Shown: piece by piece, positions 1-64,000 of the stretch
How the letters are laid out: every line of letters begins with the position of its first letter
Numbering within the stretch: position 1 is the first letter of the stretch
Notes under the pieces: generated by a model
What the model saw: only the letters and a program-made list of their open reading frames with translations
Databases searched by the model: none
What the model was told of the DNA's origin: nothing
Source: Candidatus Nitrosopumilus sp.
Lineage (GTDB): Archaea > Thermoproteota > Nitrososphaeria > Nitrososphaerales > Nitrosopumilaceae
Length of the DNA: 64,000 nt
NCBI RefSeq assembly: GCF_029882185.1
Contig: NZ_JAOULD010000004.1
Span: 1-64,000, forward strand
Reading direction: 5' to 3'
Made by a program: the position numbers and the translations under genes

Positions 1-39
1 GAAGAACTATTTGACGATATAAAAATATCTACAGTTTAA
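1..39 (+). CDS. 3' end of a gene entering from the left edge (partial)
   Basis: Thirteen codons in frame with the window edge read EELFDDIKISTV and end at a TAA. The acidic and hydrophobic mix looks coding, and no gene on the other strand covers it. With so little sequence the call is tentative and no function can be given. Confidence 0.3.
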   Translation, partial: EELFDDIKISTV

Positions 40-136
40 TTTTAAAAGTTATTTCATTAGTTCTAAAGAACAAGAATGAAAATTCATTCTATGACAAGGT
101 ACTATCTAAGATATATGATTTTCAAAAATCAATTAA

Positions 137-1450
137 TCAGGAAGTTTTAAGCAACAGTGAATTGAGTTTAACTCTATTTTCTAAAATATCATTACGTAAT
201 TTGCTGATATCTTGAGTCAATTTTAAAGCAATTGGTTCAGTAGATGAATCAAGTTTTTTTGAAACTAAATCATGTAAATCATTTCTCATCTTAGCAAGTG
301 AGTCTTCCATTTCAGATATCTGAGTTTCTAGAGACTTGATCTGTGATGAAACTGCAGAATTACCACTTATTGTTGGAATTATAGATTCAGAATCTATTGC
401 GTTGATTCTTGTAATACCAACTTGACAAGAGTTGGGAATAATTCTATCTATGAACTTTACATCAATGGATTCAAAGTCAGAAGTAACTGTAATTATAGGC
501 AACCTAATGTTTTGCTTTCCAGCACATGCTTCAAAGACCACATTGAATCTTTTGATATCAGGATTGTTTAAACCAGTGGGGGATACACTTTCAGATACCG
601 AAATTAGGTTTGTACTCATCCCATCTAGCGGTTTTCCTGTAATTGATTTTGGTAAATCGATTTTTGATGCTTTGACATTTGCAGGCACATATAATGCCAT
701 CATATATCGTCTAAGTTCATCCTGAAGTTCTTTCAGTTCTTTTTTCATAGATAAAATATCATTTAGGCTTTCTGATGCAGGTAATTGATCATCGGATCTT
801 GGAATTTTTTGTTTAGCAGTAGAGATCTTGTTTTTTAGATCAGTGATTTGATTTTCAAGTCCAAAAATTTTTTCTGAAATTCCCCCTTTATTTAGAAGAG
901 TCGCAGTAATAGAATTAGGATCTGAAGCTTTGATTATTACAGAACTAGTGTAGCACAGTCCAGGTTGCAATGAGCTTCCCAACTTTACACTTTTTGTCTC
1001 ACTATCAGAAGTAACAAAAATTTCAGGAGCCCTAACTAATTTTGTAGTACCACAAGCGTCAAACACATATGCATATCCTGAAATACTAGATTTTGCAGCA
1101 GTGGAACTCGTTGAAAGTTGTTTCAAAGTAGTAATTTTTGTAATCGTTCCAGCAATTTCACCTCTAATTAGTTTTTTTGATTGGATTTCTTCAATTTTTT
1201 CTTTGGAGAGTTTTTTTGCCCAACCATTTTCAGCTAATTTTTCAGCAGTTGAGGGTTTTACACATGAAACTTTTCCTGAAGAATTTTTGATGATTTTTAC
1301 TAACCCTTCAGCACAGATAATTTGATCATTTGTAAAATTTAATTTCATTTGTTGTCTTGGACTAATTACATCAGCAAATGCTTGAGAAGGTAATGTTCCT
1401 GAAATCAAAATAATTCCAAGTAAAACAGCAAATAGATGAATGGACTTCAC
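137..1450 (-). CDS. Exported protein with duplicated Cys-containing domain and coiled coils
   Basis: This 437-residue protein starts with a clear signal peptide (about residues 1-26, ending SQAFA). Residues 44-80 carry a short two-Cys module (IICAEG, VSCVKPSTAEKL) of a kind I associate with thaumarchaeal exported proteins. Two related blocks follow, about residues 124-215 and 299-398. Each has a FDACG or FEACAG motif, then VTSD.E, a second Cys (PGLCY or PNSCQV), and a heptad-like segment (LENQITDLKNKI; LETQISEMEDSL). The paired cysteines suggest one disulfide per repeat, and the heptads suggest oligomerisation. No enzyme motif is visible. It is probably a cell-surface structural or adhesive protein. 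The duplication and the signal peptide are seen directly; the role is inference. Confidence 0.75.
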   Translation of the reverse strand: MKSIHLFAVLLGIILISGTLPSQAFADVISPRQQMKLNFTNDQIICAEGLVKIIKNSSGKVSCVKPSTAEKLAENGWAKKLSKEKIEEIQSKKLIRGEIAGTITKITTLKQLSTSSTAAKSSISGYAYVFDACGTTKLVRAPEIFVTSDSETKSVKLGSSLQPGLCYTSSVIIKASDPNSITATLLNKGGISEKIFGLENQITDLKNKISTAKQKIPRSDDQLPASESLNDILSMKKELKELQDELRRYMMALYVPANVKASKIDLPKSITGKPLDGMSTNLISVSESVSPTGLNNPDIKRFNVVFEACAGKQNIRLPIITVTSDFESIDVKFIDRIIPNSCQVGITRINAIDSESIIPTISGNSAVSSQIKSLETQISEMEDSLAKMRNDLHDLVSKKLDSSTEPIALKLTQDISKLRNDILENRVKLNSLLLKTS

Positions 1451-1507
1451 GATATTATACGTTTCATGTCGTTAAAAAGCATTGATAATAACGAATTAAA
1501 TTCCAAA

Positions 1508-2917
1508 TCAGTTTGAATTTTTTTTATCCAATCCAATGTTTTTTAGGAATTTGTTTGACTCTGTTAAAGCATGTTTTTTGATTTTGAGCCTATCATCTTT
1601 TTTAATAGATTTGGATGCCAACTGAAGCATCTCATCCATAAGATGAATTCCTCCTTGTGCTCCTTTTTTAAGTCCCAATTGATACAAAAGAGGTAATTTT
1701 GACATATCAGCAGGTACATTCATTTTGATTTCAGAGAGGGAAATTTTTTTATCAGGAGTTTCAATCTCAGTGAATTTATCCACAACTTTTGAAAGTAGTT
1801 TTTCAAGATTTTCACTTAAGTTTATTTCAAGTTTGGTATTCTTTTCTTTTCGAGACATCATTACGATTCTCTTAATTTTTAGAATAGCTTGATTTGTCTC
1901 AACAGGATCAAAATCATTTGCAGAAAGATCTAAACCAAAATCATGCATAAATGCTTCTGCAATATATGAAATTGCTTCTTTTCTACAAGATGCTTTTGTA
2001 GTTCCAAATGGACAATTTTCACAATTTGTTGTAAAATATCTAGAGCCTCTTTGCCCAAAGCTTGATAAAATGATTTTATCTTCTTCACGTAATTTAGCAA
2101 TAGTTCTTGAAACAAGACCTTCGTCAATTTGTAATGCTTGGGAGATTTCTTGATTAGAGTAAGAACCTTCATCAATTAATTTTAAAATTTCTTCCTCCAA
2201 TTCTCCTGGAGAACGTCTTGAAGGTTCATCAATTGCATCAGATAAATAATGTGGTACTAGCTTGTCATTCTTATCATGATTAATAACAAAATGTATTCCA
2301 TCATATCTTGCATCTAGTCCAGAAAGGGTTTCAGTTTTGATAATTTTTGTAATAATTTTTTCAAGATTTTTAATTTTAAAATCTTTTAAAAGTTTAGTTA
2401 GTGTAACTGTTGGAATTTTTAGATTGTTTGCAGCAAATAAATAATATAATGCCCATCTTACTTTTCTTTCATCACTTCTCTCAATCAATCTTAGTAAATT
2501 GCAAAAAATGTCAATTTGTTTCCATTTAATATCAGATATTTCAGTTTTAGAATTTTTTACAAATAGTGATCTATCCAATTCTTTTAAAAAATCTTCAAAT
2601 TGTTTTACAAGTTCCGATTTTTTAATTTTTGACACTTGTTTAATTTTTGAACTTAGAGTAATGGCATCAAGCAATTCTTCTTTGGATACAATTGTTTCAT
2701 TTCTAAAAGATTTAGTTTCATATTTTAAAAACTCAAAAAATTCCAAAGTTTTATTTTTAATAGATATGGGCGGAAATACTCTCAATCCAGACAAATTTGA
2801 AAATGATAGACCCACATAGTAGCGAAAAACAAGCTGATTATTTATGCTTATGAAGACAACTGCATGACCGAATTTTCCATAAAAATAACTAGTTTGATTA
2901 AATTTGATTCTAATCAA
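1508..2917 (-). CDS. Winged-helix protein with a Cys cluster, function unknown
   Basis: A 469-residue cytosolic protein. Residues about 235-295 form a winged helix (YSNQEISQALQIDEGLVSRT, then KLREEDKIILSSFGQRGSRYF). Straight after it comes a CxxCPFG...C segment that could bind zinc or an Fe-S cluster. The N-terminal half is mostly helical with no motif I recognise; the C-terminal region is helical and ends in LYQLGLKKGAQGG and a Lys-rich tail. It is likely a DNA-binding regulator or chromatin-associated protein of this lineage, but the family was not recognised. No other ATG lies near the N terminus, so this start is used, although a GTG/TTG start further in is possible. Confidence 0.7.
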   Translation of the reverse strand: MIRIKFNQTSYFYGKFGHAVVFISINNQLVFRYYVGLSFSNLSGLRVFPPISIKNKTLEFFEFLKYETKSFRNETIVSKEELLDAITLSSKIKQVSKIKKSELVKQFEDFLKELDRSLFVKNSKTEISDIKWKQIDIFCNLLRLIERSDERKVRWALYYLFAANNLKIPTVTLTKLLKDFKIKNLEKIITKIIKTETLSGLDARYDGIHFVINHDKNDKLVPHYLSDAIDEPSRRSPGELEEEILKLIDEGSYSNQEISQALQIDEGLVSRTIAKLREEDKIILSSFGQRGSRYFTTNCENCPFGTTKASCRKEAISYIAEAFMHDFGLDLSANDFDPVETNQAILKIKRIVMMSRKEKNTKLEINLSENLEKLLSKVVDKFTEIETPDKKISLSEIKMNVPADMSKLPLLYQLGLKKGAQGGIHLMDEMLQLASKSIKKDDRLKIKKHALTESNKFLKNIGLDKKNSN

Positions 2918-2957
2918 AAATGTTTTCTCTTAATAGCAAAATGAATCAAGATGTTTC

Positions 2958-3282
2958 ATGACTGCCACTCTCTACAAAATGATGGAGTTGCAATCAAAAA
3001 TACCCAGAGTTCAGATTAAAAATACATTAGAAGTGAAGACTGGTTCAAACAAAAGAATTGAATTAGAACGAGATTTTACTTGGGAAGATTTCAGGAGATT
3101 ATCTCTCGGATTTGAGGGAGATTATAATTGATCAAAGATTTCATTCAAAATCTTGTCAAAAAGAGAAAAAATCAAATCAGGATCAAGCAGGAATTGTTGG
3201 AGATTATGAAATGATTGAAATTTCATATGACTCTAAATCATCAAAAATCAAATTACAAATAGATGCATCCAAGTGGGTGTAA
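2958..3282 (+). pseudogene. Small gene broken by a frameshift, about 107 codons
   Basis: The gap between the two leftward neighbours is not empty. Frame 1 opens with ATG at 2958 (MTATLYKMMELQSK) and reads well to about 3100 (RDFTWEDFRR), but then runs into a TGA at 3129. The reading continues smoothly in the next frame (LSDLREIIIDQRF... then DYEMIEISYDSKSSKIKLQI) to a TAA at 3280-3282. Dropping one base around 3085-3105 would give a single protein of about 107 residues with coding-like composition throughout. It is therefore either a recent pseudogene or a sequencing error. The product is not recognised. Confidence 0.5.
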
Positions 3283-3410
3283 TGATTGGGTAAAAAAAGA
3301 AAGAAACTATTTGATGAAACATTTCAATTATAAATTAACGATCAAAAAAATTCTTGAATTATAATGTTTTACATAATTTATTAAAAAATTAGATTTGGTA
3401 ATTTATCATA

Positions 3411-5021
3411 TCATGTTTTTTTACTTTCAGTTAAAAGATTCATAATTGATTCATCTGTAATTATTCCCATAACCTTTCCATCATTGTTTGGATCAACTAC
3501 AGGTATCATATCAAATGGATGTGAGTTCATTTTTTGAATTACAGCAAATAGATAATCATTAGGCAATGTTGTGTGGAATTTTCTATACATTATATCACCA
3601 ATTGTGACAAGATCTCTTGTTTTTTTATGCGAATTATTTATCTCTCTCTTTGATACTAATCCTACAAGCATGTCATTATCATCAAAAACAAGGAATGGTT
3701 TCTTGGTGATTTCATTGTTTTTAATAAATTCCTTGATTGTAACATCAGGCTTTGTTTTAGAAAATTCAGTATTAGTTACGGCAATGGCAAGAGTATCAGA
3801 TACAACCCTTCTGAAATAAAGAGGAACCAGGCCAAGTTCAGCAGCTCCAACCTTAAAGTGAGTAATTTTCTTTAATTTGCGTTGAAGTTCAACACTTGAA
3901 ATAATCATAGTGATTAAAGTGCCAAGAACCAAAAGTGAAAATAGCTTGTCATCCATTATTTTTGCTTGTAATAAAGAGAGCATCAAAGCCAAATCAACTG
4001 CACCTTTTGACATTACGCCATATGCCACAGTTGTTGCAGGGCGCATTTTTGCGATACGAACAGCAATGTACGAACCCAAAAATTTGACGCCAGTCATAAT
4101 TACGATGAAAACTGCAATTATCCACCATTCTAACTCCAAGAATGCAAGACTGAAATGAAGGCCTATTCCAGCAAAGAATATTGGAATAAAAATTCCATAT
4201 CCAATTGCACGAATGTTTTTTGAAATTTCATGATATTCATCTCTAGTCATCCTAGAGACTGCAATTCCTAAAAGAAGTGCCCCGATTGCACCATGCACTC
4301 CACTGATTTCTGCAAAATATGCAACAAGCAAAATCATCCCAATTACTATTGCAAAATATGCTTCTTTTACACGAAGATGATTCTTCATCAATCTGAAGAA
4401 TTGAGGTAATCCATATACAGAAAGAAGTCCAGCAACTGCAAAGAATATCACCATCTTGGTAAACAACCACAACATTTCTGAAATATCTGGAGATTCAGAG
4501 TTTGTATCTATCTGGATAAACACACTTACAAAAATAATTGCAATAAACTCAACAATTGCCGTTACAGTAAAAATTTCAAGACCAATTGTTGATTTTAATT
4601 TTCCAAGATCACTTAGAACCTTGGCAGTAACACCCAAACTTGATGCAGCTATCACACTTGCAATAGCAAAAGATTGAATGAAATCCATATCTATCACTAG
4701 TCCAAAAACACCTGCAATCAGAAAAGGCATCAAGAATGCAACTGCAGAACCTGCAAAAATTCTACCTTTCATTACTTTAAACAAACCAGCAACATCAATT
4801 TCTTCAAGACCGATTAAGAAAAACAAAAAGAATACACCGATTGAAACAAAGAGCTCTATTGCTTCAATAGGATGCACTAAAGCAAAAAATGCAGGTCCTA
4901 CTATTATCCCTGCAATTACATTTCCAAGAATAGAAGGCTGTCCAATCCTATGAAGGAGTTCACCTCCAAGTTTTGAAGCAATAACCAATACAGCAATGAA
5001 TAAAATAGATTCAAAAGACAA
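3411..5021 (-). CDS. Kef-type cation/proton antiporter (CPA2) with C-terminal CBS pair
   Basis: A 536-residue integral membrane protein. About residues 1-385 hold roughly a dozen hydrophobic segments typical of the monovalent cation:proton antiporter-2 family. The conserved GQPSILGNVIAGIIVGP lies near residue 27, and SGVHGAIGALLLGIAVS near residue 240. Instead of the usual TrkA-N/RCK domain, the C terminus carries two CBS-like motifs (about 410-465 and 470-530; FLVFDDNDMLVGLVSKREI, MIPVVDPNNDGKVMGIITD), which usually bind adenine nucleotides. It probably exchanges K+ or Na+ for protons under nucleotide control. Ion specificity cannot be read from the sequence. Confidence 0.9.
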   Translation of the reverse strand: MSFESILFIAVLVIASKLGGELLHRIGQPSILGNVIAGIIVGPAFFALVHPIEAIELFVSIGVFFLFFLIGLEEIDVAGLFKVMKGRIFAGSAVAFLMPFLIAGVFGLVIDMDFIQSFAIASVIAASSLGVTAKVLSDLGKLKSTIGLEIFTVTAIVEFIAIIFVSVFIQIDTNSESPDISEMLWLFTKMVIFFAVAGLLSVYGLPQFFRLMKNHLRVKEAYFAIVIGMILLVAYFAEISGVHGAIGALLLGIAVSRMTRDEYHEISKNIRAIGYGIFIPIFFAGIGLHFSLAFLELEWWIIAVFIVIMTGVKFLGSYIAVRIAKMRPATTVAYGVMSKGAVDLALMLSLLQAKIMDDKLFSLLVLGTLITMIISSVELQRKLKKITHFKVGAAELGLVPLYFRRVVSDTLAIAVTNTEFSKTKPDVTIKEFIKNNEITKKPFLVFDDNDMLVGLVSKREINNSHKKTRDLVTIGDIMYRKFHTTLPNDYLFAVIQKMNSHPFDMIPVVDPNNDGKVMGIITDESIMNLLTESKKT

Positions 5022-5100
5022 ACTTGATCAGATCACCATTTTTCCTTTAGATAAACTAAATGAGAATCATGTAAAATCTACAGAAAAAAACAAAATCAGA

Positions 5101-5520
5101 TTATGAAGAATATTTCCTGAATCCTTTATCAGTAGGATAAAGTTCAGTTTTGGGGCCAAGCAGTCCTTGCTTGTGAACAACTTTGAGTAATCCATTTTTT
5201 TCTAAATCTTCCAATACAGAATCAAGTTCTGAACTATCTAAGCCAGTATTTTTTTGAATATTTTCAAATGTTTTTGAGCCTCGATTTAATACATCTAAAA
5301 CAAGATCATTTTTTGATTGAGGTTTTGAAGATTCCATGCTAGCCCTTTCTTGGACATTAAGTCTATTTTCGTCAAAACCTGATTGAAATTCACTTTGAGG
5401 TAAAGGTCTAGAGAAATTTTTCCCTATTCCTTTTTTTGCTAAAATACGAGGAATGATTCTTGCCAAAGGAATTGCCAAGAAAATTATGATGTAAATCCAT
5501 GAAAAATTAGGATCGGCCAT
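5101..5520 (-). CDS. Membrane-anchored winged-helix protein
   Basis: A 139-residue protein with one N-terminal membrane segment (about residues 8-26, WIYIIIFLAIPLARIIPRIL), a polar linker, and a winged-helix-like domain at about 70-135 (DLVLDVLNRGSKTFENIQ, ELDSVLEDLEKNGLLKVV). Its 80-bp spacing from the antiporter start and shared direction allow co-transcription with that gene. A tethered DNA-binding or protein-interaction domain is plausible. The exact family is not recognised. Confidence 0.7.
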   Translation of the reverse strand: MADPNFSWIYIIIFLAIPLARIIPRILAKKGIGKNFSRPLPQSEFQSGFDENRLNVQERASMESSKPQSKNDLVLDVLNRGSKTFENIQKNTGLDSSELDSVLEDLEKNGLLKVVHKQGLLGPKTELYPTDKGFRKYSS

Positions 5521-5599
5521 TAGTTTTTTTTCACATAGATAGCATAAATTTGTTGAGAAGATTCAGTTTTTCAAGGCAATGCATTAGATTGGTATAATA

Positions 5600-6487
5600 G
5601 TGGAAGACATGTTACCTAACACATTGTCAAAGTATCAATCCCCAAAGGTTAATGTCAACATGAGTGCAGCAAAAGGGGTTGCAGTTGCAATTGTTATTCT
5701 TATAATTATAGGAGTTGTGGCAACAGCTTCCGTAAAAATTGTGGATTCAGGTCATAGGGGAGTTTTATTGCATTGGAATGCAGTTGATCTTACAAAACCA
5801 CCACTTGATGAAGGAATACATTTTGTAGTTCCTTTCCAAGATGAAGTAGTCAACATCGAGGTTCGTACTCTAAAATATGCAAGTGAAGCTAGAAGTGCAT
5901 CAAGAGATTTGCAAACAGTAGAAACAACTGTCACAGTCAATTATCATCCAGATAAAGAACAAGTTCACAACCTATACAAAAATCTAGGACTTGATTATGA
6001 AAATAGGGTAATTCAACCAGCCATAGAAGAAACCGTAAAACAAGTAACTGCAAATTATAATGCTGAAGAACTAATTACAAAAAGGCCTCTGGTTAAACAA
6101 GATATTGAATTTTCCATTAGAGAGAGATTAAATCAATTTAATGTTGTAACAGAAGTAATTTCAATTACAGACTTTGAATTCTCTGCATTATTTGCATCTG
6201 CAATTGAATCCAAAGTAGAAGCAGAGCAAAATGCACTTAGAGCAGAAAACGACTTAAAGAGAATTGAAGTTGAAGCCAGACAAGCAGAGGCAAACGCCAT
6301 AGGTTTGGCAAATGCAAACATTGCAGAAGCCAAAGGTGAGGCAGAAGCAATTGCTATAATCAATAAAGCATTAGCTGAGAATCCAAATTATCTTGATTGG
6401 TTAAAGACTCAAGCATGGGATGGTAAACTACCTCTAGTGGTAGGTGAAGGTGGAACACCATTTATACAAATCCCAGTAAAGCCTTAG
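5600..6487 (+). CDS. Prohibitin-like SPFH/band 7 protein
   Basis: This 295-residue protein has one N-terminal membrane helix (about residues 25-47). It is followed by a band 7/SPFH domain beginning DSGHRGVLLHWNAVDLTKPP, the prohibitin/HflC signature. An Ala/Glu-rich coiled coil lies at about 200-260 (AEANAIGLANANIAEAKGEA). Prohibitin-type proteins form membrane rings that scaffold proteases and organise lipid microdomains, and a similar role is expected here. The GTG at 5600 gives the full reading frame; ATG at 5609 or 5660 are alternatives. The next gene starts 4 bp after the stop, so the two are co-transcribed. Confidence 0.92.
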   Translation: MEDMLPNTLSKYQSPKVNVNMSAAKGVAVAIVILIIIGVVATASVKIVDSGHRGVLLHWNAVDLTKPPLDEGIHFVVPFQDEVVNIEVRTLKYASEARSASRDLQTVETTVTVNYHPDKEQVHNLYKNLGLDYENRVIQPAIEETVKQVTANYNAEELITKRPLVKQDIEFSIRERLNQFNVVTEVISITDFEFSALFASAIESKVEAEQNALRAENDLKRIEVEARQAEANAIGLANANIAEAKGEAEAIAIINKALAENPNYLDWLKTQAWDGKLPLVVGEGGTPFIQIPVKP

Positions 6488-6491
6488 ACAT

Positions 6492-6794
6492 ATGGCATCA
6501 ATTATCATAATACCAATTCTAATAGTTGTAATTGTCGGATTATCATCTTATCTAGTCCATAAATTTGTGTTACGAGACATACTTGCTAAAAGATCTATCA
6601 ATCAGACACTTCAAAAATATAATATCAAAAAAACACCTTCAGAAATAATTAAAGAATATTATGAAAATAGGGGGGAACGTCTATCACGTCAAGAAATCCA
6701 GAATCTTGAAAAGAACTATAGACTAAATGAACCAGAGCAGTTCCTTGCAATGTATGATGCAATTAGAGACAATGTTAAAAATAAAGAAAAATGA
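6492..6794 (+). CDS. Small membrane protein in the SPFH operon
   Basis: A 100-residue protein with one N-terminal transmembrane helix (residues 2-24, IIIIPILIVVIVGLSSYLV). A basic, helical cytosolic tail follows, ending in LNEPEQFLAMYDAIRDNV. It lies 4 bp downstream of the prohibitin-like gene, which suggests a functional partner of the SPFH ring. The family is not recognised. Confidence 0.75.
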   Translation: MASIIIIPILIVVIVGLSSYLVHKFVLRDILAKRSINQTLQKYNIKKTPSEIIKEYYENRGERLSRQEIQNLEKNYRLNEPEQFLAMYDAIRDNVKNKEK

Positions 6795-6834
6795 CCTCTA
6801 GTTTCTTTAATGAGACATACCAAGTAAAAGTAAG

Positions 6835-7311
6835 TTGAAATCAAATGACAAAAAACTGATTATTCTTGCCATGGTTGCAGGAATAGCAGGTTTGGCCGCA
6901 ACCATAGGATTTGTAGGACAAGGCAATGTCAGACATGTAGAAATTTTTTGGGCAGAAACAGTTGAGCAAACAATAGTTTTTGAAGACATAGACGGAGAAA
7001 CAACAGTAAGAGGAATCAAAGGGGTCAAAGGAGAATCAAATCCAACATTATTGTCACGAACATCATTTGCGTACATTTTGACTGTGATAAATAACGGCAC
7101 AACAGTTCATAGACTATACATAGACGGATTTAATGTTCAAACAGATCTATTAGAGCCAGGACAACAAGATACAATCACAATATATCCAGATAAAGAAGGT
7201 GAATTTGCATACTATGACAAGAGAGAAAATCTAATGCCACTAGGTAAAATAAAAATTGTCACAGTAGTTGCAAGTGATGAATTTACAGGCATTTGGAAAG
7301 ATCTGATTTAG
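6835..7311 (+). CDS. Membrane-anchored cupredoxin-fold-like protein without obvious copper Cys
   Basis: A 158-residue protein from a TTG start, with an N-terminal membrane anchor (about residues 7-28) and one exported domain. The order of strands and the segment TVHRLYIDGFNVQTDLLEPG followed by DTITIYPDKEGEFAYY resemble a cupredoxin or cytochrome oxidase subunit II-like fold. The final loop, where Cys-x-His-x-Met ligands would sit, reads YYDKRENLMPLG and has no Cys, so a type 1 copper site is unlikely. It lies 40 bp after the SPFH-associated gene on the same strand. Family assignment is inference from strand pattern. Confidence 0.65.
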   Translation: MKSNDKKLIILAMVAGIAGLAATIGFVGQGNVRHVEIFWAETVEQTIVFEDIDGETTVRGIKGVKGESNPTLLSRTSFAYILTVINNGTTVHRLYIDGFNVQTDLLEPGQQDTITIYPDKEGEFAYYDKRENLMPLGKIKIVTVVASDEFTGIWKDLI

Positions 7312-7318
7312 AAAAGAT

Positions 7319-8191
7319 CTATTTTTTTCCGATTATTAAATCAACTTTATAATTTAGAGTTGCACGTGAATTGAGTTTCAAATTCCATGACAAATAAGAG
7401 GGTTTTTTTGTTTTTGTTGTGATTTCGAAACCAAGATCGTTTACAGTTGTGCGTAATGAGTATTCATCTAATGGTTTTCTAACAGACTTTGTTCCCCTAT
7501 CAAAATCATATGGTTCAGAGATAACCAAATAGCCAGATGAAATTTGTTTTGAAATATGCTTTAACAACTCCAAAGGCTCAATCAATTCCAATACATTTAG
7601 TGCCAAAATCAAATCAAACTGCAACTTTCCAAATACAGAAGACAATGAATCGGCTATAAAATAATCAAGATTGTTTTTGTGTGATCTTTTTGCGTGTTGT
7701 AGTGCACTAAATGATCTATCAATTCCAAAAACCATCTTGTTAGAATCAGCTAAATACGAAGTCATTATTCCAATAGAGCAACCATGTTCTAGCACGAGTC
7801 CGGATTTTGGCAAAGATGTAAGATTATTTTTTACCAGAGAATAGAATTTTGAATTTTTACTATTTTCATATATTTTAGACCATCTTTCTTCTAATTCTGT
7901 TCTGTCCTCGTTTGCAGAATTAATTTTGGATAAAGATGATTTTAAGAATTTTTTTAGGTGCTGATTTTCTACTAGCCGGTATAATTTACCACCCAATTTT
8001 TTGTGTGATGAAATATACCTATCAAAGTCATCCCACATGATAGGAATTTTCTCAACGATGGGGAATTTCAGATCACATTTTCTGCATTCTAAAATGCCTT
8101 CTTCAATTTCTTTATTCAGTTTGAATATGACTAATTCTAATTTTGAGCTACATCTAACGCATCTTAAAAATTCAAGACTGGATTCTAACAT
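7319..8191 (-). CDS. Class I SAM-dependent methyltransferase with N-terminal Trm112-like zinc domain
   Basis: A 290-residue protein. Residues 1-55 form a Trm112-like zinc-ribbon: C11-x2-C14 and C36-x2-C39 with the trailing FPIVEKIPIMW typical of that family. Residues about 125-260 are a Rossmann methyltransferase: motif I reads VLEHGCSIGIMTSYL, motif II GIDRSF, and a later FDLILALNVLELIEP. Trm112 normally works as a separate activator of methyltransferases; here the two are one chain. The substrate is unknown. It converges on the preceding rightward gene with only 7 bp between stops. Confidence 0.82.
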   Translation of the reverse strand: MLESSLEFLRCVRCSSKLELVIFKLNKEIEEGILECRKCDLKFPIVEKIPIMWDDFDRYISSHKKLGGKLYRLVENQHLKKFLKSSLSKINSANEDRTELEERWSKIYENSKNSKFYSLVKNNLTSLPKSGLVLEHGCSIGIMTSYLADSNKMVFGIDRSFSALQHAKRSHKNNLDYFIADSLSSVFGKLQFDLILALNVLELIEPLELLKHISKQISSGYLVISEPYDFDRGTKSVRKPLDEYSLRTTVNDLGFEITTKTKKPSYLSWNLKLNSRATLNYKVDLIIGKK

Positions 8192-8287
8192 TATCGTATA
8201 ACAAATCAGTAAATTTTGAATTAATAATTTCTTTCATAGATAGAATCAAGATAATCTTAAATGGAGTATTTTTGGATTTTATGCAAA

Positions 8288-9484
8288 ATGGGAGAATTTC
8301 AAGAATTTGCAGAGGCATTATTTGGCCAATTATCAGTGGAATTAAACGAAGAAAAAGAGATAATAGAATTGGCAGTAAGAGCCAAAGAAGACATCAACAA
8401 CAAGGTGCAGTTTAAAGAATTAGATGAAATTGCAAATTCATTATTGCCAGATTTTAAAAACAAAGTTGAATTATTTCTTGGCGTTAATGTTCCAGACAAT
8501 ATTGTACTAAAATTTCCAGAATTAGGGGAATTAAAGAGAATCAAGGGAGATAAAGTGTTTGCAGATAAGGAATCAAAAGAATTTGTTACAGAATTATTTA
8601 ATGCTGTTGCAAAAGAGGATCTAAAAAAGATTGCAGAATTAATGCAACAAGATACTGCAAAATATTTAGTATATTCTACATATGCAATTCAGTACATTTC
8701 AAAAATTACAACAACATATGGAGATTACCTTGACTCTGTCATATATCTAAACAAATTCATCTTGTCAAGATATCCACAAATAATTCTGCACAAACAAGGA
8801 GAACCATATGAGGCAAGATTTGAAAATGTAAACTCTGGATATTTGGGGGCAGTGAAGATGACAGTACTTGAAGAGTTAATTCATTCAGCACAAGGAAATC
8901 TTCAACAAGTAAACAAAAATGCTGCAATGGAGGTAAACAAAATAAATGAAGAACTAGCAAAAATCATCCTGTCTTTAGACACAGAGACAGTTAACAAATT
9001 GTCAGAATATTGTCAATTACAAGCAGTGCCAGACGATTTTCCATTTGCAAAAAAAGCTAATTTGTTCTTCTTTTTGAATCCGGATCATTTTCTAATTGAG
9101 CAAATTGGACCAGACGTAATGACATTTACCCATGTGGAGATAGACCCAAAAATAGGAGAGTCAATTCCAGAACTCTTAGAAATTTACAAAAAATGGCTAG
9201 TTCCAATACAGCAACATCACGCAGCATTTACTACTATGGAAGGAATGGCAGCTTTTGTCATCGAAAAGATCTTAAAAGATGATCAAGATTTTCAAAATTA
9301 TTTAACCACGTTTATGGGTACGGATTTTTCATCATACCAAGTCAGGAAAAGCATGGGTAAGGATTTCACAAAAACAGTATATGAAAAACTAGGCAAAGAA
9401 ACTTTCAAAAAAATGATCCAAATACCTCCAAATACAAGAGAGCTCAAAGACCCTTCACTGTATCTTAAAAAATTGAGTTTGTGA
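8288..9484 (+). CDS. Conserved-looking cytosolic protein of unknown function
   Basis: The product is about 398 residues when started at the ATG at 8288 (MGEFQEFAEALFGQ). An in-frame ATG at 8261 would add nine residues (MEYFWILCK) that look out of place. It is mostly helical. Segments that may be functional include TVLEELIHSAQGNL, FFFLNPDHFLIEQIG and VPIQQHHAAFTTMEGMAAF. The clustered Glu and His residues could bind a metal but match no motif I can name. It is co-directional with the next gene, whose TTG start follows the stop by 3 bp, so the pair is an operon. The function is not recognised. Confidence 0.75.
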   Translation: MGEFQEFAEALFGQLSVELNEEKEIIELAVRAKEDINNKVQFKELDEIANSLLPDFKNKVELFLGVNVPDNIVLKFPELGELKRIKGDKVFADKESKEFVTELFNAVAKEDLKKIAELMQQDTAKYLVYSTYAIQYISKITTTYGDYLDSVIYLNKFILSRYPQIILHKQGEPYEARFENVNSGYLGAVKMTVLEELIHSAQGNLQQVNKNAAMEVNKINEELAKIILSLDTETVNKLSEYCQLQAVPDDFPFAKKANLFFFLNPDHFLIEQIGPDVMTFTHVEIDPKIGESIPELLEIYKKWLVPIQQHHAAFTTMEGMAAFVIEKILKDDQDFQNYLTTFMGTDFSSYQVRKSMGKDFTKTVYEKLGKETFKKMIQIPPNTRELKDPSLYLKKLSL

Positions 9485-9487
9485 CAA

Positions 9488-10306
9488 TTGGAAGAAAAAT
9501 TTGATCCATTAGTTGCAGAATGGATGTCATTTGTAAACAATCCAAACTTTAATCTTGTTGAAAAGTGTCTAAAATTTGCACAGATTTTAGAATATCCAGA
9601 TCTCAATGTTGATGAATATATTGAAAAAATAAACATAATTGGAAAATCCCTGAAAGAGTCAATCAGTGATGTAAAAAATCCAACATATTTGATTTCAATG
9701 CTAAACGAACACCTCTTTGAGAATTTGGGTTTTAGTGGAGATGATGACGATTACTATAACCCAAAAAATAATTTTCTAAATGAAGTGATAGACAAAAAAA
9801 CAGGGCTACCGATAACTATTTCAATTCTCTATGCGGAGATTGCAAAGTTCATTGGGTTAGATCTAAAAATTGTGGGATTCCCAAGCCACATATTGGTAAA
9901 ATACAATGAGGAGATGATCTTGGATCCATTTTATGATGGGCGGTTGCTTGACATAGATGACTTGCAAGACATTCTTGATGCAAATTATGACGGCCAATTA
10001 GAATTTCAGCCAGAATTTCTTGATGAGGTAAAACCAGAACAGATACTTGTCAGGTTAACACGTAACTTGAAAAACTCCTATGTTCAATCATTTGTTTATG
10101 ATAAAGCGTTGCGATGTGTCAATATGGTTTTGGCAATAGAGCCTGAATCAGCCGAAGACATCAGAGACAAAGGAATCATAGAAGACAGATTGCAAAATTC
10201 AGAAATCGCTTTGAAATATCTGAATAAATATTTAGAAATTAATCCAAATGCGGAAGATGTAGATTTTATTTTAGAATTAATTAGAAGTATAAAGACAAAA
10301 AATTAA
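9488..10306 (+). CDS. SirB1-like transglutaminase-fold protein with C-terminal TPR-like region
   Basis: A 272-residue protein from a TTG start directly after the upstream stop. Residues about 93-150 match the SirB1/transglutaminase-like core: NFLNEVIDKKTGLPITIS, then LYAEIAKFIGLDLKIVGFPS with His134, and ILDPFYDG. The C-terminal part (about 190-270) looks like paired TPR helices (ALRCVNMVLAIEPESAEDI, ALKYLNKYLEINPNAED). The catalytic Cys of true transglutaminases is not evident, as is usual for SirB1 proteins, so a binding or scaffold role is more likely. Confidence 0.82.
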   Translation: MEEKFDPLVAEWMSFVNNPNFNLVEKCLKFAQILEYPDLNVDEYIEKINIIGKSLKESISDVKNPTYLISMLNEHLFENLGFSGDDDDYYNPKNNFLNEVIDKKTGLPITISILYAEIAKFIGLDLKIVGFPSHILVKYNEEMILDPFYDGRLLDIDDLQDILDANYDGQLEFQPEFLDEVKPEQILVRLTRNLKNSYVQSFVYDKALRCVNMVLAIEPESAEDIRDKGIIEDRLQNSEIALKYLNKYLEINPNAEDVDFILELIRSIKTKN

Positions 10307-10473
10307 TCAATAATAGACTCTATGTCCTGACCTTTTTTGATCATTGATATTTCATGACGGGCAATTTTATTTCTTAGTGCGCCTTTAAGAATATCAACCT
10401 CACTTCTGAGTAATGCAATCTCATCTTCAAGTTTTGCTACTCTTTCATAGATGGTTTCAGCTTCTGAACTCAT
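10303..10473 (-). CDS. Coiled-coil micro-protein, 56 residues
   Basis: A short ORF that reads MSSEAETIYERVAKLEDEIA and continues with heptads (LLRSEVDILKGALRNKIA) to a TAA that overlaps the stop of the convergent SirB1-like gene. The composition is coding-like and the heptad pattern is strong. It is probably a small oligomerising or partner protein. The function is unknown. Confidence 0.6.
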   Translation of the reverse strand: MSSEAETIYERVAKLEDEIALLRSEVDILKGALRNKIARHEISMIKKGQDIESIID

Positions 10474-10546
10474 AATTATCTATCAGCAAAAATTTGTCTT
10501 AAAAAGTTATGGGTGAAAATCTTGATGGACAGGTTAGTTTTTTGAA

Positions 10547-10708
10547 CTATAATTCAAATTCTTGACGACATTTTTCACACTTTGCTCTCTCCTCACCAGG
10601 TGAACCAAGAATGAAAATTTTACCAATTGTTTTGCAAAGAGGACACATTCCAGTAGTGGCATTTTTTGGGCCAGTGCGAATAATTTTTTGTGTTTTTCTT
10701 CGTCCCAT
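10547..10708 (-). CDS. Small zinc-ribbon protein, 53 residues
   Basis: The ORF begins MGRRKTQKIIRTGPKNATTG. It has two CxxC pairs, MCPLCK (about residues 22-25) and KCEKC (about 44-47), separated by a short beta-hairpin-like stretch (IGKIFILGSPGEE). This is the layout of a one-domain zinc ribbon with a basic N-terminal tail, as in small nucleic-acid-binding or ribosome-associated proteins. It stands alone between a micro-ORF and tRNA-Ser. Confidence 0.7.
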   Translation of the reverse strand: MGRRKTQKIIRTGPKNATTGMCPLCKTIGKIFILGSPGEERAKCEKCRQEFEL

Positions 10709-10743
10709 AGAAAAACTTCTGAAATCCGTCTATTAAGTTTTAA

Positions 10744-10830
10744 TGGCGCGGGGAGGGGGATTTGAACCCCCGCGTCCTTGCGGACATAGGATTAGCAATC
10801 CTACGCCCTACCAGGCTAGGCGACCCCCGC
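10744..10830 (-). tRNA. tRNA-Ser (GCT)
   Basis: Read on the minus strand, the acceptor GCGGGGG pairs with TCCCCGC. The anticodon stem TAGGA/TCCTA closes the loop TTGCTAA, giving anticodon GCT (serine AGC/AGU). A long variable arm (TGTCCGCAAGGACG) confirms a type II serine tRNA, and the T arm is GGGGG-TTCAAAT-CCCCC. The discriminator is G and the 3' CCA is encoded (10744-10746). No intron. Confidence 0.95.
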
Positions 10831-10863
10831 ATAATGAGGCCTAGAATTTATCTGTAAATAAAT

Positions 10864-11628
10864 TCATTCGTCGAAGAATTGGCTGTAATTATTCACAATT
10901 TCATTGATTGGAAGTCTTTTTCCACCTACAATTTTGAGATCCACTTGAACTTTTTTGTCATTTATTGTAAGAATATTGTAGGTATTATCAAAAAATCCAC
11001 GAACTCGTTCAGATGTAGCAGTTCCAGCATTTACAACAGTAAGTGATCCAAAATTCCAAGCCCATGGTCTATGTTTATGACCACATAATACTACATCCAC
11101 CTTTGAATCTAAAACAGTTCTAAGAACATCACCTGCATCAACCACAGTAAGTTGATCAGAACCAGTATCAGGAATTGCAATTAAATGATGATGCATTGCA
11201 ACAATCTTTACCTTATCTTTGTATTTTTTCATAGTTCTTTCTAACCACAGATTTTGTCTATAACCTACCTCACCTTCATTTCTATCAGGTCTAGCAGTTC
11301 CAACAGTGACCAATACCACATCATCATCTAGTTCATTTACAGTTTCAAATGGAAAGAATTTTTTGAACAACAAATAACCAGTGTTTCTATAATCATGATT
11401 TCCACTCATGGTGATAATTTTTTTTGTATTGAATTTTGATAGTAATGATCTGCATTTTTCATACTCTTTCATCAAACCTTCATTAGTCAAATCACCAGTA
11501 ATTACAATAACATCGGGGTTTATGTCGTTAATCTCATCTACTAAAATTTCAAATTTTTCTTGCAAGAATTGAGAGCCGACATGAAGATCAGATATTTGAA
11601 CAATCTGCATTTGAATGTCATTTATCAA
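10864..11628 (-). CDS. Calcineurin-like metallophosphoesterase
   Basis: A 254-residue protein with the full set of dinuclear-metal motifs in order: SDLHVG (about residues 13-18), VITGDLTNEG (about 42), MSGNHDYRN (about 75), VAMHHHLIA (about 143) and LCGHKHRPW (about 183). It hydrolyses a phosphoester, possibly a nucleotide or cyclic nucleotide as in the Icc/CpdA group, but the substrate cannot be assigned. A start at the internal ATG (11610, MQIVQISDLH) fits the family better than the first ATG. It is divergent from the downstream dehydrogenase. Confidence 0.92.
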   Translation of the reverse strand: MINDIQMQIVQISDLHVGSQFLQEKFEILVDEINDINPDVIVITGDLTNEGLMKEYEKCRSLLSKFNTKKIITMSGNHDYRNTGYLLFKKFFPFETVNELDDDVVLVTVGTARPDRNEGEVGYRQNLWLERTMKKYKDKVKIVAMHHHLIAIPDTGSDQLTVVDAGDVLRTVLDSKVDVVLCGHKHRPWAWNFGSLTVVNAGTATSERVRGFFDNTYNILTINDKKVQVDLKIVGGKRLPINEIVNNYSQFFDE

Positions 11629-11722
11629 ATTAGGTATTAAATCATCACTATAGAAAATATGTAGAAAGCATTTTCAAACACAAGGTAGAATTAAATAATA
11701 AGATCCTCAAGTTACTGCAGTT

Positions 11723-12754
11723 TTGAGTAAAAAAGCAGCAGTAATGAAAGGAGATGGCATTGGACCAGAGGTTGTAGATTCAATGCTCAAAGTCCTAAAG
11801 GAATGCAACTTTCAATCAGAACTAATCTTGTGCGAGGCAGGATCAGAGCAATGGGACAGAAATGGTAGAAACGATGCATCATACATTCCGGATGCAACCA
11901 TGAAGACATTAGAGGAAGCAGATTGTTGTTTCAAGGGTCCAACAACTACAATTCCAGTACCAGGTGCACCAAGAAGTGTTGCAGTTACATTAAGACAAAA
12001 ATTTGATCTTTATGCAAATATCAGACCTACTAAAACTTATGATAGATTAACTCCAGATAGAAAACTCGATTGTGTATGTTTCAGAGAAGCCACAGAAGGA
12101 TTGTACACCGGAGTAGAAGCAAAAATCACAAATGATGCAGCAATTGCAATTAGAAAGATTACAAGACAAGGAAGTAGAAGATTAGTAGATTCGGCAGTAG
12201 ACTGGGCAAATAGATTTAATATGAAAAAAATGGTAGCAATTACAAAGAGAAACATCTTGAAACAAACAGACGGGATATTTTGGGATGAAACACAAAAAGC
12301 AGTAGAAGGAACAGGCATAGAGTTATCTGAAATTTACATTGACAACATGGCACAACAGATGGTAATAGCAACTGAACAGTTCAATGGTGCAGTATTAGTT
12401 AGTACCAATTTATTTATGGACATCATTTCAGAACTTGCATCAGCTCTCGTTGGTTCAATCGGATTAATTTATTCTGCAAATATTGGAGATAACTATGCAA
12501 TGTTTGAGGCAGCACATGGTAGTGCACCACAATTTGCAGGACAAAACAAAGTAAACCCTACTGCAACTGTACTATCAGGAGCTTGGATGGCAGACTATAT
12601 GGGAGAAAGAGCAATTAGAGATGCAATATTTGACGCTACTGAAAAAGTAATCAATGAAGGAAAAGCAGTGACTTGGGATATTGGTGGTAATGCATCAACA
12701 ACACAAATGACAGATGCAATTATCACATATGCCAAAGAAAATCTAAGAAAATAA
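11723..12754 (+). CDS. Isocitrate/isopropylmalate dehydrogenase family, probable isocitrate dehydrogenase
   Basis: A 343-residue beta-decarboxylating dehydrogenase with a TTG start. Visible motifs are GDGIGPEVV near the N terminus, the substrate loop RSVAVTLRQKFDLYANIRP (about 90-108), FREATEGLY, the Lys/Asp region MKKMVAITKRNILK, and the cofactor loop MFEAAHGSAPQFAG (about 268). The enzyme oxidises a 2-hydroxy-3-carboxy acid. Isocitrate is most likely, because DLYANIRP and TEGLYTG resemble archaeal isocitrate dehydrogenases. Isopropylmalate or homoisocitrate remain possible, since the usual S-x-N of ICDH reads S-V-A here. Confidence 0.85.
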   Translation: MSKKAAVMKGDGIGPEVVDSMLKVLKECNFQSELILCEAGSEQWDRNGRNDASYIPDATMKTLEEADCCFKGPTTTIPVPGAPRSVAVTLRQKFDLYANIRPTKTYDRLTPDRKLDCVCFREATEGLYTGVEAKITNDAAIAIRKITRQGSRRLVDSAVDWANRFNMKKMVAITKRNILKQTDGIFWDETQKAVEGTGIELSEIYIDNMAQQMVIATEQFNGAVLVSTNLFMDIISELASALVGSIGLIYSANIGDNYAMFEAAHGSAPQFAGQNKVNPTATVLSGAWMADYMGERAIRDAIFDATEKVINEGKAVTWDIGGNASTTQMTDAIITYAKENLRK

Positions 12755-13291
12755 TCACCAAACTGCGTCTATAAGAATTAATTCTTCAAAAAATAGTTTC
12801 TTTTTGGCCACAATTCGAGTTTTTAAGCCTAATTTTTCAGCATATTCTATCAATTTTTGATAATTAGACAAAGAGGATGTAACAAAAACAAATTTCCCAT
12901 TTGTGGCAAGATTACTAATTGCAGAATCAAATATTTTTTTAGGAATTTCAAATCCTTCTGCACCGCCATCGGTTGCAATATCCATTATTTCATCAGTTGC
13001 AAGATAGGGTAGATTACATATTATAAAATCAAATTTGATTTTTAATGCATCTGAACCATTACAACAAATCAGATTGTTTGTTTTGTAAGAAGTTTGATGT
13101 TGTAATACATTACAATTGATATCAGTGCCCACCACAAACAAAAAATTATCAGATAGTAATTGTGTGAGATACCCAGAACCACTTCCAATATCTAATGCAT
13201 ATTCTCCTTTTTCATTTTCTATATTGTTTGCTATGAAAAAAGTATCCTCAGAAGGAGGATATTCGTCATTTTTCAAGAATTTGTTTTGCAA
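12755..13291 (-). CDS. HemK2/Mtq2-type protein-glutamine methyltransferase
   Basis: A 178-residue methyltransferase. It opens with EYPPSEDTFFI (residues 10-20), the N-terminal signature of the short eukaryal/archaeal HemK2 group. It has motif I ALDIGSGSGYLTQ (about 32-44) and the catalytic NLPY at 93-96, a variant of NPPY. Family members methylate the glutamine of the GGQ loop in class I release factors; here that would be aRF1. It overlaps the upstream rsmA gene by 26 bp and closes the conserved leftward cluster L21e-Rpb4-DUF655-RsmA-HemK2. Confidence 0.88.
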   Translation of the reverse strand: MQNKFLKNDEYPPSEDTFFIANNIENEKGEYALDIGSGSGYLTQLLSDNFLFVVGTDINCNVLQHQTSYKTNNLICCNGSDALKIKFDFIICNLPYLATDEIMDIATDGGAEGFEIPKKIFDSAISNLATNGKFVFVTSSLSNYQKLIEYAEKLGLKTRIVAKKKLFFEELILIDAVW

Positions 13292-13973
13292 GATTAATTA
13301 TTTCATCCCCTGAAAGATCATCCACTCGTTTATCTATTATAGATTCTTTATCAAATTGTTTCAGAATATTTTTGACAGTTTTTCTTCTGTATGAAAATAT
13401 CTTATTGATTGTTTGAACAAGATCTTTGCTTAAATTATTTTTTTTAACTATTTTAAGAATAACAGAGTCGATTTTTGGCGGAGGAGAAAAATTATTTTTT
13501 CCGACTTTAGATACAGTTGTTATGTCAAAGGCATGAGTTGCTATAATACTAATAGCTTTTCTATTCTTGGAGGATTTTGCAAGTAATTTATCAGCAAATT
13601 CTTTTTGAACCATAATCACACCATGAGAAAAAGATGTTTGAGCCAACCACTCAATTGCATCTTTACTCCGGGAATAAGGAAGGTTAGATACAAAAATGGT
13701 GAAATTGTCTTTTTTCTTCAAGCCATTTCCAGATTTTAGAACAAGATTATCTATATGAGAAAATTTGGATTTTGCATTTTGTACTAGTGTTTCGTCAATA
13801 TCGACAGAGATTACTTTTTCAGCCTTTTCACATAAAAGAGAGGTTAGAATGCCTTGTCCAATTCCAATTTCAAATACAGTATCGTTTTTGGTGATTTTTG
13901 CCTCAGAGATGATGGATTTTGCTATAGAATCTGAGTTTAGAAAATGTTGTCCGAGTTTTTTTCGTTTTATCAT
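13266..13973 (-). CDS. rsmA: RsmA/KsgA/Dim1 16S rRNA dimethyladenosine transferase
   Basis: A 235-residue protein with the KsgA start RKKLGQHFLNSDSIA (residues 3-17), motif I VFEIGIGQGILTSLL (about 33-47), and the catalytic VSNLPYSRS segment near residue 112. It dimethylates the two adjacent adenosines at the 3' end of 16S rRNA late in small-subunit assembly. The C-terminal domain is shorter than in bacteria, giving a compact archaeal form. It starts 4 bp inside the upstream DUF655 gene. Confidence 0.95.
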   Translation of the reverse strand: MIKRKKLGQHFLNSDSIAKSIISEAKITKNDTVFEIGIGQGILTSLLCEKAEKVISVDIDETLVQNAKSKFSHIDNLVLKSGNGLKKKDNFTIFVSNLPYSRSKDAIEWLAQTSFSHGVIMVQKEFADKLLAKSSKNRKAISIIATHAFDITTVSKVGKNNFSPPPKIDSVILKIVKKNNLSKDLVQTINKIFSYRRKTVKNILKQFDKESIIDKRVDDLSGDEIINLAKQILEK

Positions 13974-14536
13974 CTCTTAACGAAGAGATTCATTCTACTT
14001 TCACCAGTAATTTCATCAAGAATTCTTTCTGAAATGTGTTTAATTGGTTCTTTGAATCCGACACGATCTTGTAAATCCTGGTAGCTTTCAAACTTTTTTT
14101 GTTCTCGCTCCTCAAGCATTGTTTTCATGTATGTTTTTCCAATTCCAGGAATCAATTCTAGTGCATGAATTCTAGGGGTTAATGGTTGTGCATTATTTAG
14201 ATATGTTACAAATTTTTCCTCATTATTAGTTACAATTTTTTCAATTACAGACTCTAATTCACTTTGTGCAGATGATGATATTCGATTATAGTCCATCTTT
14301 CCTAAAACAGATAGAACTTTAGTACGTCCTTCTTTTCCGATATAGATCTTCTCACCAATTTCAAATGTAGAATTGGGAATTCCAAGAATTTCTAAAAGTG
14401 TCAGTCTGTCTTCACCAATTGCAGTGATAATAATTCCATCTCTGCCCTTTACGGTAGATGATTTTCCTCTAGGGTTGAAATCTAAAACATATGCATACTC
14501 TTCATATTTTCTAGCTGGGGGTTGTGCCCGATACAA
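13970..14536 (-). CDS. DUF655 RNA-binding-like protein
   Basis: A 188-residue protein of the archaeal DUF655 group, recognised from EEYAYVLDFNPRGKSS near the N terminus, an OB-like core, and a helix-hairpin-helix LELIPGIGKTYMKTMLEERE (about 126-145). In many archaea it lies, as here, between the Rpb4 gene and rsmA, so a role in rRNA handling or ribosome assembly is likely. It overlaps rsmA by 4 bp. Confidence 0.9.
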   Translation of the reverse strand: MYRAQPPARKYEEYAYVLDFNPRGKSSTVKGRDGIIITAIGEDRLTLLEILGIPNSTFEIGEKIYIGKEGRTKVLSVLGKMDYNRISSSAQSELESVIEKIVTNNEEKFVTYLNNAQPLTPRIHALELIPGIGKTYMKTMLEEREQKKFESYQDLQDRVGFKEPIKHISERILDEITGESRMNLFVKR

Positions 14537-14556
14537 AATAAAATACTCCGAAAAAC

Positions 14557-14892
14557 TTACGAATGCTCCTTAATTATCTTGAGCATTTTTTCTAGTGTTT
14601 CAGCAAGAATTAGTTTTTTCCAACCAAATGTGAAGGAACGTAACTCTGCCAAACTTGTTGGTCTGATGTTTACTATTTCAACAGCTTCATCTTCTGTTAA
14701 TTCACAATCTTTAATCAATTGTTTTTTCATTTCTTTTGCATCCTTTGGTTCGGCGGATACAAATTTTGAAACATAATCATATGTCCAACGTTGAATTTGA
14801 TCCATTTCTTCAACATCGACTTTGCCTAAAATTTCTTTAACTTCTGAAAGAGAAATAGCTTGTTTCTTTTTTACTTCTTCCATATTACACAC
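14557..14892 (-). CDS. rpoF: DNA-directed RNA polymerase subunit F (Rpb4)
   Basis: A 111-residue helical protein starting MEEVKKKQAISLSEVKEIL from the second Met. The C-terminal region (CELTEDEAVEIVNIRPTSLA then ELRSFTF) is the HRDC-like domain characteristic of archaeal Rpb4/RpoF. It pairs with Rpb7 to form the polymerase stalk that binds TFE and nascent RNA. The start lies 8 bp inside the 3' end of the L21e gene. Confidence 0.93.
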   Translation of the reverse strand: MCNMEEVKKKQAISLSEVKEILGKVDVEEMDQIQRWTYDYVSKFVSAEPKDAKEMKKQLIKDCELTEDEAVEIVNIRPTSLAELRSFTFGWKKLILAETLEKMLKIIKEHS

Positions 14893-15184
14893 CGAATGGT
14901 TTAATGTGATCCAATCTAGTGATTAAGGTTTTCGATTTTTCACCTAATTTCACATCTAGGGTTACAGCACGTCTACCTACATTTGTTATGACGCCTACTT
15001 TACCATGGTATCGTCTATGTGGTAATCCTTTGTGCTGTCTTGAATCAATAATGACAAGGGCTTGTTGACCTTCCTGGTATTCACGTAACAAAAATGAGAC
15101 TCCTCTTGGGGACTTTTTCTTCATTACAGATCTAGATTTGTGTTTAAATCCATGTGAACGACCATGAGATTTCTTAGTTGCCAT
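14885..15184 (-). CDS. 50S ribosomal protein L21e
   Basis: A 99-residue basic protein (GRSHGFKHKSRSVMKKKSPR) with the SH3-like core QALVIIDSRQHKGLPHRRYH and GKVGVITNVGRRAVTLDVKL, all typical of eukaryal/archaeal L21e. It is the promoter-proximal gene of the leftward L21e-Rpb4-DUF655-RsmA-HemK2 cluster, coupling ribosome and polymerase components to rRNA and release-factor methylation. Confidence 0.96.
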   Translation of the reverse strand: MATKKSHGRSHGFKHKSRSVMKKKSPRGVSFLLREYQEGQQALVIIDSRQHKGLPHRRYHGKVGVITNVGRRAVTLDVKLGEKSKTLITRLDHIKPFGV

Positions 15185-15235
15185 GTAGTGTAAAATCTTT
15201 GAAAGCCCTATTTTAAGACTTAGAACAAGATATGC

Positions 15236-16297
15236 TCAATTTTTACTAATAAGATCGGTTCTAAGTTGGCCACAAGCAGCAGAAATCTCAGTACCTTTCT
15301 CGATTCGAATTGTACAATTTATGCCAGCATCAAATAAAATTCGTTCAAATTCTAAGACACTTTTTTCAGATGGACGCTTAAAATCTCCTGCGGTAGGATT
15401 GATTGGGATCAGATTCACATGTGAGCCATTGCCTTTCAAAAGTCTAGCCAATTCTGTTGCTATTTCAGGCGAGTCATTGATTCCTGCCATAAGAGCATAT
15501 TCAAAAGTTACACGACGTCCGGTTTTCTTAAAATATGATCTACCTAATTCAATAATATCTTCCACAGACGTAGGACTAGCCGTAGGAACTAATTTTTTTC
15601 GTAGTTCATTGTTTGAAGCATGTAATGATATTGCAAGACCGATTTGTAAATTCTCTTCAGCTAGTCTTTCAATCCCAGATCTTATTCCAATAGTTGAAAT
15701 CGTTATGTGTCTTTGACCTAACCCAAATCCTCTATCATGTGTTAAAATTTTTACAGCTCGAATCATTTCGTCATAATTTGCCATCGGTTCACCCATACCC
15801 ATAAAAACTAAATTCGTTACATGTTCTCCACGTTTTTCCAGTATTTCTGCAAAATGAATTACTTGTGATATAATATGTTCTGCTTTTAGATTTGTTTCAA
15901 AACCCATCTGACCAGTTGCACAAAATACACATCCCATTGCACATCCAATTTGAGTAGAAACACAGATTGTGGATCTTGGATGACCTCCAATCTTTGCAGG
16001 ATCATATTGCATTAGAACTGTTTCTACAGCATTATCATTAGATAGCTCAAGTAATAATTTTGTTGTATCCCCATCATCACTTACAATACGATGAGTTTCT
16101 TTTGCAGAACCTATTGTGTATCCCGCTGCAGTTAATTCCTCTCTTAATTTTTTGGGGAGTTGTGGGATATCATCAAGTTGTTTTGGAAATTTGTAATATA
16201 ATGGAAGTAAAATTTGGTCTGCCCTATATCGAGGATATCCCATATCGATAACAAGTTGTTCCATCTCCTCAGGAAGTAATCTATACAAATCTGTCAT
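15236..16297 (-). CDS. rlmN: RlmN-type radical SAM 23S rRNA adenosine-C2 methyltransferase
   Basis: A 353-residue protein closely matching bacterial RlmN: substrate-binding N-terminal helices (YPRYRADQILLPLYYKFP), STQIGCAMGCVFCATGQ holding the CxxxCxxC Fe-S motif, GMGEPMANYD, the SAM-binding STIGIRSGI, and the C-terminal ISAACGQLR with the catalytic Cys. RlmN methylates A2503 of 23S rRNA, and often A37 of tRNAs, through a Cys-methyl intermediate. The family is chiefly bacterial, so an ancient transfer into this archaeal lineage is likely. It stands 51 bp before the L21e promoter region on the same strand. Confidence 0.94.
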   Translation of the reverse strand: MTDLYRLLPEEMEQLVIDMGYPRYRADQILLPLYYKFPKQLDDIPQLPKKLREELTAAGYTIGSAKETHRIVSDDGDTTKLLLELSNDNAVETVLMQYDPAKIGGHPRSTICVSTQIGCAMGCVFCATGQMGFETNLKAEHIISQVIHFAEILEKRGEHVTNLVFMGMGEPMANYDEMIRAVKILTHDRGFGLGQRHITISTIGIRSGIERLAEENLQIGLAISLHASNNELRKKLVPTASPTSVEDIIELGRSYFKKTGRRVTFEYALMAGINDSPEIATELARLLKGNGSHVNLIPINPTAGDFKRPSEKSVLEFERILFDAGINCTIRIEKGTEISAACGQLRTDLISKN

Positions 16298-16393
16298 TAT
16301 GTATTAACAGATTCACATGAGGGATATTTTATAATTTGGTGATTTAATTAAAATGAAAATCAAAAAGAGTGAAAAATTGGAGAGAAGAGGGAT

Positions 16394-17581
16394 TTACTCT
16401 TCTACAGGATCCAAATCATCAGATTCGATTTCTACAGTAGCCTCTACCTCAGGTGTCTCTACAGTAGCCTCTACCTCAGGTGTCTCTACAGTAGCCTCTA
16501 CCTCAGGTGTCTCTACAGTAGCCTCTACCTCAGGTGTCTCTACAGTAGCCTCTACCTCAGTTGCTTTTGCCTTTTTGGTAGTTACTTTTTTGGTAGTCTT
16601 TTTCGTCTTTTTATCAGCCTCTTCAGGATCTATAACACCTGCTTCACCTAGAGCAAAGATTACTTCCTCTTCAGGATGGTGAGGACTATCTACCATTCTA
16701 GCAATTCGTTTCTTACCTGATTTCTTAAAGTATATTCTGTATGTACTTGTATGTGCAACTACATTTCCGCCAATTGGACGAGTTGGATCACCAAAGAAGA
16801 CATCAGGGGATGCCATAACTTGATTTGTGGCAATTGCAGCACAGTTGTATGTTTCTGCAATTCTTGACAACAAATGAACAAAATGATTTAGTTTTTGTTG
16901 TCTTACGGACAATGTTCCTCTTCCAAGATATTCAGCACGGAACAGTCCAACTGCAGAATCTGCAACAATTAATTTAACATTGTTTTCTTCAATTACTGGA
17001 CCAGATTCTTCAAGAATCAATACTTGGTGTGAGCTGTTGTATGCACGAGCTACTATGATGTTATCTAAAACTTTTTCAGGATCCATGTCATGAGCTTTGG
17101 CAATAGACACTATTCTTTCAGGTCTGAAAGTATTTTCAGTATCAATGTATAATACAGAACCTTCAAGGCCTCCTTCTTCTTTGCTTTTTTGAACCATCAC
17201 AGACATTGTATGAGCAAATTGTGTTTTACCACAACCAAACTCACCATAAACTTCTGTTAATGCTTGAGTCTCTATACCACCATCAAATAATGTATCAAGA
17301 CAATTTGTACCAGTGGTAATTCTACCAATACTTTGTCGGTGTTTGTAAATTTCAGTTGCACTTGTAAAATGTTTGGCAATTAATCCACCTTCAACTAAAT
17401 GTTGTCTGGCTTTATTGACAATTTTTTCAGCAGTATCCTTTTCCATTCCAGTTATTTCTGCAATTTCTACAGGACCTCTAACGATGAGGTCCATGACGTT
17501 GTGGACACCTGCATCGGATAATTTTCTTGTAGTTACAGGACCTACGCCCTCTAAACTATCTAATCTTAAATCTTCTACCAT
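16394..17581 (-). CDS. radA: DNA repair recombinase RadA with a repeat-built C-terminal tail
   Basis: A 395-residue RecA/Rad51-family recombinase that forms nucleoprotein filaments for homologous recombination. Residues 1-65 are the helix-hairpin-helix domain (LEGVGPVTTRKLSDAGVHNV). Walker A is GEFGCGKT at 113-120, Walker B LIVADSAVGLF near 203, and the ssDNA loop region is MASPDVFFGDPTRPIGGNV. The core ends near residue 325 (LGEAGVIDPEEA). Then comes a Lys/Thr linker and five near-identical nonapeptides VEATVETPE, ending in an acidic DDLDPVEE. The tail is about 65 residues beyond a normal RadA. A palindrome lies across the start; see the regulatory entry. Confidence 0.97.
   Translation of the reverse strand: MVEDLRLDSLEGVGPVTTRKLSDAGVHNVMDLIVRGPVEIAEITGMEKDTAEKIVNKARQHLVEGGLIAKHFTSATEIYKHRQSIGRITTGTNCLDTLFDGGIETQALTEVYGEFGCGKTQFAHTMSVMVQKSKEEGGLEGSVLYIDTENTFRPERIVSIAKAHDMDPEKVLDNIIVARAYNSSHQVLILEESGPVIEENNVKLIVADSAVGLFRAEYLGRGTLSVRQQKLNHFVHLLSRIAETYNCAAIATNQVMASPDVFFGDPTRPIGGNVVAHTSTYRIYFKKSGKKRIARMVDSPHHPEEEVIFALGEAGVIDPEEADKKTKKTTKKVTTKKAKATEVEATVETPEVEATVETPEVEATVETPEVEATVETPEVEATVEIESDDLDPVEE
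16431..16561. repeat. Five tandem 27-bp repeats inside the radA 3' end
   Basis: Copies of a 27-bp unit begin at about 16431, 16458, 16485, 16512 and 16539 (unit start tctacagtagcctctacctc). They are nearly identical and stay in frame, encoding the VEATVETPE nonapeptide of the RadA tail. Such near-perfect copies should expand and contract by slippage between strains. Confidence 0.93.
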
Positions 17582-17597
17582 ACCGTATAGTACGGTA
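17581..17597. promoter_or_regulatory. Palindrome between the radA TATA box and start codon
   Basis: A perfect inverted repeat, taccgta-tag-tacggta, spans 17581-17597 and touches the first base of the radA start codon. GTAC also occurs at 17590, 17595 and 17601. The TATA-like box is just upstream, so a dimeric protein bound here would cover the expected transcription start of a leaderless radA mRNA. That it is an operator is inference. Confidence 0.5.
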
Positions 17598-17602
17598 CCA
17601 GT

Positions 17603-17612
17603 ACTTTATAAG
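17603..17612 (-). promoter_or_regulatory. Predicted radA TATA box
   Basis: On the minus strand the sequence reads cttataaagt, centred about 27 bp before the radA ATG. That spacing is expected for an archaeal TATA box driving a leaderless mRNA. Confidence 0.6.
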
Positions 17613-17664
17613 AGTATTGTTTGGGAAAATGATCGTAAAAGAGGTAAATTTTAGTAAAAATCGA

Positions 17665-17847
17665 CTATCGTCTCTTTCTTCTTTGTCCAGGTTTGTTTTG
17701 ACCAGGGAATCTGCCTAAGACAAATCGTTTCTTGAAATTGCTTTTATTTCCAACACTAGAACTAGTGCCTACAATTTTTCTACCTTCAACTTTTGGTGTT
17801 TGGCCTCTAACTTTACCTGCTTTGGTAAGTGAACCGTGTGTTGCCAT
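17665..17847 (-). CDS. 30S ribosomal protein S30e
   Basis: A 60-residue strongly basic protein reading MATHGSLTKAGKVRGQTPKV, with a C terminus rich in Arg and Lys (GQNKPGQRRKRR). HGSLxxAGKVRGQTPKV is the unmistakable S30e signature. As in other archaea it is a free protein without the ubiquitin-like fusion of eukaryotes. It lies upstream of radA on the same strand. Confidence 0.96.
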   Translation of the reverse strand: MATHGSLTKAGKVRGQTPKVEGRKIVGTSSSVGNKSNFKKRFVLGRFPGQNKPGQRRKRR

Positions 17848-17887
17848 GTTTTAAAATAAGAATTAGTGAATTTATGTATTTGGATAA

Positions 17888-19621
17888 CTACCAATACTTT
17901 GCCTTAACAGTCTCAATGACTTTCTCATGTTCCTTACTCTTTCTGCGAGCATATTTTTCCATTGCACCTAAAGGTACACCGCCAAGAGATCGTGCAATCG
18001 CGTTAAAGAAGTATCTCTGTGGACCTTTAGAACCAGTTTTAGTCATGAATTTTTGAATACCATATTTGAAATTATGTTGCCATGTTTTGTATAAAACACC
18101 TAATTGTGCAGGAGTCATTTCGTTTCCAATATGGAAGAAATCAGATTTTTCAAGCAATCCAATTGGAACGAATGTTAGTGCTGTAGCAGTAAACATAGAA
18201 TCAGGTTGTTCTCGTTCTAATTCACTGAGCAATCTAATAGTTTCCCAAGAATCCTCAGGAGTTTCATCATTATCAAGACCCATGATTAAAGTAAATGCAG
18301 GAATCCAATAGTCTTGGTTCAAAGTCTTAACACCTTCTTTTACAACCCAGTGCCATTCAGATGGATCATACGGTGCAAGTTTTCTATCAGCATACTTGCC
18401 AATTAATCTAAGACTGCCAGTTTCAAATCCAGCTTGAATTCCAATCATATTATCAGGACTAGCTTTCATGATTTTAGAGAGATTAGGAATAAGTTTTTCA
18501 TCAGCAATTGCGCCTGCTAGTGTTCCGTGGGTTGGATTAGTATGTTCGACTCCAGTAGACATGATAGCAGTAAATAATTCTTCCAAGGCTTCTCTGTTAG
18601 GTTCCATCCCTTTGGCAGTTCTAGGATCCATACCATAGACAAAAATATCATCACTGTGAATCCATGCAGATTTTGAACCGCCTTTCTTAATGTTAACTTC
18701 AATTTCTTTTTTGACTTTTTCTGGAGAATAATATCTTAAAGATCGTAGTGTTACGTCACAGAATTTACAGCCTCTTCCACAACCACGCATTACTTCAACC
18801 ATTCCATGCATACTTGGTTCAACAATGTCAGGAATTTCTTCTAGTTCAGGTCGATCCCAAAAGTTAACAAATCTTCCATGAATCTTTTTTCCTTCTCTTT
18901 CAAATTCTTTAATGTTAACCTTAAAGTCACTTCTCTTTCTGAAAGGATCCATGTTTTCAAAATCCCCGTTAATCAAATAGTTAAAGAATCGACCTGCATG
19001 TCCATCAATTTCAGGTGCGATACCACCAAGCTCTCCTTCAAGAATTGCATATATTCCAAATTCTTCAATTTTAGCTGGATCATAATTGTACTGCCAAGTT
19101 CCAGATGCACCAGAAATTACTTTGGCTTTACTTCCAGTCCTTGCTTTAGCAGCTTTAATTCTATGATGTAATTCAGCATTGTAAAATTCATCATATGATG
19201 TTTGTTTTCTACCATAAGTAAATGTCATAGTGACAGGACCCATTCCCAATGGATCCATTTCATAAGTTCCGATAACTTCAGTTTCAGGACCGATGAATTT
19301 TTCAATATGATTTGGGTGAGCAACAACTACATCTTTTCGTGCAAAGCCATCACGTAATAAACCAGCTTCTAATTTTCTTAATCCATATGGAGCATATTTT
19401 GCAACACCGTCAATATCAGGAGACCAATTACAAATGAAATCAAATAGAACTTTTGGAGTTACTTGATTTCCAAGAATCTTATACCAAAAACTGCTTTTAT
19501 CTCTGCCAGGGTCAAGTGCCGGAGCACATCCGAAAAATGTTGCAAGCGATAATCCCCTATAAGGAGACATTAAAGTTCTATCAGCAGTTAAGACTATTTT
19601 TGGTGTACCCATACCCTTCAT
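17888..19621 (-). CDS. Radical SAM Fe-S oxidoreductase, probably with N-terminal B12-binding-like region
   Basis: A 577-residue protein. The radical SAM cluster motif is CGRGCKFC (CxxxCxxC) near residue 280, inside VEVMRGCGRGCKFCDVTLRS. Later there are GIQAGFETGSLRLIGKYADR and TLIMGLDNDETPEDSWET, typical of the Elp3/MiaB-like TIM barrel. The region before the cluster (about 100-230) resembles a B12-binding-like fold seen in many archaeal radical SAM proteins, but no DxHxxG motif is clear. The reaction is unknown. The first ATG is used here; the next in-frame ATG (19612) begins MGTPKIVLTADRTLMSPYRG. Confidence 0.85.
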   Translation of the reverse strand: MKGMGTPKIVLTADRTLMSPYRGLSLATFFGCAPALDPGRDKSSFWYKILGNQVTPKVLFDFICNWSPDIDGVAKYAPYGLRKLEAGLLRDGFARKDVVVAHPNHIEKFIGPETEVIGTYEMDPLGMGPVTMTFTYGRKQTSYDEFYNAELHHRIKAAKARTGSKAKVISGASGTWQYNYDPAKIEEFGIYAILEGELGGIAPEIDGHAGRFFNYLINGDFENMDPFRKRSDFKVNIKEFEREGKKIHGRFVNFWDRPELEEIPDIVEPSMHGMVEVMRGCGRGCKFCDVTLRSLRYYSPEKVKKEIEVNIKKGGSKSAWIHSDDIFVYGMDPRTAKGMEPNREALEELFTAIMSTGVEHTNPTHGTLAGAIADEKLIPNLSKIMKASPDNMIGIQAGFETGSLRLIGKYADRKLAPYDPSEWHWVVKEGVKTLNQDYWIPAFTLIMGLDNDETPEDSWETIRLLSELEREQPDSMFTATALTFVPIGLLEKSDFFHIGNEMTPAQLGVLYKTWQHNFKYGIQKFMTKTGSKGPQRYFFNAIARSLGGVPLGAMEKYARRKSKEHEKVIETVKAKYW

Positions 19622-19663
19622 GGGAATGATTTTCTGATTTATTTTAAACCTTGCTAGGCAAAA

Positions 19664-20476
19664 TTAGTAATTTTCTAAAATTCCAGCCTTATTCCTATGT
19701 AAATAACCAAATTCCTTGTTTTTGGATAAATGGTCTCCATCAAACACAGTGCCATCTCTGCAAGTAAGATCCTCACCCACACAGCAACTACCACAAATAC
19801 CAACTCCACATTTCATCATTCTTTCAAGGCTAGCTTGAACAAAGATTTGTTTTGAATGCGCAGCCTTGACAGTTTTGTACATCATAATTTCAGGACCGCA
19901 AACATACACTGCGTCAAAGTGAGTTTCATTGACTAATTTTTCAACCAAATCAGTTACAAATCCTTTCTCACCATAGCTACCATCATCAGTTGAAACAATC
20001 ACTTGATGAGAATTATTTTTTAGTAATTCATTAGACAAGTCTTCAAAGAATACCTCGTCTTTTGATTTAGCACCCATCAATACAGTAACGTCATCAGTAG
20101 GTTTTACAAAAGTAAGTAGTCGCATCATAGGTACAAGACCTGTTCCACCACCAACCAGCAAAAGTTTTCCTTCTTTAACATCAAATGAATTTCCATAGGG
20201 ACCTCTAATTCCTATTTGTCCTCCAACTGGAACATTGAATAGACCAGTTGAAGAAGGACCATGCTTTCTAACTGTAAATGCTGCCTTTCCAGATTCTTTT
20301 GAAATCATTATACTCATTGGTAATTCATTAACTCCAGGAATCCAAACCATAGCAAATTGTCCAGGAAGAACATTTGGCATAACATCGTCTGAAAAAACCA
20401 AAGTCCTAACAGTAGGTGTTTCGTCAATTACTTTTTCAATTGTAACAATTGTTGGATGATTAGGATTTCTTTGCAA
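19664..20476 (-). CDS. pyrK: Dihydroorotate dehydrogenase B electron-transfer subunit (PyrK)
   Basis: A 270-residue flavoprotein of the ferredoxin reductase type: an FAD-binding barrel (PGQFAMVWIPGVNELPMSI), a nucleotide-binding domain (LLLVGGGTGLVPMMRLLTF) and a C-terminal [2Fe-2S] ligand set CGVGICGSCCVGEDLTC. It carries electrons from the PyrD FMN to NAD+ or another acceptor during oxidation of dihydroorotate to orotate. Its start overlaps the pyrD 3' end by 17 bp, giving translational coupling of the two subunits. Confidence 0.94.
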   Translation of the reverse strand: MQRNPNHPTIVTIEKVIDETPTVRTLVFSDDVMPNVLPGQFAMVWIPGVNELPMSIMISKESGKAAFTVRKHGPSSTGLFNVPVGGQIGIRGPYGNSFDVKEGKLLLVGGGTGLVPMMRLLTFVKPTDDVTVLMGAKSKDEVFFEDLSNELLKNNSHQVIVSTDDGSYGEKGFVTDLVEKLVNETHFDAVYVCGPEIMMYKTVKAAHSKQIFVQASLERMMKCGVGICGSCCVGEDLTCRDGTVFDGDHLSKNKEFGYLHRNKAGILENY

Positions 20477-21371
20477 GACCCACCATGTCCTTTATTGTAG
20501 CATAGTTATTTCTCTTCATATATTCCAAAATTCCTTTGTTAATATCATCAAAAACTCCAACCCAGTTATCACCTATTGCACTACCAAGTTGAACTGCAGA
20601 AGCTCCGGCCAAAAAGAATTCTACTGCATCCTCCCATGTGGAAACTCCTCCACATCCAATAATAGGAATATCATATTTTGAAGAAATTTCATAAACACAT
20701 CTTAAGGCAATTGGTTTAATCGGAGTTCCAGATAATCCACCAAATTTGTTACTGAGTATAGGTCGTTTGGTTTCAACATCAATAGCCATTGCACGAACAG
20801 TGTTAATTGCAGTTATAGCATCAATTCCAGAATCAACTGCATTACTTACAGTATTCAGATAAGTACTGGTTCCTAAACCAACTTTTGCAATTACTGGCAC
20901 ATTTGTTGATTTTTTTACAGTGGACACAATTGCTTTAACCAATCCAGGATCATCCCCAACTTCTAGCCCAACTTTAGCAACATGAGGGCACGATAAATTC
21001 AATTCGTAAGCTTTGACTTTACAATTTTTGAATTCCTTTATCATATCTTCAAAATCTTCAGGTACAGAGCCCACTAAACTTACTATAATTGGTACAGCTT
21101 GATTGGGTTCAATCATTTTAGCAAAATTTGAAGCGCCAGGATTAGATAATCCAACTGCATTTATCCATCCACCACCTCCAACACTGAAAATTGTGGGATT
21201 TGGATAACCTTCCCATGGTGCAGTACTAAGAGATTTTGTAACAACAGCACCAGCACCTGATGCATAAAGTCGATTAAACACGTCAAGAGATATGCCTAGA
21301 ATTCCAGACGCGAGCATTACAGGTTTATCTAATTGAATTTGACCTATGGAAGTTGCAATACTAGGTTCCAC
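20460..21371 (-). CDS. pyrD: Dihydroorotate dehydrogenase B catalytic subunit (PyrD)
   Basis: A 303-residue FMN-binding TIM barrel. Key segments are VMLASGILGIS near the N terminus, YELNLSCPHVAKVG with the class 1B catalytic Cys (about residue 130), VIAKVGLGTST, and the phosphate-binding IIGCGGVSTWEDAVEFFLAG and GASAVQLGSA. It performs the fourth step of de novo pyrimidine synthesis. Together with the adjacent pyrK gene and the pyrF gene at 43 kb, it shows that the organism makes UMP itself. Confidence 0.95.
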   Translation of the reverse strand: MEPSIATSIGQIQLDKPVMLASGILGISLDVFNRLYASGAGAVVTKSLSTAPWEGYPNPTIFSVGGGGWINAVGLSNPGASNFAKMIEPNQAVPIIVSLVGSVPEDFEDMIKEFKNCKVKAYELNLSCPHVAKVGLEVGDDPGLVKAIVSTVKKSTNVPVIAKVGLGTSTYLNTVSNAVDSGIDAITAINTVRAMAIDVETKRPILSNKFGGLSGTPIKPIALRCVYEISSKYDIPIIGCGGVSTWEDAVEFFLAGASAVQLGSAIGDNWVGVFDDINKGILEYMKRNNYATIKDMVGLAKKS

Positions 21372-21425
21372 TTTGATTAGTGAGCATAGTTTCGAATATA
21401 ACAGTTGATTCGTGATTCTGGTACC

Positions 21426-21435
21426 TTTTTTAAAG
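21426..21435 (+). promoter_or_regulatory. Predicted TATA box for the nop5-fibrillarin operon
   Basis: The sequence ttttttaaag lies about 26 bp before the Nop5 ATG at 21457, fitting a TATA box for a leaderless transcript. The divergent pyrD gene starts 50-60 bp away on the other strand. Confidence 0.5.
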
Positions 21436-21456
21436 GTGATTTAGAATCAACTAGTC

Positions 21457-22797
21457 ATGTATTCTGTAATATTAACAGAGTTAGGAATCTCAGTTTTCAA
21501 CGATGGGAAACTAGACAAGGCATTTGCTTTCTCAAACCCTGTGAAAGAATACTTGCTTGTGAAAAATAAAGAATCAAAATTAAATGAACTGATAAATTAT
21601 TTAGCATCTACTCAGAGAGGATTTTCTGTAAGTGATGAATCATTACTTGCAATTCTAAAAAAATATTCAATTGATTGTCATTTAATGGAATCCTCAGAAT
21701 TAGCTACAGTTCAAGATACAAAACCACAAATTATTGTCGATTCAGGTTTTGCTTCTAACTTACAAGATACATTAGGAAAATTAAGAGAATTTGCTTTAGA
21801 TTTTTCATCTTCAAAAGTTACGGAAGTCTCAGAGAGTCCAGATCTCCACATCATCCAAGCAATTAATTCTCTAGATGAAATTGATAAGATTGCAAACGGA
21901 CTGAGTTCAAGACTAAGAGAATGGTATGGATTGCACTTTCCAGAATTAGACAACATAATTGATAGTATTAATGGATATGCACAAATTGTTCTGGCAGGCA
22001 AACGAGAGTCATTAACTAAACAAGTTTTTGAAGATGCAGGTTTTCCAGAATCAAAAGTGGAAATGTTATCATTAATTTCATCAAAAAGCAGAGGAGGAGA
22101 CATTTCGGATATCAATTTAGCAATTGTGCAATCAATTGCAAAACAAGTTTTAGACTTTCATGAATTACGTAAAAAACTTGAAGAACATGTTGAAACAGAA
22201 ATGCAAGAGATTGCTCCAAATCTTTCAGCAATTCTAGGAACCGCAGTTGGTGCAAGAATATTAGGAAGAGCTGGTAGTCTTAAAAAAATGGCATCACTTC
22301 CTGCCAGTACAATTCAAGTCCTAGGAGCTGAAAAAGCATTATTCAGATCATTGAAAACAGGTTCTCAACCTCCAAAACACGGATTACTATTCCAACATGC
22401 GATGGTTCATGCAGCTCCAAGATGGCAAAGAGGAAAAATTGCACGTGCAGTTGCTGCAAAAGCAGTCATTGCTGCAAGAGTTGATGTATACGGTGAAGGA
22501 TTGAACCAAACTTTACTTGAGAAACTAAACGTTAGAGTTGATGAAATAGGCAAGAAATATGAAAATCCTACTGAAAAAGACACGAGACCACCTCCATCAT
22601 TTAGAAGAGAAGGAAGCTATAGAGATAGTCCAAGAAGAGAAGGTGGAGATAGAAGAAGAGCAGATAGAAGAGAAGGAAGCTATAGAGATAGTCCAAGAAG
22701 AGAAGGTGGAGATAGAAGAGAAGGAAGCTATAGAGATAGTCCAAGAAGAGAAGACAAGAATTCAAATAAAAAGAGAAAGAAGTTTGGAAGAAGATAA
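21457..22797 (+). CDS. C/D box snoRNP core protein Nop5 (Nop56/58 family)
   Basis: A 446-residue scaffold protein of the box C/D RNA-guided 2'-O-methylation complex. The N-terminal domain binds fibrillarin, a coiled coil lies at about 120-245, and the Nop RNP-binding domain is plain: APNLSAILGTAVGARILGRA and LYMASLP-like KKMASLPASTIQVLGAEKAL, then KHGLLFQHAMVHAAPRWQRG (residues about 250-335). The C terminus adds three copies of REGSYRDSPRRE separated by GGDRR, an Arg/Asp/Ser-rich tail. It overlaps the fibrillarin start by about 14 bp. Confidence 0.96.
   Translation: MYSVILTELGISVFNDGKLDKAFAFSNPVKEYLLVKNKESKLNELINYLASTQRGFSVSDESLLAILKKYSIDCHLMESSELATVQDTKPQIIVDSGFASNLQDTLGKLREFALDFSSSKVTEVSESPDLHIIQAINSLDEIDKIANGLSSRLREWYGLHFPELDNIIDSINGYAQIVLAGKRESLTKQVFEDAGFPESKVEMLSLISSKSRGGDISDINLAIVQSIAKQVLDFHELRKKLEEHVETEMQEIAPNLSAILGTAVGARILGRAGSLKKMASLPASTIQVLGAEKALFRSLKTGSQPPKHGLLFQHAMVHAAPRWQRGKIARAVAAKAVIAARVDVYGEGLNQTLLEKLNVRVDEIGKKYENPTEKDTRPPPSFRREGSYRDSPRREGGDRRRADRREGSYRDSPRREGGDRREGSYRDSPRREDKNSNKKRKKFGRR
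22604..22755. repeat. In-frame tandem repeats in the nop5 3' end
   Basis: Three copies of agaagagaaggaagctatag, followed by agatagtccaagaagagaag, encode the REGSYRDSPRRE units of the Nop5 tail. The spacers differ in length but keep the frame. Because the units are multiples of three without stops, a second frame is also open through the repeats; this makes fibrillarin look longer than it is. Confidence 0.85.
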
Positions 22798-23458
22798 TAA
22801 ATCATTTTTTTGGATAAAATCAGAAGGCCAAAACAAGCTAGCAACTGAAAACATGGTTCCTGGAAATCAAGTTTACAAAGAAAAATTAATTATTAAAAAG
22901 AATATTGAGTACAGATTATGGGATCCATTTAGGAGCAAATTAGCTGCAGCAATAATGAATGATCTTGATTATTTTCCTTTTGAAAATAAAAGTTCGGTTT
23001 TGTATCTAGGAGCATCTACAGGAACTACAGTTAGCCATATTTCAGATATTGTAGGACCTATGGGAATAGTCTTTGCAGTAGAACATGCAAGTAGAGTTGC
23101 AAGGGATTTCTTAGATAGAGTTGCAACATATAGAAAAAACATTATTCCAATTTTGCAAGATGCAAGAAAACCAAAAGAGTATTTTTCAGTATTTGGAAAA
23201 GTAGATGTAGTGTATGTAGATATTGCGCAACCGGATCAAACACAAATTGCGATGGATAATTGTGAGATGTATCTAAAAAAAGGAGGGTATTTCTTTTTAG
23301 TTATCAAAACTCGAAGTATAGATGTTACAAAAGCACCAAAAAGAATTGTGGAAGAAGAAATAGAGAAATTGAAACCAAGATTTGATGTTTTACAGACTAT
23401 TGATTTGCACCCTTATGACAAGGATCATGCAATTGTAATTTCAAAATTCAAAAATTAG
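22784..23458 (+). CDS. flpA: Fibrillarin-like 2'-O-methyltransferase (FlpA)
   Basis: A 224-residue methyltransferase when started at the TTG at 22784, overlapping the nop5 stop. The N-terminal beta-rich part (NKLATENMVPGNQVYKEKLI, EYRLWDPFRSKLAAAIMNDL) aligns in order with archaeal fibrillarins. The SAM-binding motif is LYLGASTGTTVSHISD, with IIPILQDARKP and VDVVYVDIAQPDQTQIA downstream. Guided by C/D box RNAs on Nop5, it methylates 2'-hydroxyls in rRNA and tRNA. The reading frame is open further upstream (from 22559), but that part is only the shifted nop5 repeat and is not accepted as protein. Confidence 0.95.
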   Translation: MEEDNKSFFWIKSEGQNKLATENMVPGNQVYKEKLIIKKNIEYRLWDPFRSKLAAAIMNDLDYFPFENKSSVLYLGASTGTTVSHISDIVGPMGIVFAVEHASRVARDFLDRVATYRKNIIPILQDARKPKEYFSVFGKVDVVYVDIAQPDQTQIAMDNCEMYLKKGGYFFLVIKTRSIDVTKAPKRIVEEEIEKLKPRFDVLQTIDLHPYDKDHAIVISKFKN

Positions 23459-24075
23459 TTATTGTCAATTATTTTCTGAACAGGTTTCCAGCTTTTACGC
23501 ACAAATTTAGGCATCTCATTATTTTGTTTATAATATTTTGTTACAAATTTGACAGTGACAGAATCAGAGGGATAACCACTTCCCAAATCATATTCTTTTC
23601 TTAATTTCATTATTGCTTTGTCTCTAGTAACTTTAGCTAAGATGGAAGCTGCAGAAACTACTACAAACCTACTGTCTGCACGATGAAATGACTTGATCTT
23701 ATGATTATCAGATAGTTTGGATATTTCTTTTCCAAATCTAATTGGATTTACATCGCATGAATCAACATATGAAATATCAGGATTTAATTTTGAAACAACT
23801 TTTGCCATATATTTTGCCTCTAAACCATTTAGACAGTGTTTCTTTACACTAGCATCAATAGACCTAGGAGGAATTTTTGCAATATAGTAATCATCTACAA
23901 TTTCAATAATTTTTTTGTAAAGTTGTTCACGCAATTTAGGAGTAAGCTTTTTTGAATCTTTTACACCTAATGCACTTAATTTTTTAATATTTTTTTTCTG
24001 CAATGAAATTCCAGCTATCACTAGAGGTCCCAACATTGGGCCACGTCCAGCATCATCAATACCACAAATTTGCAC
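23455..24075 (-). CDS. rnhB: Ribonuclease HII
   Basis: About 206 residues from the GTG at 24075, giving the usual N terminus QICGIDDAGRGPMLGPLVIA with the catalytic Asp and the DEDD-type start (DDAGRG in place of DEAGRG). Later conserved parts are LGVKDSKKLTPKLREQLYKK, SYVDSCDVNP and the Asp in HRADSRFVVVSAASILAKVT. It removes RNA from RNA-DNA hybrids and misincorporated ribonucleotides. A TTG at 24096 would add seven residues. It converges on fibrillarin with a 4-bp overlap of the stops. Confidence 0.94.
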   Translation of the reverse strand: MQICGIDDAGRGPMLGPLVIAGISLQKKNIKKLSALGVKDSKKLTPKLREQLYKKIIEIVDDYYIAKIPPRSIDASVKKHCLNGLEAKYMAKVVSKLNPDISYVDSCDVNPIRFGKEISKLSDNHKIKSFHRADSRFVVVSAASILAKVTRDKAIMKLRKEYDLGSGYPSDSVTVKFVTKYYKQNNEMPKFVRKSWKPVQKIIDNN

Positions 24076-24135
24076 GAATTGTGTCTTAAAACACAAGTAT
24101 TAAACCGTTAGACGTTTAGAAAAATTGAAAACCAA

Positions 24136-25284
24136 TTGGAATTTCCAGACGAAACTTTTCAAGAAATAATTGAGGGTAAAACAAAACTACTAGTCCCAAA
24201 AAAATCAATCACAGATAAAGTTCCTCCAATGAAACCTGCATTTTTTAATCCCAAAGCAAAGGTGAATAGAGATTTTTCCATAATTGCATATTCAGCTTTT
24301 CTAAAAAAATTTCAAGGTCCAAGAATTTTCTTAGAGGGTCTATCAGGAGTTGGTGCAAGAGGATTACGAGTAGCAAATGAATTGGATGTTGAAAAAGTGA
24401 TAATCAATGATCTTAATCCCACTGCGCTAAAAATGGCAGAGTATTCAGCAAATCTAAATGAAATAAAAAATATAGAATTTTCTGAAAAAGAAGTATGTAG
24501 ATTTTTTAGCAACTATTCAAAAAAAGGAGAAAGAGGTTCAATAGTAGACATAGATCCATTTGGCTCGCCTGCAGCATATTTTGATTGTGGGATTAGAGCA
24601 ACTATGCATGGAGGCATATTATCAACTGCAGCAACAGACCTTCAAGTCTTAAACGGTCTCTTTCAATCTGCCTGTAAAAGAAAGTATGGAGGAATTCCAG
24701 TTAGAACAGAGTACGGAAATGAAATCGCAATTAGGCTAATACTAGGTGCACTGAGAGCAGTAGCAGCAAGATTAGGCGTGGAAATTACTCCAATGTTTGT
24801 GGAAAGTGAAATGCATTACTATAGAACATATGTCAAAGTTTTCAACAGACCAGATCAGAAAGAAAATCTAGGATATATTCTGCATTGTAAAAATTGCGGG
24901 TATAGAGAAATCACATTAGAGCAAGAACAGGAATGCAAACTATGTAAATCAAAAATTAGCATTGCAGGACCATTATGGATTGGAAATCTTTTTGACAGAG
25001 AATTTGTTCAAAATATGCTGGATGAAAACTCTGAATTAGAAACAGACAAAATTTGTGAAAAAACACTTCTTAAATGCCTAGAAGAAGCAGACATGCCTGG
25101 AACTTATTTTACAGTAGATGAAATTGCGTCTTTAATGAAATCATCGCCACCAAAATTAGAAAAAGTAATTTCAAGGTTAAAAGAAAACGGATTTTTATCT
25201 AGCATAACAGCATTTAATCCAACAGGATTTAGAACCAATGCAAATATCAACGAGATAATAAAAATTTTTGAAACTATCCAATAA
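24136..25284 (+). CDS. trm1: tRNA (guanine26-N2)-dimethyltransferase Trm1
   Basis: A 382-residue protein from a TTG start. Typical Trm1 features are EIIEGKTKLLVP and the N-terminal VFYNP-like AFFNPKAKVNRDFSI, motif I LEGLSGVGARGLRVANEL, IVDIDPFGSPAAYFDCGIRA with the catalytic DPFG, and GGILSTAATDLQVLNG. A zinc site is formed by CKNCGYREI and CKLC (about 252-282). It makes N2,N2-dimethylguanosine at position 26 of tRNAs. It converges on the FtsJ-like gene with an 11-bp overlap. Confidence 0.95.
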   Translation: MEFPDETFQEIIEGKTKLLVPKKSITDKVPPMKPAFFNPKAKVNRDFSIIAYSAFLKKFQGPRIFLEGLSGVGARGLRVANELDVEKVIINDLNPTALKMAEYSANLNEIKNIEFSEKEVCRFFSNYSKKGERGSIVDIDPFGSPAAYFDCGIRATMHGGILSTAATDLQVLNGLFQSACKRKYGGIPVRTEYGNEIAIRLILGALRAVAARLGVEITPMFVESEMHYYRTYVKVFNRPDQKENLGYILHCKNCGYREITLEQEQECKLCKSKISIAGPLWIGNLFDREFVQNMLDENSELETDKICEKTLLKCLEEADMPGTYFTVDEIASLMKSSPPKLEKVISRLKENGFLSSITAFNPTGFRTNANINEIIKIFETIQ

Positions 25285-25867
25285 AACCTAAACATACAAG
25301 ATACAATTCACTACTTTGTTTTCTACTTGCGTCAGGTTTTGTGAGATTAACTCTAGAGAATTTTTTCTTCACATAATCTCTAAATTCCATAGAGTATTCA
25401 CCGTCAAAAACTTTGAAGACAGCATTTCCTTTATGTGCTAAAACTTTGTCCATGATTTTTGTACAGTCATAATTCAGTGAAATTTGTTTTGCATGATCAA
25501 CGGACCAATTTCCGCTTACTTGTGGTGAAAGATCACAGATAACTGCATTAACCTTACGTCCAAAATAAGATAATACTTCATCAACTACATGTTCATCTTC
25601 AATATTTTCTCGTATAATATGAGCACCTGGAATTTCTTCCACATAAGACAAATCAACTCCCATAACTTTACCTTGATTTCCAACTAATTTCATAGCCATT
25701 TGAGTCCAACCTCCAGGAGCACATCCAAGATCCAGAACATTGAATCCAGGCCCTATAAGACGGTATGAACGATTTAATTCTTGTAGTTTAAACGCAGCTC
25801 TGCTTCGAAAACCTTGTTCATGGGCTAATCTACGATAGTGATCTTTTCGTGCATCAGCTAGTTTCAT
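25274..25867 (-). CDS. rlmE: FtsJ/RlmE-family 2'-O-ribose methyltransferase
   Basis: A 197-residue protein: RLAHEQGFRSRAAFKLQELN gives the K of the catalytic KDKE tetrad, then NVLDLGCAPGGWTQMAMKLV (SAM site), VNAVICDLSPQVSGNWSVDH (catalytic Asp), VFKVFDGEYSMEF (Lys) and a final SSELYLVCLGF (Glu). This is the full RrmJ/RlmE layout, expected to 2'-O-methylate U2552-equivalent in 23S rRNA or a tRNA. Its start overlaps the TFE-beta stop by 4 bp, so the two form an operon. Confidence 0.93.
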   Translation of the reverse strand: MKLADARKDHYRRLAHEQGFRSRAAFKLQELNRSYRLIGPGFNVLDLGCAPGGWTQMAMKLVGNQGKVMGVDLSYVEEIPGAHIIRENIEDEHVVDEVLSYFGRKVNAVICDLSPQVSGNWSVDHAKQISLNYDCTKIMDKVLAHKGNAVFKVFDGEYSMEFRDYVKKKFSRVNLTKPDASRKQSSELYLVCLGFIG

Positions 25868-26601
25868 TTGGCCTTCACAGGTTTTTTCAATTCAGCAAGT
25901 ACCCAATCCTCAATGAACTGGCAGTTTCTAGGACTAATTTCACCTTCTAGTGAACATTTCTGCTCTACAGGACAAACTAAACATGGTGCATTCTCAATTG
26001 ATTGAGTGCTAATCGGAGTCTTCTTTAAAATTAATTTGTACGTCCAACGATTATTCTCAAGAAGTTTTTCCCTTGTGATTGTACCCATTCTTTCAAGTTT
26101 TAATGCTAAACGAGAACCAATTTGATTTGTCAGTTTAAGCTTTTTCCATAATTCACCTTGGAACATTCCATCAGATTCTTTCTCAGCCAAAATATCACAA
26201 ACTTTGTTTGTCAATCTTTCCATGTCAACTTTTTCTATTTGGAAATTTTCAATTTCTTCGTCAGATAATTGCTCTTCTAATTCTTCTTCTAGTGTTTTCT
26301 CAGCTTCTCTTTTAGCTTCTTCTAATTCTTTTTTAGTTAATTTTTTTACTTTTTCAGGTTTAGCTTCTGCTTTTTTTGCTGTTTTCTTTGCAGGTTTAGC
26401 TTCTGCTTTTTTTGCTGTTTTCTTTGCAGGTTTAGCTTCTGCTTTTTTTGCTGTTTTCTTTGCAGGTTTAGCTTCTGCTTTTTTTGCTGTTTTCTTTGCA
26501 GGTTTATCATCAAGAATTTTCTTTTTCTTTTTTAACTCATCAAGATCAGCCTTGATTTTTTCTGCTTCTTCAATCAGAGTATCTTTTTTCTTTGCCATCA
26601 A
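25864..26601 (-). CDS. TFE-beta/RPC39 (Rpc34)-like transcription factor with repeat linker
   Basis: A 245-residue protein. Residues 35-82 are four copies of a Lys/Ala-rich dodecamer (KKTAKKAEAKPA), then a Glu-rich helix. About 127-195 form a winged helix (ERLTNKVCDILAEKESDGMF). C207, C210, C216 and C227 (APCLVCPVEQKC, EISPRNC) match the CxxCPV...C...ISPxxC cluster of RPC39 and archaeal TFE-beta, known to bind a [4Fe-4S] cluster. TFE-beta works with TFE-alpha to help RNA polymerase open promoters. The motif match is strong; the basic linker is unusual. It precedes rlmE. Confidence 0.8.
   Translation of the reverse strand: MMAKKKDTLIEEAEKIKADLDELKKKKKILDDKPAKKTAKKAEAKPAKKTAKKAEAKPAKKTAKKAEAKPAKKTAKKAEAKPEKVKKLTKKELEEAKREAEKTLEEELEEQLSDEEIENFQIEKVDMERLTNKVCDILAEKESDGMFQGELWKKLKLTNQIGSRLALKLERMGTITREKLLENNRWTYKLILKKTPISTQSIENAPCLVCPVEQKCSLEGEISPRNCQFIEDWVLAELKKPVKAK
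26358..26505. repeat. Four tandem 36-bp repeats in the TFE-beta-like gene
   Basis: A 36-bp unit (gcaggtttagcttctgcttt plus ttttgctgttttcttt) is repeated four times almost perfectly and in frame. It encodes the Lys/Ala/Pro dodecamer linker. The length should vary between strains by slippage. Confidence 0.9.
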
Positions 26602-26653
26602 ATCACCTTAAATTTTAATTTCAATTTCTTAATTATCAATCAGTATTTAATTC

Positions 26654-27118
26654 CTATTTAACAGTAAAAGTTCCTTTAGCAGAGATATTCTTGAGTTGTT
26701 TTGAGACCATTTCTATGACTATATCATACGAACCAGGAATAGTAATTACCTCAGAAAATGTGTCTCCAACTGGAATTATTTTGCTTCCAGATTCAAAACA
26801 TTGTTCAAAGAATCCGCCTTGTGTAATTACGTCACTTTTTCCAGAAGAATAAACTGTAATGTATAGATCTCCACAACTAAATGAAGAATCACTGATTTTA
26901 ACTTGAATTTCAACAGGTTCTGATGTAGAATACTGCTTAGATAGTCCAATTATTTCAATTGAGGCATTGTGAGAAGAGCCCCCATCAGAAAAAGACATGG
27001 GCAACAGGTTTAGTTCTCTATCAGGTTTTTGAAGAACATCAGACAAAACTGCAGCACCAAACACTATTGAGAAAATTACAGGTAAAACAAATACAACAAA
27101 AACTCGTTTAGTAGCCAT
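26654..27118 (-). CDS. Membrane-anchored exported beta-sandwich protein
   Basis: A 154-residue protein with an N-terminal membrane segment (about residues 5-27, VFVVFVLPVIFSIVFGAAVL). The exported domain is rich in beta strands (SIEIIGLSKQYSTSEPVEIQ, ISDSSFSCGDLYITVYSSGK, PGSYDIVIEMVSKQL) and has two cysteines (SFSCGD, FEQCFES) that could form a disulfide. It looks like a single Ig/fibronectin-type domain. The function is unknown. It is divergent from the OLD-like gene. Confidence 0.72.
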   Translation of the reverse strand: MATKRVFVVFVLPVIFSIVFGAAVLSDVLQKPDRELNLLPMSFSDGGSSHNASIEIIGLSKQYSTSEPVEIQVKISDSSFSCGDLYITVYSSGKSDVITQGGFFEQCFESGSKIIPVGDTFSEVITIPGSYDIVIEMVSKQLKNISAKGTFTVK

Positions 27119-27222
27119 TTTGTTTTAAAATCTATAATTCCCTTATATCTATTTAGCAAAATTTCAAGGGTCAAGATCAATTTGACGAATGAGTTAAATC
27201 GTAGCCAACTAAATATCGCTAG

Positions 27223-29316
27223 ATGCGACTTAGAAAATTCAGAGTTAGAGCATATCGTTGCATTCATGATTCTGGAGAAATTACAGTTGGAGATTTAGCA
27301 GCTTTTGTAGGAAGAAATGAAAGTGGAAAAACTACAATTCTTCAAGCACTGACACTGTTGAATAAAGATGAAGAAATTTCAGAATTAGATCTTTGTGACG
27401 AAATGAATGAGGAATTAAAGGAAGAAATGAGACTAGCCGAAGGTGAGTTTGATCTAAGTCAAAATGAAATCAGCATCATTAAAGAAAAATTTCCAGGACT
27501 GCCAGAAATAAAGAAAATTAAATTATTTAGAACGAATCAAAATCCAAGGGTCCAATATGAATTTGAAAATATCAAACTCGGTGAAGATGGCAATGAAGGA
27601 TTAAACTCTTGGGAGAATTTCTCAAGACAAATTTTTAGTTTCTTAGATACCATTCCAAATCACCTGAGAATCCAAATTGATACAAAATTCTTTGAAGGCG
27701 AAGTTCCAAAAAACCAAGAAGTGTTTGATAGAGGAATGGCAGAATTTAGCAATCAATTTCACGTCATAGCAATTCAAGAGCCCAAAGTCATTGAAGAATG
27801 GGAGAAAATCTATGATAGTCCAGAAAGTCAATTTTCAAATCTTCTAAGTGGAGAAAGTGAAAAAGTCGCGTTGCAAAATTTTATTGCATCAGAATTACAT
27901 CCAAGATTTGTTTATTTTTCAGATTACAAAAAAATCTACGGAAATATCAATCTCAATGAATATCTCAGAGAAGAAAGTGGCAAACGTCCAGATTCAATAG
28001 AGTTTATTGAAGAATTCGACAAAGCAGAGACAGTTAGAAATCTATTCTATTTAGCAGAACTAGATATCAAAGAGTTAGACGAGGTCAAAGAGAGTCCTTC
28101 AAAATGCATTAAACTTCTCAATGCGGCAAGTAATAGATTAAGTAAAAAATTAAATCCAGCATGGAAAGGTGATCCCATCCATGTTGACTTGAGATATAAT
28201 CCAGGCAACATAATGAGTGTTGTAATTTCAGATGTTCACAGAGATGGAACTATTACAAACACAGGATTGTTAAACAGAAGAGCCGAAGGTTTCAAATGGA
28301 CATTTTCATTTATTGTCAACTTTGCAGCTGAAACACAAAGAGCAGAGTTAAAAGAAGCAATACTACTATTAGACGAACCCGCAAGAAATTTACACCCTAC
28401 ACAACAGATGGGAATTTCAGATTTACTGAAGAATTTGGCTGGATCAAACCAAGTATTATATGCAACACACTCACCATTTATGATATTTGATTATACACCA
28501 GGAAACTTACTTGTGGTAGAACTAGACAAGAGAAAACATCTCAGCAGAATATTTTATGATTATTGGAATGCGGATGATAAAACACTGACACCTATTTTAT
28601 ATGGACTTTGTAGGGGTCAAGTTGAATCCATTGTAGATAGAGAAATAGGAACAAACTCAAGGCCAATAATCATAGTAGAAACAATGTCAGATGCAATGTA
28701 TCTTAATGCATTTGACAAATTCTTGCAAGACCCAAATATTTCAATGAATCCACTAAATGTAGTTGCAGCATATAACAAAAATTCAGTTTTACCATTAGCA
28801 ATATTTTACAGAAACCACGGATATAGAACATTTGTTTTATTAGACAACTCTGAAGAATCAAAACAGATCTCTGCTCAGCTTGTTTCAAATGAATTTTCAC
28901 CAATACAAACTATTTTCTTTGAAAGAGAAGGTAAGAAGCTGGAATCAATTGAAGATTATATTGCTCTTGAAGATTATTTGTATCCAGTAAACCAAACCTA
29001 TGAAATTAAGCTAAGGAGAGAAGGCTTTTCCAACCTTTCCCCTCAAGACCTTACATCTAAAGAAGGCAAAGGAGTTTTAGAAAAATTGAAAAAAATTTGG
29101 CAAGATCATAGAGATGAGGATTGGGGGGAATTCAATAACGAGGAGATTACAAGATACATCTGTGAGAAGATTACATTAGAAGAAACCAGTTTTCTATCAG
29201 ACAAAACCAAAGATCAATTCAGATCATTATACAGACTAATTGCAGAACGTATTAGACAATACCAAAACGAAGGTACAAAACTGGACTTGGACAAATTTCA
29301 AAAGGCCAAGCATTAA
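27223..29316 (+). CDS. OLD-family ATPase/Toprim protein (putative nuclease)
   Basis: A 697-residue protein with the OLD layout. An ABC/SMC-type ATPase comes first: FRVRAYRCIHDSGEI, Walker A GRNESGKTT at 30-38, a long helical insert, then LLLDEPARNLHPTQQMGI (Walker B, near 382) and ATHSPFMI. The C-terminal Toprim-like part has IIVETMSDAMYLNAF (about 484) and RTFVLLDNSEESK (about 535). The usual Toprim DxD reads D-N-S here. OLD proteins are ATP-linked nucleases, several of them in phage defence. No partner helicase (GajB-like) is adjacent, so housekeeping repair is possible too. Confidence 0.85.
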   Translation: MRLRKFRVRAYRCIHDSGEITVGDLAAFVGRNESGKTTILQALTLLNKDEEISELDLCDEMNEELKEEMRLAEGEFDLSQNEISIIKEKFPGLPEIKKIKLFRTNQNPRVQYEFENIKLGEDGNEGLNSWENFSRQIFSFLDTIPNHLRIQIDTKFFEGEVPKNQEVFDRGMAEFSNQFHVIAIQEPKVIEEWEKIYDSPESQFSNLLSGESEKVALQNFIASELHPRFVYFSDYKKIYGNINLNEYLREESGKRPDSIEFIEEFDKAETVRNLFYLAELDIKELDEVKESPSKCIKLLNAASNRLSKKLNPAWKGDPIHVDLRYNPGNIMSVVISDVHRDGTITNTGLLNRRAEGFKWTFSFIVNFAAETQRAELKEAILLLDEPARNLHPTQQMGISDLLKNLAGSNQVLYATHSPFMIFDYTPGNLLVVELDKRKHLSRIFYDYWNADDKTLTPILYGLCRGQVESIVDREIGTNSRPIIIVETMSDAMYLNAFDKFLQDPNISMNPLNVVAAYNKNSVLPLAIFYRNHGYRTFVLLDNSEESKQISAQLVSNEFSPIQTIFFEREGKKLESIEDYIALEDYLYPVNQTYEIKLRREGFSNLSPQDLTSKEGKGVLEKLKKIWQDHRDEDWGEFNNEEITRYICEKITLEETSFLSDKTKDQFRSLYRLIAERIRQYQNEGTKLDLDKFQKAKH

Positions 29317-29399
29317 GATTTAAGAAGTTTGCTCATGAAAAGCACTAAACTGAGAAATAGAAATACGAGGAAAAATCTTTAAGGTTTAAGTGAGAGATA

Positions 29400-31553
29400 T
29401 TGAATTTGAATTACATGAATAGATCCTCTACTAGAGGAATTTTCCTAGCAATTGCATTGTTACTTTCAACAGTATTAATGATATTGCCATCAGATATCTA
29501 TGCTGAAGAAATCACAGTTACCAGTATTGCGTTAGATGAAACATCAGTAATGGAATTGACAAATGATTCAGATAAAGAAGTCAACACTTTGAGAATTTGG
29601 CTTGGAAGTGATTTTAATTTCAAGTCATTTAAAACAGAAAAAGGATGGGTAGGAGAAAAGAATGCCCAAGGAGTAATTATTTTTACATCATCAGAATCCA
29701 TCAAACCTGGAGAATCTGTAAAATTTGGAATAAAGACAGACAAGCCAATCACAGGCATTAATTGGAAAGTTTTAGATAAAAAGAATACACAAATTGACAC
29801 AGGAATTACATCTCCTGGAGAAATAAAGAAAGTTGTTAAGAATCCAAAACCAAATCAAAATTCAGGGACAGTTGGTCAAGGCATATTATTGAAATCAGAA
29901 TTTAGAATAGTCCCAGAAAAACCAAATGTGGATTCAACAATCAGAGTAACAGGAGACAATTTTGGATCATCACAAGAATTTGATTTTTATATTGATTCTA
30001 AGAAACTGGGAACTTTTGTGACAGATGAAGAGGGTCATTTTATAACCACAATGAAAATTCCAAAGGAGCAAAAAGCTGACAGAGTAGATTTCATTATAAA
30101 AGACAAAGAAGGTCAAGAAAAGAAATTGAGTCTCAGAATTGGAGAAAACATCAATAGAATTCCAGATGACGTAAATACACCACTTACAGTTAAAGGAATT
30201 CCAAAAATTGTTCATAGAGGAGACTTTTTAGAAATTTTTGGAACAGCATCTCCAGGTAGTGGTGTTTCGATAGAGATTATGGGACCAGACAACAATATCA
30301 TCAGAACAAGGACAGCAGAAACAGACAGTAAAGGAAATTGGAAATTAGATTCATTACTAGTTCCATTGGATAGACCATTTGGTAAGTACATAGGAACTAT
30401 TTCAGATGGAAGAAATACAATAACTGGAGAGTGGGAAATAAAATCAGATAAAGTAATCATCATTACTCCTAACAATTTAAAATATGAACCAGGTGAGACC
30501 ATGAAATTTAATGGAACAGCATTACCCAACAAATCAATTGAAATAGTATTAGAAGATCCTTTAGGAAAAGAAATTGTTTCAGATATCGTCAAAGTTGATG
30601 AAACAGGATTTGTAAAATTTGAATTCCCTACTACACAAAGCACTCCAGAAGGAACATACACATTGATTGCAACGCAAGAAAAAGAAAAAGAATTCACATA
30701 TGCAGGACTGGGTCAACTTCCAACAATTCCTGTAAATTTGGAATTTGATAAACTCAGTTATAAAATTGGAGAGACAGCAGTTATTACACTATCAGGAAAA
30801 GCATCAGAGGTTGTCAATTTGTTAATTATTGATCCTTCAGACAAACCAAAAGGAAAATCAACATCCATCACTTTACAACCAGATGGACGAGGAACCCACA
30901 CTCTAAAGTTAGATGGTTATTCATCAGGGGTATATACCGCAGTTATCAGTAAAGGTACTGCACAAAGTTCAGAAGTTTTCACAGTAGGCCTGCAAACAGG
31001 TTCTGGAGAAATCAAAATCAATACAACAAAGTTAGATTACCATCCAGGGGATTCAATTTTGGTTTTAGGTGAAACAGGTTCAAACGTTCTTCTCACAGTA
31101 ACTTTGATCAATCCAGAAGGTGAAGAAGTGAAGATCAAAGAAACATTTTCAGACAAAAATGGAAAAATTTCAGAAGGGTCATTTAGGGTTCCAACAGATG
31201 CAAAGAGAGGAGAATGGATAATTAATGCAAAAAGTGGATCAAACTTTGACAATGCAGTAATCAATGTTGTCAGAGAAAAATCTGAAGGCATGACAATAGA
31301 AGTGGGAATAGGACAAGAAATTCCAGGGTACGGTAAAACAATCAACATACATGTTTTCGGAGCTTCGCAAACAGTTGAACTTGATATTATTGCAGAAGAT
31401 GGAGAGATTATTGACGAATTATCATTCCCAGCATCAAAAGAAGGTGAAATTAACCAACCATGGATAATACCAAAAGATACAGAGCCTGGAACATATACGA
31501 TCAAGGTCTCAGATGCACATAGTAATGCAGAAACAACATTTAAAATTGAATAG
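29400..31553 (+). CDS. Large exported multi-domain beta-sandwich protein
   Basis: A 717-residue protein. A signal peptide follows the TTG start (about residues 8-36, ending SDIYAEE; an ATG at 29415 is an alternative start). After a domain of about 85 residues there are some six Ig- or Big-like repeats, marked by recurring phrases such as YEPGETMKFNGTALPNKSIE, YKIGETAVITLSGKASEVVN and YHPGDSILVLGETGSNVLLT. No C-terminal membrane helix is seen. It is probably a surface-layer associated or adhesion protein. Repeats and signal peptide are seen directly; the role is inferred. Confidence 0.8.
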   Translation: MNLNYMNRSSTRGIFLAIALLLSTVLMILPSDIYAEEITVTSIALDETSVMELTNDSDKEVNTLRIWLGSDFNFKSFKTEKGWVGEKNAQGVIIFTSSESIKPGESVKFGIKTDKPITGINWKVLDKKNTQIDTGITSPGEIKKVVKNPKPNQNSGTVGQGILLKSEFRIVPEKPNVDSTIRVTGDNFGSSQEFDFYIDSKKLGTFVTDEEGHFITTMKIPKEQKADRVDFIIKDKEGQEKKLSLRIGENINRIPDDVNTPLTVKGIPKIVHRGDFLEIFGTASPGSGVSIEIMGPDNNIIRTRTAETDSKGNWKLDSLLVPLDRPFGKYIGTISDGRNTITGEWEIKSDKVIIITPNNLKYEPGETMKFNGTALPNKSIEIVLEDPLGKEIVSDIVKVDETGFVKFEFPTTQSTPEGTYTLIATQEKEKEFTYAGLGQLPTIPVNLEFDKLSYKIGETAVITLSGKASEVVNLLIIDPSDKPKGKSTSITLQPDGRGTHTLKLDGYSSGVYTAVISKGTAQSSEVFTVGLQTGSGEIKINTTKLDYHPGDSILVLGETGSNVLLTVTLINPEGEEVKIKETFSDKNGKISEGSFRVPTDAKRGEWIINAKSGSNFDNAVINVVREKSEGMTIEVGIGQEIPGYGKTINIHVFGASQTVELDIIAEDGEIIDELSFPASKEGEINQPWIIPKDTEPGTYTIKVSDAHSNAETTFKIE

Positions 31554-31580
31554 GTTCAAACAATTTTATTTCAGATAATC

Positions 31581-32105
31581 ATGACACTGATCATGAATCT
31601 TAAGGACAAAATTGCAGAATATCCAAATTTCCCTAAAAAAGGCATTTTATTCAGGGACTTTAGTCCAATTTTAAAAGATCCATCTTCATTATCATTTATT
31701 GCAGATGAATTTTCAAAATATTTCCATCCAAAAGATGTGGATATTTTTGCAGGGATAGAGTCAAGAGGATTCATTCTGGCCTCAATTTTAGCCTCAAGAT
31801 ACAACAAAGGAATGATGATGATTCGGAAAGATGGGAAATTGCCCGGTAAAACTACAAAATTAGCATACACGATTGAATATGGAAAAGATACAATAGAAAT
31901 TCAAAAAGACATCATCAAAAAAGGAGAAAAAGTACTAATTTGTGATGACTTGCTTGCAACAGGTGGTACCGCTAAAGCATCTGCAAAATTAATTGAAAAA
32001 GTTGGAGGCAAAATTGTAGGGTTTGCTTTCATAATAGAATTAGTTGAACTTAACGGAATCAAAGGAATCAGTAATTATAAGTGTAAATCATTGGTGAAAT
32101 ATTAA
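31581..32105 (+). CDS. apt: Adenine phosphoribosyltransferase
   Basis: A 174-residue phosphoribosyltransferase. The N terminus ([28 protein letters not shown]) is the Apt signature. [18 protein letters not shown] follows, and the PRPP-binding loop is [17 protein letters not shown] (about 121-137). It converts adenine and PRPP to AMP. The ATG at 31593 ([11 protein letters not shown]) is the more conventional start. The next gene, MTAP, overlaps by one base and releases adenine, so the two act in sequence in purine salvage. Confidence 0.95.
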
Positions 32106-32896
32106 TGGAAAAAGATGTAGAAATAGGAATTTTTGGAGGAACAGGAATTTACGATTCAGGTTTACTTGAAAATCCACAAGAAATTGATATTGATACACCA
32201 TACGGAAAACCTTCAGACATAATCACTGTTGGAATTTTCAAAGGAAGAAAAATTGCATTTCTTCCAAGACATGGAAAAAAACATGCAATCCCCCCACATA
32301 AAATTAATTTCAAAGCAAACATTTGGGCTTTTAAAGAATTAGGTGTCACCAGAATTATTGCACCATCAGCTGTAGGAAGTTTAAAAGAAGAGTTCGAACC
32401 AGGTCATTTTGCATTACCTAGTCAATTCCTAGATTTTACAAAATCAAGAGAGGGAACGTTTTCAGAAGATGGAAGAGTAATCCACATTTCAGTTGCAGAT
32501 CCTTTTTGTCCAGAATTGCAATCATCAATTCTACAAGTAACAGATAATCTGGATATGAACATGCACAAGTATTGTACATATGTCTGTATTGAAGGTCCGA
32601 GATTCTCTACTAAAGCAGAATCAAAATTTTATAGAACTACAGGCGCAGATATTATTGGAATGACACTAGTGCCAGAATGTCAACTAGCAAGAGAAGCACA
32701 AATGTGCTATGCATCAATTTCTACTGTTACAGATTATGATGTTTGGGCAGAAAAACCAGTTACAGCTAAAGAAGTTCTTGAAACACTTTCAAAGAATGTA
32801 GAAAGAACAAAGAAAGTTTTAACTGAATTAATTGATAAAATTCCTAAAACAAGAAGTTGTTCATGTGCTAAGGCATTAGAAGAAGCAGAATTCTAG
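32105..32896 (+). CDS. mtnP: S-methyl-5'-thioadenosine phosphorylase
   Basis: A 263-residue purine nucleoside phosphorylase-fold enzyme: [58 protein letters not shown] and [19 protein letters not shown] are MTAP motifs. It phosphorolyses methylthioadenosine (from polyamine or related SAM chemistry) to adenine and methylthioribose-1-phosphate. A C-terminal Cys-x-Cys (SCSCAK) is as in thermostable archaeal homologues. Its start overlaps the apt stop. Confidence 0.94.
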
Positions 32897-33177
32897 TCAT
32901 CTACAAAGGATTCTTTTGTGAGACCCTCTGGAAGAGTCAAATCTCCTTGGAGTAAATTTCTCTGGAGTAATAAAATTACTTCATCTACATCATATCCTAA
33001 TTTTTTTAATTCCTTTTCAGTTGTTTGGGAAAGCTTTGCACCAATATTTTGTCCACCAATTCTACCAAATGCAATAGCAGTAAAACGAAACTCATGGTCG
33101 TCAATTGTGAATTTACCAGTAATTTTAGCAGCCATTTGGCTTCCATGAATATTATTAATGTGAACTTTGAGTTCCAT
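32893..33177 (-). CDS. Small conserved-looking protein of unknown function
   Basis: A 94-residue protein with a beta-rich N-terminal half ([35 protein letters not shown]) and a helical, acidic C-terminal half ([20 protein letters not shown]). No named motif is visible. It is followed by a close upstream neighbour on the same strand (7 bp gap), and its stop overlaps the MTAP stop by 4 bp. Confidence 0.65.
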
Positions 33178-33184
33178 GTCAAAA

Positions 33185-33583
33185 TTAAATTTCTACAGCT
33201 TTGTTAACATTGTCATCAATCAAGAAGCTCCAATGTTTATCATCTTCAATTTTGAAATCTTTAACCTTCAAAGGAATTACTTTCTCATCAAGGCACTCAT
33301 GTTTGATTTCTCCATTTTCTTTTAGTTTTACCAATTTCCATTTGTATTTGCCTTGTTGAAGTTTGCATACAGAAACACCCCATTTTGCATCAGGATCTAT
33401 TTTGGGCATTCCTACCAAGTCTGCTAGTTCTTCTATTCCAAGTTGTTTCTCTTCACAGAATTTTTTCTTGCAAACACCACATCTCCAAACATCAACTGAA
33501 CCTATGGTTCGTTCATCAATGTTGATATTTATCACACCAAAGTAAACTGGCTGATGTTTGCAGGTTTCAGTATCGACACTCAA
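33185..33583 (-). CDS. Small protein with a Cys/His cluster, probably zinc-binding
   Basis: A 132-residue protein. Residues 8-43 contain C8, H10, C35, C38 and C43 (ETCKHQPVYF, WRCGVCKKKFC), a treble-clef or ribbon-like zinc site. The rest is a beta-rich domain (WGVSVCKLQQGKYKWKLVKL). It runs in the same direction as the next two small genes and is likely co-expressed with them. The function is not recognised. Confidence 0.68.
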   Translation of the reverse strand: MSVDTETCKHQPVYFGVININIDERTIGSVDVWRCGVCKKKFCEEKQLGIEELADLVGMPKIDPDAKWGVSVCKLQQGKYKWKLVKLKENGEIKHECLDEKVIPLKVKDFKIEDDKHWSFLIDDNVNKAVEI

Positions 33584-33605
33584 CGTTGTTCACCCAACAT
33601 TAGTA

Positions 33606-33959
33606 TTATTTAGTTCTTGCATCATCATAGGGTTTTTCCAACATCACTCCTATGTTATCAACTATTTTGTTTCGCTTAAATTCAATATTTTGTCTTTCAC
33701 ACATCTTTCTATACATATTCACAGCAGTGAATCTAGGATGCATTGCTTCAAATTCGGTGGGGGAAATATCAATAAAGGCACCAAGAGACATTAGATCTTG
33801 TGATGCTTTTTTAGCATCATTTGTAGAGATTTTTAATTTTTCAGCGATTGATTCAAAAGACATTTTTCCAAAGCATGTAACCAACAAGTAAACTTTAGCT
33901 TGGATTGCATCTAAACAAATTTCAGATACAAGATCTTTTTCAATTCCAGAATAAGACAT
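33606..33959 (-). CDS. Winged-helix regulator-like protein
   Basis: A 117-residue protein. A helix-turn-helix at about 20-70 (AIQAKVYLLVTCFGKMSFES, IAEKLKISTNDAKKASQDLM) is followed by a wing (LGAFIDISPTEFEAMHPRFT) and a helical tail. It resembles TrmB-type winged helices. The target is unknown. It lies upstream of two small same-strand genes. Confidence 0.72.
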   Translation of the reverse strand: MSYSGIEKDLVSEICLDAIQAKVYLLVTCFGKMSFESIAEKLKISTNDAKKASQDLMSLGAFIDISPTEFEAMHPRFTAVNMYRKMCERQNIEFKRNKIVDNIGVMLEKPYDDARTK

Positions 33960-34004
33960 TATTTTTATTAATTATCATGACAACATAAAACATGATCTAT
34001 ACAA

Positions 34005-34223
34005 TTATTTTTTGACCAAGATTTTTTTAGAAATTTTTAATGAAAACCCCATCGCAATGAAATGAACGATTGCACCTAAAATTGCAGCATAAATCAAATT
34101 ATCTAAAATGATCCAGATAAGAACAAACGTAATGATGGAGGGAATTGTGATTATTACTGCAATAAGAGCACCTCTTAGTGCAATTTGACTGATTGAAAGT
34201 TTAGATTGTTTACCATCAGACAA
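34005..34223 (-). CDS. Small membrane protein with two transmembrane segments
   Basis: A 72-residue protein with two hydrophobic helices (about residues 12-36, ALRGALIAVIITIPSIITFV, and 40-62, LIYAAILGAIVHFIAMGFSL) and Lys-rich ends. It is divergent from the Hsp20-like gene, whose start is only 17 bp away, so the pair may share a promoter region. The function is unknown. Confidence 0.62.
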   Translation of the reverse strand: MSDGKQSKLSISQIALRGALIAVIITIPSIITFVLIWIILDNLIYAAILGAIVHFIAMGFSLKISKKILVKK

Positions 34224-34240
34224 TAGTTAAAATTTCAAAA

Positions 34241-34753
34241 ATGGTAATAAAAACCAAAGATACTTTATATTTGGCAGACAATAATTTTTACTGTTTGGCA
34301 AGTTATAAGGGAACATATTCAAATGAACAATCTTTGAATTTTGTAATTCCCATCATCATAATTCTGTTTTTAGGCATAATCTACATCATGACACAAAGAG
34401 CAGATTCAGGTTTTGTGAGTTTCATTCTAATTGGTGCAGCAGCACTTACAATGTTTTACTGGGCCAGAGTTCTGAAAAGAATGGCAAAAGATCAAAAACC
34501 AATTTACACACAAGCAAGAGAGCAAGAATCAAAGAATTGGGTTTATGATTTGATAAAAGGAGAAAACGAGTTTGTTTTTGTTGCAGAAGTTCCAGGTCCA
34601 GAAGATAAAATTGCAGTTAGACTAGTAGATGGCATATTATACATCAGAGGAACTGCAGGATTTTCAAAAGAAGTTCCTATAGAAGGAGTAAACGATATGC
34701 AAATTTTTGATTTCAAATACAGAAATGGTGTATTGACACTAAGAATAAAATAA
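34241..34753 (+). CDS. Membrane-tethered Hsp20/alpha-crystallin-like protein
   Basis: A 170-residue protein. Two hydrophobic segments (about 32-50, VIPIIIILFLGIIYIM, and 58-77, FVSFILIGAAALTMFYWARV) are followed by a cytosolic linker. Residues about 105-170 then resemble an alpha-crystallin domain: NEFVFVAEVPGPEDKIAVRL, ILYIRGTAGFSKEVP, and FKYRNGVLTLRIK, the last like the NGVLTL motif of Hsp20. Small heat-shock proteins are usually soluble, so a membrane anchor is uncommon. The true start may be internal, before the first helix. Confidence 0.68.
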   Translation: MVIKTKDTLYLADNNFYCLASYKGTYSNEQSLNFVIPIIIILFLGIIYIMTQRADSGFVSFILIGAAALTMFYWARVLKRMAKDQKPIYTQAREQESKNWVYDLIKGENEFVFVAEVPGPEDKIAVRLVDGILYIRGTAGFSKEVPIEGVNDMQIFDFKYRNGVLTLRIK

Positions 34754-35872
34754 CTATAGACTTTTTGCTAATTCTAATTTTTGTGGAAGATATTTGTCTG
34801 TAATATTTGTGAGACCATATTTTGAGAAAGCCTCCAATTCTGCTTTACGTTTTAATCTTAGAAATACATCTAATTCTTTTTTCCAAATTCCATCTTGGTA
34901 TCTAGGATCTTTTTGAAGATCATAGCATCTCTTAATATCAGATTCAGTCATAGGAATAGTTGGCAGTTTGTATTTTTCAATATCAGTAGCCCAAACACCT
35001 ACCCATTTTGCATCAGGCACTGTAAGTTCTCTAAGATGAGCTGCATTTGCTGAACCGGATTTTATAACCATTGCAATGTGTTCTCCATACACATCTCCGT
35101 CAGTGAGAACGATTACAGGCAATCCCATTTCATCATGCAGTCTCTTTAACAGAGTTCGAGTTGAACGTGGTGCTTGTCCACCAGTGTTAATGATGATTGA
35201 TTTGAATTTTTTATCAATTTGTTCTTCAACAAATCTGGTGAAAAGGCCACCTTTTTCGATTGCAATGACAATTTCTGCACTTGTATCTACTAATTCGGCA
35301 GTAGTCAAACTAGGACCTATAGAATAACCATCAGGATGATTTGACAAGTTCATAGTTTTTCCCTCATAACCAGGAATAGTGTATTCTATGTTCAAATCAC
35401 CAAAAATAGAGCTTCTCTCCTCAGGGAAGATATGAAAATCTTCTCGAGGTTTAGATGTCACAGCTTCTAAATCTACGATGATATTATCTGACTCTGATTG
35501 ATCTTCAAATTCAATAGCGAAAGCCTGAGAAGAATAATAGACATCTCTTAATGTAGATGACTTTTTTTCATGAGTTAATCTATTTGCAAAAAATGCCAAC
35601 CACATTAATTGTGTAAATGATCTTAATTGTGCAGAATTTCTTGAGTTTCTTATAGCTGCATTATTTCCCAAAATATATTGTCGGAGTTTTTTATCATAAA
35701 CTATGTTACTGACAGATCTGCTCGGGATTGAGAATTTGGGGAATTGTCCATTATCCAAATCATCATAAATTTTGGCACCATGACTTTTGAGCATCTCTAG
35801 GATGTTTTTCTGTTTTTCATCAGCTTTCTTGCTTCGTGCATTTATCTTGCTTTGTTCTTTAGTTGTTTTCAA
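34754..35872 (-). CDS. top6A: DNA topoisomerase VI subunit A
   Basis: A 372-residue Spo11-like protein. The DNA-cleaving Tyr lies in STLRDVYYSSQAF (Tyr112/113). The Toprim metal site is VIVLTDGDVYGEHIA (about 260), preceded by IIINTGGQAPRSTRTLLKRL. With Top6B it makes ATP-dependent double-strand passages and relaxes supercoils. Its start overlaps the top6B stop by 14 bp, so the subunits are co-translated. The length is as in other archaea. Confidence 0.97.
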   Translation of the reverse strand: MKTTKEQSKINARSKKADEKQKNILEMLKSHGAKIYDDLDNGQFPKFSIPSRSVSNIVYDKKLRQYILGNNAAIRNSRNSAQLRSFTQLMWLAFFANRLTHEKKSSTLRDVYYSSQAFAIEFEDQSESDNIIVDLEAVTSKPREDFHIFPEERSSIFGDLNIEYTIPGYEGKTMNLSNHPDGYSIGPSLTTAELVDTSAEIVIAIEKGGLFTRFVEEQIDKKFKSIIINTGGQAPRSTRTLLKRLHDEMGLPVIVLTDGDVYGEHIAMVIKSGSANAAHLRELTVPDAKWVGVWATDIEKYKLPTIPMTESDIKRCYDLQKDPRYQDGIWKKELDVFLRLKRKAELEAFSKYGLTNITDKYLPQKLELAKSL

Positions 35873-37727
35873 TTTCTTTTTCCTCCTCTACTTTTTTAGA
35901 TTCAACTGTATTATCATCCAATATTTTCTGATAATTAGGTGCTTTTTTCTTACCAGCAAGTTCTGTACAAAATTCTGCAATTAATGGAATATATTTTGCA
36001 TAAAGATTTGCCCTCTTTTTTGCCATATCAGCCTGTCCCCTTTTAGACATGTATGCTGCCAATTTTCTTGATAAGAATTGTAATGCCAATCTTAATTCCC
36101 TCTCAATTTCCTGTCTGTCAGCAACATTTTCTTTTCCTGCTGTTTTGTATGGTATCCTAGTTGAACAAATATGAGATACTATGATGAATGGAGGATCACC
36201 TTTTACCTTGTATCTTCCCCAATCAGTGTCATTGACTACTTTTAGAACCACATCACTTCCCTCATCATACAGTAATGGAATTCTGTTAGCATAACGATAC
36301 ACATGTGGCCCTCCAGACTTGATATCCCCACCATATGCAATTCCCATCTCAACAATGAATGGAAAACCAGAGTATGCCGAGGGCGGACGCTGAACAACTG
36401 CGGTAAAATCAGGGTTAAAGAACTTCTTGATTCCCTTTTCTAATGGATCTTCTCCCAAAGGAGCCAAGCATGTAGAATCAGGAGCCATAAAGTCTTCAAA
36501 TTTTTGAAGTGAATCACTAAGCTGAACTAATTCTTCATTAGACAAAGTACCCATCCGTTTTTCTGGTTTAAATCCTGCAAATTCTGCAAATTTCACAGCA
36601 GTTGTAGGACCAATTCTTTGAAATCGTTTTGTAAGAAATGTGGTAAGAGGTTCACCTTGAACAGTATTAGTTAATTGTTTGTAGTATGGACTTTCAGGAT
36701 CCATATCAATGGAATTTGATTGAGACTCACCAAAATCCCAATAAAATAATTTATTATTTGGCATATCAATATCTTCAATTCGTATTTTGCTTAATTTATC
36801 AAAATCCATTTTTAAAAATGACATCAAAGCAATTACAACTCTTACTTGACGTGGAAGTGTTTTCCATTTCTTCTTTGCTTTCTCCATAATTCCTGTAAAA
36901 CTAAAACTTTTTGCAGATAATCCCAAATCCTTTCTTACTTTTTCAATCATCGCATCGTCAATAGTAGGAATTTCAAATTGAGATTCTACTATCATTCTTC
37001 TAATTCTTTCTACATCAATCCCATGTGGATGAGGACGAATGATTGTTGGTGGTGGTGGAATTTCTTTTACAAATCTAGGATGACTGAATTTTTGCCCTTT
37101 TGGATCATCAAAAGTAATAGATGCGTATGGTGTGATCAAAGAAGTTTCATAGACATAGTCTCGTATTTTGTTTCCAGCTTTAGAATAATCACCTTCCAAG
37201 CAAATACTTACAGTAAGTCCTTTTTTTGAAACTTCTTTCGTTGTATGTTGTACAATTACAGGTTTATTCTTTTGAATGTCAAGTAATAATTCAAAAATAT
37301 GTTGAGTTGCGCCATCTACAGAGCTTTTCACAGTTACTGGTTTGTTAGTTGTGATTTGTCCATAAAGAATAGCCATAGTTGCTCCGAGTCCAAACATCCC
37401 TCTTGCCTGTTTTAGTCCAAATTTAGAACCATATAGAACAGTTCCAAATGCAAGTGGAATATGCTCTGCGTCTATTCCAGGTCCATTATCTTTTACGGTC
37501 AAAATATAGGGTTTAGGATCAGGTTTTTCAGGATCAACTGCCTTGATTGTCAAATGGACATCAGGTAAAATCCCCTTTTGATCACATGCATCCAACGCAT
37601 TTTCAACAAACTCTCGAACAGCTGTGTATAATGATCTTGTAGGATTACTGAATCCAGCTAAATCACGATTACTGTAAAAGAACTCACTAGGAGAAATCTG
37701 ATTAAATTTTTCTTTAATAGAAGACAT
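35859..37727 (-). CDS. top6B: DNA topoisomerase VI subunit B
   Basis: A 622-residue GHKL ATPase: REFVENALDACD (motif I, about 36-47), VKDNGPGID (motif II), and YGSKFGLKQARGMFGLGATM (motif III, the nucleotide lid). A helix-two-turn-helix and transducer domain follow. It supplies the ATP gate for the topoisomerase VI heterotetramer. The C-terminal tail is Lys/Glu-rich (VESKKVEEEKEIENN). It overlaps both neighbours (KH gene upstream by 14 bp and top6A downstream), giving a tight cluster. Confidence 0.97.
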   Translation of the reverse strand: MSSIKEKFNQISPSEFFYSNRDLAGFSNPTRSLYTAVREFVENALDACDQKGILPDVHLTIKAVDPEKPDPKPYILTVKDNGPGIDAEHIPLAFGTVLYGSKFGLKQARGMFGLGATMAILYGQITTNKPVTVKSSVDGATQHIFELLLDIQKNKPVIVQHTTKEVSKKGLTVSICLEGDYSKAGNKIRDYVYETSLITPYASITFDDPKGQKFSHPRFVKEIPPPPTIIRPHPHGIDVERIRRMIVESQFEIPTIDDAMIEKVRKDLGLSAKSFSFTGIMEKAKKKWKTLPRQVRVVIALMSFLKMDFDKLSKIRIEDIDMPNNKLFYWDFGESQSNSIDMDPESPYYKQLTNTVQGEPLTTFLTKRFQRIGPTTAVKFAEFAGFKPEKRMGTLSNEELVQLSDSLQKFEDFMAPDSTCLAPLGEDPLEKGIKKFFNPDFTAVVQRPPSAYSGFPFIVEMGIAYGGDIKSGGPHVYRYANRIPLLYDEGSDVVLKVVNDTDWGRYKVKGDPPFIIVSHICSTRIPYKTAGKENVADRQEIERELRLALQFLSRKLAAYMSKRGQADMAKKRANLYAKYIPLIAEFCTELAGKKKAPNYQKILDDNTVESKKVEEEKEIENN

Positions 37728-38286
37728 CTTGATCTTCCCACAATTTCATTTTCTCTTGTTTTTCTTTTCTATTTGCAGCTTCTAATTTTGTATAAACAGC
37801 ACCATGCATACTTCCACTAGATATAGAGGAAATTGCATCAACTGCTAAACGTAGTTTACTTGAATCGCCAATAATTGAAACAGTTTTTCCATAAACTGAG
37901 ATATGAGTACCACTAAGATTTTCCATGTTTCGTCTTGCTCTACCACCTTCTCCAATAATCCTCCCTTTTATCCTTTCAACATTTGCATTAGATTTTCCTG
38001 CGAATTCTCTAAGATCTATTACATGTAATGCATTTTCACCTTTTAGTAAAGTCATTGCATTTTCAGGAGAAAAGCCTCGACCGATAGCAGTAACAATCTC
38101 CATAGCTTTGAAGGGTTGTATTTTTTCTACATCACCTTCAGACTTGATAAAAACTTCACCAGTATCACCGTCAATATCAAGAGAAACATAACAAGCAGTT
38201 TCAATTTTTGATTTTACACTACCAGATTTACCAATTAAAACAGCAATACGGTCATTTGGAATGCGAATTAATTTTTCAAAGCTCAT
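37714..38286 (-). CDS. Pno1/Dim2-like KH-domain RNA-processing protein
   Basis: A 190-residue protein with two KH domains. The first is at about 5-65 (RIPNDRIAVLIGKSGSVKSK). The second, at about 85-160, carries GRIIGEGGRARRNMENLSGT, and its GxxG loop is intact. This is the archaeal counterpart of Pno1/Dim2, which binds the 3' end of small-subunit rRNA during maturation. It lies between rio1 (4-bp overlap) and top6B, and RIO1 acts on the same pre-40S/30S step. Confidence 0.9.
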   Translation of the reverse strand: MSFEKLIRIPNDRIAVLIGKSGSVKSKIETACYVSLDIDGDTGEVFIKSEGDVEKIQPFKAMEIVTAIGRGFSPENAMTLLKGENALHVIDLREFAGKSNANVERIKGRIIGEGGRARRNMENLSGTHISVYGKTVSIIGDSSKLRLAVDAISSISSGSMHGAVYTKLEAANRKEKQEKMKLWEDQDVFY

Positions 38287-39062
38287 TTTACAATCTCCTC
38301 AAATAGTTCATCTGGATCTTCAATAGGGATTCCTCTTTTATTGAAGAATCTTCCAATGTTATTAATATCTCGTTTAAGAAATTCTTGAGCATTTGGATGT
38401 CTAAGATCAACGCCAGATCCTAAATCAAAAACTACTAACCCATTCTCAGTTTTAAAAATATTATATTCTGAAAAATCACCATGAACTAATTTTGCTTTCT
38501 TGTACAGATCCTTGAGTATGGATATAGCTTGAAAATAGTCAGTTTCATCTACTTCTGAATACAGTAAAGTTTTGGCAGGTTTCCCGCCATCACCTACAAA
38601 TTCCATAGCTAAAACGTTGTTAGTCACATATAGAGGTCTAGGGACTGGAATTCCAGCCTCATAACACTGAGTCAGATTTTTAAATTCTTTTTTTGCCCAG
38701 AGATAAACTAAATTTTTTGTACCTTTTTTTACATGAGAAAATCGTGGATCTCCAAGAATATACGGTTCACGTTTTTTAAAATTTGAAGTACTTACCAAAT
38801 AAATTTTCAGAGCAACATTAACATCGTTTTCATCAACACCCCAGAAAAGGACAGATTCTTTTCCAGCACTTACAGAACCGTTGACGTATGCAATAATATG
38901 ATCAGTAATCATTTTGTATAAGGTCATAACAGTTGGTTTGTCTAAAACTTCATTGACAACTTTTCCTTTTTTAAAACCATCATCCAAATGTTTTCGATGT
39001 CGTTTTGCAAATAGTTTATCATCTATTTTAGATTCTAATTTTTTACTAAGTATATCAGTCAT
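38283..39062 (-). CDS. rio1: RIO1-type serine protein kinase
   Basis: A 259-residue atypical kinase: the glycine-poor loop GSVSAGKESVLFWG (a variant of STGKEA), VALKIYLVSTSNFKKREPYI, the catalytic loop LVHGDFSEYNIF (about 193-204) and the metal-binding VVFDLGSGVDLRHPNA. RIO kinases assist small-subunit maturation. Direct overlap with the Pno1-like gene supports that role. The length is normal for archaeal RIO1. Confidence 0.94.
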   Translation of the reverse strand: MTDILSKKLESKIDDKLFAKRHRKHLDDGFKKGKVVNEVLDKPTVMTLYKMITDHIIAYVNGSVSAGKESVLFWGVDENDVNVALKIYLVSTSNFKKREPYILGDPRFSHVKKGTKNLVYLWAKKEFKNLTQCYEAGIPVPRPLYVTNNVLAMEFVGDGGKPAKTLLYSEVDETDYFQAISILKDLYKKAKLVHGDFSEYNIFKTENGLVVFDLGSGVDLRHPNAQEFLKRDINNIGRFFNKRGIPIEDPDELFEEIVK

Positions 39063-39138
39063 TAAATGAAATTTCCCTCACCAGATATAAGAGATCTCTA
39101 TTATAAACAAAAAAAGTTTGCAAAGTCAAATCAATCTA

Positions 39139-39435
39139 TTACATATTAAAAATTATTAAGAAGGGAACATCTGAAACTGTTTTAACTGCAAGTTCTGAAC
39201 CAATTCCAAGTTTAAGAGATAAAGATACAGTTTCTTTTCCAGCCATGTTAATTATTGATGAAGTTTTCAATAGAGATTCAGCTTCATCTTTCTCAACAAA
39301 TCTTTCTCCGTAATAGCTTTCACTTATGTGCATAGTTAGTTCACCTTCAATGATTTTTTTTCCCAAAAGATCAACATCACAAATATTTAACATAGATTGG
39401 TTTTGGTAGTTAGTAGTTCGTACTGAGAATTGCAT
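39139..39435 (-). CDS. DUF424 family protein
   Basis: A 98-residue protein: NICDVDLLGKKIIEGELTMH, SESYYGERFVEKDEAESLLK and SIINMAGKETVSLSLKLG are typical of the archaeal DUF424 family. Family members are often found beside aIF2-beta, as here (stop and start share one base), so a role linked to translation or RNA is likely. Confidence 0.88.
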   Translation of the reverse strand: MQFSVRTTNYQNQSMLNICDVDLLGKKIIEGELTMHISESYYGERFVEKDEAESLLKTSSIINMAGKETVSLSLKLGIGSELAVKTVSDVPFLIIFNM

Positions 39436-39857
39436 TACGCATATTTACCTTTCAAAGTAGATTTTGCTCCGCATGCCTCACAAATTAAAAATGATATTCT
39501 ATTTTCTTTGAGGATTTTTGTATCAGGACTTTTACATGTTGGACATTCAAGATAATCCTTAACGTAGATTTGAAATAATCTTGTAAAATCATCAGGAGCT
39601 CTTCTACCTACAAACATAGCCTTATCCCCTAATCTTTCTGCTGGAACGGCAAATTCTTTTGAAAGGTATTGTAGAACTTTGTCTGGATCTCTTCGTAAAA
39701 CCTTTGGGAATTCTGAGAAATTTCGTAAGAAAGTCTTTTGGCCTTCCCACATCACATCTACCACAGGAAGCTCAAATCGGGTTTGTGATTCTTTATCGGT
39801 ATCACCCAGCTTGTCCTGAATACGTTTAAGTAGATTCTCGTAATCTGTTTTAGTCAC
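39435..39857 (-). CDS. Translation initiation factor aIF2 subunit beta
   Basis: A 140-residue protein with the aIF2-beta central domain (VMWEGQKTFLRNFSEFPKVL, RDPDKVLQYLSKEFAVPAER) and a C-terminal zinc ribbon (CPTCKS... ICEACGAK; two CxxC pairs). It is part of the heterotrimer that delivers Met-tRNAi to the small subunit. It heads the leftward cluster aIF2-beta, DUF424, RIO1, KH, Top6B and Top6A. Confidence 0.96.
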   Translation of the reverse strand: MTKTDYENLLKRIQDKLGDTDKESQTRFELPVVDVMWEGQKTFLRNFSEFPKVLRRDPDKVLQYLSKEFAVPAERLGDKAMFVGRRAPDDFTRLFQIYVKDYLECPTCKSPDTKILKENRISFLICEACGAKSTLKGKYA

Positions 39858-39926
39858 TAAAAAATAATGTATGGTAGACCCTATATGGGTTTTGAAAAAG
39901 AGAATCGTGTGGACCTTGTTTGATGC

Positions 39927-40073
39927 CTAATCCATCTTTCCTATACGGAAGACGTTTGTACCACATGTTGGACACGTACCTTTTACAGCAGGACGTCCGT
40001 TCTTTAGAGTAGTTTCTTTGGGATCTTTAATGTCCCTTTTTGCTCTGCATTTTACGCAATATGCTTGAACCAT
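39927..40073 (-). CDS. DUF5679-like zinc-ribbon micro-protein, 48 residues
   Basis: The ORF starts MVQAYCVKCRAKRDIKDPKE and ends GTCPTCGTNVFRIGKMD. Two CxxC knuckles (YCVKC, CPTC) flank a short basic loop (TLKNGRPAVKG). This layout matches the small archaeal and bacterial DUF5679 proteins. It lies upstream of aIF2-beta on the same strand. The 250 bp beyond it, up to the next rightward gene, show no gene. Confidence 0.8.
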   Translation of the reverse strand: MVQAYCVKCRAKRDIKDPKETTLKNGRPAVKGTCPTCGTNVFRIGKMD

Positions 40074-40322
40074 TATGAAATTTGTCAAACTTGGTGGTAT
40101 TTAGGCAGAGGCTGTGAAAATTATTTCACTATAGACTAGATGTGCGTAAATTTTTTAGGCATCAAAAAATCAATTTTGTGTGTAATTTCAAATATCGGGA
40201 TGGTTTTTTAGAAAAATATCAATAAGAAGCAGAAAAATGATGTTTTTTCAAAAATTTGTTTAGAAAACTAAGAACTTATCGATTATTATCAATTATAAAC
40301 TCCTTATTAATGAAAAAACAAA

Positions 40323-40823
40323 ATGGCGTCAAAAAAAGGAATAGTAGTAACAGTGATTATTTTAGCAGCAATAACGGGTGCGAGTTTTTTGCTATATGCT
40401 ATTCCTCAGAATGATCCTACAACATTCATAGTAACTGACTATGAGAATTATTTGGACGGGGTAAAAAAAATCCATGAGGTTTTACAAGAATCAATCGAAC
40501 TTGAATATCAAAACATGCAAAGTGGGAAAATATCCCCTCAAGAATATATTGCAATGACTGAAGTGACATCGTCTCAAGTAACTGCACAGATTAGTGAGTT
40601 TGTGACATCAAAACCATCAGAAGAATGGCAAACAAGTTATATCAATTACATGGATGCTTTAAAATCATTCAACTCGTACATTGTAGAAACCAAAGTTTTA
40701 GCCAGCATGATTGAAAATGAGAGTAATGAAGAGGAAATGAATAAAATTTTAGAAAAGATAGAATCTCTAAAAAAAGAGTCAGTAGAATTTGTCAAAATGT
40801 CTGACCAAACAAGGCCAGATTAG
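40323..40823 (+). CDS. Membrane-anchored helical protein of unknown function
   Basis: A 166-residue protein with an N-terminal membrane segment (about 6-27, GIVVTVIILAAITGASFLLY). The rest is an exported, acidic all-helical domain (SIELEYQNMQSGKISPQEYI, SNEEEMNKILEKIESLKKES) that looks like a coiled-coil bundle. A TATA-like aattataaac about 28 bp before the ATG suggests a leaderless transcript. The function is unknown. Confidence 0.72.
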   Translation: MASKKGIVVTVIILAAITGASFLLYAIPQNDPTTFIVTDYENYLDGVKKIHEVLQESIELEYQNMQSGKISPQEYIAMTEVTSSQVTAQISEFVTSKPSEEWQTSYINYMDALKSFNSYIVETKVLASMIENESNEEEMNKILEKIESLKKESVEFVKMSDQTRPD

Positions 40824-40894
40824 CCTCAATACCGAATTTTACTATTCATATTGGTTGGAAATCGTTAAAAAGCAATTATGTAACTAGAATTAGA

Positions 40895-42040
40895 ATGTCT
40901 CATCAAAAAGGTAGAGTTGAAAAAGAGGTTAATGCATCTACCGCAAACAGATTACTAGTAATTTGTATTGATAGAGATAATGATGTAGGAGAAAAAACAG
41001 GAATTCTCACACCAGTAATTGGGAGAGATGCATGTATTGAAGCAGCTCAAAGATTAGCTTTGGAAGATCCAGAAGATGCAGATTCAAATTCCATTTTTGC
41101 GGCAATTAAAACATATGAAGATTTAGTCAGTAAAGGTTACCAAGTAGAAGTTGTAACTATTGCAGGAGTTAAGGATAGAGGAGTTCAGGCAGATGAAAAG
41201 ATTCTTGTTGAAACAAGAAAAGTTTTAGAAAATTTTTCTGCAAACGGTGCAGTAATTGTATCAGATGGAGAAGATGATGAAAGTGTTATTCCTGTAATTC
41301 AAAATGTACTTCCAGTAGTTTCAGTACAACGAGTTGTAATGAAAGTAAGTAGAAGTGTAGAGTATTCTTATGCAGTGTTTGGAAAATATCTTAAAATGCT
41401 TGTGTATGATTCAAAATATTCAAAATTCTTTTTAGGAGTTCCAGGAATTCTTTTGTTGATCGGAGGAGCAGCTACAGTGTTTGGATATACTGCAGAAATA
41501 TTTGCAGTGCTTGTTAGTATTCTAGGTGGTGCATTTTTGATTAGAGCATTTGATATAGACAGAATATGGTCAAGATGGGCAAAACCAACACCCATGGGTT
41601 TTATCAGAATTTTTACTATGATAGCAGGAGTTTTACTTATTCTTTCGTCAGTTCCAGCTGGAGTTAGTACTGTAGATACAGAATTGATTGAAGCAGATAC
41701 AGAATTGATTGCAAAAGTTACAAACAAAGTGATTGTTGGACAATTTGTATCAGGGGCATTACCAATTTTATGGATTGGTATGGGCGCAATCTTTGCTGGA
41801 ACATTACTAAGTAATTGGATGGGAGGAATTCCAAGACAAATTAGTGACATTTTAAGAATTGTTGTTCTAGGTGCCCTTTATCCAACAATATTTCAATTCA
41901 CAAATATCATGATAAACGATGAACCTTCACTTACTCTAATTCCCCCACTATTGGGAGGCTTGGCAGTAACATTGATTTCAGCCACAATTCTATTCAAAAA
42001 ATATAGAAAACATAAAGATCAAGAGATGATTTCAGACTAA
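40895..42040 (+). CDS. DUF373 family membrane protein
   Basis: A 381-residue protein. The N-terminal cytosolic part (LLVICIDRDNDVGEKTGILT, VIGRDACIEAAQRLALEDPE, DGEDDESVIPVIQNVLPVVS) is the archaeal DUF373 signature and looks nucleotide- or metal-binding (DRDND, DGEDDE). About residues 170-370 hold five or six membrane helices. The biological role is unknown. A TATA-like gttaaaaag lies 27 bp before the ATG. Confidence 0.9.
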   Translation: MSHQKGRVEKEVNASTANRLLVICIDRDNDVGEKTGILTPVIGRDACIEAAQRLALEDPEDADSNSIFAAIKTYEDLVSKGYQVEVVTIAGVKDRGVQADEKILVETRKVLENFSANGAVIVSDGEDDESVIPVIQNVLPVVSVQRVVMKVSRSVEYSYAVFGKYLKMLVYDSKYSKFFLGVPGILLLIGGAATVFGYTAEIFAVLVSILGGAFLIRAFDIDRIWSRWAKPTPMGFIRIFTMIAGVLLILSSVPAGVSTVDTELIEADTELIAKVTNKVIVGQFVSGALPILWIGMGAIFAGTLLSNWMGGIPRQISDILRIVVLGALYPTIFQFTNIMINDEPSLTLIPPLLGGLAVTLISATILFKKYRKHKDQEMISD

Positions 42041-42122
42041 TTTATTCTATGAATAATTATGTTAATATCTGAAAAACACTGATATCTTCAATCATGTATG
42101 AATCATCAAGTGGTGGTATGAT

Positions 42123-42914
42123 ATTAGCAAGATTAAAGATTTAGTTTTTCAATTATCGGGACTCTATAAGATCTATGGAAAAAGATTAGAAAGTGAAATT
42201 CAGAATGGGGATATTCCAAACCATGTCGCTTTAATTTTAGATGGCAATAGAAGATGGGCAAAAAGACATCTATCGATGCCAAAAAGTGGACATTGGAAAG
42301 GAGCTGATGCCGTAGAAAACCTTCTTGATTGGTGTGAAGAATTCGATATCAAAATTGTCACCTTATACGCACTTTCAGCAGAAAATCTCAACAGAGATGA
42401 CGAGGAATTGAAATACCTCTATGAATTAATCCGTTTGCGATTAGAGAAATTACTCAATGATCCTCGAATCCATAAGAGTCAGATGAGAGTAAAAGGAATT
42501 GGAAGAATTGAATTACTTCCAGAATCCATCAAGAAAGTTCTAAAACAATTAGATGATGCAACAAACGAATATGACAATCATTTTCTAAACATTGCACTTG
42601 CATATGGTGGACAAAATGAACTAGTTGATGCTGTAAAGAAAATTGGAGAGAAAATCAAAGAAGGATCATTGGATGTAAAAGACATTAACAAACAAGAAAT
42701 TGAATTAAATCTATACACATCACATTTACCACAATCATCTCCAGACATGATATTAAGAACGTCAGGAGAAAAAAGATTAAGTGGATTTCTCATGTGGCAA
42801 AGTGCATATAGTGAATTAGTCTTTATGGATATTTTTTGGCCTGAATTTAGAAAAATAGATTTAATGCGGGCGATTAGGACTTATCAAGAGAGGAAAAGAA
42901 GACTAGGGAAATGA
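42123..42914 (+). CDS. uppS: Undecaprenyl/polyprenyl diphosphate synthase (UppS family), start uncertain
   Basis: A cis-prenyltransferase that builds the long polyprenyl diphosphate used as glycan carrier. Motifs are HVALILDGNRRWAKRHLSMP (catalytic Asp), GADAVENLLDWCEEF, VTLYALSAENLNRDDEEL and PDMILRTSGEKRLSGFLMWQ. The first in-frame ATG is at 42276, after the catalytic Asp, so it cannot be the start. Between the in-frame stop at 42099 and 42276 there is no ATG, GTG or TTG. The coordinates given assume an ATT at 42123; a one- or two-base error after the ATG at 42118 is equally possible. The Nudix gene overlaps the stop by 4 bp. Confidence 0.85.
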   Translation: MSKIKDLVFQLSGLYKIYGKRLESEIQNGDIPNHVALILDGNRRWAKRHLSMPKSGHWKGADAVENLLDWCEEFDIKIVTLYALSAENLNRDDEELKYLYELIRLRLEKLLNDPRIHKSQMRVKGIGRIELLPESIKKVLKQLDDATNEYDNHFLNIALAYGGQNELVDAVKKIGEKIKEGSLDVKDINKQEIELNLYTSHLPQSSPDMILRTSGEKRLSGFLMWQSAYSELVFMDIFWPEFRKIDLMRAIRTYQERKRRLGK

Positions 42915-43330
42915 TTGAAGAAACATCTGCAGGAATTGTATTATTTCGAAAAGAAGGTACAGGGAATTTATTTTTGCTTTTACATTATCCTTCAGGTCAT
43001 TGGGACTTTGTAAAGGGGAAAATGGAAAAAGGCGAATCAATTAAAGAAACAGCAATTAGAGAAACACAAGAAGAGACTGGAATCACAGATATTGTTTTCT
43101 TAGAAAACTTTGAAGAATGGATTGAGTATAATTTTCAGTATCAGGGAGAATTAGTTCATAAAAAAGTTGTATTTTTCTTAGCTGAAACAAAAGAAACAGA
43201 TGTCAAGATTTCACATGAACATCTTGATTATACATGGATGGATTACAATACTGCAATGGAAAAAACTACATTTGATAATGCAAAGACAGTTTTAACAAAA
43301 GCACAGATGTTACTTTCCAAAACTCTGTAG
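42911..43330 (+). CDS. Nudix hydrolase, probably diadenosine tetraphosphatase-like
   Basis: A 139-residue protein with a complete Nudix box at 36-58 (GKMEKGESIKETAIRETQEE, then TGI). An N terminus of ETSAGIVLFRKEG and a Trp/Phe-rich LHYPSGHWDFVKGK resemble Ap4A hydrolases (MutT/NUDT2 group). It probably clears dinucleoside polyphosphates or other nucleotide diphosphates. It is coupled to uppS by a 4-bp overlap and converges on pyrF with a 21-bp overlap. Confidence 0.9.
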   Translation: MIEETSAGIVLFRKEGTGNLFLLLHYPSGHWDFVKGKMEKGESIKETAIRETQEETGITDIVFLENFEEWIEYNFQYQGELVHKKVVFFLAETKETDVKISHEHLDYTWMDYNTAMEKTTFDNAKTVLTKAQMLLSKTL

Positions 43331-44050
43331 TTGTAATTCTTTTGCAACATCTACAGGGTTTTTAGCATTCAAAATTGTTCTTCCAACAATCAAGTAATTA
43401 GTCCCAGAGGAAATTACTTCATTTGCGTTTCCACCTTGGGTCCCTACACCAGGGGAGAAAATACTCAAATTTTTTCCTGCTTTTTTAGAACAAAATTGAA
43501 TAATTTTTGGAAAAGTAGCTCCTACAACAATCCCATCAACCTTTGAAGTAAGTGCCCAATCTAAAAACAGTTGGTACAATTGTTGCTTTTTACCCATTTT
43601 GATTTCCATATCGTATGATAATTTGGCCTCAGGTGCACTCATGTGACATAATGTAATTACCCCTTTTCCATTTTTGTGAGCAGATTTTACAAGATTCTTT
43701 AGACTGTCAAGACCCATTATTGGATTTGCAATTACTGCGTCAAATCCCAAAGCCCATAAATTCTCAGATGTTACTCTATTGGTATTTCCAATATCATTAA
43801 GTTTGATATCTGCAATTGTTTGTAATCCATACTTGTGAGCTGTTTTGTTTATGTTTAGAATTTCTTTTCCACTCAAAGGTAAAAGTAAGTGGAAATTTAG
43901 TTTAATCCCGCAAAGAAATGGATGTAGTTGTTTGATATTTTGAATAGTTTTTGATTCTAAATTTTTTACAGAGGGATCATAATCATTGGCAAGAATGACT
44001 TTGCCATTAGTTTTTGAAATCTGTGAAAGTCTAGTTTTGAAGGTGGCCAT
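43310..44050 (-). CDS. pyrF: Orotidine 5'-phosphate decarboxylase
   Basis: A 246-residue TIM-barrel enzyme. The catalytic Asp-x-Lys-x-x-x-x-Asp is ADIKLNDIGNTN (D81, K83, D86). LANDYD at the N terminus binds the substrate, and the phosphate site is FSPGVGTQGGNANEVISSG with YLIVGRTIL. It converts OMP to UMP, the last step of UMP synthesis, after PyrD/PyrK at 20 kb. At 246 residues it is slightly long. It overlaps its upstream neighbour by 20 bp and the convergent Nudix gene by 21 bp. Confidence 0.93.
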   Translation of the reverse strand: MATFKTRLSQISKTNGKVILANDYDPSVKNLESKTIQNIKQLHPFLCGIKLNFHLLLPLSGKEILNINKTAHKYGLQTIADIKLNDIGNTNRVTSENLWALGFDAVIANPIMGLDSLKNLVKSAHKNGKGVITLCHMSAPEAKLSYDMEIKMGKKQQLYQLFLDWALTSKVDGIVVGATFPKIIQFCSKKAGKNLSIFSPGVGTQGGNANEVISSGTNYLIVGRTILNAKNPVDVAKELQLQSFGK

Positions 44051-44711
44051 AATCTACTAGTGGATGAGTGTCTTTTAATTTTATTATTTTGATATAAGAA
44101 AAACCATGTTCAGAAGGATTTTCTACGAAAGTAGGTTGAGAGCTGTTTGAAGTTGTAAATTTCAAAAAGGGTTTTTGTGGATCAGAATCCAAGACAACAT
44201 GACAAAAATAAGATGTTCCTTCATCATTGAAATTCATAAAGACACCAATTAGCCATTTGTTATTATGTGGGAACAGGAACAACGGGAACGGAATTTCTTC
44301 AAAGCCCCAAGTGAGCTTTGCAAGACTAGACATATCTTCAAGTTGGATTGGTTGATATCTATCTAAAGTACCATTTCCAGGTTGGAGTGTTTTAGGGAGA
44401 GATTTTATTCTAACAATTGGAGAATATAGCTTGCTAGCGTCAGAAGTTGTGTCTACAATTTCAGATTCTTCTTTTCCTCCTTTTAGACCATAGCAAAGAT
44501 AATGACCATTATTTTCTAGATGAGTGTAATAGACAATGGGTTTTTCTTTTAAAACATCCATTTGTACGGATAGAATTTTTTTTCCATTATAATCGTGTAA
44601 AAATGAAACGCGTGGAGCACGTTCTAATGCACAGACGAGCCTAGTAAATTCTAAAGTTGAATGAACTTGAATGTAGCGTGGTAATTTATCAGTAGTTTGT
44701 AACTTGTCCAC
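44031..44711 (-). CDS. Protein of unknown function coupled to pyrF
   Basis: A 226-residue cytosolic protein, beta-rich: LPRYIQVHSTLEFTRLVCAL, VYYTHLENNGHYLCYGLKGG, FPLFLFPHNNKWLIGVFMNF and GFSYIKIIKLKDTHPL. No named motif is visible. Its 3' end overlaps the pyrF start by 20 bp, so the two are translationally coupled. It may form a lineage-specific family. Confidence 0.68.
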   Translation of the reverse strand: MDKLQTTDKLPRYIQVHSTLEFTRLVCALERAPRVSFLHDYNGKKILSVQMDVLKEKPIVYYTHLENNGHYLCYGLKGGKEESEIVDTTSDASKLYSPIVRIKSLPKTLQPGNGTLDRYQPIQLEDMSSLAKLTWGFEEIPFPLFLFPHNNKWLIGVFMNFNDEGTSYFCHVVLDSDPQKPFLKFTTSNSSQPTFVENPSEHGFSYIKIIKLKDTHPLVDYGHLQN

Positions 44712-44760
44712 AGGGATTACAAGTAGATTAACAAATTAAACTTATCCAAAAAAAAGGAGC

Positions 44761-45762
44761 CTAGATTCTTCTATCAACAACATCGTTGACAGCTGGACCA
44801 GTTCCAATAATTGTAACAGGCGTGTTTAATTCTTTTTCAATATTTGTGATGAATGCTTTTGCATCATCAGATAGTTCATCGTAAGAAGTTTTTCCCGCAC
44901 AATCTGTAAAGATCACATCTAGTTTGGTGATTGCAATTTGTGTTGCGCTATTAAGCATGATTGCACGCCTAGCTAAATCAAAATCAAAATCTGCGGCTCT
45001 TCTTTGACGACCAGTAACAGTACCAAATTCAGACCAGCCTTTTTTTTCTGCATCCTCAAGAGAAAGTTCTTTGTCAAGAGGTCCAGTTCCAACACGTGTA
45101 ACATAGGATTTGAAAACAACAATTACTTCATTCACTTTGGTAGGACCAAGACCAATATCAGCACAAATTCCAGACGCAGTGACATCTTTTGAGGTTACAA
45201 ATGGATATGTTCCATGCCACAATGAAAGAAATGTGCCTTGGGTTCCTTCTACTAAGACATTTTCATTTGCGTCAAGTGCAGAATTTACCTCTAATGAGAC
45301 ATCAGTGATTAATGAAGATAAAGAATCAAAATCTTTTGCAAGTTTTAAAACTCTCATTGCACGATCAGCATTTGCAGGACCTGTGCCTGAGCCCGTGCTT
45401 CCAATTTTTTCTTTTAATTCACCTTTTGAATCTCTGTTTAGATGAATTTCTTCAATAATTCCACAATGTTTGTCAATAAATGCACGACCCGTAACATCAA
45501 AATCTTGAATTTCCTTGTTGAGAACATCAGGGTTGATCACAACACCAGGTCCAATCATTACTTTAGCATTTTCATTTAAAAATCCACTAGGAAGCATTCT
45601 TACTTTGTACACTTTATCTCCATCTCTAATTGTATGTCCAGCATTTGGACCAGCGCCACCACGCACAATAATTTTTGGGTTATCTTTGATTGCCAAATAT
45701 GAGATTATCTTTCCTTTGCCCTCATCACCAAAAAATCCTCCAACAACAACAGTAGATGTCAT
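44761..45762 (-). CDS. purA: Adenylosuccinate synthetase
   Basis: A 333-residue GTPase-like enzyme, the compact archaeal form. The N-terminal loop VGGFFGDEGKGKIISYLAI (about 6-24) carries the catalytic Asp. GGAGPNAGHTI, a conserved GSTGSGTGPANADRAMRVL, VLVEGTQGTFLSLWHGTYPF, DVTASGICADIGLG and RTRVGTGPL-like TRVGTGPLDKE are all present. It joins IMP and Asp to form adenylosuccinate on the AMP branch. Confidence 0.95.
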   Translation of the reverse strand: MTSTVVVGGFFGDEGKGKIISYLAIKDNPKIIVRGGAGPNAGHTIRDGDKVYKVRMLPSGFLNENAKVMIGPGVVINPDVLNKEIQDFDVTGRAFIDKHCGIIEEIHLNRDSKGELKEKIGSTGSGTGPANADRAMRVLKLAKDFDSLSSLITDVSLEVNSALDANENVLVEGTQGTFLSLWHGTYPFVTSKDVTASGICADIGLGPTKVNEVIVVFKSYVTRVGTGPLDKELSLEDAEKKGWSEFGTVTGRQRRAADFDFDLARRAIMLNSATQIAITKLDVIFTDCAGKTSYDELSDDAKAFITNIEKELNTPVTIIGTGPAVNDVVDRRI

Positions 45763-45842
45763 GTTGTTCAGCTTCTATTTCGTTTATTTAAGCTAAAGTA
45801 TTTTCACATGATTTTATATTCAACAGTGATTCGTTTAGATCG

Positions 45843-46304
45843 ATGGTTGGCGAAAACTTTGCAGGAAATATAATTATCAATTTGGCTAATTTGCCGGATT
45901 TTCTAAGAAATCCAATTTTAAAAAAGAGGATGATAGAATTCTTTTCATTATCAGAACCTGAAAAAATGGAAGTTATTAACAACGCATTAGAAGCAGGACC
46001 TACAATTCCTTTTCCTAACTTTTCAAAACTTTTCAAAACATGGCTTAAAATTTTAACATTATTAACAGAAGAACAAAGAGAAGGACTTTTTTCAGCTTAT
46101 ATCACCGAAGTTGCACGATCACCACAAAAACTAATCACTTTCAACATTGATGGAATATTAGAGATATTTTTGACATTGGAAGAAAACGAGAGAGACATAC
46201 TTTCCAACACCATTAAAAAAATAATCAGCGATTTGGATGAAAATTCCAAAAAACGAATTATGTTAGTTATTCCAGAAAATGCTAAAAAACATTTGAAATT
46301 TTAG
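45843..46304 (+). CDS. All-helical protein of unknown function
   Basis: A 153-residue, wholly helical protein (IIINLANLPDFLRNPILKKR, EFFSLSEPEKMEVINNALEA, DDL-rich SNTIKKIISDLDENSKKRIM) with no recognised motif. It resembles HEAT-like or bundle proteins by pattern only. It starts 80 bp from the divergent purA gene and its stop overlaps the YggX-like stop by 4 bp. Confidence 0.65.
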   Translation: MVGENFAGNIIINLANLPDFLRNPILKKRMIEFFSLSEPEKMEVINNALEAGPTIPFPNFSKLFKTWLKILTLLTEEQREGLFSAYITEVARSPQKLITFNIDGILEIFLTLEENERDILSNTIKKIISDLDENSKKRIMLVIPENAKKHLKF

Positions 46305-46582
46305 GCATTTGTAGGTTCATCAGGCTTACGATTATCTTCATTAGTATAATCAATCACTTCCCCTTCTGAAGACAAAACACCTACAAAGATTTTTTCATGT
46401 TTTTTTAATAATTTTCTGTGATCTAACATAGACATGTCTAATTTCATCTCATTCATGACCATAATTTGATACTCTTTCCATTCAGCCCAGCATTTGTTAC
46501 ATGTTGGGTACTTTGCAGCGACAACTCCTAATTCTTCGCTATCAGGAATAGAATTTTTGCATTTGGTACAAGTGCGACTCAT
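46301..46582 (-). CDS. YggX-like iron-trafficking domain with extra CxxC knuckles
   Basis: A 93-residue protein from the ATG at 46582 (MSRTCTKCKNSIPDSEELGV). A CxxC knuckle (TCTKC) and a second one in YPTCNKCWAEWKEYQ suggest zinc or iron binding. The segment KYPTCNKCWAEWKEYQIMVM, then NEMKLDMSMLDHRKLLKK, follows the YggX pattern (W..W...Q....NE..L......HRK.L). YggX proteins limit oxidative damage to Fe-S clusters. The longer upstream reading from 46681 has no sensible N terminus and is not used. Confidence 0.82.
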   Translation of the reverse strand: MSRTCTKCKNSIPDSEELGVVAAKYPTCNKCWAEWKEYQIMVMNEMKLDMSMLDHRKLLKKHEKIFVGVLSSEGEVIDYTNEDNRKPDEPTNA

Positions 46583-46720
46583 GAAAATTATGAATACTAA
46601 ACTCCTTTTATCTTTTTTTGAATGTAAAGAAAAAAGGAATAAAAAATTATTTGTTTTAGATTCAACTCCACGGGGATTCACCTACCAAATTGGGGATGAA
46701 AATGGACACAGAATTACGTG

Positions 46721-47530
46721 TTATTCTTTTAATTTACTCTCTTTGAAAACATCAGAGCCATACCAACAATATCTGAAATAGTCAAGACACCACTCATGAA
46801 ACATTGGATCCTCTGAATAAAACATCTCACTAATATCAGCCTCCCCATCAACTGTTGGAAACATTATGCATGCCTCTTTCTCATTCATTACAAGTACTGT
46901 TTGAACATTTTTTGCCATTTTTCTTTGAATTAATCCGTCATCTATCAATTTATCAAATCCCAATTTCTTGAGAAGGGTTTTTCTTCCTTTTGGAACTACT
47001 GCAGATTCAGAAAAAACATAATCAAACTTTACACCTTTTTTGACTTTCTTTATCAGAGGCTCTATCAAGTCTAAAGGAACTTCTGACAATATTTCATAGA
47101 TGTAATCATCAGAATTTTTGTAAACATTTTTCCACTGTTCCATTATTTTAGAAAAACCCTTAACATGTTGACTTGCTGCTAATTGTCCACAACGCATTTT
47201 GAATTTATGTGGAATTTCTCCAAAATTATGTTCTTCAAAATATGTCCTATTTTGTGTAAGAAAAACTAATGATGGCACTTGAGTACATACTGTCTGTCCA
47301 AATGTCGTTAACGTGTACTTTCCATCAGTTTTCTTTTCAATTAAACCGCTTTCTTCCAATCGTGTGAAATTTCTATGTACTTCTTGCTTTGTTGCATCAA
47401 TCTCTTTTGCTAATGCAGTTGGAGTAGAAGTTTTTTCTAATAACTTGAATAGAATTTGCATTCTTTGAGGACTAGCTAAATCAAGTACATAATTTGCAGT
47501 CTCATCAAATAGATCGGTCAATGATGACAC
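46721..47530 (-). CDS. FilR1-type (DUF1724) winged-helix transcription regulator
   Basis: A 269-residue regulator. The N-terminal winged helix (about 15-75) has MQILFKLLEKTSTPTALAKE and KQEVHRNFTRLEESGLIEKK. The C-terminal part (about 125-255) matches the FilR1 signalling domain common in archaea (LSEVPLDLIEPLIKKVKKGV, VLVMNEKEACIMFPTVDGEA, FHEWCLDYFRYCW). It probably represses its own or a neighbouring gene and responds to a small ligand. The adjacent nitroreductase (same strand) is a candidate target. Confidence 0.85.
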   Translation of the reverse strand: MSSLTDLFDETANYVLDLASPQRMQILFKLLEKTSTPTALAKEIDATKQEVHRNFTRLEESGLIEKKTDGKYTLTTFGQTVCTQVPSLVFLTQNRTYFEEHNFGEIPHKFKMRCGQLAASQHVKGFSKIMEQWKNVYKNSDDYIYEILSEVPLDLIEPLIKKVKKGVKFDYVFSESAVVPKGRKTLLKKLGFDKLIDDGLIQRKMAKNVQTVLVMNEKEACIMFPTVDGEADISEMFYSEDPMFHEWCLDYFRYCWYGSDVFKESKLKE

Positions 47531-47562
47531 TACTCAATACAGGATAAAAATGATTACAGATT

Positions 47563-48552
47563 TTATTCTATAACTTTGATGAGTTCTTTGAGTTTCCTTC
47601 TTGATTTTGGAGGTTTTTTCTTGTCTGGATAGCCAATGCAAAGAATTGATGAAGGTCTCAAATCAGTGCCCAGAATTTTCTTAACTTTGTCCTCATCAAA
47701 CATTCCAATCCATATTGTACTCAACCCTACACCCGAGGCTGCCAATAGCGAAAATGCGGCTGCAATTGTAGCATCTTGTAATGAGAATTTCTCTAATATC
47801 TCTGGAGGGAATTTCAGTTTAACTCTAGAAGGCTCCATACAAAATACCAAAACTATTGGTGCATTGACATAAGGTTGCTTGTTTGCAGCCTCTACAAGGG
47901 CTTCTTTGGTTTTTTCATTTTTAATTAAAAATACTTGGAATCCTTGAAAGTTTCCTGCAGTGGGAGCAACATCAGCTGCTGATAGAATTTTGTCAACTTT
48001 CCAATCCTCAACTTTAGTTTTAAGAAATTTTCTAGTTGAACGTCTAGTTGAAAATACTCTGAATAAATCCGTAGGAGAAAGATCTTGTCTGATTTTTTCA
48101 GGTTCTGAAGACAATATGGCTTCAATGAGGGATTGTTTTGGATTTTTTGTAGTAACATCTTCTGATATTTTATCATCATCTCGAATCCAAACAGAAGGAT
48201 AGAATTCTTTTGAACCAATGTAAACATATTGTGGTTCATGTGGAACTTTGGCAAATTCTAAAACTTGTTCTTGTATTTCACTAGTTTTTGCCTCAAGCAA
48301 CCTATGATTTGTTAATGTGAATTGTGTGACATCAGAATTAACTCTGATAAAGCTAGATTGATCTTCTAATTCAACTTCTCCAGTAGAATTTTTTTTTAAA
48401 ATTTCAACTAGTTTTTCTAATTCATTCTTGTTGAGAATAATAACATCTATATCGTCCTCATCAACTCCTTTCCAAACAAGTCTACACCCTTCTTTTGATG
48501 TGTATGATGCTTCTACTGTTTGAAATTGCATTATAGTCATATCAATAATCAT
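47563..48552 (-). CDS. Nitroreductase-family flavoprotein with N-terminal extra domain
   Basis: A 329-residue protein. Residues about 155-310 are the FMN-binding nitroreductase domain (FRVFSTRRSTRKFLKTKVED, AADVAPTAGNFQGFQVFLIK, AASGVGLSTIWIGMF, GYPDKKKPPKSRRKL). About 150 residues precede it with no motif I recognise; that region is beta-rich and partly charged. The reaction could be reduction of nitro compounds, quinones or flavins with NAD(P)H. Several Met codons at the start (48552, 48540, 48531) make the exact start unclear. It lies upstream of the FilR1 regulator. Confidence 0.88.
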   Translation of the reverse strand: MIIDMTIMQFQTVEASYTSKEGCRLVWKGVDEDDIDVIILNKNELEKLVEILKKNSTGEVELEDQSSFIRVNSDVTQFTLTNHRLLEAKTSEIQEQVLEFAKVPHEPQYVYIGSKEFYPSVWIRDDDKISEDVTTKNPKQSLIEAILSSEPEKIRQDLSPTDLFRVFSTRRSTRKFLKTKVEDWKVDKILSAADVAPTAGNFQGFQVFLIKNEKTKEALVEAANKQPYVNAPIVLVFCMEPSRVKLKFPPEILEKFSLQDATIAAAFSLLAASGVGLSTIWIGMFDEDKVKKILGTDLRPSSILCIGYPDKKKPPKSRRKLKELIKVIE

Positions 48553-48570
48553 AAAAAATAAGGTTTGTTG

Positions 48571-48720
48571 CTAGCCAAAGATTCCACTAGCAACAGAGTA
48601 TGCTCCAATACCCACTCCAATCACTACACCGATTCCCATGCAGAGAAGGTCAAATTTTACGACCTTTTTGAAAGGGGCATGAACCATTTTATCCCAGTTT
48701 GAGATTTGTTGTGATTTCAT
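48571..48720 (-). CDS. Small membrane protein, 49 residues
   Basis: The ORF reads MKSQQISNWDKMVHAPFKKV, followed by one glycine-rich membrane helix (about 25-48, LCMGIGVVIGVGIGAYSVAS). The amphipathic N-terminal stretch and single helix resemble small subunits or accessory peptides of respiratory or membrane complexes. The function is not recognised. Confidence 0.6.
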   Translation of the reverse strand: MKSQQISNWDKMVHAPFKKVVKFDLLCMGIGVVIGVGIGAYSVASGIFG

Positions 48721-48850
48721 GATTATAGTTAGTAATAGTAGTAGATAGAATCTGGTAAAACTAGTAGATTACAAGTAAGCTATACAGCTGACCAAGGCAT
48801 ATGGTCAATTTTGACGTATCTGTATCATGAGAATTTTAATTATGATCAAA

Positions 48851-49234
48851 TTACTTTTTTAATGATTTTTTTGTTTTATGAGCTGCCTTTGTTCCCATTT
48901 TTAACACCTTTAACTTCTTAACCAAACTTACTGCTACTTTTAAAAATTTGAATGCAGAGAATATTGGAATCAAAGCCAACATTACAATATCAATCCAATA
49001 TTTTTTTACAAATTTTTTTGGATCATTGACTTTTCTGTATTTTATTACCAAATCAGATACTAGTAGTACAATTAATGGCCATATCAGAATGTCAAAAAAG
49101 AGTTTCCATTCTTTTGGTAAGTTGATTAGAGGTTCTGCAAGACCTATTACTTTGTATTCAAATGAAATTATGCCAATAAAGAACCACAATACAACTACCA
49201 TTGTTGCAATGTCTAAGATCTTTGAGATATTCAA
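48851..49234 (-). CDS. Four-helix membrane protein resembling an S1-S4 voltage-sensor domain
   Basis: A 127-residue protein with about four hydrophobic helices (ATMVVVLWFFIGIISFEYKV, ILIWPLIVLLVSDLVIKYRK, YWIDIVMLALIPIFSAFKFL) followed by a Lys-rich amphipathic end (VKKLKVLKMGTKAAHKTKK). The order VLLVSDLVIKYRK, FVKKYWIDIVMLALIPIFS and then a positively charged helix recalls S2 to S4 of voltage-gated K+ channels. No pore (S5-S6) follows. This likeness is by eye only. Confidence 0.62.
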   Translation of the reverse strand: MNISKILDIATMVVVLWFFIGIISFEYKVIGLAEPLINLPKEWKLFFDILIWPLIVLLVSDLVIKYRKVNDPKKFVKKYWIDIVMLALIPIFSAFKFLKVAVSLVKKLKVLKMGTKAAHKTKKSLKK

Positions 49235-49247
49235 TTCGGTTTCATGT

Positions 49248-50582
49248 TTAGGTTATCGTAACAGTTCCCTGCATCCAAGGATGTAAGGTACAGAAATAAT
49301 CCAATTCTCCTGGTTTTTCAAACTGATAGGACCATGTTTTTCCTGCTTGTATGAACCCTGAATCAAATGAATTTTCCTTGTCAGTTACAGTGTGTATAAC
49401 AAAATCTTGGTTTGTCCATGTAACAGTTGTTCCTGATTCAATTTCTATTGCAAGAGGATCATAGGATTCTATAATGTCAGGACTCCATGAGTCCTTTACA
49501 ATGTCTACTTTGTCTGTCTTTACTTTAGGAACATCACTAACTTTGGTTTCTCCCAAGTTATCATATGAAATTAGTTGTGGTTGCTCCAATGATCTTATCA
49601 AATCTTCTTGCCACTCTATCATGGAGTAACTTCCTTTGTTGTTACTTGGTGTTTGAATCTCAGATAATGATGATGCATCTTCTAACACCTCAATTATTGC
49701 CATGGAGCCACGTTCTTCCTGAATTCCATGAACATGGAACAAATATTTTCCTGGAGTATCCCATGTTGCCTCTATAATTGCAGTATCACCGTTTCCAATC
49801 AGATGAGTTTGTGCATAGTATGGCTCGTTCCATAAAATTCCAGAAGGATATACTTTCATTATTGTACTATGCACATGGAAAGGAGATTGCAATACACCTC
49901 CAACTCCCATTACATAGAATCTGGTTAATTCTCCAGAAACCACTTGAATTGGGTTATCCATGTACTGATTTGCATATCCGTTTACTGGATAAAATTCTGT
50001 AAAGTATTCTAATGCATTATTTGGATCAAACTCACTTAGAGTGAAAAAGTATTCTCGTGCAGGCTCCATTGGACGTATTGCAGGATCAATTATCATTGCA
50101 CCAAACATTCCCATTCTCACATGTTCAGATGTTGGAAATGCATGACAGTGATACATGAACATGCCAGCTTCCTGTGCAACAAAATGATACGTGTATTCCT
50201 CACCAGGCATTATCTGTGGAAAAACACCGTCATTTGTGGAATCATGAGTTCCATGAAAATGGATTGTGTGTGCATAAGGAGTTTCATTTACAAATTTGAC
50301 AGTAACGTCATCTCCTTCTGAAAATCTCAAAGTTGGTGCAGGAACTGTTCCATTATACGTCCAGACTTTAGCTTGGACACCAGGTGACACTTCGATTTCA
50401 GCATCTCGAGCAATTAACGTATATGATAATGTCTTAGGATTAGGATTTGTGAATTTTGGATAAATCTCAGATGAGTCGGCAATGGTTGTTTGGATTTCTG
50501 GTGATTGAATAAATACAACAAATGCAATACCGAATCCAATGATTACTCCCACTGCTACAAACATTGTTGTGTTTTGTTTCAT
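49248..50582 (-). CDS. Two-domain multicopper oxidase (NirK-like) with C-terminal plastocyanin domain
   Basis: A 444-residue exported protein with an N-terminal anchor (about 6-25) and three cupredoxin domains. Domain 1 has H105, H108, H110 (HTIHFHGTHD), H145-C146-H147 (MYHCHAFP), H154 and M159, a type 1 site plus two extra His pairs. Domain 2 supplies FHVHST (H236, H238) and LFHVHGIQEERGSM (H283, H285) and has no Cys. Residues about 370-444 form a plastocyanin domain (H397, C431, H434, M437). Thaumarchaea use such proteins near nitrite/NO chemistry, yet His108 replaces the NirK catalytic Asp. Confidence 0.88.
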   Translation of the reverse strand: MKQNTTMFVAVGVIIGFGIAFVVFIQSPEIQTTIADSSEIYPKFTNPNPKTLSYTLIARDAEIEVSPGVQAKVWTYNGTVPAPTLRFSEGDDVTVKFVNETPYAHTIHFHGTHDSTNDGVFPQIMPGEEYTYHFVAQEAGMFMYHCHAFPTSEHVRMGMFGAMIIDPAIRPMEPAREYFFTLSEFDPNNALEYFTEFYPVNGYANQYMDNPIQVVSGELTRFYVMGVGGVLQSPFHVHSTIMKVYPSGILWNEPYYAQTHLIGNGDTAIIEATWDTPGKYLFHVHGIQEERGSMAIIEVLEDASSLSEIQTPSNNKGSYSMIEWQEDLIRSLEQPQLISYDNLGETKVSDVPKVKTDKVDIVKDSWSPDIIESYDPLAIEIESGTTVTWTNQDFVIHTVTDKENSFDSGFIQAGKTWSYQFEKPGELDYFCTLHPWMQGTVTIT

Positions 50583-50594
50583 CCTATTTTTCTC

Positions 50595-50711
50595 CTATAA
50601 CACCAATGATAGTACCACTATAGAAACAGCTGTAATGATATAGAATCCATAAAATGTCTTTTTGTGGCGAGGCATGGCAAGTTTTACTTTTTGTTTTAGT
50701 GCTAAATTCAT
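50595..50711 (-). CDS. Membrane micro-protein upstream of the multicopper oxidase, 38 residues
   Basis: The ORF reads MNLALKQKVKLAMPRHKKTF, then YGFYIITAVSIVVLSLVL: a basic cytosolic end and one membrane helix. It lies 12 bp upstream of the multicopper oxidase start on the same strand, so it is probably co-transcribed and may help place or support the oxidase. No family is recognised. Confidence 0.5.
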   Translation of the reverse strand: MNLALKQKVKLAMPRHKKTFYGFYIITAVSIVVLSLVL

Positions 50712-50734
50712 GATATTATATCCATTAGTGTAAA

Positions 50735-50795
50735 GCGAGAACATTGTGAAAAAAACTCACAATGGCTTTCGTGTCTAGGAAAATATTGTTCTCGC
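50735..50795. other. Nested inverted repeats in a gene-free stretch, possible structured RNA
   Basis: Between the micro-protein and the zinc-ribbon gene, gcgagaaca (50735-50743) pairs perfectly with tgttctcgc (50787-50795). Inside it cattgtga (50742-50749) pairs with tcacaatg (50757-50764) around a 7-base loop. The remaining part to 51025 shows nothing else I can name. It could be a small RNA, an operator pair or chance. Confidence 0.3.
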
Positions 50796-51025
50796 ATGAG
50801 ATAGATACGACACTTGGGATGATAAACCATAGTCAGCTAATCAGCTTACCAAAGAATGAGTCCTTAGAGACTTGAACCTTTCTTGGGCATAGTTTATGAT
50901 TTTCAATCAATATTACCAACTAGTACCAAGTTACGATACACCCTACTCTGAAAATCTGAAAACAGCTAATGTTAGTCAACCTTTTGAATGTAAAACAATA
51001 ATAATTATCATAAATCTATATTGGC

Positions 51026-51235
51026 ATGAGGATAAAATGCCCAAAATGTAAAGAGAATGCAGAGTTAGCAATGGACTATTCAGTTGTAAAATGCGGCTCT
51101 TGTGATTTGGATATGAGTTATGGAGAATATGTAAAATTTGTGGCCCATAATGAATCAAAATATTCAGACATCTTAGGAGACTATGCAAGCAGTACAGAAG
51201 GTCATACTTCAGGGTCATTAGATGAATGGGATTAA
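51026..51235 (+). CDS. Small zinc-ribbon protein with acidic tail
   Basis: A 69-residue protein: MRIKCPKCKENAELAMDYSV and VVKCGSCDLDMSYGEYVKFV give two CxxC pairs of a zinc ribbon. A flexible acidic tail (SDILGDYASSTEGHTSGSLD) follows. It resembles small archaeal zinc-ribbon proteins that bind nucleic acid or protein partners. Confidence 0.75.
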   Translation: MRIKCPKCKENAELAMDYSVVKCGSCDLDMSYGEYVKFVAHNESKYSDILGDYASSTEGHTSGSLDEWD

Positions 51236-51295
51236 CAAAATAGTGTAATCATTCATCAGATTAAAATAATTAGTTGAACAGATTTCTATTCATCA

Positions 51296-51940
51296 TTGGA
51301 ATTTTTGTTAGAAAATATTCTTAATTTGGTAGGATTTTTGGTTGGACTTGCTATAGGAATAATGTCATATATTGGATTTAGGAATACAGGAAGTCCAACA
51401 CTATTTCGATTAACGATTGCATTTTTTTCAATTAGTTTAGGATTTTTTGTTATTTGGACTGGATATATGATTGAAGATTTTGTAACAAAAACAGGAAATA
51501 TTGAAAGATGGATTCAGACTTTAGGAATTGCAATACAAACTATAGGATATTTTTTCATTGCATTTTCACATAGCATAAAATCATTTTTTCCAAAATCTAG
51601 TTATTTTAGATCCGTGGGAATATTTCCTTTATTCTTAGTATCTTCTGTTCAGTTAGAACATATTTTCAGATCCGTTTCATTTATCTTATTGGCATACGGT
51701 GCCATTGAAACAATGTTATCATATTTGGAAAATAGGAATAAAGGAGCAATTTCAGTTTCAATAGGATTAGGATTTTTAGCATTGGGTGAATTTTTGGGAT
51801 GGTATTCATTTGTATTTCCAGAATCAATTCTATATCCTGCATCAATGATAATCAAAATAGGTGGATTGATAGCACTATTCATCCCAGTAAGCAAAGTGCC
51901 TTTGACCAAGATAAAATTTGATGAAGATTTTGGAAAATAA
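51296..51940 (+). CDS. Polytopic membrane protein of unknown function
   Basis: A 214-residue protein from a TTG start with about six or seven hydrophobic helices (LNLVGFLVGLAIGIMSYIGF, LTIAFFSISLGFFVIWTGYM, LGIAIQTIGYFFIAFSHSIK, PASMIIKIGGLIALFIPVSK). There are no charged catalytic motifs in the helices. By topology it resembles sensory or carrier-type seven-helix proteins common in archaea. The function is unknown. Confidence 0.72.
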   Translation: MEFLLENILNLVGFLVGLAIGIMSYIGFRNTGSPTLFRLTIAFFSISLGFFVIWTGYMIEDFVTKTGNIERWIQTLGIAIQTIGYFFIAFSHSIKSFFPKSSYFRSVGIFPLFLVSSVQLEHIFRSVSFILLAYGAIETMLSYLENRNKGAISVSIGLGFLALGEFLGWYSFVFPESILYPASMIIKIGGLIALFIPVSKVPLTKIKFDEDFGK

Positions 51941-52056
51941 TAATCTAGGCTCAAAATTTGGAGAATTTGTGAATTTGTCAAATTCTTTTATCTTTTTAGT
52001 ATATTGGAAAATATCAACCCTCTCTCATAGAAATTAAAATAATTATTCATAGAAAG

Positions 52057-52344
52057 ATGGCAGAATATAGAACACATATTAAAATTATTGGGGATATTTT
52101 AGCAACAACTAGAGATGATTTGCAAGATGAGGATGGAGCATCAGTAACTTATCTAATTAGAAAAGCAAACATTTCACATTCCAGAATTTCATCAATATTG
52201 AAAACCTTAGTATCACAAGGTCTTTTAGAAAAAGTAGATAATCAAGGATCAAATAAATACAAGATAAGTGAAAATGGAAGAGAATTCTTACAAGCATATT
52301 ATGCATTTACAAACTTTGCAGACAGTTTTGGATTAAGCATCTAA
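52057..52344 (+). CDS. Small winged-helix regulator (paralogue A)
   Basis: A 95-residue one-domain winged helix: HIKIIGDILATTRDDLQDED, LIRKANISHSRISSILKTLV and SQGLLEKVDNQGSNKYKISE. It ends with the FADSFGLSI tail also found in the protein at 59.2 kb, which shows the two are paralogues. It is a likely DNA-binding regulator with an unknown target. Confidence 0.85.
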   Translation: MAEYRTHIKIIGDILATTRDDLQDEDGASVTYLIRKANISHSRISSILKTLVSQGLLEKVDNQGSNKYKISENGREFLQAYYAFTNFADSFGLSI

Positions 52345-52424
52345 TCAGACATTTCATCAGATTCTTCAAAATTATCATCAAAATCATCTTCAAAATCAGT
52401 ATCTTCATAATCAGCAGAGGACAT
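52341..52424 (-). CDS. Very acidic micro-ORF, 27 residues
   Basis: The ORF reads MSSADYEDTDFEDDFDDNFE and ends ESDEMSD; more than half the residues are Asp or Glu. Its stop overlaps the winged-helix gene stop by 4 bp. Such a composition could mimic DNA or buffer a basic partner, but a chance ORF cannot be ruled out. Confidence 0.4.
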   Translation of the reverse strand: MSSADYEDTDFEDDFDDNFEESDEMSD

Positions 52425-52471
52425 ATCTTTCAAGTAAAATCACAAACTGTTAAAAACGTATTCAAAAGTAA

Positions 52472-53101
52472 ATGATAATTAAAGAAAAAAAATTAGAGAA
52501 CATATTGAAAGTTAATTGTGATAAAGAAGGAATCAAAGTAGCTTCTAAGATAATCAACAATGGTGGAATTGTGATATTTCCTACGGATACCGTTTATGGG
52601 ATAGGTTGTGATCCATACAATAAGGCATCTGTAGAAAAAATATACAAAATAAAATCTCGAAATATTTCAAAATCCCTTCCAGTTTTAACATATTCAAAAG
52701 AAACAGCCAAGAAAATTGTTCAATTTGATGAATTTGCAGAAAAAATTGTCGATAAATTTTGGCCAGGACCACTAACAATAATTTTGAAAATTACAGATAA
52801 AAAAATTAAAGAATCATTAAACTTGAAAGATAAAATTGCAATTAGAGTTCCTAATAATAAATGCATATTGGAATTATTGCAAAAATGTAATTTTCTTGTT
52901 GGAACTAGTGCAAATGTTTCAGGAGATTCATCATATACAAATCCAGAAGAGGGTTTGCAGAATTTAGAAGGATATGATGTGTTTGTAGATGGAGGAGTAA
53001 TTTCAGGAAAAGGGGAATCAACAATTATTGAAATTGAAAATAATGAAATCAAAATTATCCGGGAAGGTTCTTTAAGCAAAGAAGAAATTTTACATGTATG
53101 A
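52472..53101 (+). CDS. Sua5/TsaC threonylcarbamoyl-AMP synthase
   Basis: A 209-residue YrdC-domain protein: IFPTDTVYGIGCDPYNKASV, EKIYKIKSRNISKSLPVLTY, KFWPGPLTIILKITDK and VGTSANVSGDSSYTNPEEGL. It makes threonylcarbamoyl-AMP from Thr, bicarbonate and ATP, the first step of tRNA t6A37 formation. The Sua5 C-terminal domain is absent, so it is the short TsaC form. It overlaps the THUMP gene by 4 bp and stands near the Cgi121 fusion, the KEOPS side of the same pathway. Confidence 0.93.
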   Translation: MIIKEKKLENILKVNCDKEGIKVASKIINNGGIVIFPTDTVYGIGCDPYNKASVEKIYKIKSRNISKSLPVLTYSKETAKKIVQFDEFAEKIVDKFWPGPLTIILKITDKKIKESLNLKDKIAIRVPNNKCILELLQKCNFLVGTSANVSGDSSYTNPEEGLQNLEGYDVFVDGGVISGKGESTIIEIENNEIKIIREGSLSKEEILHV

Positions 53102-53619
53102 ATCTGATTATTACATGTCCTAGGCATCTTGAACCAGAAACAGAGGAAGAATTAAGAGAAATTTTAGAAGAATTTGGAGATTCAGATGTAAAGATCTCAA
53201 TCACAGACATGTCAGGAATCTTGACAGCAGAGACACATCTTGATCCCATAGAAGTTGTAAGAAAAATCAAAGATATGCTTCTTGATGAGCCATGGAGTAT
53301 TAGATACTGTAAAAGAATCATACCAATACAGAAAGTGATTGAATCAAAAATTGATCAAATAGAAAATAGCACATCAGAATTATCTAATCAAATTTTAGAA
53401 AATGAAACATATAGAATATCAATTGAGAAACGAAATTCAGATTTATCAAGTAAAGAAATAATTACAAAAATTGCAGATAAAATAAAAAATAAAGTATCTC
53501 TTGAATTTCCTGATAAAGTGATATTAATAGAAATTTTAGGGAATAAAACAGGTATTTCCATACTAAAAAAATCAGATATTCTAAGTACAGAAAAAACTAA
53601 ACGAAGTATGTCAGAATAA
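53098..53619 (+). CDS. THUMP-domain RNA-binding protein (Tan1-like)
   Basis: A 173-residue protein beginning LIITCPRHLEPETEEELREI, the start of archaeal THUMP/Tan1-type proteins, with TAETHLDPIEVVRKIKDMLL and a THUMP core (RISIEKRNSDLSSKEIITKI, VILIEILGNKTGISIL). THUMP domains bind tRNA acceptor ends, and Tan1 is the tRNA acetylation adaptor. It is coupled to Sua5 by a 4-bp overlap and converges with the Cgi121 fusion (9-bp overlap). Confidence 0.85.
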   Translation: MNLIITCPRHLEPETEEELREILEEFGDSDVKISITDMSGILTAETHLDPIEVVRKIKDMLLDEPWSIRYCKRIIPIQKVIESKIDQIENSTSELSNQILENETYRISIEKRNSDLSSKEIITKIADKIKNKVSLEFPDKVILIEILGNKTGISILKKSDILSTEKTKRSMSE

Positions 53620-54384
53620 TACTGCTGCTTTCTCTACTAAAATATCAGATAGAGGATTTTTTGAATAAATTGAATCAATGTGTTTTTTTGTTATTTTGAA
53701 ATGTTTTTTGAGATAACCATCATTATTTTTTGAGAATAAATTTACAGAAATAGGGAACAGATCACGATATAATGAATCTAGTGTTTTTTTATTTCCAATA
53801 GCAATCAAAATAAAATTAGATTTCGGTTTAATTCCAACATTTTTTATTGCATCAGAAATTTGTGTAGTTAAAGCAAATCGCATAAGAATATCAGTTTCAA
53901 TTTTATTAGAAAGTAGAATATTATTTTTTTCAGACTCAATAGACAATGAAATTATTTTTTTGAAATGATATGAATTTAAAATATAATTACTAGATACAGC
54001 TTGAAATAGAAGCTTAGGATATTTCTCTCTGAGTGAATCAATGAATTTTACATCAATTGATTTTTGTCCTTTAATTTCCATGGCCTGTATTTGTTTTTTA
54101 GAGAATTCAAAAGTAAATTTTTTTGATGCTCCACCATGGATAATTGGGATTATGCTAACGACATCATTATCTTTAATTTTTGTTAATTTTCCATCCATTG
54201 CAGAAGAATCAGCACCATTAATTGCAATTAACACGTTATCAGTATCAAGTTTAGGAGCACTTTCTGGTTTTAATTCAGGTAGTAAATTGATCAATTCTTG
54301 AATAGTGATATCAGATTTATCAATTTTTAGATGTTCTGTAGAAAAAGATTTTTTTGCACCACCTACAAATTTTACAGTAAACAT
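53611..54384 (-). CDS. MoaD/Urm1-like domain fused to KEOPS subunit Cgi121
   Basis: A 257-residue protein of two parts. Residues 1-85 look like a beta-grasp MoaD/ThiS domain: MFTVKFVGGAKKSFSTEHLK, VLIAINGADSSAMDGKLTKI, DNDVVSIIPIIHGG, the last with a GG pair at 84-85. Residues about 90-257 look like Cgi121: LREKYPKLLFQAVSSNYILN, NKIETDILMRFALTTQISDA and IKNVGIKPKSNFILIAIGNK. Cgi121 binds Bud32/tRNA in the t6A complex. The GG is internal, so it is not a free C terminus unless cleaved. Confidence 0.75.
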   Translation of the reverse strand: MFTVKFVGGAKKSFSTEHLKIDKSDITIQELINLLPELKPESAPKLDTDNVLIAINGADSSAMDGKLTKIKDNDVVSIIPIIHGGASKKFTFEFSKKQIQAMEIKGQKSIDVKFIDSLREKYPKLLFQAVSSNYILNSYHFKKIISLSIESEKNNILLSNKIETDILMRFALTTQISDAIKNVGIKPKSNFILIAIGNKKTLDSLYRDLFPISVNLFSKNNDGYLKKHFKITKKHIDSIYSKNPLSDILVEKAAVLF

Positions 54385-54423
54385 ATCTATCTAATTTAAA
54401 ATATAGAAATAATATTTAATTTA

Positions 54424-54777
54424 TTATTCAGTTGTTTCTTTATCAGTCTCAGAAGAAATTTCATCAACAGTTGATTCAACATTCTCAGATGTTTCTACTG
54501 TTTCTTCAATTTCAGCATTTACAGAGATTTCTATTTCAGAAGGTTCTGCGACTTGTTGTTCGATTTTTGAATCTGCAATACGTGCTTGTTTAGCTTTTTC
54601 TTCACGAATTTCTTTTTTAATATATTTTGTAATATATCCTGCAATTTCATTTTTCAAGCCTTTTGAGCGGACAATAGAGATTTGATCTAATGCTTTTTTG
54701 TTTCCAGCAAAATCTTCACCAAATCTAGATTTGTGTCCATTTAGAACCTCATATGAAAGTCGTTTTATTCTATCCAC
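54424..54777 (-). CDS. 30S ribosomal protein S17e with acidic C-terminal tail
   Basis: A 117-residue protein. The first 62 residues are S17e (DRIKRLSYEVLNGHKSRFGE, DFAGNKKALDQISIVRSKGL, KNEIAGYITKYIKKEI). The rest (about 55 residues) is a Glu/Ser/Thr-rich tail (VAEPSEIEISVNAEIEETVE, TSENVESTVDEISSETDKET) not found in typical S17e. It lies 39 bp from the Cgi121 fusion, in the same direction. Confidence 0.92.
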   Translation of the reverse strand: MDRIKRLSYEVLNGHKSRFGEDFAGNKKALDQISIVRSKGLKNEIAGYITKYIKKEIREEKAKQARIADSKIEQQVAEPSEIEISVNAEIEETVETSENVESTVDEISSETDKETTE

Positions 54778-54809
54778 TAAGCGTCAAAAGACAGGGGGGT
54801 ATTTTATAC

Positions 54810-55565
54810 CTATATTCCAAGAAATGAATTTGAATTTTTTTCAAGTAAGGAGGTCATTTCGTCAAAGGATTTACCTAGAACTTTTGAAGCACAGAAAATT
54901 ACACTTGGAATAAAGCTAATTTGCCCAGATTTCATTTCAAAACATTTTGAAAACCTCACAGGGCCATCCGTTTCAACAAGGATTTGAGATTCATCAGTTT
55001 TTGATAACAATGCTTGTTTATCATTCGCATAAATCATCACAGGCCCATAGGATACAAAAAAACCCATATCCATAGCTCTTTGAAGTTGTTTTTTACTTCC
55101 ATCAAACCAATGTAACAATGCATGTTTTGTATCATATGAGGTCATCACTTGAAAAACATCATCTAGACTTTTTCTAGAATGAATTGAAACAGGTTTGTTG
55201 AATTTTTCAGCATAAGACAATAATGTTTCAAATATTTGATTTTGTTTTTTGGCATCATCATTTTGATTTACGTATGTTGGATCTAACCCAATTTCGCCTA
55301 TCCCGTATATACAATCATGCTTGCTTTCAATTAGATTTGAAATATTTTCAATTCCTTCATTTGCACATTCTGGGTGAATTCCAATAAAAGGCAATACTAG
55401 ATTACTTTTTTCTGCAAGATCCAAAGTTTGTAAGGAATTCTTGTAATCCATAGATACACAACAGGCTTTGATTTTCAAATATTCCATTTGTTTTAAGGTA
55501 AATTCCATATCAGAAACATAAGCAGGATCAGATAAATGAATATGAGAATCAAAATACCAAGTCAT
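54810..55565 (-). CDS. TatD-family metal-dependent hydrolase
   Basis: About 251 residues from the ATG at 55565 (MTWYFDSHIHLSDPAYVSDM). It has the TatD metal set: DSHIH, IGEIGLDPTYV, the KPVSIHSRKSLDD motif, ALLHWFDGSKKQ and VETDGP near the end. Such proteins are metal-dependent DNases or deaminase-like hydrolases. The reading frame extends upstream to 55628, but that stretch lies against the histone gene and lacks homology. It converges towards S17e on the same strand. Confidence 0.9.
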   Translation of the reverse strand: MTWYFDSHIHLSDPAYVSDMEFTLKQMEYLKIKACCVSMDYKNSLQTLDLAEKSNLVLPFIGIHPECANEGIENISNLIESKHDCIYGIGEIGLDPTYVNQNDDAKKQNQIFETLLSYAEKFNKPVSIHSRKSLDDVFQVMTSYDTKHALLHWFDGSKKQLQRAMDMGFFVSYGPVMIYANDKQALLSKTDESQILVETDGPVRFSKCFEMKSGQISFIPSVIFCASKVLGKSFDEMTSLLEKNSNSFLGI

Positions 55566-55660
55566 TTCTTTATCAATTATTGAAATAGTCTGTATAAATC
55601 GATTCCTTAGTGATATTTTTTCACTCATTATCTTTTTTCGGAAAAAACCAAAACAAATTC

Positions 55661-55882
55661 ATGAAATCATCAGAATTAGGATTATCTGCAATGTATAGAA
55701 TTCTCAAGAAAGCAGGAGCAGAAAGAGTCAGTGATGAATCAGCAGATGAATTAAGAAGAGTCATAGAAGAAATAGCAGACAGTATTGCTAAAAGTGCAGT
55801 CGAAATGGCCTCTCATGCTAGTAGAAAGACGGTAAAAGGTGAGGATGTAAAATTGGCTTCAAAGTCATTTAGTAAATTCTAA
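55661..55882 (+). CDS. Archaeal histone-fold protein
   Basis: A 73-residue protein from ATG 55661: MKSSELGLSAMYRILKKAGA, ERVSDESADELRRVIEEIAD and KSAVEMASHASRKTVKGEDV. This is a single complete histone fold with the Arg/Thr (RKTVK, loop 2) DNA contacts of HMf-type histones. It wraps DNA as dimers. The in-frame ATG at 55610 would add an unlikely hydrophobic leader. Confidence 0.96.
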   Translation: MKSSELGLSAMYRILKKAGAERVSDESADELRRVIEEIADSIAKSAVEMASHASRKTVKGEDVKLASKSFSKF

Positions 55883-55921
55883 TCTAAAGAGTTTAATTAT
55901 TCACTTTGTGTTTTTTAAAAC

Positions 55922-55993
55922 GGTACTCTGGCAGAACGGTTATGCGTGAGCCTGCAAAGCTTATACAAGGGGGTTCGACTCCCTCGGGTACCT
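55922..55993 (+). tRNA. tRNA-Cys (GCA)
   Basis: The acceptor GGTACTC pairs with GGGTACC, with U as discriminator (canonical for Cys). The anticodon stem TGAGC/GCTTA closes the loop CTGCAAA, anticodon GCA. The T arm GGGGG-TTCGACT-CCCTC pairs (one G-T). CCA is not encoded and no intron is seen. Its last base is shared with the stop of the neighbouring leftward gene. Confidence 0.95.
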
Positions 55994-56403
55994 TATTCTA
56001 CTATAACTTGACCTTTCATCCAAGGATGAAGAGTGCAAAAATAATCAAATGTCCCAACATCATCAAATGTTAGAGTGTAGGATTCAAAAGGATCCATGTG
56101 TCCACTATCAAATAATTCTGTAGGCTCACCATAAAAACCCGAAGTCACACTGTGAAATGCTGAATCTTGATTTACCCATGTAACTTGTTTTCCTGAATCA
56201 ATTACAATTACAGAAGGAATGTAACATCTATCAATTTCTTCACATCCGGGGCGGGACACTTTTGTAGGCATTATAATATCGCCTTTGACAACCAATTTTT
56301 GTTCTTCAGAATTTGTTTCAACGGTAGTATTAGAGAGAATCAATCCAATTATTACAAGAATAATTACTACAATGGTTCCAATTATTGACAATATTTTTAG
56401 CAA
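55993..56403 (-). CDS. Membrane-anchored plastocyanin-like blue copper protein
   Basis: A 136-residue protein with an N-terminal membrane anchor (about 4-24, ILSIIGTIVVIILVIIGLIL) and a single type 1 copper domain. The ligands are H84 (SAFHSVTSG), C123, H126 and M129 (FDYFCTLHPWMKGQ), all in place. Two more cysteines (PGCEEIDRC) may form a disulfide. Such proteins carry electrons between membrane complexes in ammonia-oxidising archaea. Its C-terminal motif closely resembles the plastocyanin domain of the multicopper oxidase at 49 kb. Confidence 0.93.
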   Translation of the reverse strand: MLKILSIIGTIVVIILVIIGLILSNTTVETNSEEQKLVVKGDIIMPTKVSRPGCEEIDRCYIPSVIVIDSGKQVTWVNQDSAFHSVTSGFYGEPTELFDSGHMDPFESYTLTFDDVGTFDYFCTLHPWMKGQVIVE

Positions 56404-56450
56404 ATCACATTACATCCTTAACGTAGTTATTACATAATTACCAAATTCTC

Positions 56451-56460
56451 TAAATATATA
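56451..56460 (+). promoter_or_regulatory. Predicted TATA box for the AIPR-like gene
   Basis: The sequence taaatatata lies about 24 bp before the AIPR ATG at 56479, the spacing for a leaderless transcript. Confidence 0.55.
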
Positions 56461-56478
56461 GGATATTAGAAGACATGA

Positions 56479-58230
56479 ATGTCTCAAAACGGAAATGGAT
56501 TACTAGAATACATACCAGGTTCACATACATTACTAGTTCAGAAAAACTCTAGTCAACCTTTAGAAGGATTTACAGAAAATATTCAAGAAAGTATACAAGA
56601 GTATGCTGAAAATTCTAAGAGTGAAGTAGAGAAAGGAAATAATTTTCTTCAATGGGTTTTGACAAGAGTTTTTGAGGCTACAGAGGATGATGCTGCAGAT
56701 GCAATTGTGGATGGAGCAAATGACCTAGGGATTGACGCATATCTTCCAGTGGATTTTTCAGATAATACGATTAGATTATTTCAATCAAAATATGGCACAT
56801 CACATTCGCTAGAAGCAATAGCAAAATTCAAAGAAGATGCTAAGAGATTACTTGCAAAAGATGTAGTTAAAATGAGACCAGAGCTTGCTCAGTTGGTTAC
56901 AAAAATAAAAGAAAAAAAGCTCAAAATAAAATGCTGCTATGTAACAGATCAAGAAGTAGATTATCAAGATGAAATAGTAGAGATTATTGATCAAAAAGTA
57001 ATAATTCAAAAATTATGGGATAGAATAAAAAAACCCGCAGAAGGTAAAAAATCATCAATAAAATTAGAAAGAATGTTAAGGCATGAAAATACAATTTTAG
57101 GGATTTTAAAGCTACGTGAACTTACTGAATTTGTAAGCAAGAATAGAGATTATGTTTTTGAATCAAATATCAGACAATGGATGCAATTTAAGACTACAGT
57201 GAACAAAGGATTAAGAGAAACATTACAAAGTAATCCAGGCAAATTTTTCTTTTACAATAACGGAATTACTATTGTAGTTAGTGACTTTTCAGAGTTGGGG
57301 GAAAACATAATCGAGCTTCACGCACCACAAATTGTAAATGGTGCACAAACATCAAATTCCATTCTTGATCACTCTAAGAGAACAAAGAATATGGATGGTT
57401 CAATGACAGTAACAATAATCAAAGCTGATGATGAACAAGAGCAAAACAATATCACGAAATATAGAAATTCACAAAATTCGGTTAGAGGAAAAGACTTAGT
57501 TTCATTAATGGATTTTCATAAATCAATAAAGTCTCAATTAAAAAATTGCGGTTATTTTTATGAGATTCAAGCAGGTTCGTTTGATACAAAAACTAAATCA
57601 AAACAATCTGAATATGAAGGAGATTCAATATACAACAATTATCTTCCAGATAACCACAAGAAAGTAATCGTTGCCAAAGATGCAATACAGTCACTAGTTG
57701 CAGGAATTGAACAAAGACCAACTGAAGCATATAGTTCGCCAGCTCAGTTTCTTCCAAGAGGAAGTAAATATGATGATGTTTTCAATGACAATCTAAAAGA
57801 CGATTACAGAATTTTGTTATACCCATATCTTGTAAAAGAATTTGCAAAAAGATCACTGAAATATGGGAAACAAGGAGGCCATAAAACAAAAAGATATGCA
57901 ACATTGTTTTTTGTTGCAGTTTATTTCAGAATCCTTCATAAAAAAATTCTTGAATCAAAGGGAGATTTTAAAGGAGACATAAGGAAATTGGAGCCGATAT
58001 TTCGCAGTTTCAAACTTAATTCCAGAATTTTGAAGATAGCAGACGTGGTGGTGACTAAATTTCTTGAAGATACAGTTGTTGATGACGAAATAGAATTAGC
58101 AAACACCAAGCATAATTTTTTCTCTCAGCATGTTTGGAATGATTCAATGCTTAGAGTAATCGATAAGAAAATCAGACAAGAAGAGGATGAAATTTTAGCA
58201 TTGAAAAAACTTGCAAACAATTTATTTTAA
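56479..58230 (+). CDS. AIPR-type protein (abortive-infection phage-resistance family)
   Basis: A 583-residue protein. The N-terminal part (about 40-200) looks like a restriction-endonuclease-type region (DAADAIVDGANDLGIDAYLP, IRLFQSKYGTSHSLEAIAKF: the D...QxK pattern fits a PD-(D/E)xK fold). Next comes the AIPR core: FFYNNGITIVVSDFSELG (about 256), APQIVNGAQTSNSILDHSKR (about 286) and later KYRNSQNSVRGKDLVSLMDF. AIPR proteins are tied to phage resistance and restriction in bacteria. No other defence gene is adjacent. It has its own TATA box. Confidence 0.85.
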   Translation: MSQNGNGLLEYIPGSHTLLVQKNSSQPLEGFTENIQESIQEYAENSKSEVEKGNNFLQWVLTRVFEATEDDAADAIVDGANDLGIDAYLPVDFSDNTIRLFQSKYGTSHSLEAIAKFKEDAKRLLAKDVVKMRPELAQLVTKIKEKKLKIKCCYVTDQEVDYQDEIVEIIDQKVIIQKLWDRIKKPAEGKKSSIKLERMLRHENTILGILKLRELTEFVSKNRDYVFESNIRQWMQFKTTVNKGLRETLQSNPGKFFFYNNGITIVVSDFSELGENIIELHAPQIVNGAQTSNSILDHSKRTKNMDGSMTVTIIKADDEQEQNNITKYRNSQNSVRGKDLVSLMDFHKSIKSQLKNCGYFYEIQAGSFDTKTKSKQSEYEGDSIYNNYLPDNHKKVIVAKDAIQSLVAGIEQRPTEAYSSPAQFLPRGSKYDDVFNDNLKDDYRILLYPYLVKEFAKRSLKYGKQGGHKTKRYATLFFVAVYFRILHKKILESKGDFKGDIRKLEPIFRSFKLNSRILKIADVVVTKFLEDTVVDDEIELANTKHNFFSQHVWNDSMLRVIDKKIRQEEDEILALKKLANNLF

Positions 58231-58236
58231 TTTCAA

Positions 58237-58298
58237 AGGTAGTAGTCCAACCAAGTAAAAATCTTGCAGGAGGTTTACATTGGCCAGACTGCCTACCT
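58237..58298. other. Gene-free spacer with a terminal inverted repeat
   Basis: Between the AIPR gene and the micro-zinc ORF, aggtag (58237-58242) pairs with ctacct (58293-58298). The sequence between is more GC-rich than its surroundings (ttgcaggaggtttacattgg). It could be an RNA or a tRNA-like remnant, but the stem is only six pairs. Confidence 0.2.
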
Positions 58299-58393
58299 AA
58301 ATTCAGTATAAACCAGTAATATTTAACATAATTTTTCTAATGACTATTTGTTCTAGAATGTTTTTTATATTGATTAAAAAGAGCTAAAGCACT

Positions 58394-58561
58394 TTGGGTA
58401 AAAAAGAAAAATGTGTAATTTGTAGTGAAATTGTAGGATTTCATTTTAAGGGAATGGAGGAATGGGGAATAGAGGGTACATTATGTGGCAAATGTTATTC
58501 AAAAAAAATTGATAAGCATTATCCCGGAGATCATGTCAGAGTAAACAAGCATTTAGATTGA
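58394..58561 (+). CDS. Small zinc-binding protein, 55 residues
   Basis: From the TTG at 58394 the frame gives MGKKEKCVICSEIVGFHFKG and GTLCGKCYSKKIDKHYPGDH: two CxxC pairs about 20 residues apart, as in a treble-clef or LIM-like zinc knuckle. It is co-directional with the AIPR gene, 163 bp downstream. The function is unknown. Confidence 0.7.
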   Translation: MGKKEKCVICSEIVGFHFKGMEEWGIEGTLCGKCYSKKIDKHYPGDHVRVNKHLD

Positions 58562-58563
58562 TT

Positions 58564-59148
58564 TTATTTTGTTTTTGAAAATTTATTTACACTAATACAA
58601 TTCCAAACAAGAGGATCACTTTTTAGATCTTTTTCTTCCAGAAATTTAATGTCAGTTATTGTTTTTTTCTTTTTTAATAAATTAACCTGAAAACTGGAGA
58701 ACTTTTTGCAAGAACATTTGTTAAAAAGACAAACATCATCATCACCTTCATCGTGATCTTGAGCTTCATGACTACATTGACATACTGCATCTTTCTTTAC
58801 ATCGTCAAGAGACTTTTTTGCATATACTCCTAATCTTAGATATGCTTCTCCACCGTGACCTTTTTTGAATCGTTCATAATTTTCAGACTTTGGTAATTCT
58901 TTGAAAAAGGCCAAGTTTGTATCAGGTTTTTGAGAGTCTGCACCCATGATGAACCAATAGTTCTTACTGATCTCTAAAAAGCGAATTTTGATTGATGGAT
59001 CTACCCATGAATGAATAGTATCGTGCCAAATGGAAGATGCCTCTTTTCTTTCAGTAAACAGCGGAACCACATTCATTCTTAGATCATAATACCGATAAGC
59101 AACACCTACAAAATCATCAAACCAAGGGATAGATGATTGTGAAGACAT
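58564..59148 (-). CDS. Protein with C-terminal Cys/His zinc cluster
   Basis: A 194-residue protein. An N-terminal domain (FVGVAYRYYDLRMNVVPLFT, WFIMGADSQKPDTNLAFFKE) is followed at about 120-150 by a dense metal cluster: VCQCSHEAQDHDEGDDDVC, then CSCKKF, holding C123, C125, H127, H132, C140, C145 and C147. Similar small Cys/His clusters are, I believe, common in thaumarchaeal proteins. It converges tightly with the micro-zinc ORF (2 bp apart). The function is unknown. Confidence 0.7.
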   Translation of the reverse strand: MSSQSSIPWFDDFVGVAYRYYDLRMNVVPLFTERKEASSIWHDTIHSWVDPSIKIRFLEISKNYWFIMGADSQKPDTNLAFFKELPKSENYERFKKGHGGEAYLRLGVYAKKSLDDVKKDAVCQCSHEAQDHDEGDDDVCLFNKCSCKKFSSFQVNLLKKKKTITDIKFLEEKDLKSDPLVWNCISVNKFSKTK

Positions 59149-59232
59149 TGGACAAAAATTAGGTCAGAGCTTATTTATCTGATCTGAATTAATGGTAATA
59201 CGCTTATATCAGAGTTTGAGAATTAGTTACAT

Positions 59233-59514
59233 ATGACTTCCTATAGAACCAGTATGCAAATTGTCGCAGATTTACTAACTGTCACTCAACAGTCTGGCCA
59301 AGAAGGCATCAAAACGACCTCACTTCTTACAAAGGCAAATTTATCACATTCAAGATTATCAAAATTCTTAGAAAACTTGACAGGTGCAGGTCTTATCAAC
59401 AAAATAGAATTCGATGGTAAGAATACCTTTGTTATCACTTCAAAAGGTAGACAATACTTAGACTCTTACGTGAACTTTTCGAGTATTGCTGAATCATTTG
59501 GTTTGGAACTTTAA
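59233..59514 (+). CDS. Small winged-helix regulator (paralogue B)
   Basis: A 93-residue winged helix (MQIVADLLTVTQQSGQEGIK, LLTKANLSHSRLSKFLENLT, KNTFVITSKGRQYLDSYVNF, ending FSSIAESFGLEL). It aligns along its whole length with the protein at 52.1 kb, including AN(I/L)SHSR and the SFGL tail. It is likely a DNA-binding regulator. Confidence 0.85.
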   Translation: MTSYRTSMQIVADLLTVTQQSGQEGIKTTSLLTKANLSHSRLSKFLENLTGAGLINKIEFDGKNTFVITSKGRQYLDSYVNFSSIAESFGLEL

Positions 59515-59516
59515 GA

Positions 59517-59729
59517 TTATTTTCTAGATCTTCGTTTTGCATTAGCTGCTTGTTTTTCTTTTCTTTCTTTGTAAGAGCTATAAAATACAATTACGATTAT
59601 TCCTACAATTGCAGTCCACATTAGAGGAAACAAAGGAAGATCCCGAAGTTCGCCAGTAGATGGTTCAAAAAATGCTATTGGAATTGTTACAACCATAAAA
59701 ATCAAAATTACTAGCAGATATTTGTCCAC
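59517..59729 (-). CDS. Small membrane protein with two helices
   Basis: A 70-residue protein with two membrane helices (YLLVILIFMVVTIPIAFFEP, LPLFPLMWTAIVGIIVIVFY) and a strongly basic tail (KERKEKQAANAKRRSRK). The tail suggests binding to RNA, DNA or lipid head groups on the cytosolic side. The function is unknown. It ends 2 bp from the winged-helix gene. Confidence 0.62.
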   Translation of the reverse strand: MDKYLLVILIFMVVTIPIAFFEPSTGELRDLPLFPLMWTAIVGIIVIVFYSSYKERKEKQAANAKRRSRK

Positions 59730-59790
59730 AAAACAATTGTTTTACAAAACCATATATCTTTTTGATTTATGAAGATGAACAGATAGAAAA

Positions 59791-59976
59791 ATGGCCAAAC
59801 TGTTAGAGATGTTAGGGATAGTTCTTGTAGCAATTATGTCATTAGGATTCATGGGATTACTCCAACCAACTATTAATGCAGGATTGTCACCATTATTCTG
59901 GGGCTGTGCAGGTGTAACATTGATGATAATCATTTACAGAAAAATGAAAAACAAACAAGAGGAAAAAGAAAATTAG
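59791..59976 (+). CDS. Small membrane protein, 61 residues
   Basis: Two hydrophobic stretches (LLEMLGIVLVAIMSLGFMGL and LSPLFWGCAGVTLMIIIYRK) and a charged tail (MKNKQEEKEN). It is divergent from the 70-residue membrane protein, so the two could share regulation. No family is recognised. Confidence 0.58.
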   Translation: MAKLLEMLGIVLVAIMSLGFMGLLQPTINAGLSPLFWGCAGVTLMIIIYRKMKNKQEEKEN

Positions 59977-60017
59977 AATTTGTTAGTGTTTGATCAATTA
60001 TCAATCAACCGACAGAT

Positions 60018-60025
60018 CTATAAAG
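60018..60025 (+). promoter_or_regulatory. Predicted TATA box for the 27-residue ORF
   Basis: The sequence ctataaag lies about 35 bp before the ATG at 60057. A start near 60045-60048 would leave a leader of about ten bases. Confidence 0.5.
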
Positions 60026-60056
60026 GACAATTTCAGGTAAATTGTGAGGGGAACAT

Positions 60057-60140
60057 ATGACAGATCAAATAAAACAATGGTGGGAAGGTTTAGGAAAAGA
60101 ACTAGAGACAGATATTGAAACCTTCAATGAATCAAACTAA
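60057..60140 (+). CDS. 27-residue peptide ORF with its own promoter and Shine-Dalgarno-like site
   Basis: The ORF reads MTDQIKQWWEGLGKELETDI and ends ETFNESN. A TATA-like box at 60018-60025 and a G-rich leader (gtgagggg, about 6 bases before the ATG) are both well placed. The peptide would be an acidic amphipathic helix with a Trp-Trp pair. It lies free between a membrane protein gene and tRNA-Thr. Confidence 0.5.
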   Translation: MTDQIKQWWEGLGKELETDIETFNESN

Positions 60141-60172
60141 CAGTTATCTAGCAATTTTTAAAAATTTTACAG

Positions 60173-60246
60173 AGCCTTGAACGGGGTACGAACCCGCGAC
60201 CTAACGCTTACGAGGCGTTCGCTCTACCAGGCTGAGCTACCAAGGC
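60173..60246 (-). tRNA. tRNA-Thr (CGT)
   Basis: On the minus strand, GCCTTGG pairs with TCAAGGC. The D arm GCTC/GAGC and the anticodon stem AACGC/GCGTT close the loop CTCGTAA, anticodon CGT (Thr ACG). The T arm is GCGGG-TTCGTAC-CCCGT (last pair G-T). The discriminator is U, and CCA is not encoded. No intron. Confidence 0.94.
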
Positions 60247-60297
60247 ACGTTTGGATAAATCCATCAGAGTTAATAAAAAGCCTTTCCGAAATAAACT

Positions 60298-61596
60298 ATG
60301 AAAAAAACAATTTCTGGAATTAGAGGAATTTTTGGAGAGGATCTTAACCTAAAAGATGTACTAGAATTTTGCAACAATTTTTCATCATTAATTGAATCTA
60401 AGAAATGCGTTATTGGAAAAGATACAAGGCCATCAGGTCAAATGATAAAAGAAACTGCAAGTGCAGTGTTATTAAAAAATGGAATAGATATTTTTGATTT
60501 ACAGACAGCGCCAACACCAGTAATTTTTCGAGAATCAAGAAATTATGGTGCAGGGATAGTGATCTCTTCATCACACAATCCATTGGAATGGAATGGCATG
60601 AAATTCATCATTGATGGAAGGGGAATTAATGAACAAGAACTTCCTAAAATAATTGAGCATCAAGATATTGTAAAAACAAAGATAGGAATCGAGACTGAAA
60701 TATCAACATCCTATATCGAAGATGCAAAAAAAATCATAGGAAATATAGAAAATAATCCAGAAATAGTTGTTGATATTGGAGGTGGAGCAGCCAAGGGATT
60801 CGCTCCAGAATTGCTAAAAGAAATAGGTTGTAGTGTTGAAATACTTAACGAAGACCTTTCTGGATGTACCAGAGGTCCTGATCCAACATCAGATAATTTA
60901 TCAGACTTGATTTCCTCAAGTAACAAAAAAGATATTGGATTTGCGTTTGATTTGGATGGAGATCGATTAGTTGTTGTAAGAAATGGTGAAAAACAAACAC
61001 CAGATGTTACACTTGGTTTAGGGGTGGCAAAATCATTAGAGTTAGGTTACAAAAAGTTTGTTCTAAGTATTGATACAAGTGTATCAGTTGAAAAATTTAT
61101 CAAAGAAAAAGGAGGAACCGTTCAAAGATCAAAAGTGGGGGAGGCAAATGTAATAGATCTGATGTTGAAAAATAATGCACAAGCTGGAGGGGAAGGAAGT
61201 AGTGGAGGTTTTATTTTACCAGAATTCAATTATTGTAGAGAAGGAATTCTAACTAGTGGTTTGATTGCATCGATGTTAGGAACTACAGAATTTAATGAAG
61301 TTTTGAATTACATGGAAAGTTATCACCAAATAAGAGACAAAACAAAAATTAATTCAGATTTTCATGACAAGGTAATTAATGAAATAAAATCAAAATTTTC
61401 TAAAGAATATTCGGAAATAATTTCATTAGATGGAATCAAAGGAATTATTGATGAAGATAGTTGGGTGTTAATCAGAAAATCAAATACAGAAGACATCATT
61501 AGAGTTTCAGCAGAATCAAATAATGTAGAAAAATGTAGAAAAATCGTCAAGGATGCAATTGAATTAGTGAATCAAAGTTATGAAAAAATTAGATGA
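60298..61596 (+). CDS. glmM: Phosphohexomutase, probably phosphoglucosamine mutase
   Basis: A 432-residue alpha-D-phosphohexomutase. Motifs in order are CVIGKDTRPSGQM (about 37), the phospho-Ser loop VISSSHNPLEW (Ser92), the metal loop FAFDLDGDRLVVV (about 216), and the sugar-binding GGEGSSGGF (about 297). It moves phosphate between C6 and C1 of a sugar phosphate. GlmM is most likely from the overall pattern, feeding UDP-N-acetylglucosamine for surface glycans; phosphomannomutase activity is possible too. It overlaps thiL by 17 bp. Confidence 0.92.
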   Translation: MKKTISGIRGIFGEDLNLKDVLEFCNNFSSLIESKKCVIGKDTRPSGQMIKETASAVLLKNGIDIFDLQTAPTPVIFRESRNYGAGIVISSSHNPLEWNGMKFIIDGRGINEQELPKIIEHQDIVKTKIGIETEISTSYIEDAKKIIGNIENNPEIVVDIGGGAAKGFAPELLKEIGCSVEILNEDLSGCTRGPDPTSDNLSDLISSSNKKDIGFAFDLDGDRLVVVRNGEKQTPDVTLGLGVAKSLELGYKKFVLSIDTSVSVEKFIKEKGGTVQRSKVGEANVIDLMLKNNAQAGGEGSSGGFILPEFNYCREGILTSGLIASMLGTTEFNEVLNYMESYHQIRDKTKINSDFHDKVINEIKSKFSKEYSEIISLDGIKGIIDEDSWVLIRKSNTEDIIRVSAESNNVEKCRKIVKDAIELVNQSYEKIR

Positions 61597-62527
61597 ATCT
61601 GAAATAATCAAAATTTTTCAGAAAGGATTTGGTAAGAAAGACAGTGAATCAGAGGATGTAGAGATTTTTCATCTAGGCAAAAACAAAATTGTTGCAAAAA
61701 CAGATACTCTAGTAGAAAGCACAGACATCCCATCTAAAATGAAATTGTCAGATGCTTCAAGAAAAAGTGTTGTAGCATGTGTAAGTGATTTTGCTGCAAA
61801 GGGAGTCAAACCCAGATATGGAATGATTTCAATTAATCTGCCAAAGACAATTTCACACTCAAAAATTAATGCAATTGTTTCAGGTTTTAAAAAAGCATGT
61901 AGAGAATTTGATATTTCTATTATTGGTGGAGACACAAATGGAGGAAAAGAAATTGTGTTAAACGTATGTCTTTTTGGAACAACAGATAAAATTGTCACTA
62001 GAAAGGGTTCAAAGAAAGGAGATCTGATATTTGTAACAGGACCGTTTGGATATACATCTGCAGGGTTAGCCATGTTGCTTGGTAAGAAAAAAGGAAAAAG
62101 AGTTTTTATCAAAAAAGCTATTGAATCAGTAATAAAGCCAAATCCAAAACTCAGTTTTGGAATAAAAAATAAAAAATATTTTTCATCATCAATGGATTCA
62201 AGTGATGGATTATCTACAACATTAAATGAAATGTCAAATCAAAGCAAAAATAAATTCATCATAAATAAAATTCCATTCTCGAAAGATTTGGAAGATCATG
62301 CAAAATCTTACAAATCGAATTTGTATAACATGGTGTTCAACGGAGGAGAGGAATACGAATTTGTATTCACTGCATCCCCTAAATATAAAAAAATTATTGA
62401 AAGAAATGCCACAATCTTAAAAACAAAAATTATAGAAATTGGTCATGTTACTTCAGGAAAAGAAGTTTATATTGAAAAAAACAATAAATTGACTCGCCTA
62501 AAAGATGCAGGTTGGAAGCATTTTTGA
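61580..62527 (+). CDS. thiL: Thiamine-monophosphate kinase (ThiL)
   Basis: A 315-residue AIR synthase-fold kinase: VAKTDTLVESTDIPSKMKLS (substrate and metal Asp), VVACVSDFAAKGVKPRYGMI, FDISIIGGDTNGGKEIVLNV and SSMDSSDGLSTTLNEMSNQS (the conserved SxDxSDGL motif). A final GEEYEFVFT loop is also conserved. ThiL makes thiamine diphosphate. It is coupled to the phosphohexomutase gene, with no clear pathway link. Confidence 0.92.
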   Translation: MKKLDESEIIKIFQKGFGKKDSESEDVEIFHLGKNKIVAKTDTLVESTDIPSKMKLSDASRKSVVACVSDFAAKGVKPRYGMISINLPKTISHSKINAIVSGFKKACREFDISIIGGDTNGGKEIVLNVCLFGTTDKIVTRKGSKKGDLIFVTGPFGYTSAGLAMLLGKKKGKRVFIKKAIESVIKPNPKLSFGIKNKKYFSSSMDSSDGLSTTLNEMSNQSKNKFIINKIPFSKDLEDHAKSYKSNLYNMVFNGGEEYEFVFTASPKYKKIIERNATILKTKIIEIGHVTSGKEVYIEKNNKLTRLKDAGWKHF

Positions 62528-62530
62528 AAA

Positions 62531-62851
62531 TTATTCACCAGAAGAAAAATCTCTTTCGACATTATTTACAATACTAAAAATTGATTCTGCAGATAATTTG
62601 TCAACACATTGCGTAATCCATAATTCGTCTAGATACATCAAGCGTTTAAAATTATCAACAGGGAGTTCATCAGGATTTGAATCAGGATACATTGAATGAA
62701 TTCTATATCCTTCATTGGCAATTTGTTGGCAGTCTTTTTCTAAAGGAGAAAGGCCAGAATCGGCGATCGGTGTCAAAAATTCAATTGCTACTGAGCCCAC
62801 TAGAGCAGTTACAATTACAATACCAATTGCCAAGAATAGAATTGAAGCCAT
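62531..62851 (-). CDS. Exported or membrane-anchored small protein
   Basis: A 106-residue protein with an N-terminal membrane segment (about 3-27, [20 protein letters not shown]), then an acidic helical domain with two cysteines ([15 protein letters not shown] and [11 protein letters not shown]). The cysteines may pair in the exported part. The function is unknown. It converges on thiL with 3 bp between stops. Confidence 0.65.
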
Positions 62852-62937
62852 TTAATGCAAAAAGAGGAGGTGTTGTATATGAAGTCATTATTTTACAGCC
62901 AAGTGGCTCAAAATAAGGCAAGTTTTGAAAATCAATG

Positions 62938-62947
62938 TATTTTAAAC
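62938..62947 (+). promoter_or_regulatory. Predicted TATA box for rps11
   Basis: The sequence tattttaaac lies about 26 bp before the TTG at 62969, supporting that codon as a leaderless start of S11 rather than the upstream ATGs. Confidence 0.5.
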
Positions 62948-62968
62948 CCTTTAAGGCGTGAATATTCA

Positions 62969-63466
62969 TTGTCAGAAATCGAAGCTGAGGTAGAAGTTGA
63001 GGAAACTGAAGCAGTAGTTGAGGAAGAATCACAAACTATTGAAGAATCAAAGCCTCGACCAGAAGCAAAGAAAGAAGAAGAACCTGAAAAATGGGGAATT
63101 GCCCATATATACAGTAGTTATAATAATACAATTATTCACATGACCGACCTTACAGGTGGTGAAACAGTTTCCATCAGTTCTGGTGGAATTCATGTTAATG
63201 CAGATAGATACGAATCATCACCATTTGCTGCAATGAAAGCTGCAAATGCAGTAATCGAATCTGCAAAAACTAAAGGATTTACAGGATTCCATATCAGAGT
63301 TCGTGCTGTTGGTGGAGTCGGTTCCAGAGTACCTGGTCCAGGTGCACAAGCTGCAATTAGAGCATTAGCAAGAGGCGGATTCAAAATTGGAAGAATTGAT
63401 GATGTAACACCTATTCCTCATGATACCACCAGAAAGAAAGGTGGAAAAAGAGGAAGAAGAGTCTAG
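62969..63466 (+). CDS. 30S ribosomal protein S11 with acidic N-terminal extension
   Basis: A 165-residue protein from the TTG at 62969. The first 42 residues are Glu/Val-rich ([20 protein letters not shown]). Then comes S11 proper: [60 protein letters not shown] and [20 protein letters not shown]. Normal archaeal S11 is about 130 residues, so the acidic arm is an addition. The open frame upstream to 62855 overlaps the neighbouring gene's promoter region and reads poorly, so it is rejected. Confidence 0.93.
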
Positions 63467-63774
63467 TCAGATATTTTTATTTTAACTTCACAGCCTTTAG
63501 AAATAAAATAATCTGCAATAAATTTTGCAAATTTTTCTGCTTGATCATTTGCTTGATATTTTATTATCATGTCAGAAAATTTTTCTTCTATACCATTTCG
63601 TAAATTTGGTTTAAAAGCCATTTTAAAAAATGTCCACCCAAACTTTGATGAAGGTTCGCTTAGAGCATATCCGTTGTAATCACCTACAAGAGTTTCCATA
63701 TGAGACATTGCTTTTTTAATTAAAAACAAATCATCGTCATAATTTTTTGTTCGTATTTCTAAAACAAGATCCAT
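63463..63774 (-). CDS. Small protein of unknown function
   Basis: A 103-residue alpha/beta protein ([60 protein letters not shown]). No motif is recognised. It is coupled to the next upstream gene by a one-base overlap (63774) and its stop overlaps S11 by 4 bp. Confidence 0.6.
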
Positions 63775-63974
63775 TACTCATCACCATCATTAGATGGTTG
63801 ATTACTAAGTTTATCACTTAAAGATACAAACTTTCCATCCTGTTCGATATTGATTTTTGTTGCCATCCTTACATTCAGTCCAACTGATCTAAACAATGTC
63901 AGTAGTTTTCCTCCATCAATACTTTCATTAATTTCACCAGTTTTTATCAATTCAGATAATTTTTCTACAATCAT
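63774..63974 (-). CDS. Small protein of unknown function, start near the window edge
   Basis: A 66-residue protein (MIVEKLSELIKTGEINESID, TLFRSVGLNVRMATKINIEQ, ending SNQPSNDGDE) that shares one base with the 103-residue gene downstream. Coding-like, with a helix then a short beta stretch and an acidic end. No family is recognised, and upstream context lies outside the window. Confidence 0.5.
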   Translation of the reverse strand: MIVEKLSELIKTGEINESIDGGKLLTLFRSVGLNVRMATKINIEQDGKFVSLSDKLSNQPSNDGDE

Positions 63975-64000
63975 TTTAGTTTCATTTGGAAATTGAGATT

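Follow-up and report, generated by a model that had tools for sequence, protein, structure and literature searches.

The window, that is, the whole 64,000-nucleotide stretch of Candidatus Nitrosopumilus sp. DNA that was analysed, carries on its minus strand, at 53611-54384, a gene whose product joins a ubiquitin-like domain (Ubl) to the KEOPS subunit Cgi121. The gene has an ATG start, coding positions 53614-54384 and a stop codon at 53611-53613, and encodes 257 amino acids: residues 1-85 (54130-54384) make up a ThiS/Urm1-type beta-grasp domain ending in IIHGG, residues 98-257 (53614-54093) make up Cgi121, and between them lies a linker (residues 86-97; 54094-54129) that is variable by column conservation in 83 fusions. 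The last three residues of the Ubl half, His83-Gly84-Gly85 (CAT GGT GGA; 54130-54138), mark the ancestral Ubl C terminus, and the cut proposed below would fall between Gly85 and Ala86. The translated chain has its GG inside, not at the end; a C-terminal GG is exposed only if the protein is cut.

Pfam ThiS matches residues 10-85 (E 9.8e-9, above the cut-off), a profile search with the Ubl half led to the solved structures of Ta0895 (6e-8) and T. brucei Urm1 (2e-7), and NCBIfam gives weak MoaD/Urm1/SAMP1 matches to the first half of the fusion. For the second half, Pfam CGI-121 (PF08617) matches residues 117-239 (2.3e-8; 34.7 bits, cut-off 25), the NCBIfam KEOPS Cgi121 family NF011465 scores 6.6e-47 (159.5 bits, cut-off 40), and the profile search led to the structures of PF0523 (1e-8) and MJ0187 Cgi121 (1e-7). 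An AlphaFold2 model of the fusion, built from 13 close homologues, has its best PDB matches in Cgi121 (4ww7_B) and Urm1 (6yuc_G) at moderate confidence (pLDDT 65; below 50 at residues 81-85 and 151-184, and too low to judge the docking of the halves); the beta-grasp fold of the Ubl half is matched by Pfam, by PDB profiles and, at that moderate confidence, by the structure model. The first-pass annotation, which gave no strand, had read the gene, the MoaD/ThiS fold ending in IIHGG, the Cgi121 half and the boundary between the two domains as they are described here, and both the structure prediction and the profile searches of each half bear it out, recovering Urm1 and Cgi121.

The second half is likely a working Cgi121, judging from its sequence, since several of the residues that contact the CCA end of tRNA correspond and are conserved in the fusions. 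The contacts reported for MjCgi121 are F21, Q28, K56, M60, Q71, I72, I76, and G80 (PMC7718258); in the alignment with MjCgi121, Q28, Q71, I72, I76, and G80 correspond to Q128, Q175, I176, I180, and G184 here, K56 and M60 are replaced by N160 and T164, and F21 is unplaced. In the 83 fusions Q175 and I176 are invariant, while Q128 is glutamine in 77, I180 isoleucine in 78, and G184 glycine in 81. The window protein thus keeps five of the eight reported contact residues of MjCgi121/KEOPS (7kjt, 8unk), but MjCgi121 carries no Ubl.

Upstream of the fusion gene, across a 39-base gap, lies the gene for ribosomal protein S17e (54424-54777, minus strand; Pfam 2.7e-17), preceded by a TatD-family DNase gene (54810-55628, minus strand; Pfam 2.5e-47), which by synteny heads a likely operon; S17e and TatD are likely co-transcribed with the fusion gene. 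The Sua5/TsaC and THUMP genes that the first-pass annotation had placed next door are indeed there, both on the opposite strand and convergent with the fusion gene: a THUMP-domain protein at 53098-53619 (plus strand; Pfam 1.9e-10), a conserved neighbour, and Sua5/TsaC, the L-threonylcarbamoyladenylate synthase of the first step of t6A synthesis, at 52472-53101 (plus strand; TIGR00057 8.6e-52).

Gene Order in Relatives and Origin of the Fusion

The Ubl-Cgi121 fusion is already known: it was reported in 2010 by Makarova & Koonin (PMC2948915) as conserved in all Thaumarchaea sequenced by then, together with a Ubl-E1 fusion, and they proposed that SAMPylation regulates KEOPS or that function is coordinated. 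The novelty implied by the first-pass annotation is therefore lost, and what is new here is the evidence on what the join means. The searched text of PMC2948915 says nothing on the fusion being cleaved, proteolysed or a precursor, and the literature searched contains no later paper on its meaning and no other paper that brings Cgi121 together with Nitrosopumilus or Thaumarchaeota. With the same family, domain order and S17e neighbour, the window gene adds one more genome to the published fusion; in contrast to PMC2948915, the two genes are separate in several Nitrososphaeraceae and in other families of the order. Family names are inferred, f1 being taken as Nitrosopumilaceae from its Nitrosopumilus records and f3 as Nitrososphaeraceae from kinship.

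The same two-domain order was sought in relatives and found in a single frame in 87 of the 89 Nitrosopumilaceae genomes with a match, which rules out a frameshift or misassembly as the source of the fusion. Throughout this family the order is TatD-S17e-Ubl-Cgi121 facing THUMP-Sua5, and the same order, whole or largely, with unfused Ubl and Cgi121 genes, occurs in families f2, f3, f4, f67, and f68 of the class (in f68 the THUMP gene is absent from the retrieved stretch). Genus g15 of f3 keeps the Ubl gene with TatD-S17e and has its Cgi121 gene with THUMP-Sua5 elsewhere in the genome. Beyond these families, a few more genomes of the same phylum have adjacent separate genes (loci L037, L171, and L172). 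Inserts of ~540-860 bases, probably an extra gene, lie between Ubl and cgi121 at L098, L099, L119, and L120 (f68), and between S17e and Ubl at L096, L097, L100, and L101.

Outside the Nitrosopumilaceae the two domains are mostly encoded by separate adjacent genes, with cgi121 usually directly 3′ of ubl and stop and start codons commonly overlapping; other unfused cgi121 genes have their ATG out of frame within the CAT-GGN-GGN codons of ubl. The unfused Ubl ends exactly at HGG at 21 loci and 1-9 residues past it at 14 loci. In family f2 (L091-L094) the free Ubl ends in HGG-Cys-Ile/Leu or longer, a short tail that would itself need trimming.

A tree built on concatenated Ubl and Cgi121 sequences unites f1 in a single clade (support 99) in which all genomes but two nested ones are fused; f3 is mixed, f2, f4, f67, f68, f70, and f72 have separate genes (the positions of f4 and f72 are doubtful, on long branches), and one more fused case occurs in f74. 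Separate ubl and cgi121 genes are likely the ancestral state, because of this distribution of fused and separate forms on the tree, and the fusion is a merger of the neighbouring operon pair ubl-cgi121. The tree fits one fusion at the base of Nitrosopumilaceae and Nitrososphaeraceae with later splits, or several fusions, and does not decide between them. In the two exceptions, Nitrosopumilaceae MAGs nested among fused ones, the gene is split directly after HGG: G061 reads HGGA-TGA-TTG (HGGA followed by a stop), and G378 reads HGGG...stop, with an ATG within its HGG codons as the start of the Cgi121 frame, although the latter split is a frame shift in an A homopolymer of a MAG and may be an error.

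As the ancestral genes often overlap or abut, the loss of a single stop or one indel can fuse them, and the fusion might then be a neutral by-product of compact genomes, with the Ubl half a mere passenger in the merger of two operon neighbours. We consider this most improbable, as the Ubl half is strongly conserved in the 83 representatives, HGG above all.

Conservation of HGG at the Domain Junction

Conservation was measured in 83 fused representatives sharing <90% ungapped identity. His83-Gly84-Gly85 is invariant in all 83, and since only 11 of the 257 columns are invariant, these three residues make up more than a quarter of them; the positions that follow are mostly 25-67% conserved, as against 100% for HGG. 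The residue after Gly85 is S, A, T, or G in 73 of the 83 fusions. The HGG codons vary synonymously (His CAT or CAC, Gly several GGN), so selection acts on the protein sequence. The same variation dismisses a reason at the DNA level, namely that the out-of-frame ATG in CATGG serves as the Cgi121 start, as it does in some unfused relatives. An internal start giving free Cgi121 is likewise disfavoured: the first in-frame ATG past HGG is Met102, which is unconserved in alignment A1.

The same kind of Ubl is found in Sulfolobales Urm1 (Saci Urm1, SiRe_1713; 4wwm), where the 4wwm chain carries IIPINHGG; in S. islandicus, where Urm1 is the sole Ubl, a His precedes the C-terminal GG. A link to S17 exists for the Urm1 of Sulfolobales too (PMC2948915), but there the protein is free-standing and Cgi121 is lacking (PMC2948915). 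In yeast, Sulfolobus Urm1 reportedly fails to support tRNA thiolation.

An internal GG that is never cut would have no obvious reason for such constancy, and the invariant HGG, the variable linker and the re-splits together fit a chain freed at the GG, not a permanent linker. The fusion could nevertheless stay intact: its Ubl would then serve permanently for docking or regulation and tie KEOPS to E1, TtuA or the proteasome, so that Cgi121 would carry a built-in "linear urmylation". Invariant Ubl residues in the 83 fusions, N56 and D74 among them, the near-constant single frame in Nitrosopumilaceae and the proposal of KEOPS regulation by SAMPylation (PMC2948915) speak for an intact protein. Such a protein leaves unexplained why an internal HGG is invariant next to a linker that varies, why sister lineages have separate genes and why the gene was re-split at HGG; on this evidence we consider it unlikely.

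Ubl Partners and Possible Processing

The source genome was searched family by family. PF02597 matches two Ubls in it, the Ubl-Cgi121 fusion and the N-terminal domain of the E1 (L082, 1192-2520), in which the internal AGG-S of the Ubl is followed by ThiF; this cognate E1 is the single strong ThiF-family gene of the genome. Its fused Ubl may have to be cut off or may work in cis, and the Ubl-E1 fusion may thus also be a source of free Ubl. Across 61 Nitrosopumilaceae genomes, almost every ThiS-family match above the cut-off lies in a frame of ~245-320 aa (Ubl-Cgi121) or ~410-500 aa (Ubl-E1), by a profile search that could miss a short divergent Ubl. The exceptions are the split Ubl of G061 (89 aa frame), a partial match in a 92 aa frame of G466, and a match in G457 (C1:898634-898870) whose frame, at 814 aa, exceeds the usual Ubl-E1 length.

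Among the other genes of the source genome is one for a PP-loop protein of TtuA/NcsA type whose ends are zinc fingers (TIGR00269 and TtuA_LIM_N above cut-off). Urm1-type Ubls act via a free C-terminal Gly, so this thiolase, if it uses a Ubl here, needs one released from either fusion; for some archaeal Ncs6/TtuA enzymes, sulfide may suffice and no Ubl be needed. An uncut fusion would leave the source of the thiolase's C-terminal thiocarboxylate unexplained if there is no free Ubl. Two Prok-JAB (JAMM) proteins with intact HSHP...SxxD (HxHP...SxxD) motifs are present, and Prok-JAB matches occur in 60 of the 61 Nitrosopumilaceae genomes. Bud32 and Kae1 genes lie near each other on one contig of the source genome. 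MoaE had no match in this genome by family profile search, and the reading of the Ubl as the MoaD of a molybdopterin synthase was rejected on that ground.

The first-pass annotation had drawn from the fusion a role of the Ubl in tRNA threonylcarbamoylation. That link is left unsupported, because the ancestral operon explains the pairing and the fitting Urm1-type enzymes here are the E1 and the TtuA/NcsA thiolase.

An N-terminal Ubl with an internal GG and a fused partner is also seen in MoaX of M. tuberculosis and in DR2607 of Deinococcus. MoaX is cut at Gly82/Ser83, and the cut is needed for activity (PMC4326299); by analogy we count the S, A, T, or G that follows the GG in most fusions in favour of a cut at the same place. 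The JAMM protease DRJAMM cleaves the MoaD-MoaE of Deinococcus (PMC8832034), HvJAMM1 cuts a SAMP1-MoaE fusion, an artificial one in Haloferax, precisely after the Gly in vitro, with JAMM-dependent cleavage in vivo (PMC4443979), and SAMP precursors are processed by a Caldiarchaeum JAMM (PMC6043591). These MoaD-MoaE and SAMP1-MoaE proteins differ from the present one in that their partner is MoaE, of molybdopterin synthesis, and not a KEOPS subunit, and in that their cleavage has been demonstrated, whereas here it is proposed.

Cleavage could also be a regulated switch, the intact fusion being the KEOPS form and the cut releasing Urm1 under stress and changing KEOPS activity. Residual full-length MoaX suggested condition-dependent cleavage (PMC4326299), and SAMP1-MoaE is inactive until JAMM cuts it (PMC4443979), both of which would suit such a switch; unfused relatives manage without it, and we regard it as quite improbable.

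A Probable Cleavable Urm1-Cgi121 Precursor

The explanation that we favour, and consider probable, is that the gene encodes a Urm1-Cgi121 precursor, which a JAMM protease would cleave after HGG. The suggestion of the first-pass annotation that the internal GG frees a modifier is strengthened to this extent: cleavage is supported indirectly by the invariance of HGG, by unfused Ubls that end at or near HGG, by the near absence of free Ubl, by the presence of JAMM proteins and by the Ubl-MoaE precedents, and from these we infer that the chain is cut, what kind of protease cuts it and how the freed Ubl is used. Counting against this reading are the Ubl-E1 fusion as a further possible source of free Ubl, the chance that the profile search missed a short divergent Ubl, the yeast result for Sulfolobus Urm1, thiolases that may use sulfide, and the origin of both re-split genes in MAGs. 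Within a TatD-S17e-ubl-cgi121 operon, ubl and cgi121 would have merged into one frame at the stop just past HGG, giving a precursor of archaeal Urm1 (residues 1-85, ending in HGG) joined to KEOPS Cgi121, and a JAMM/MPN+ protease would cut it after Gly85, post-translationally. The freed Urm1 would be activated by the UbaA-like E1 of the cell and would carry sulfur for the TtuA/NcsA tRNA thiolase, modify proteins, or do both; the freed Cgi121 would join Bud32-Kae1 and recruit tRNA via its CCA end for t6A synthesis.

Eukaryotic ubiquitin is made as the N-terminal part of a ribosomal protein and cut off after GG. The likeness lies in an N-terminal Ubl on a translation-related protein, and the two would work alike if the Nitrosopumilaceae fusion is cut, but the partners are unrelated and the fusions are not homologous. 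On balance we lean towards a broader view of the family, in which the Nitrosopumilaceae would have lost every free Ubl and would make Urm1 only as a cleavable N-terminal part of Cgi121 and of E1, its supply coupled one-to-one with a KEOPS subunit and with a JAMM protease, in parallel to the ubiquitin-ribosomal protein precursors.

The HGG ends of relatives, the invariant HGG and the scarcity of free Ubl lead to a sharp question: is there a Gly85-ended fragment in Nitrosopumilus? If so, tRNA modification by the t6A system and probably by the 2-thiolation system draws on a single precursor, and a core housekeeping protein is a substrate of JAMM proteases in these archaea; Nitrosopumilaceae rank with the ocean's most abundant archaea.

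Other Genes in the Window

An AIPR-family protein of 583 aa is encoded at 56479-58230 on the plus strand (Pfam 4.6e-60; PADLOC AbiU 4.4e-48), a candidate phage-defence gene beside housekeeping genes. A multicopper oxidase with a plastocyanin-like C terminus is encoded at 49248-50582 (minus strand), and a small plastocyanin-like protein at 55993-56403 (minus strand) has a C-terminal motif nearly that of the multicopper oxidase (FDSG...DYFCTLHPWM).
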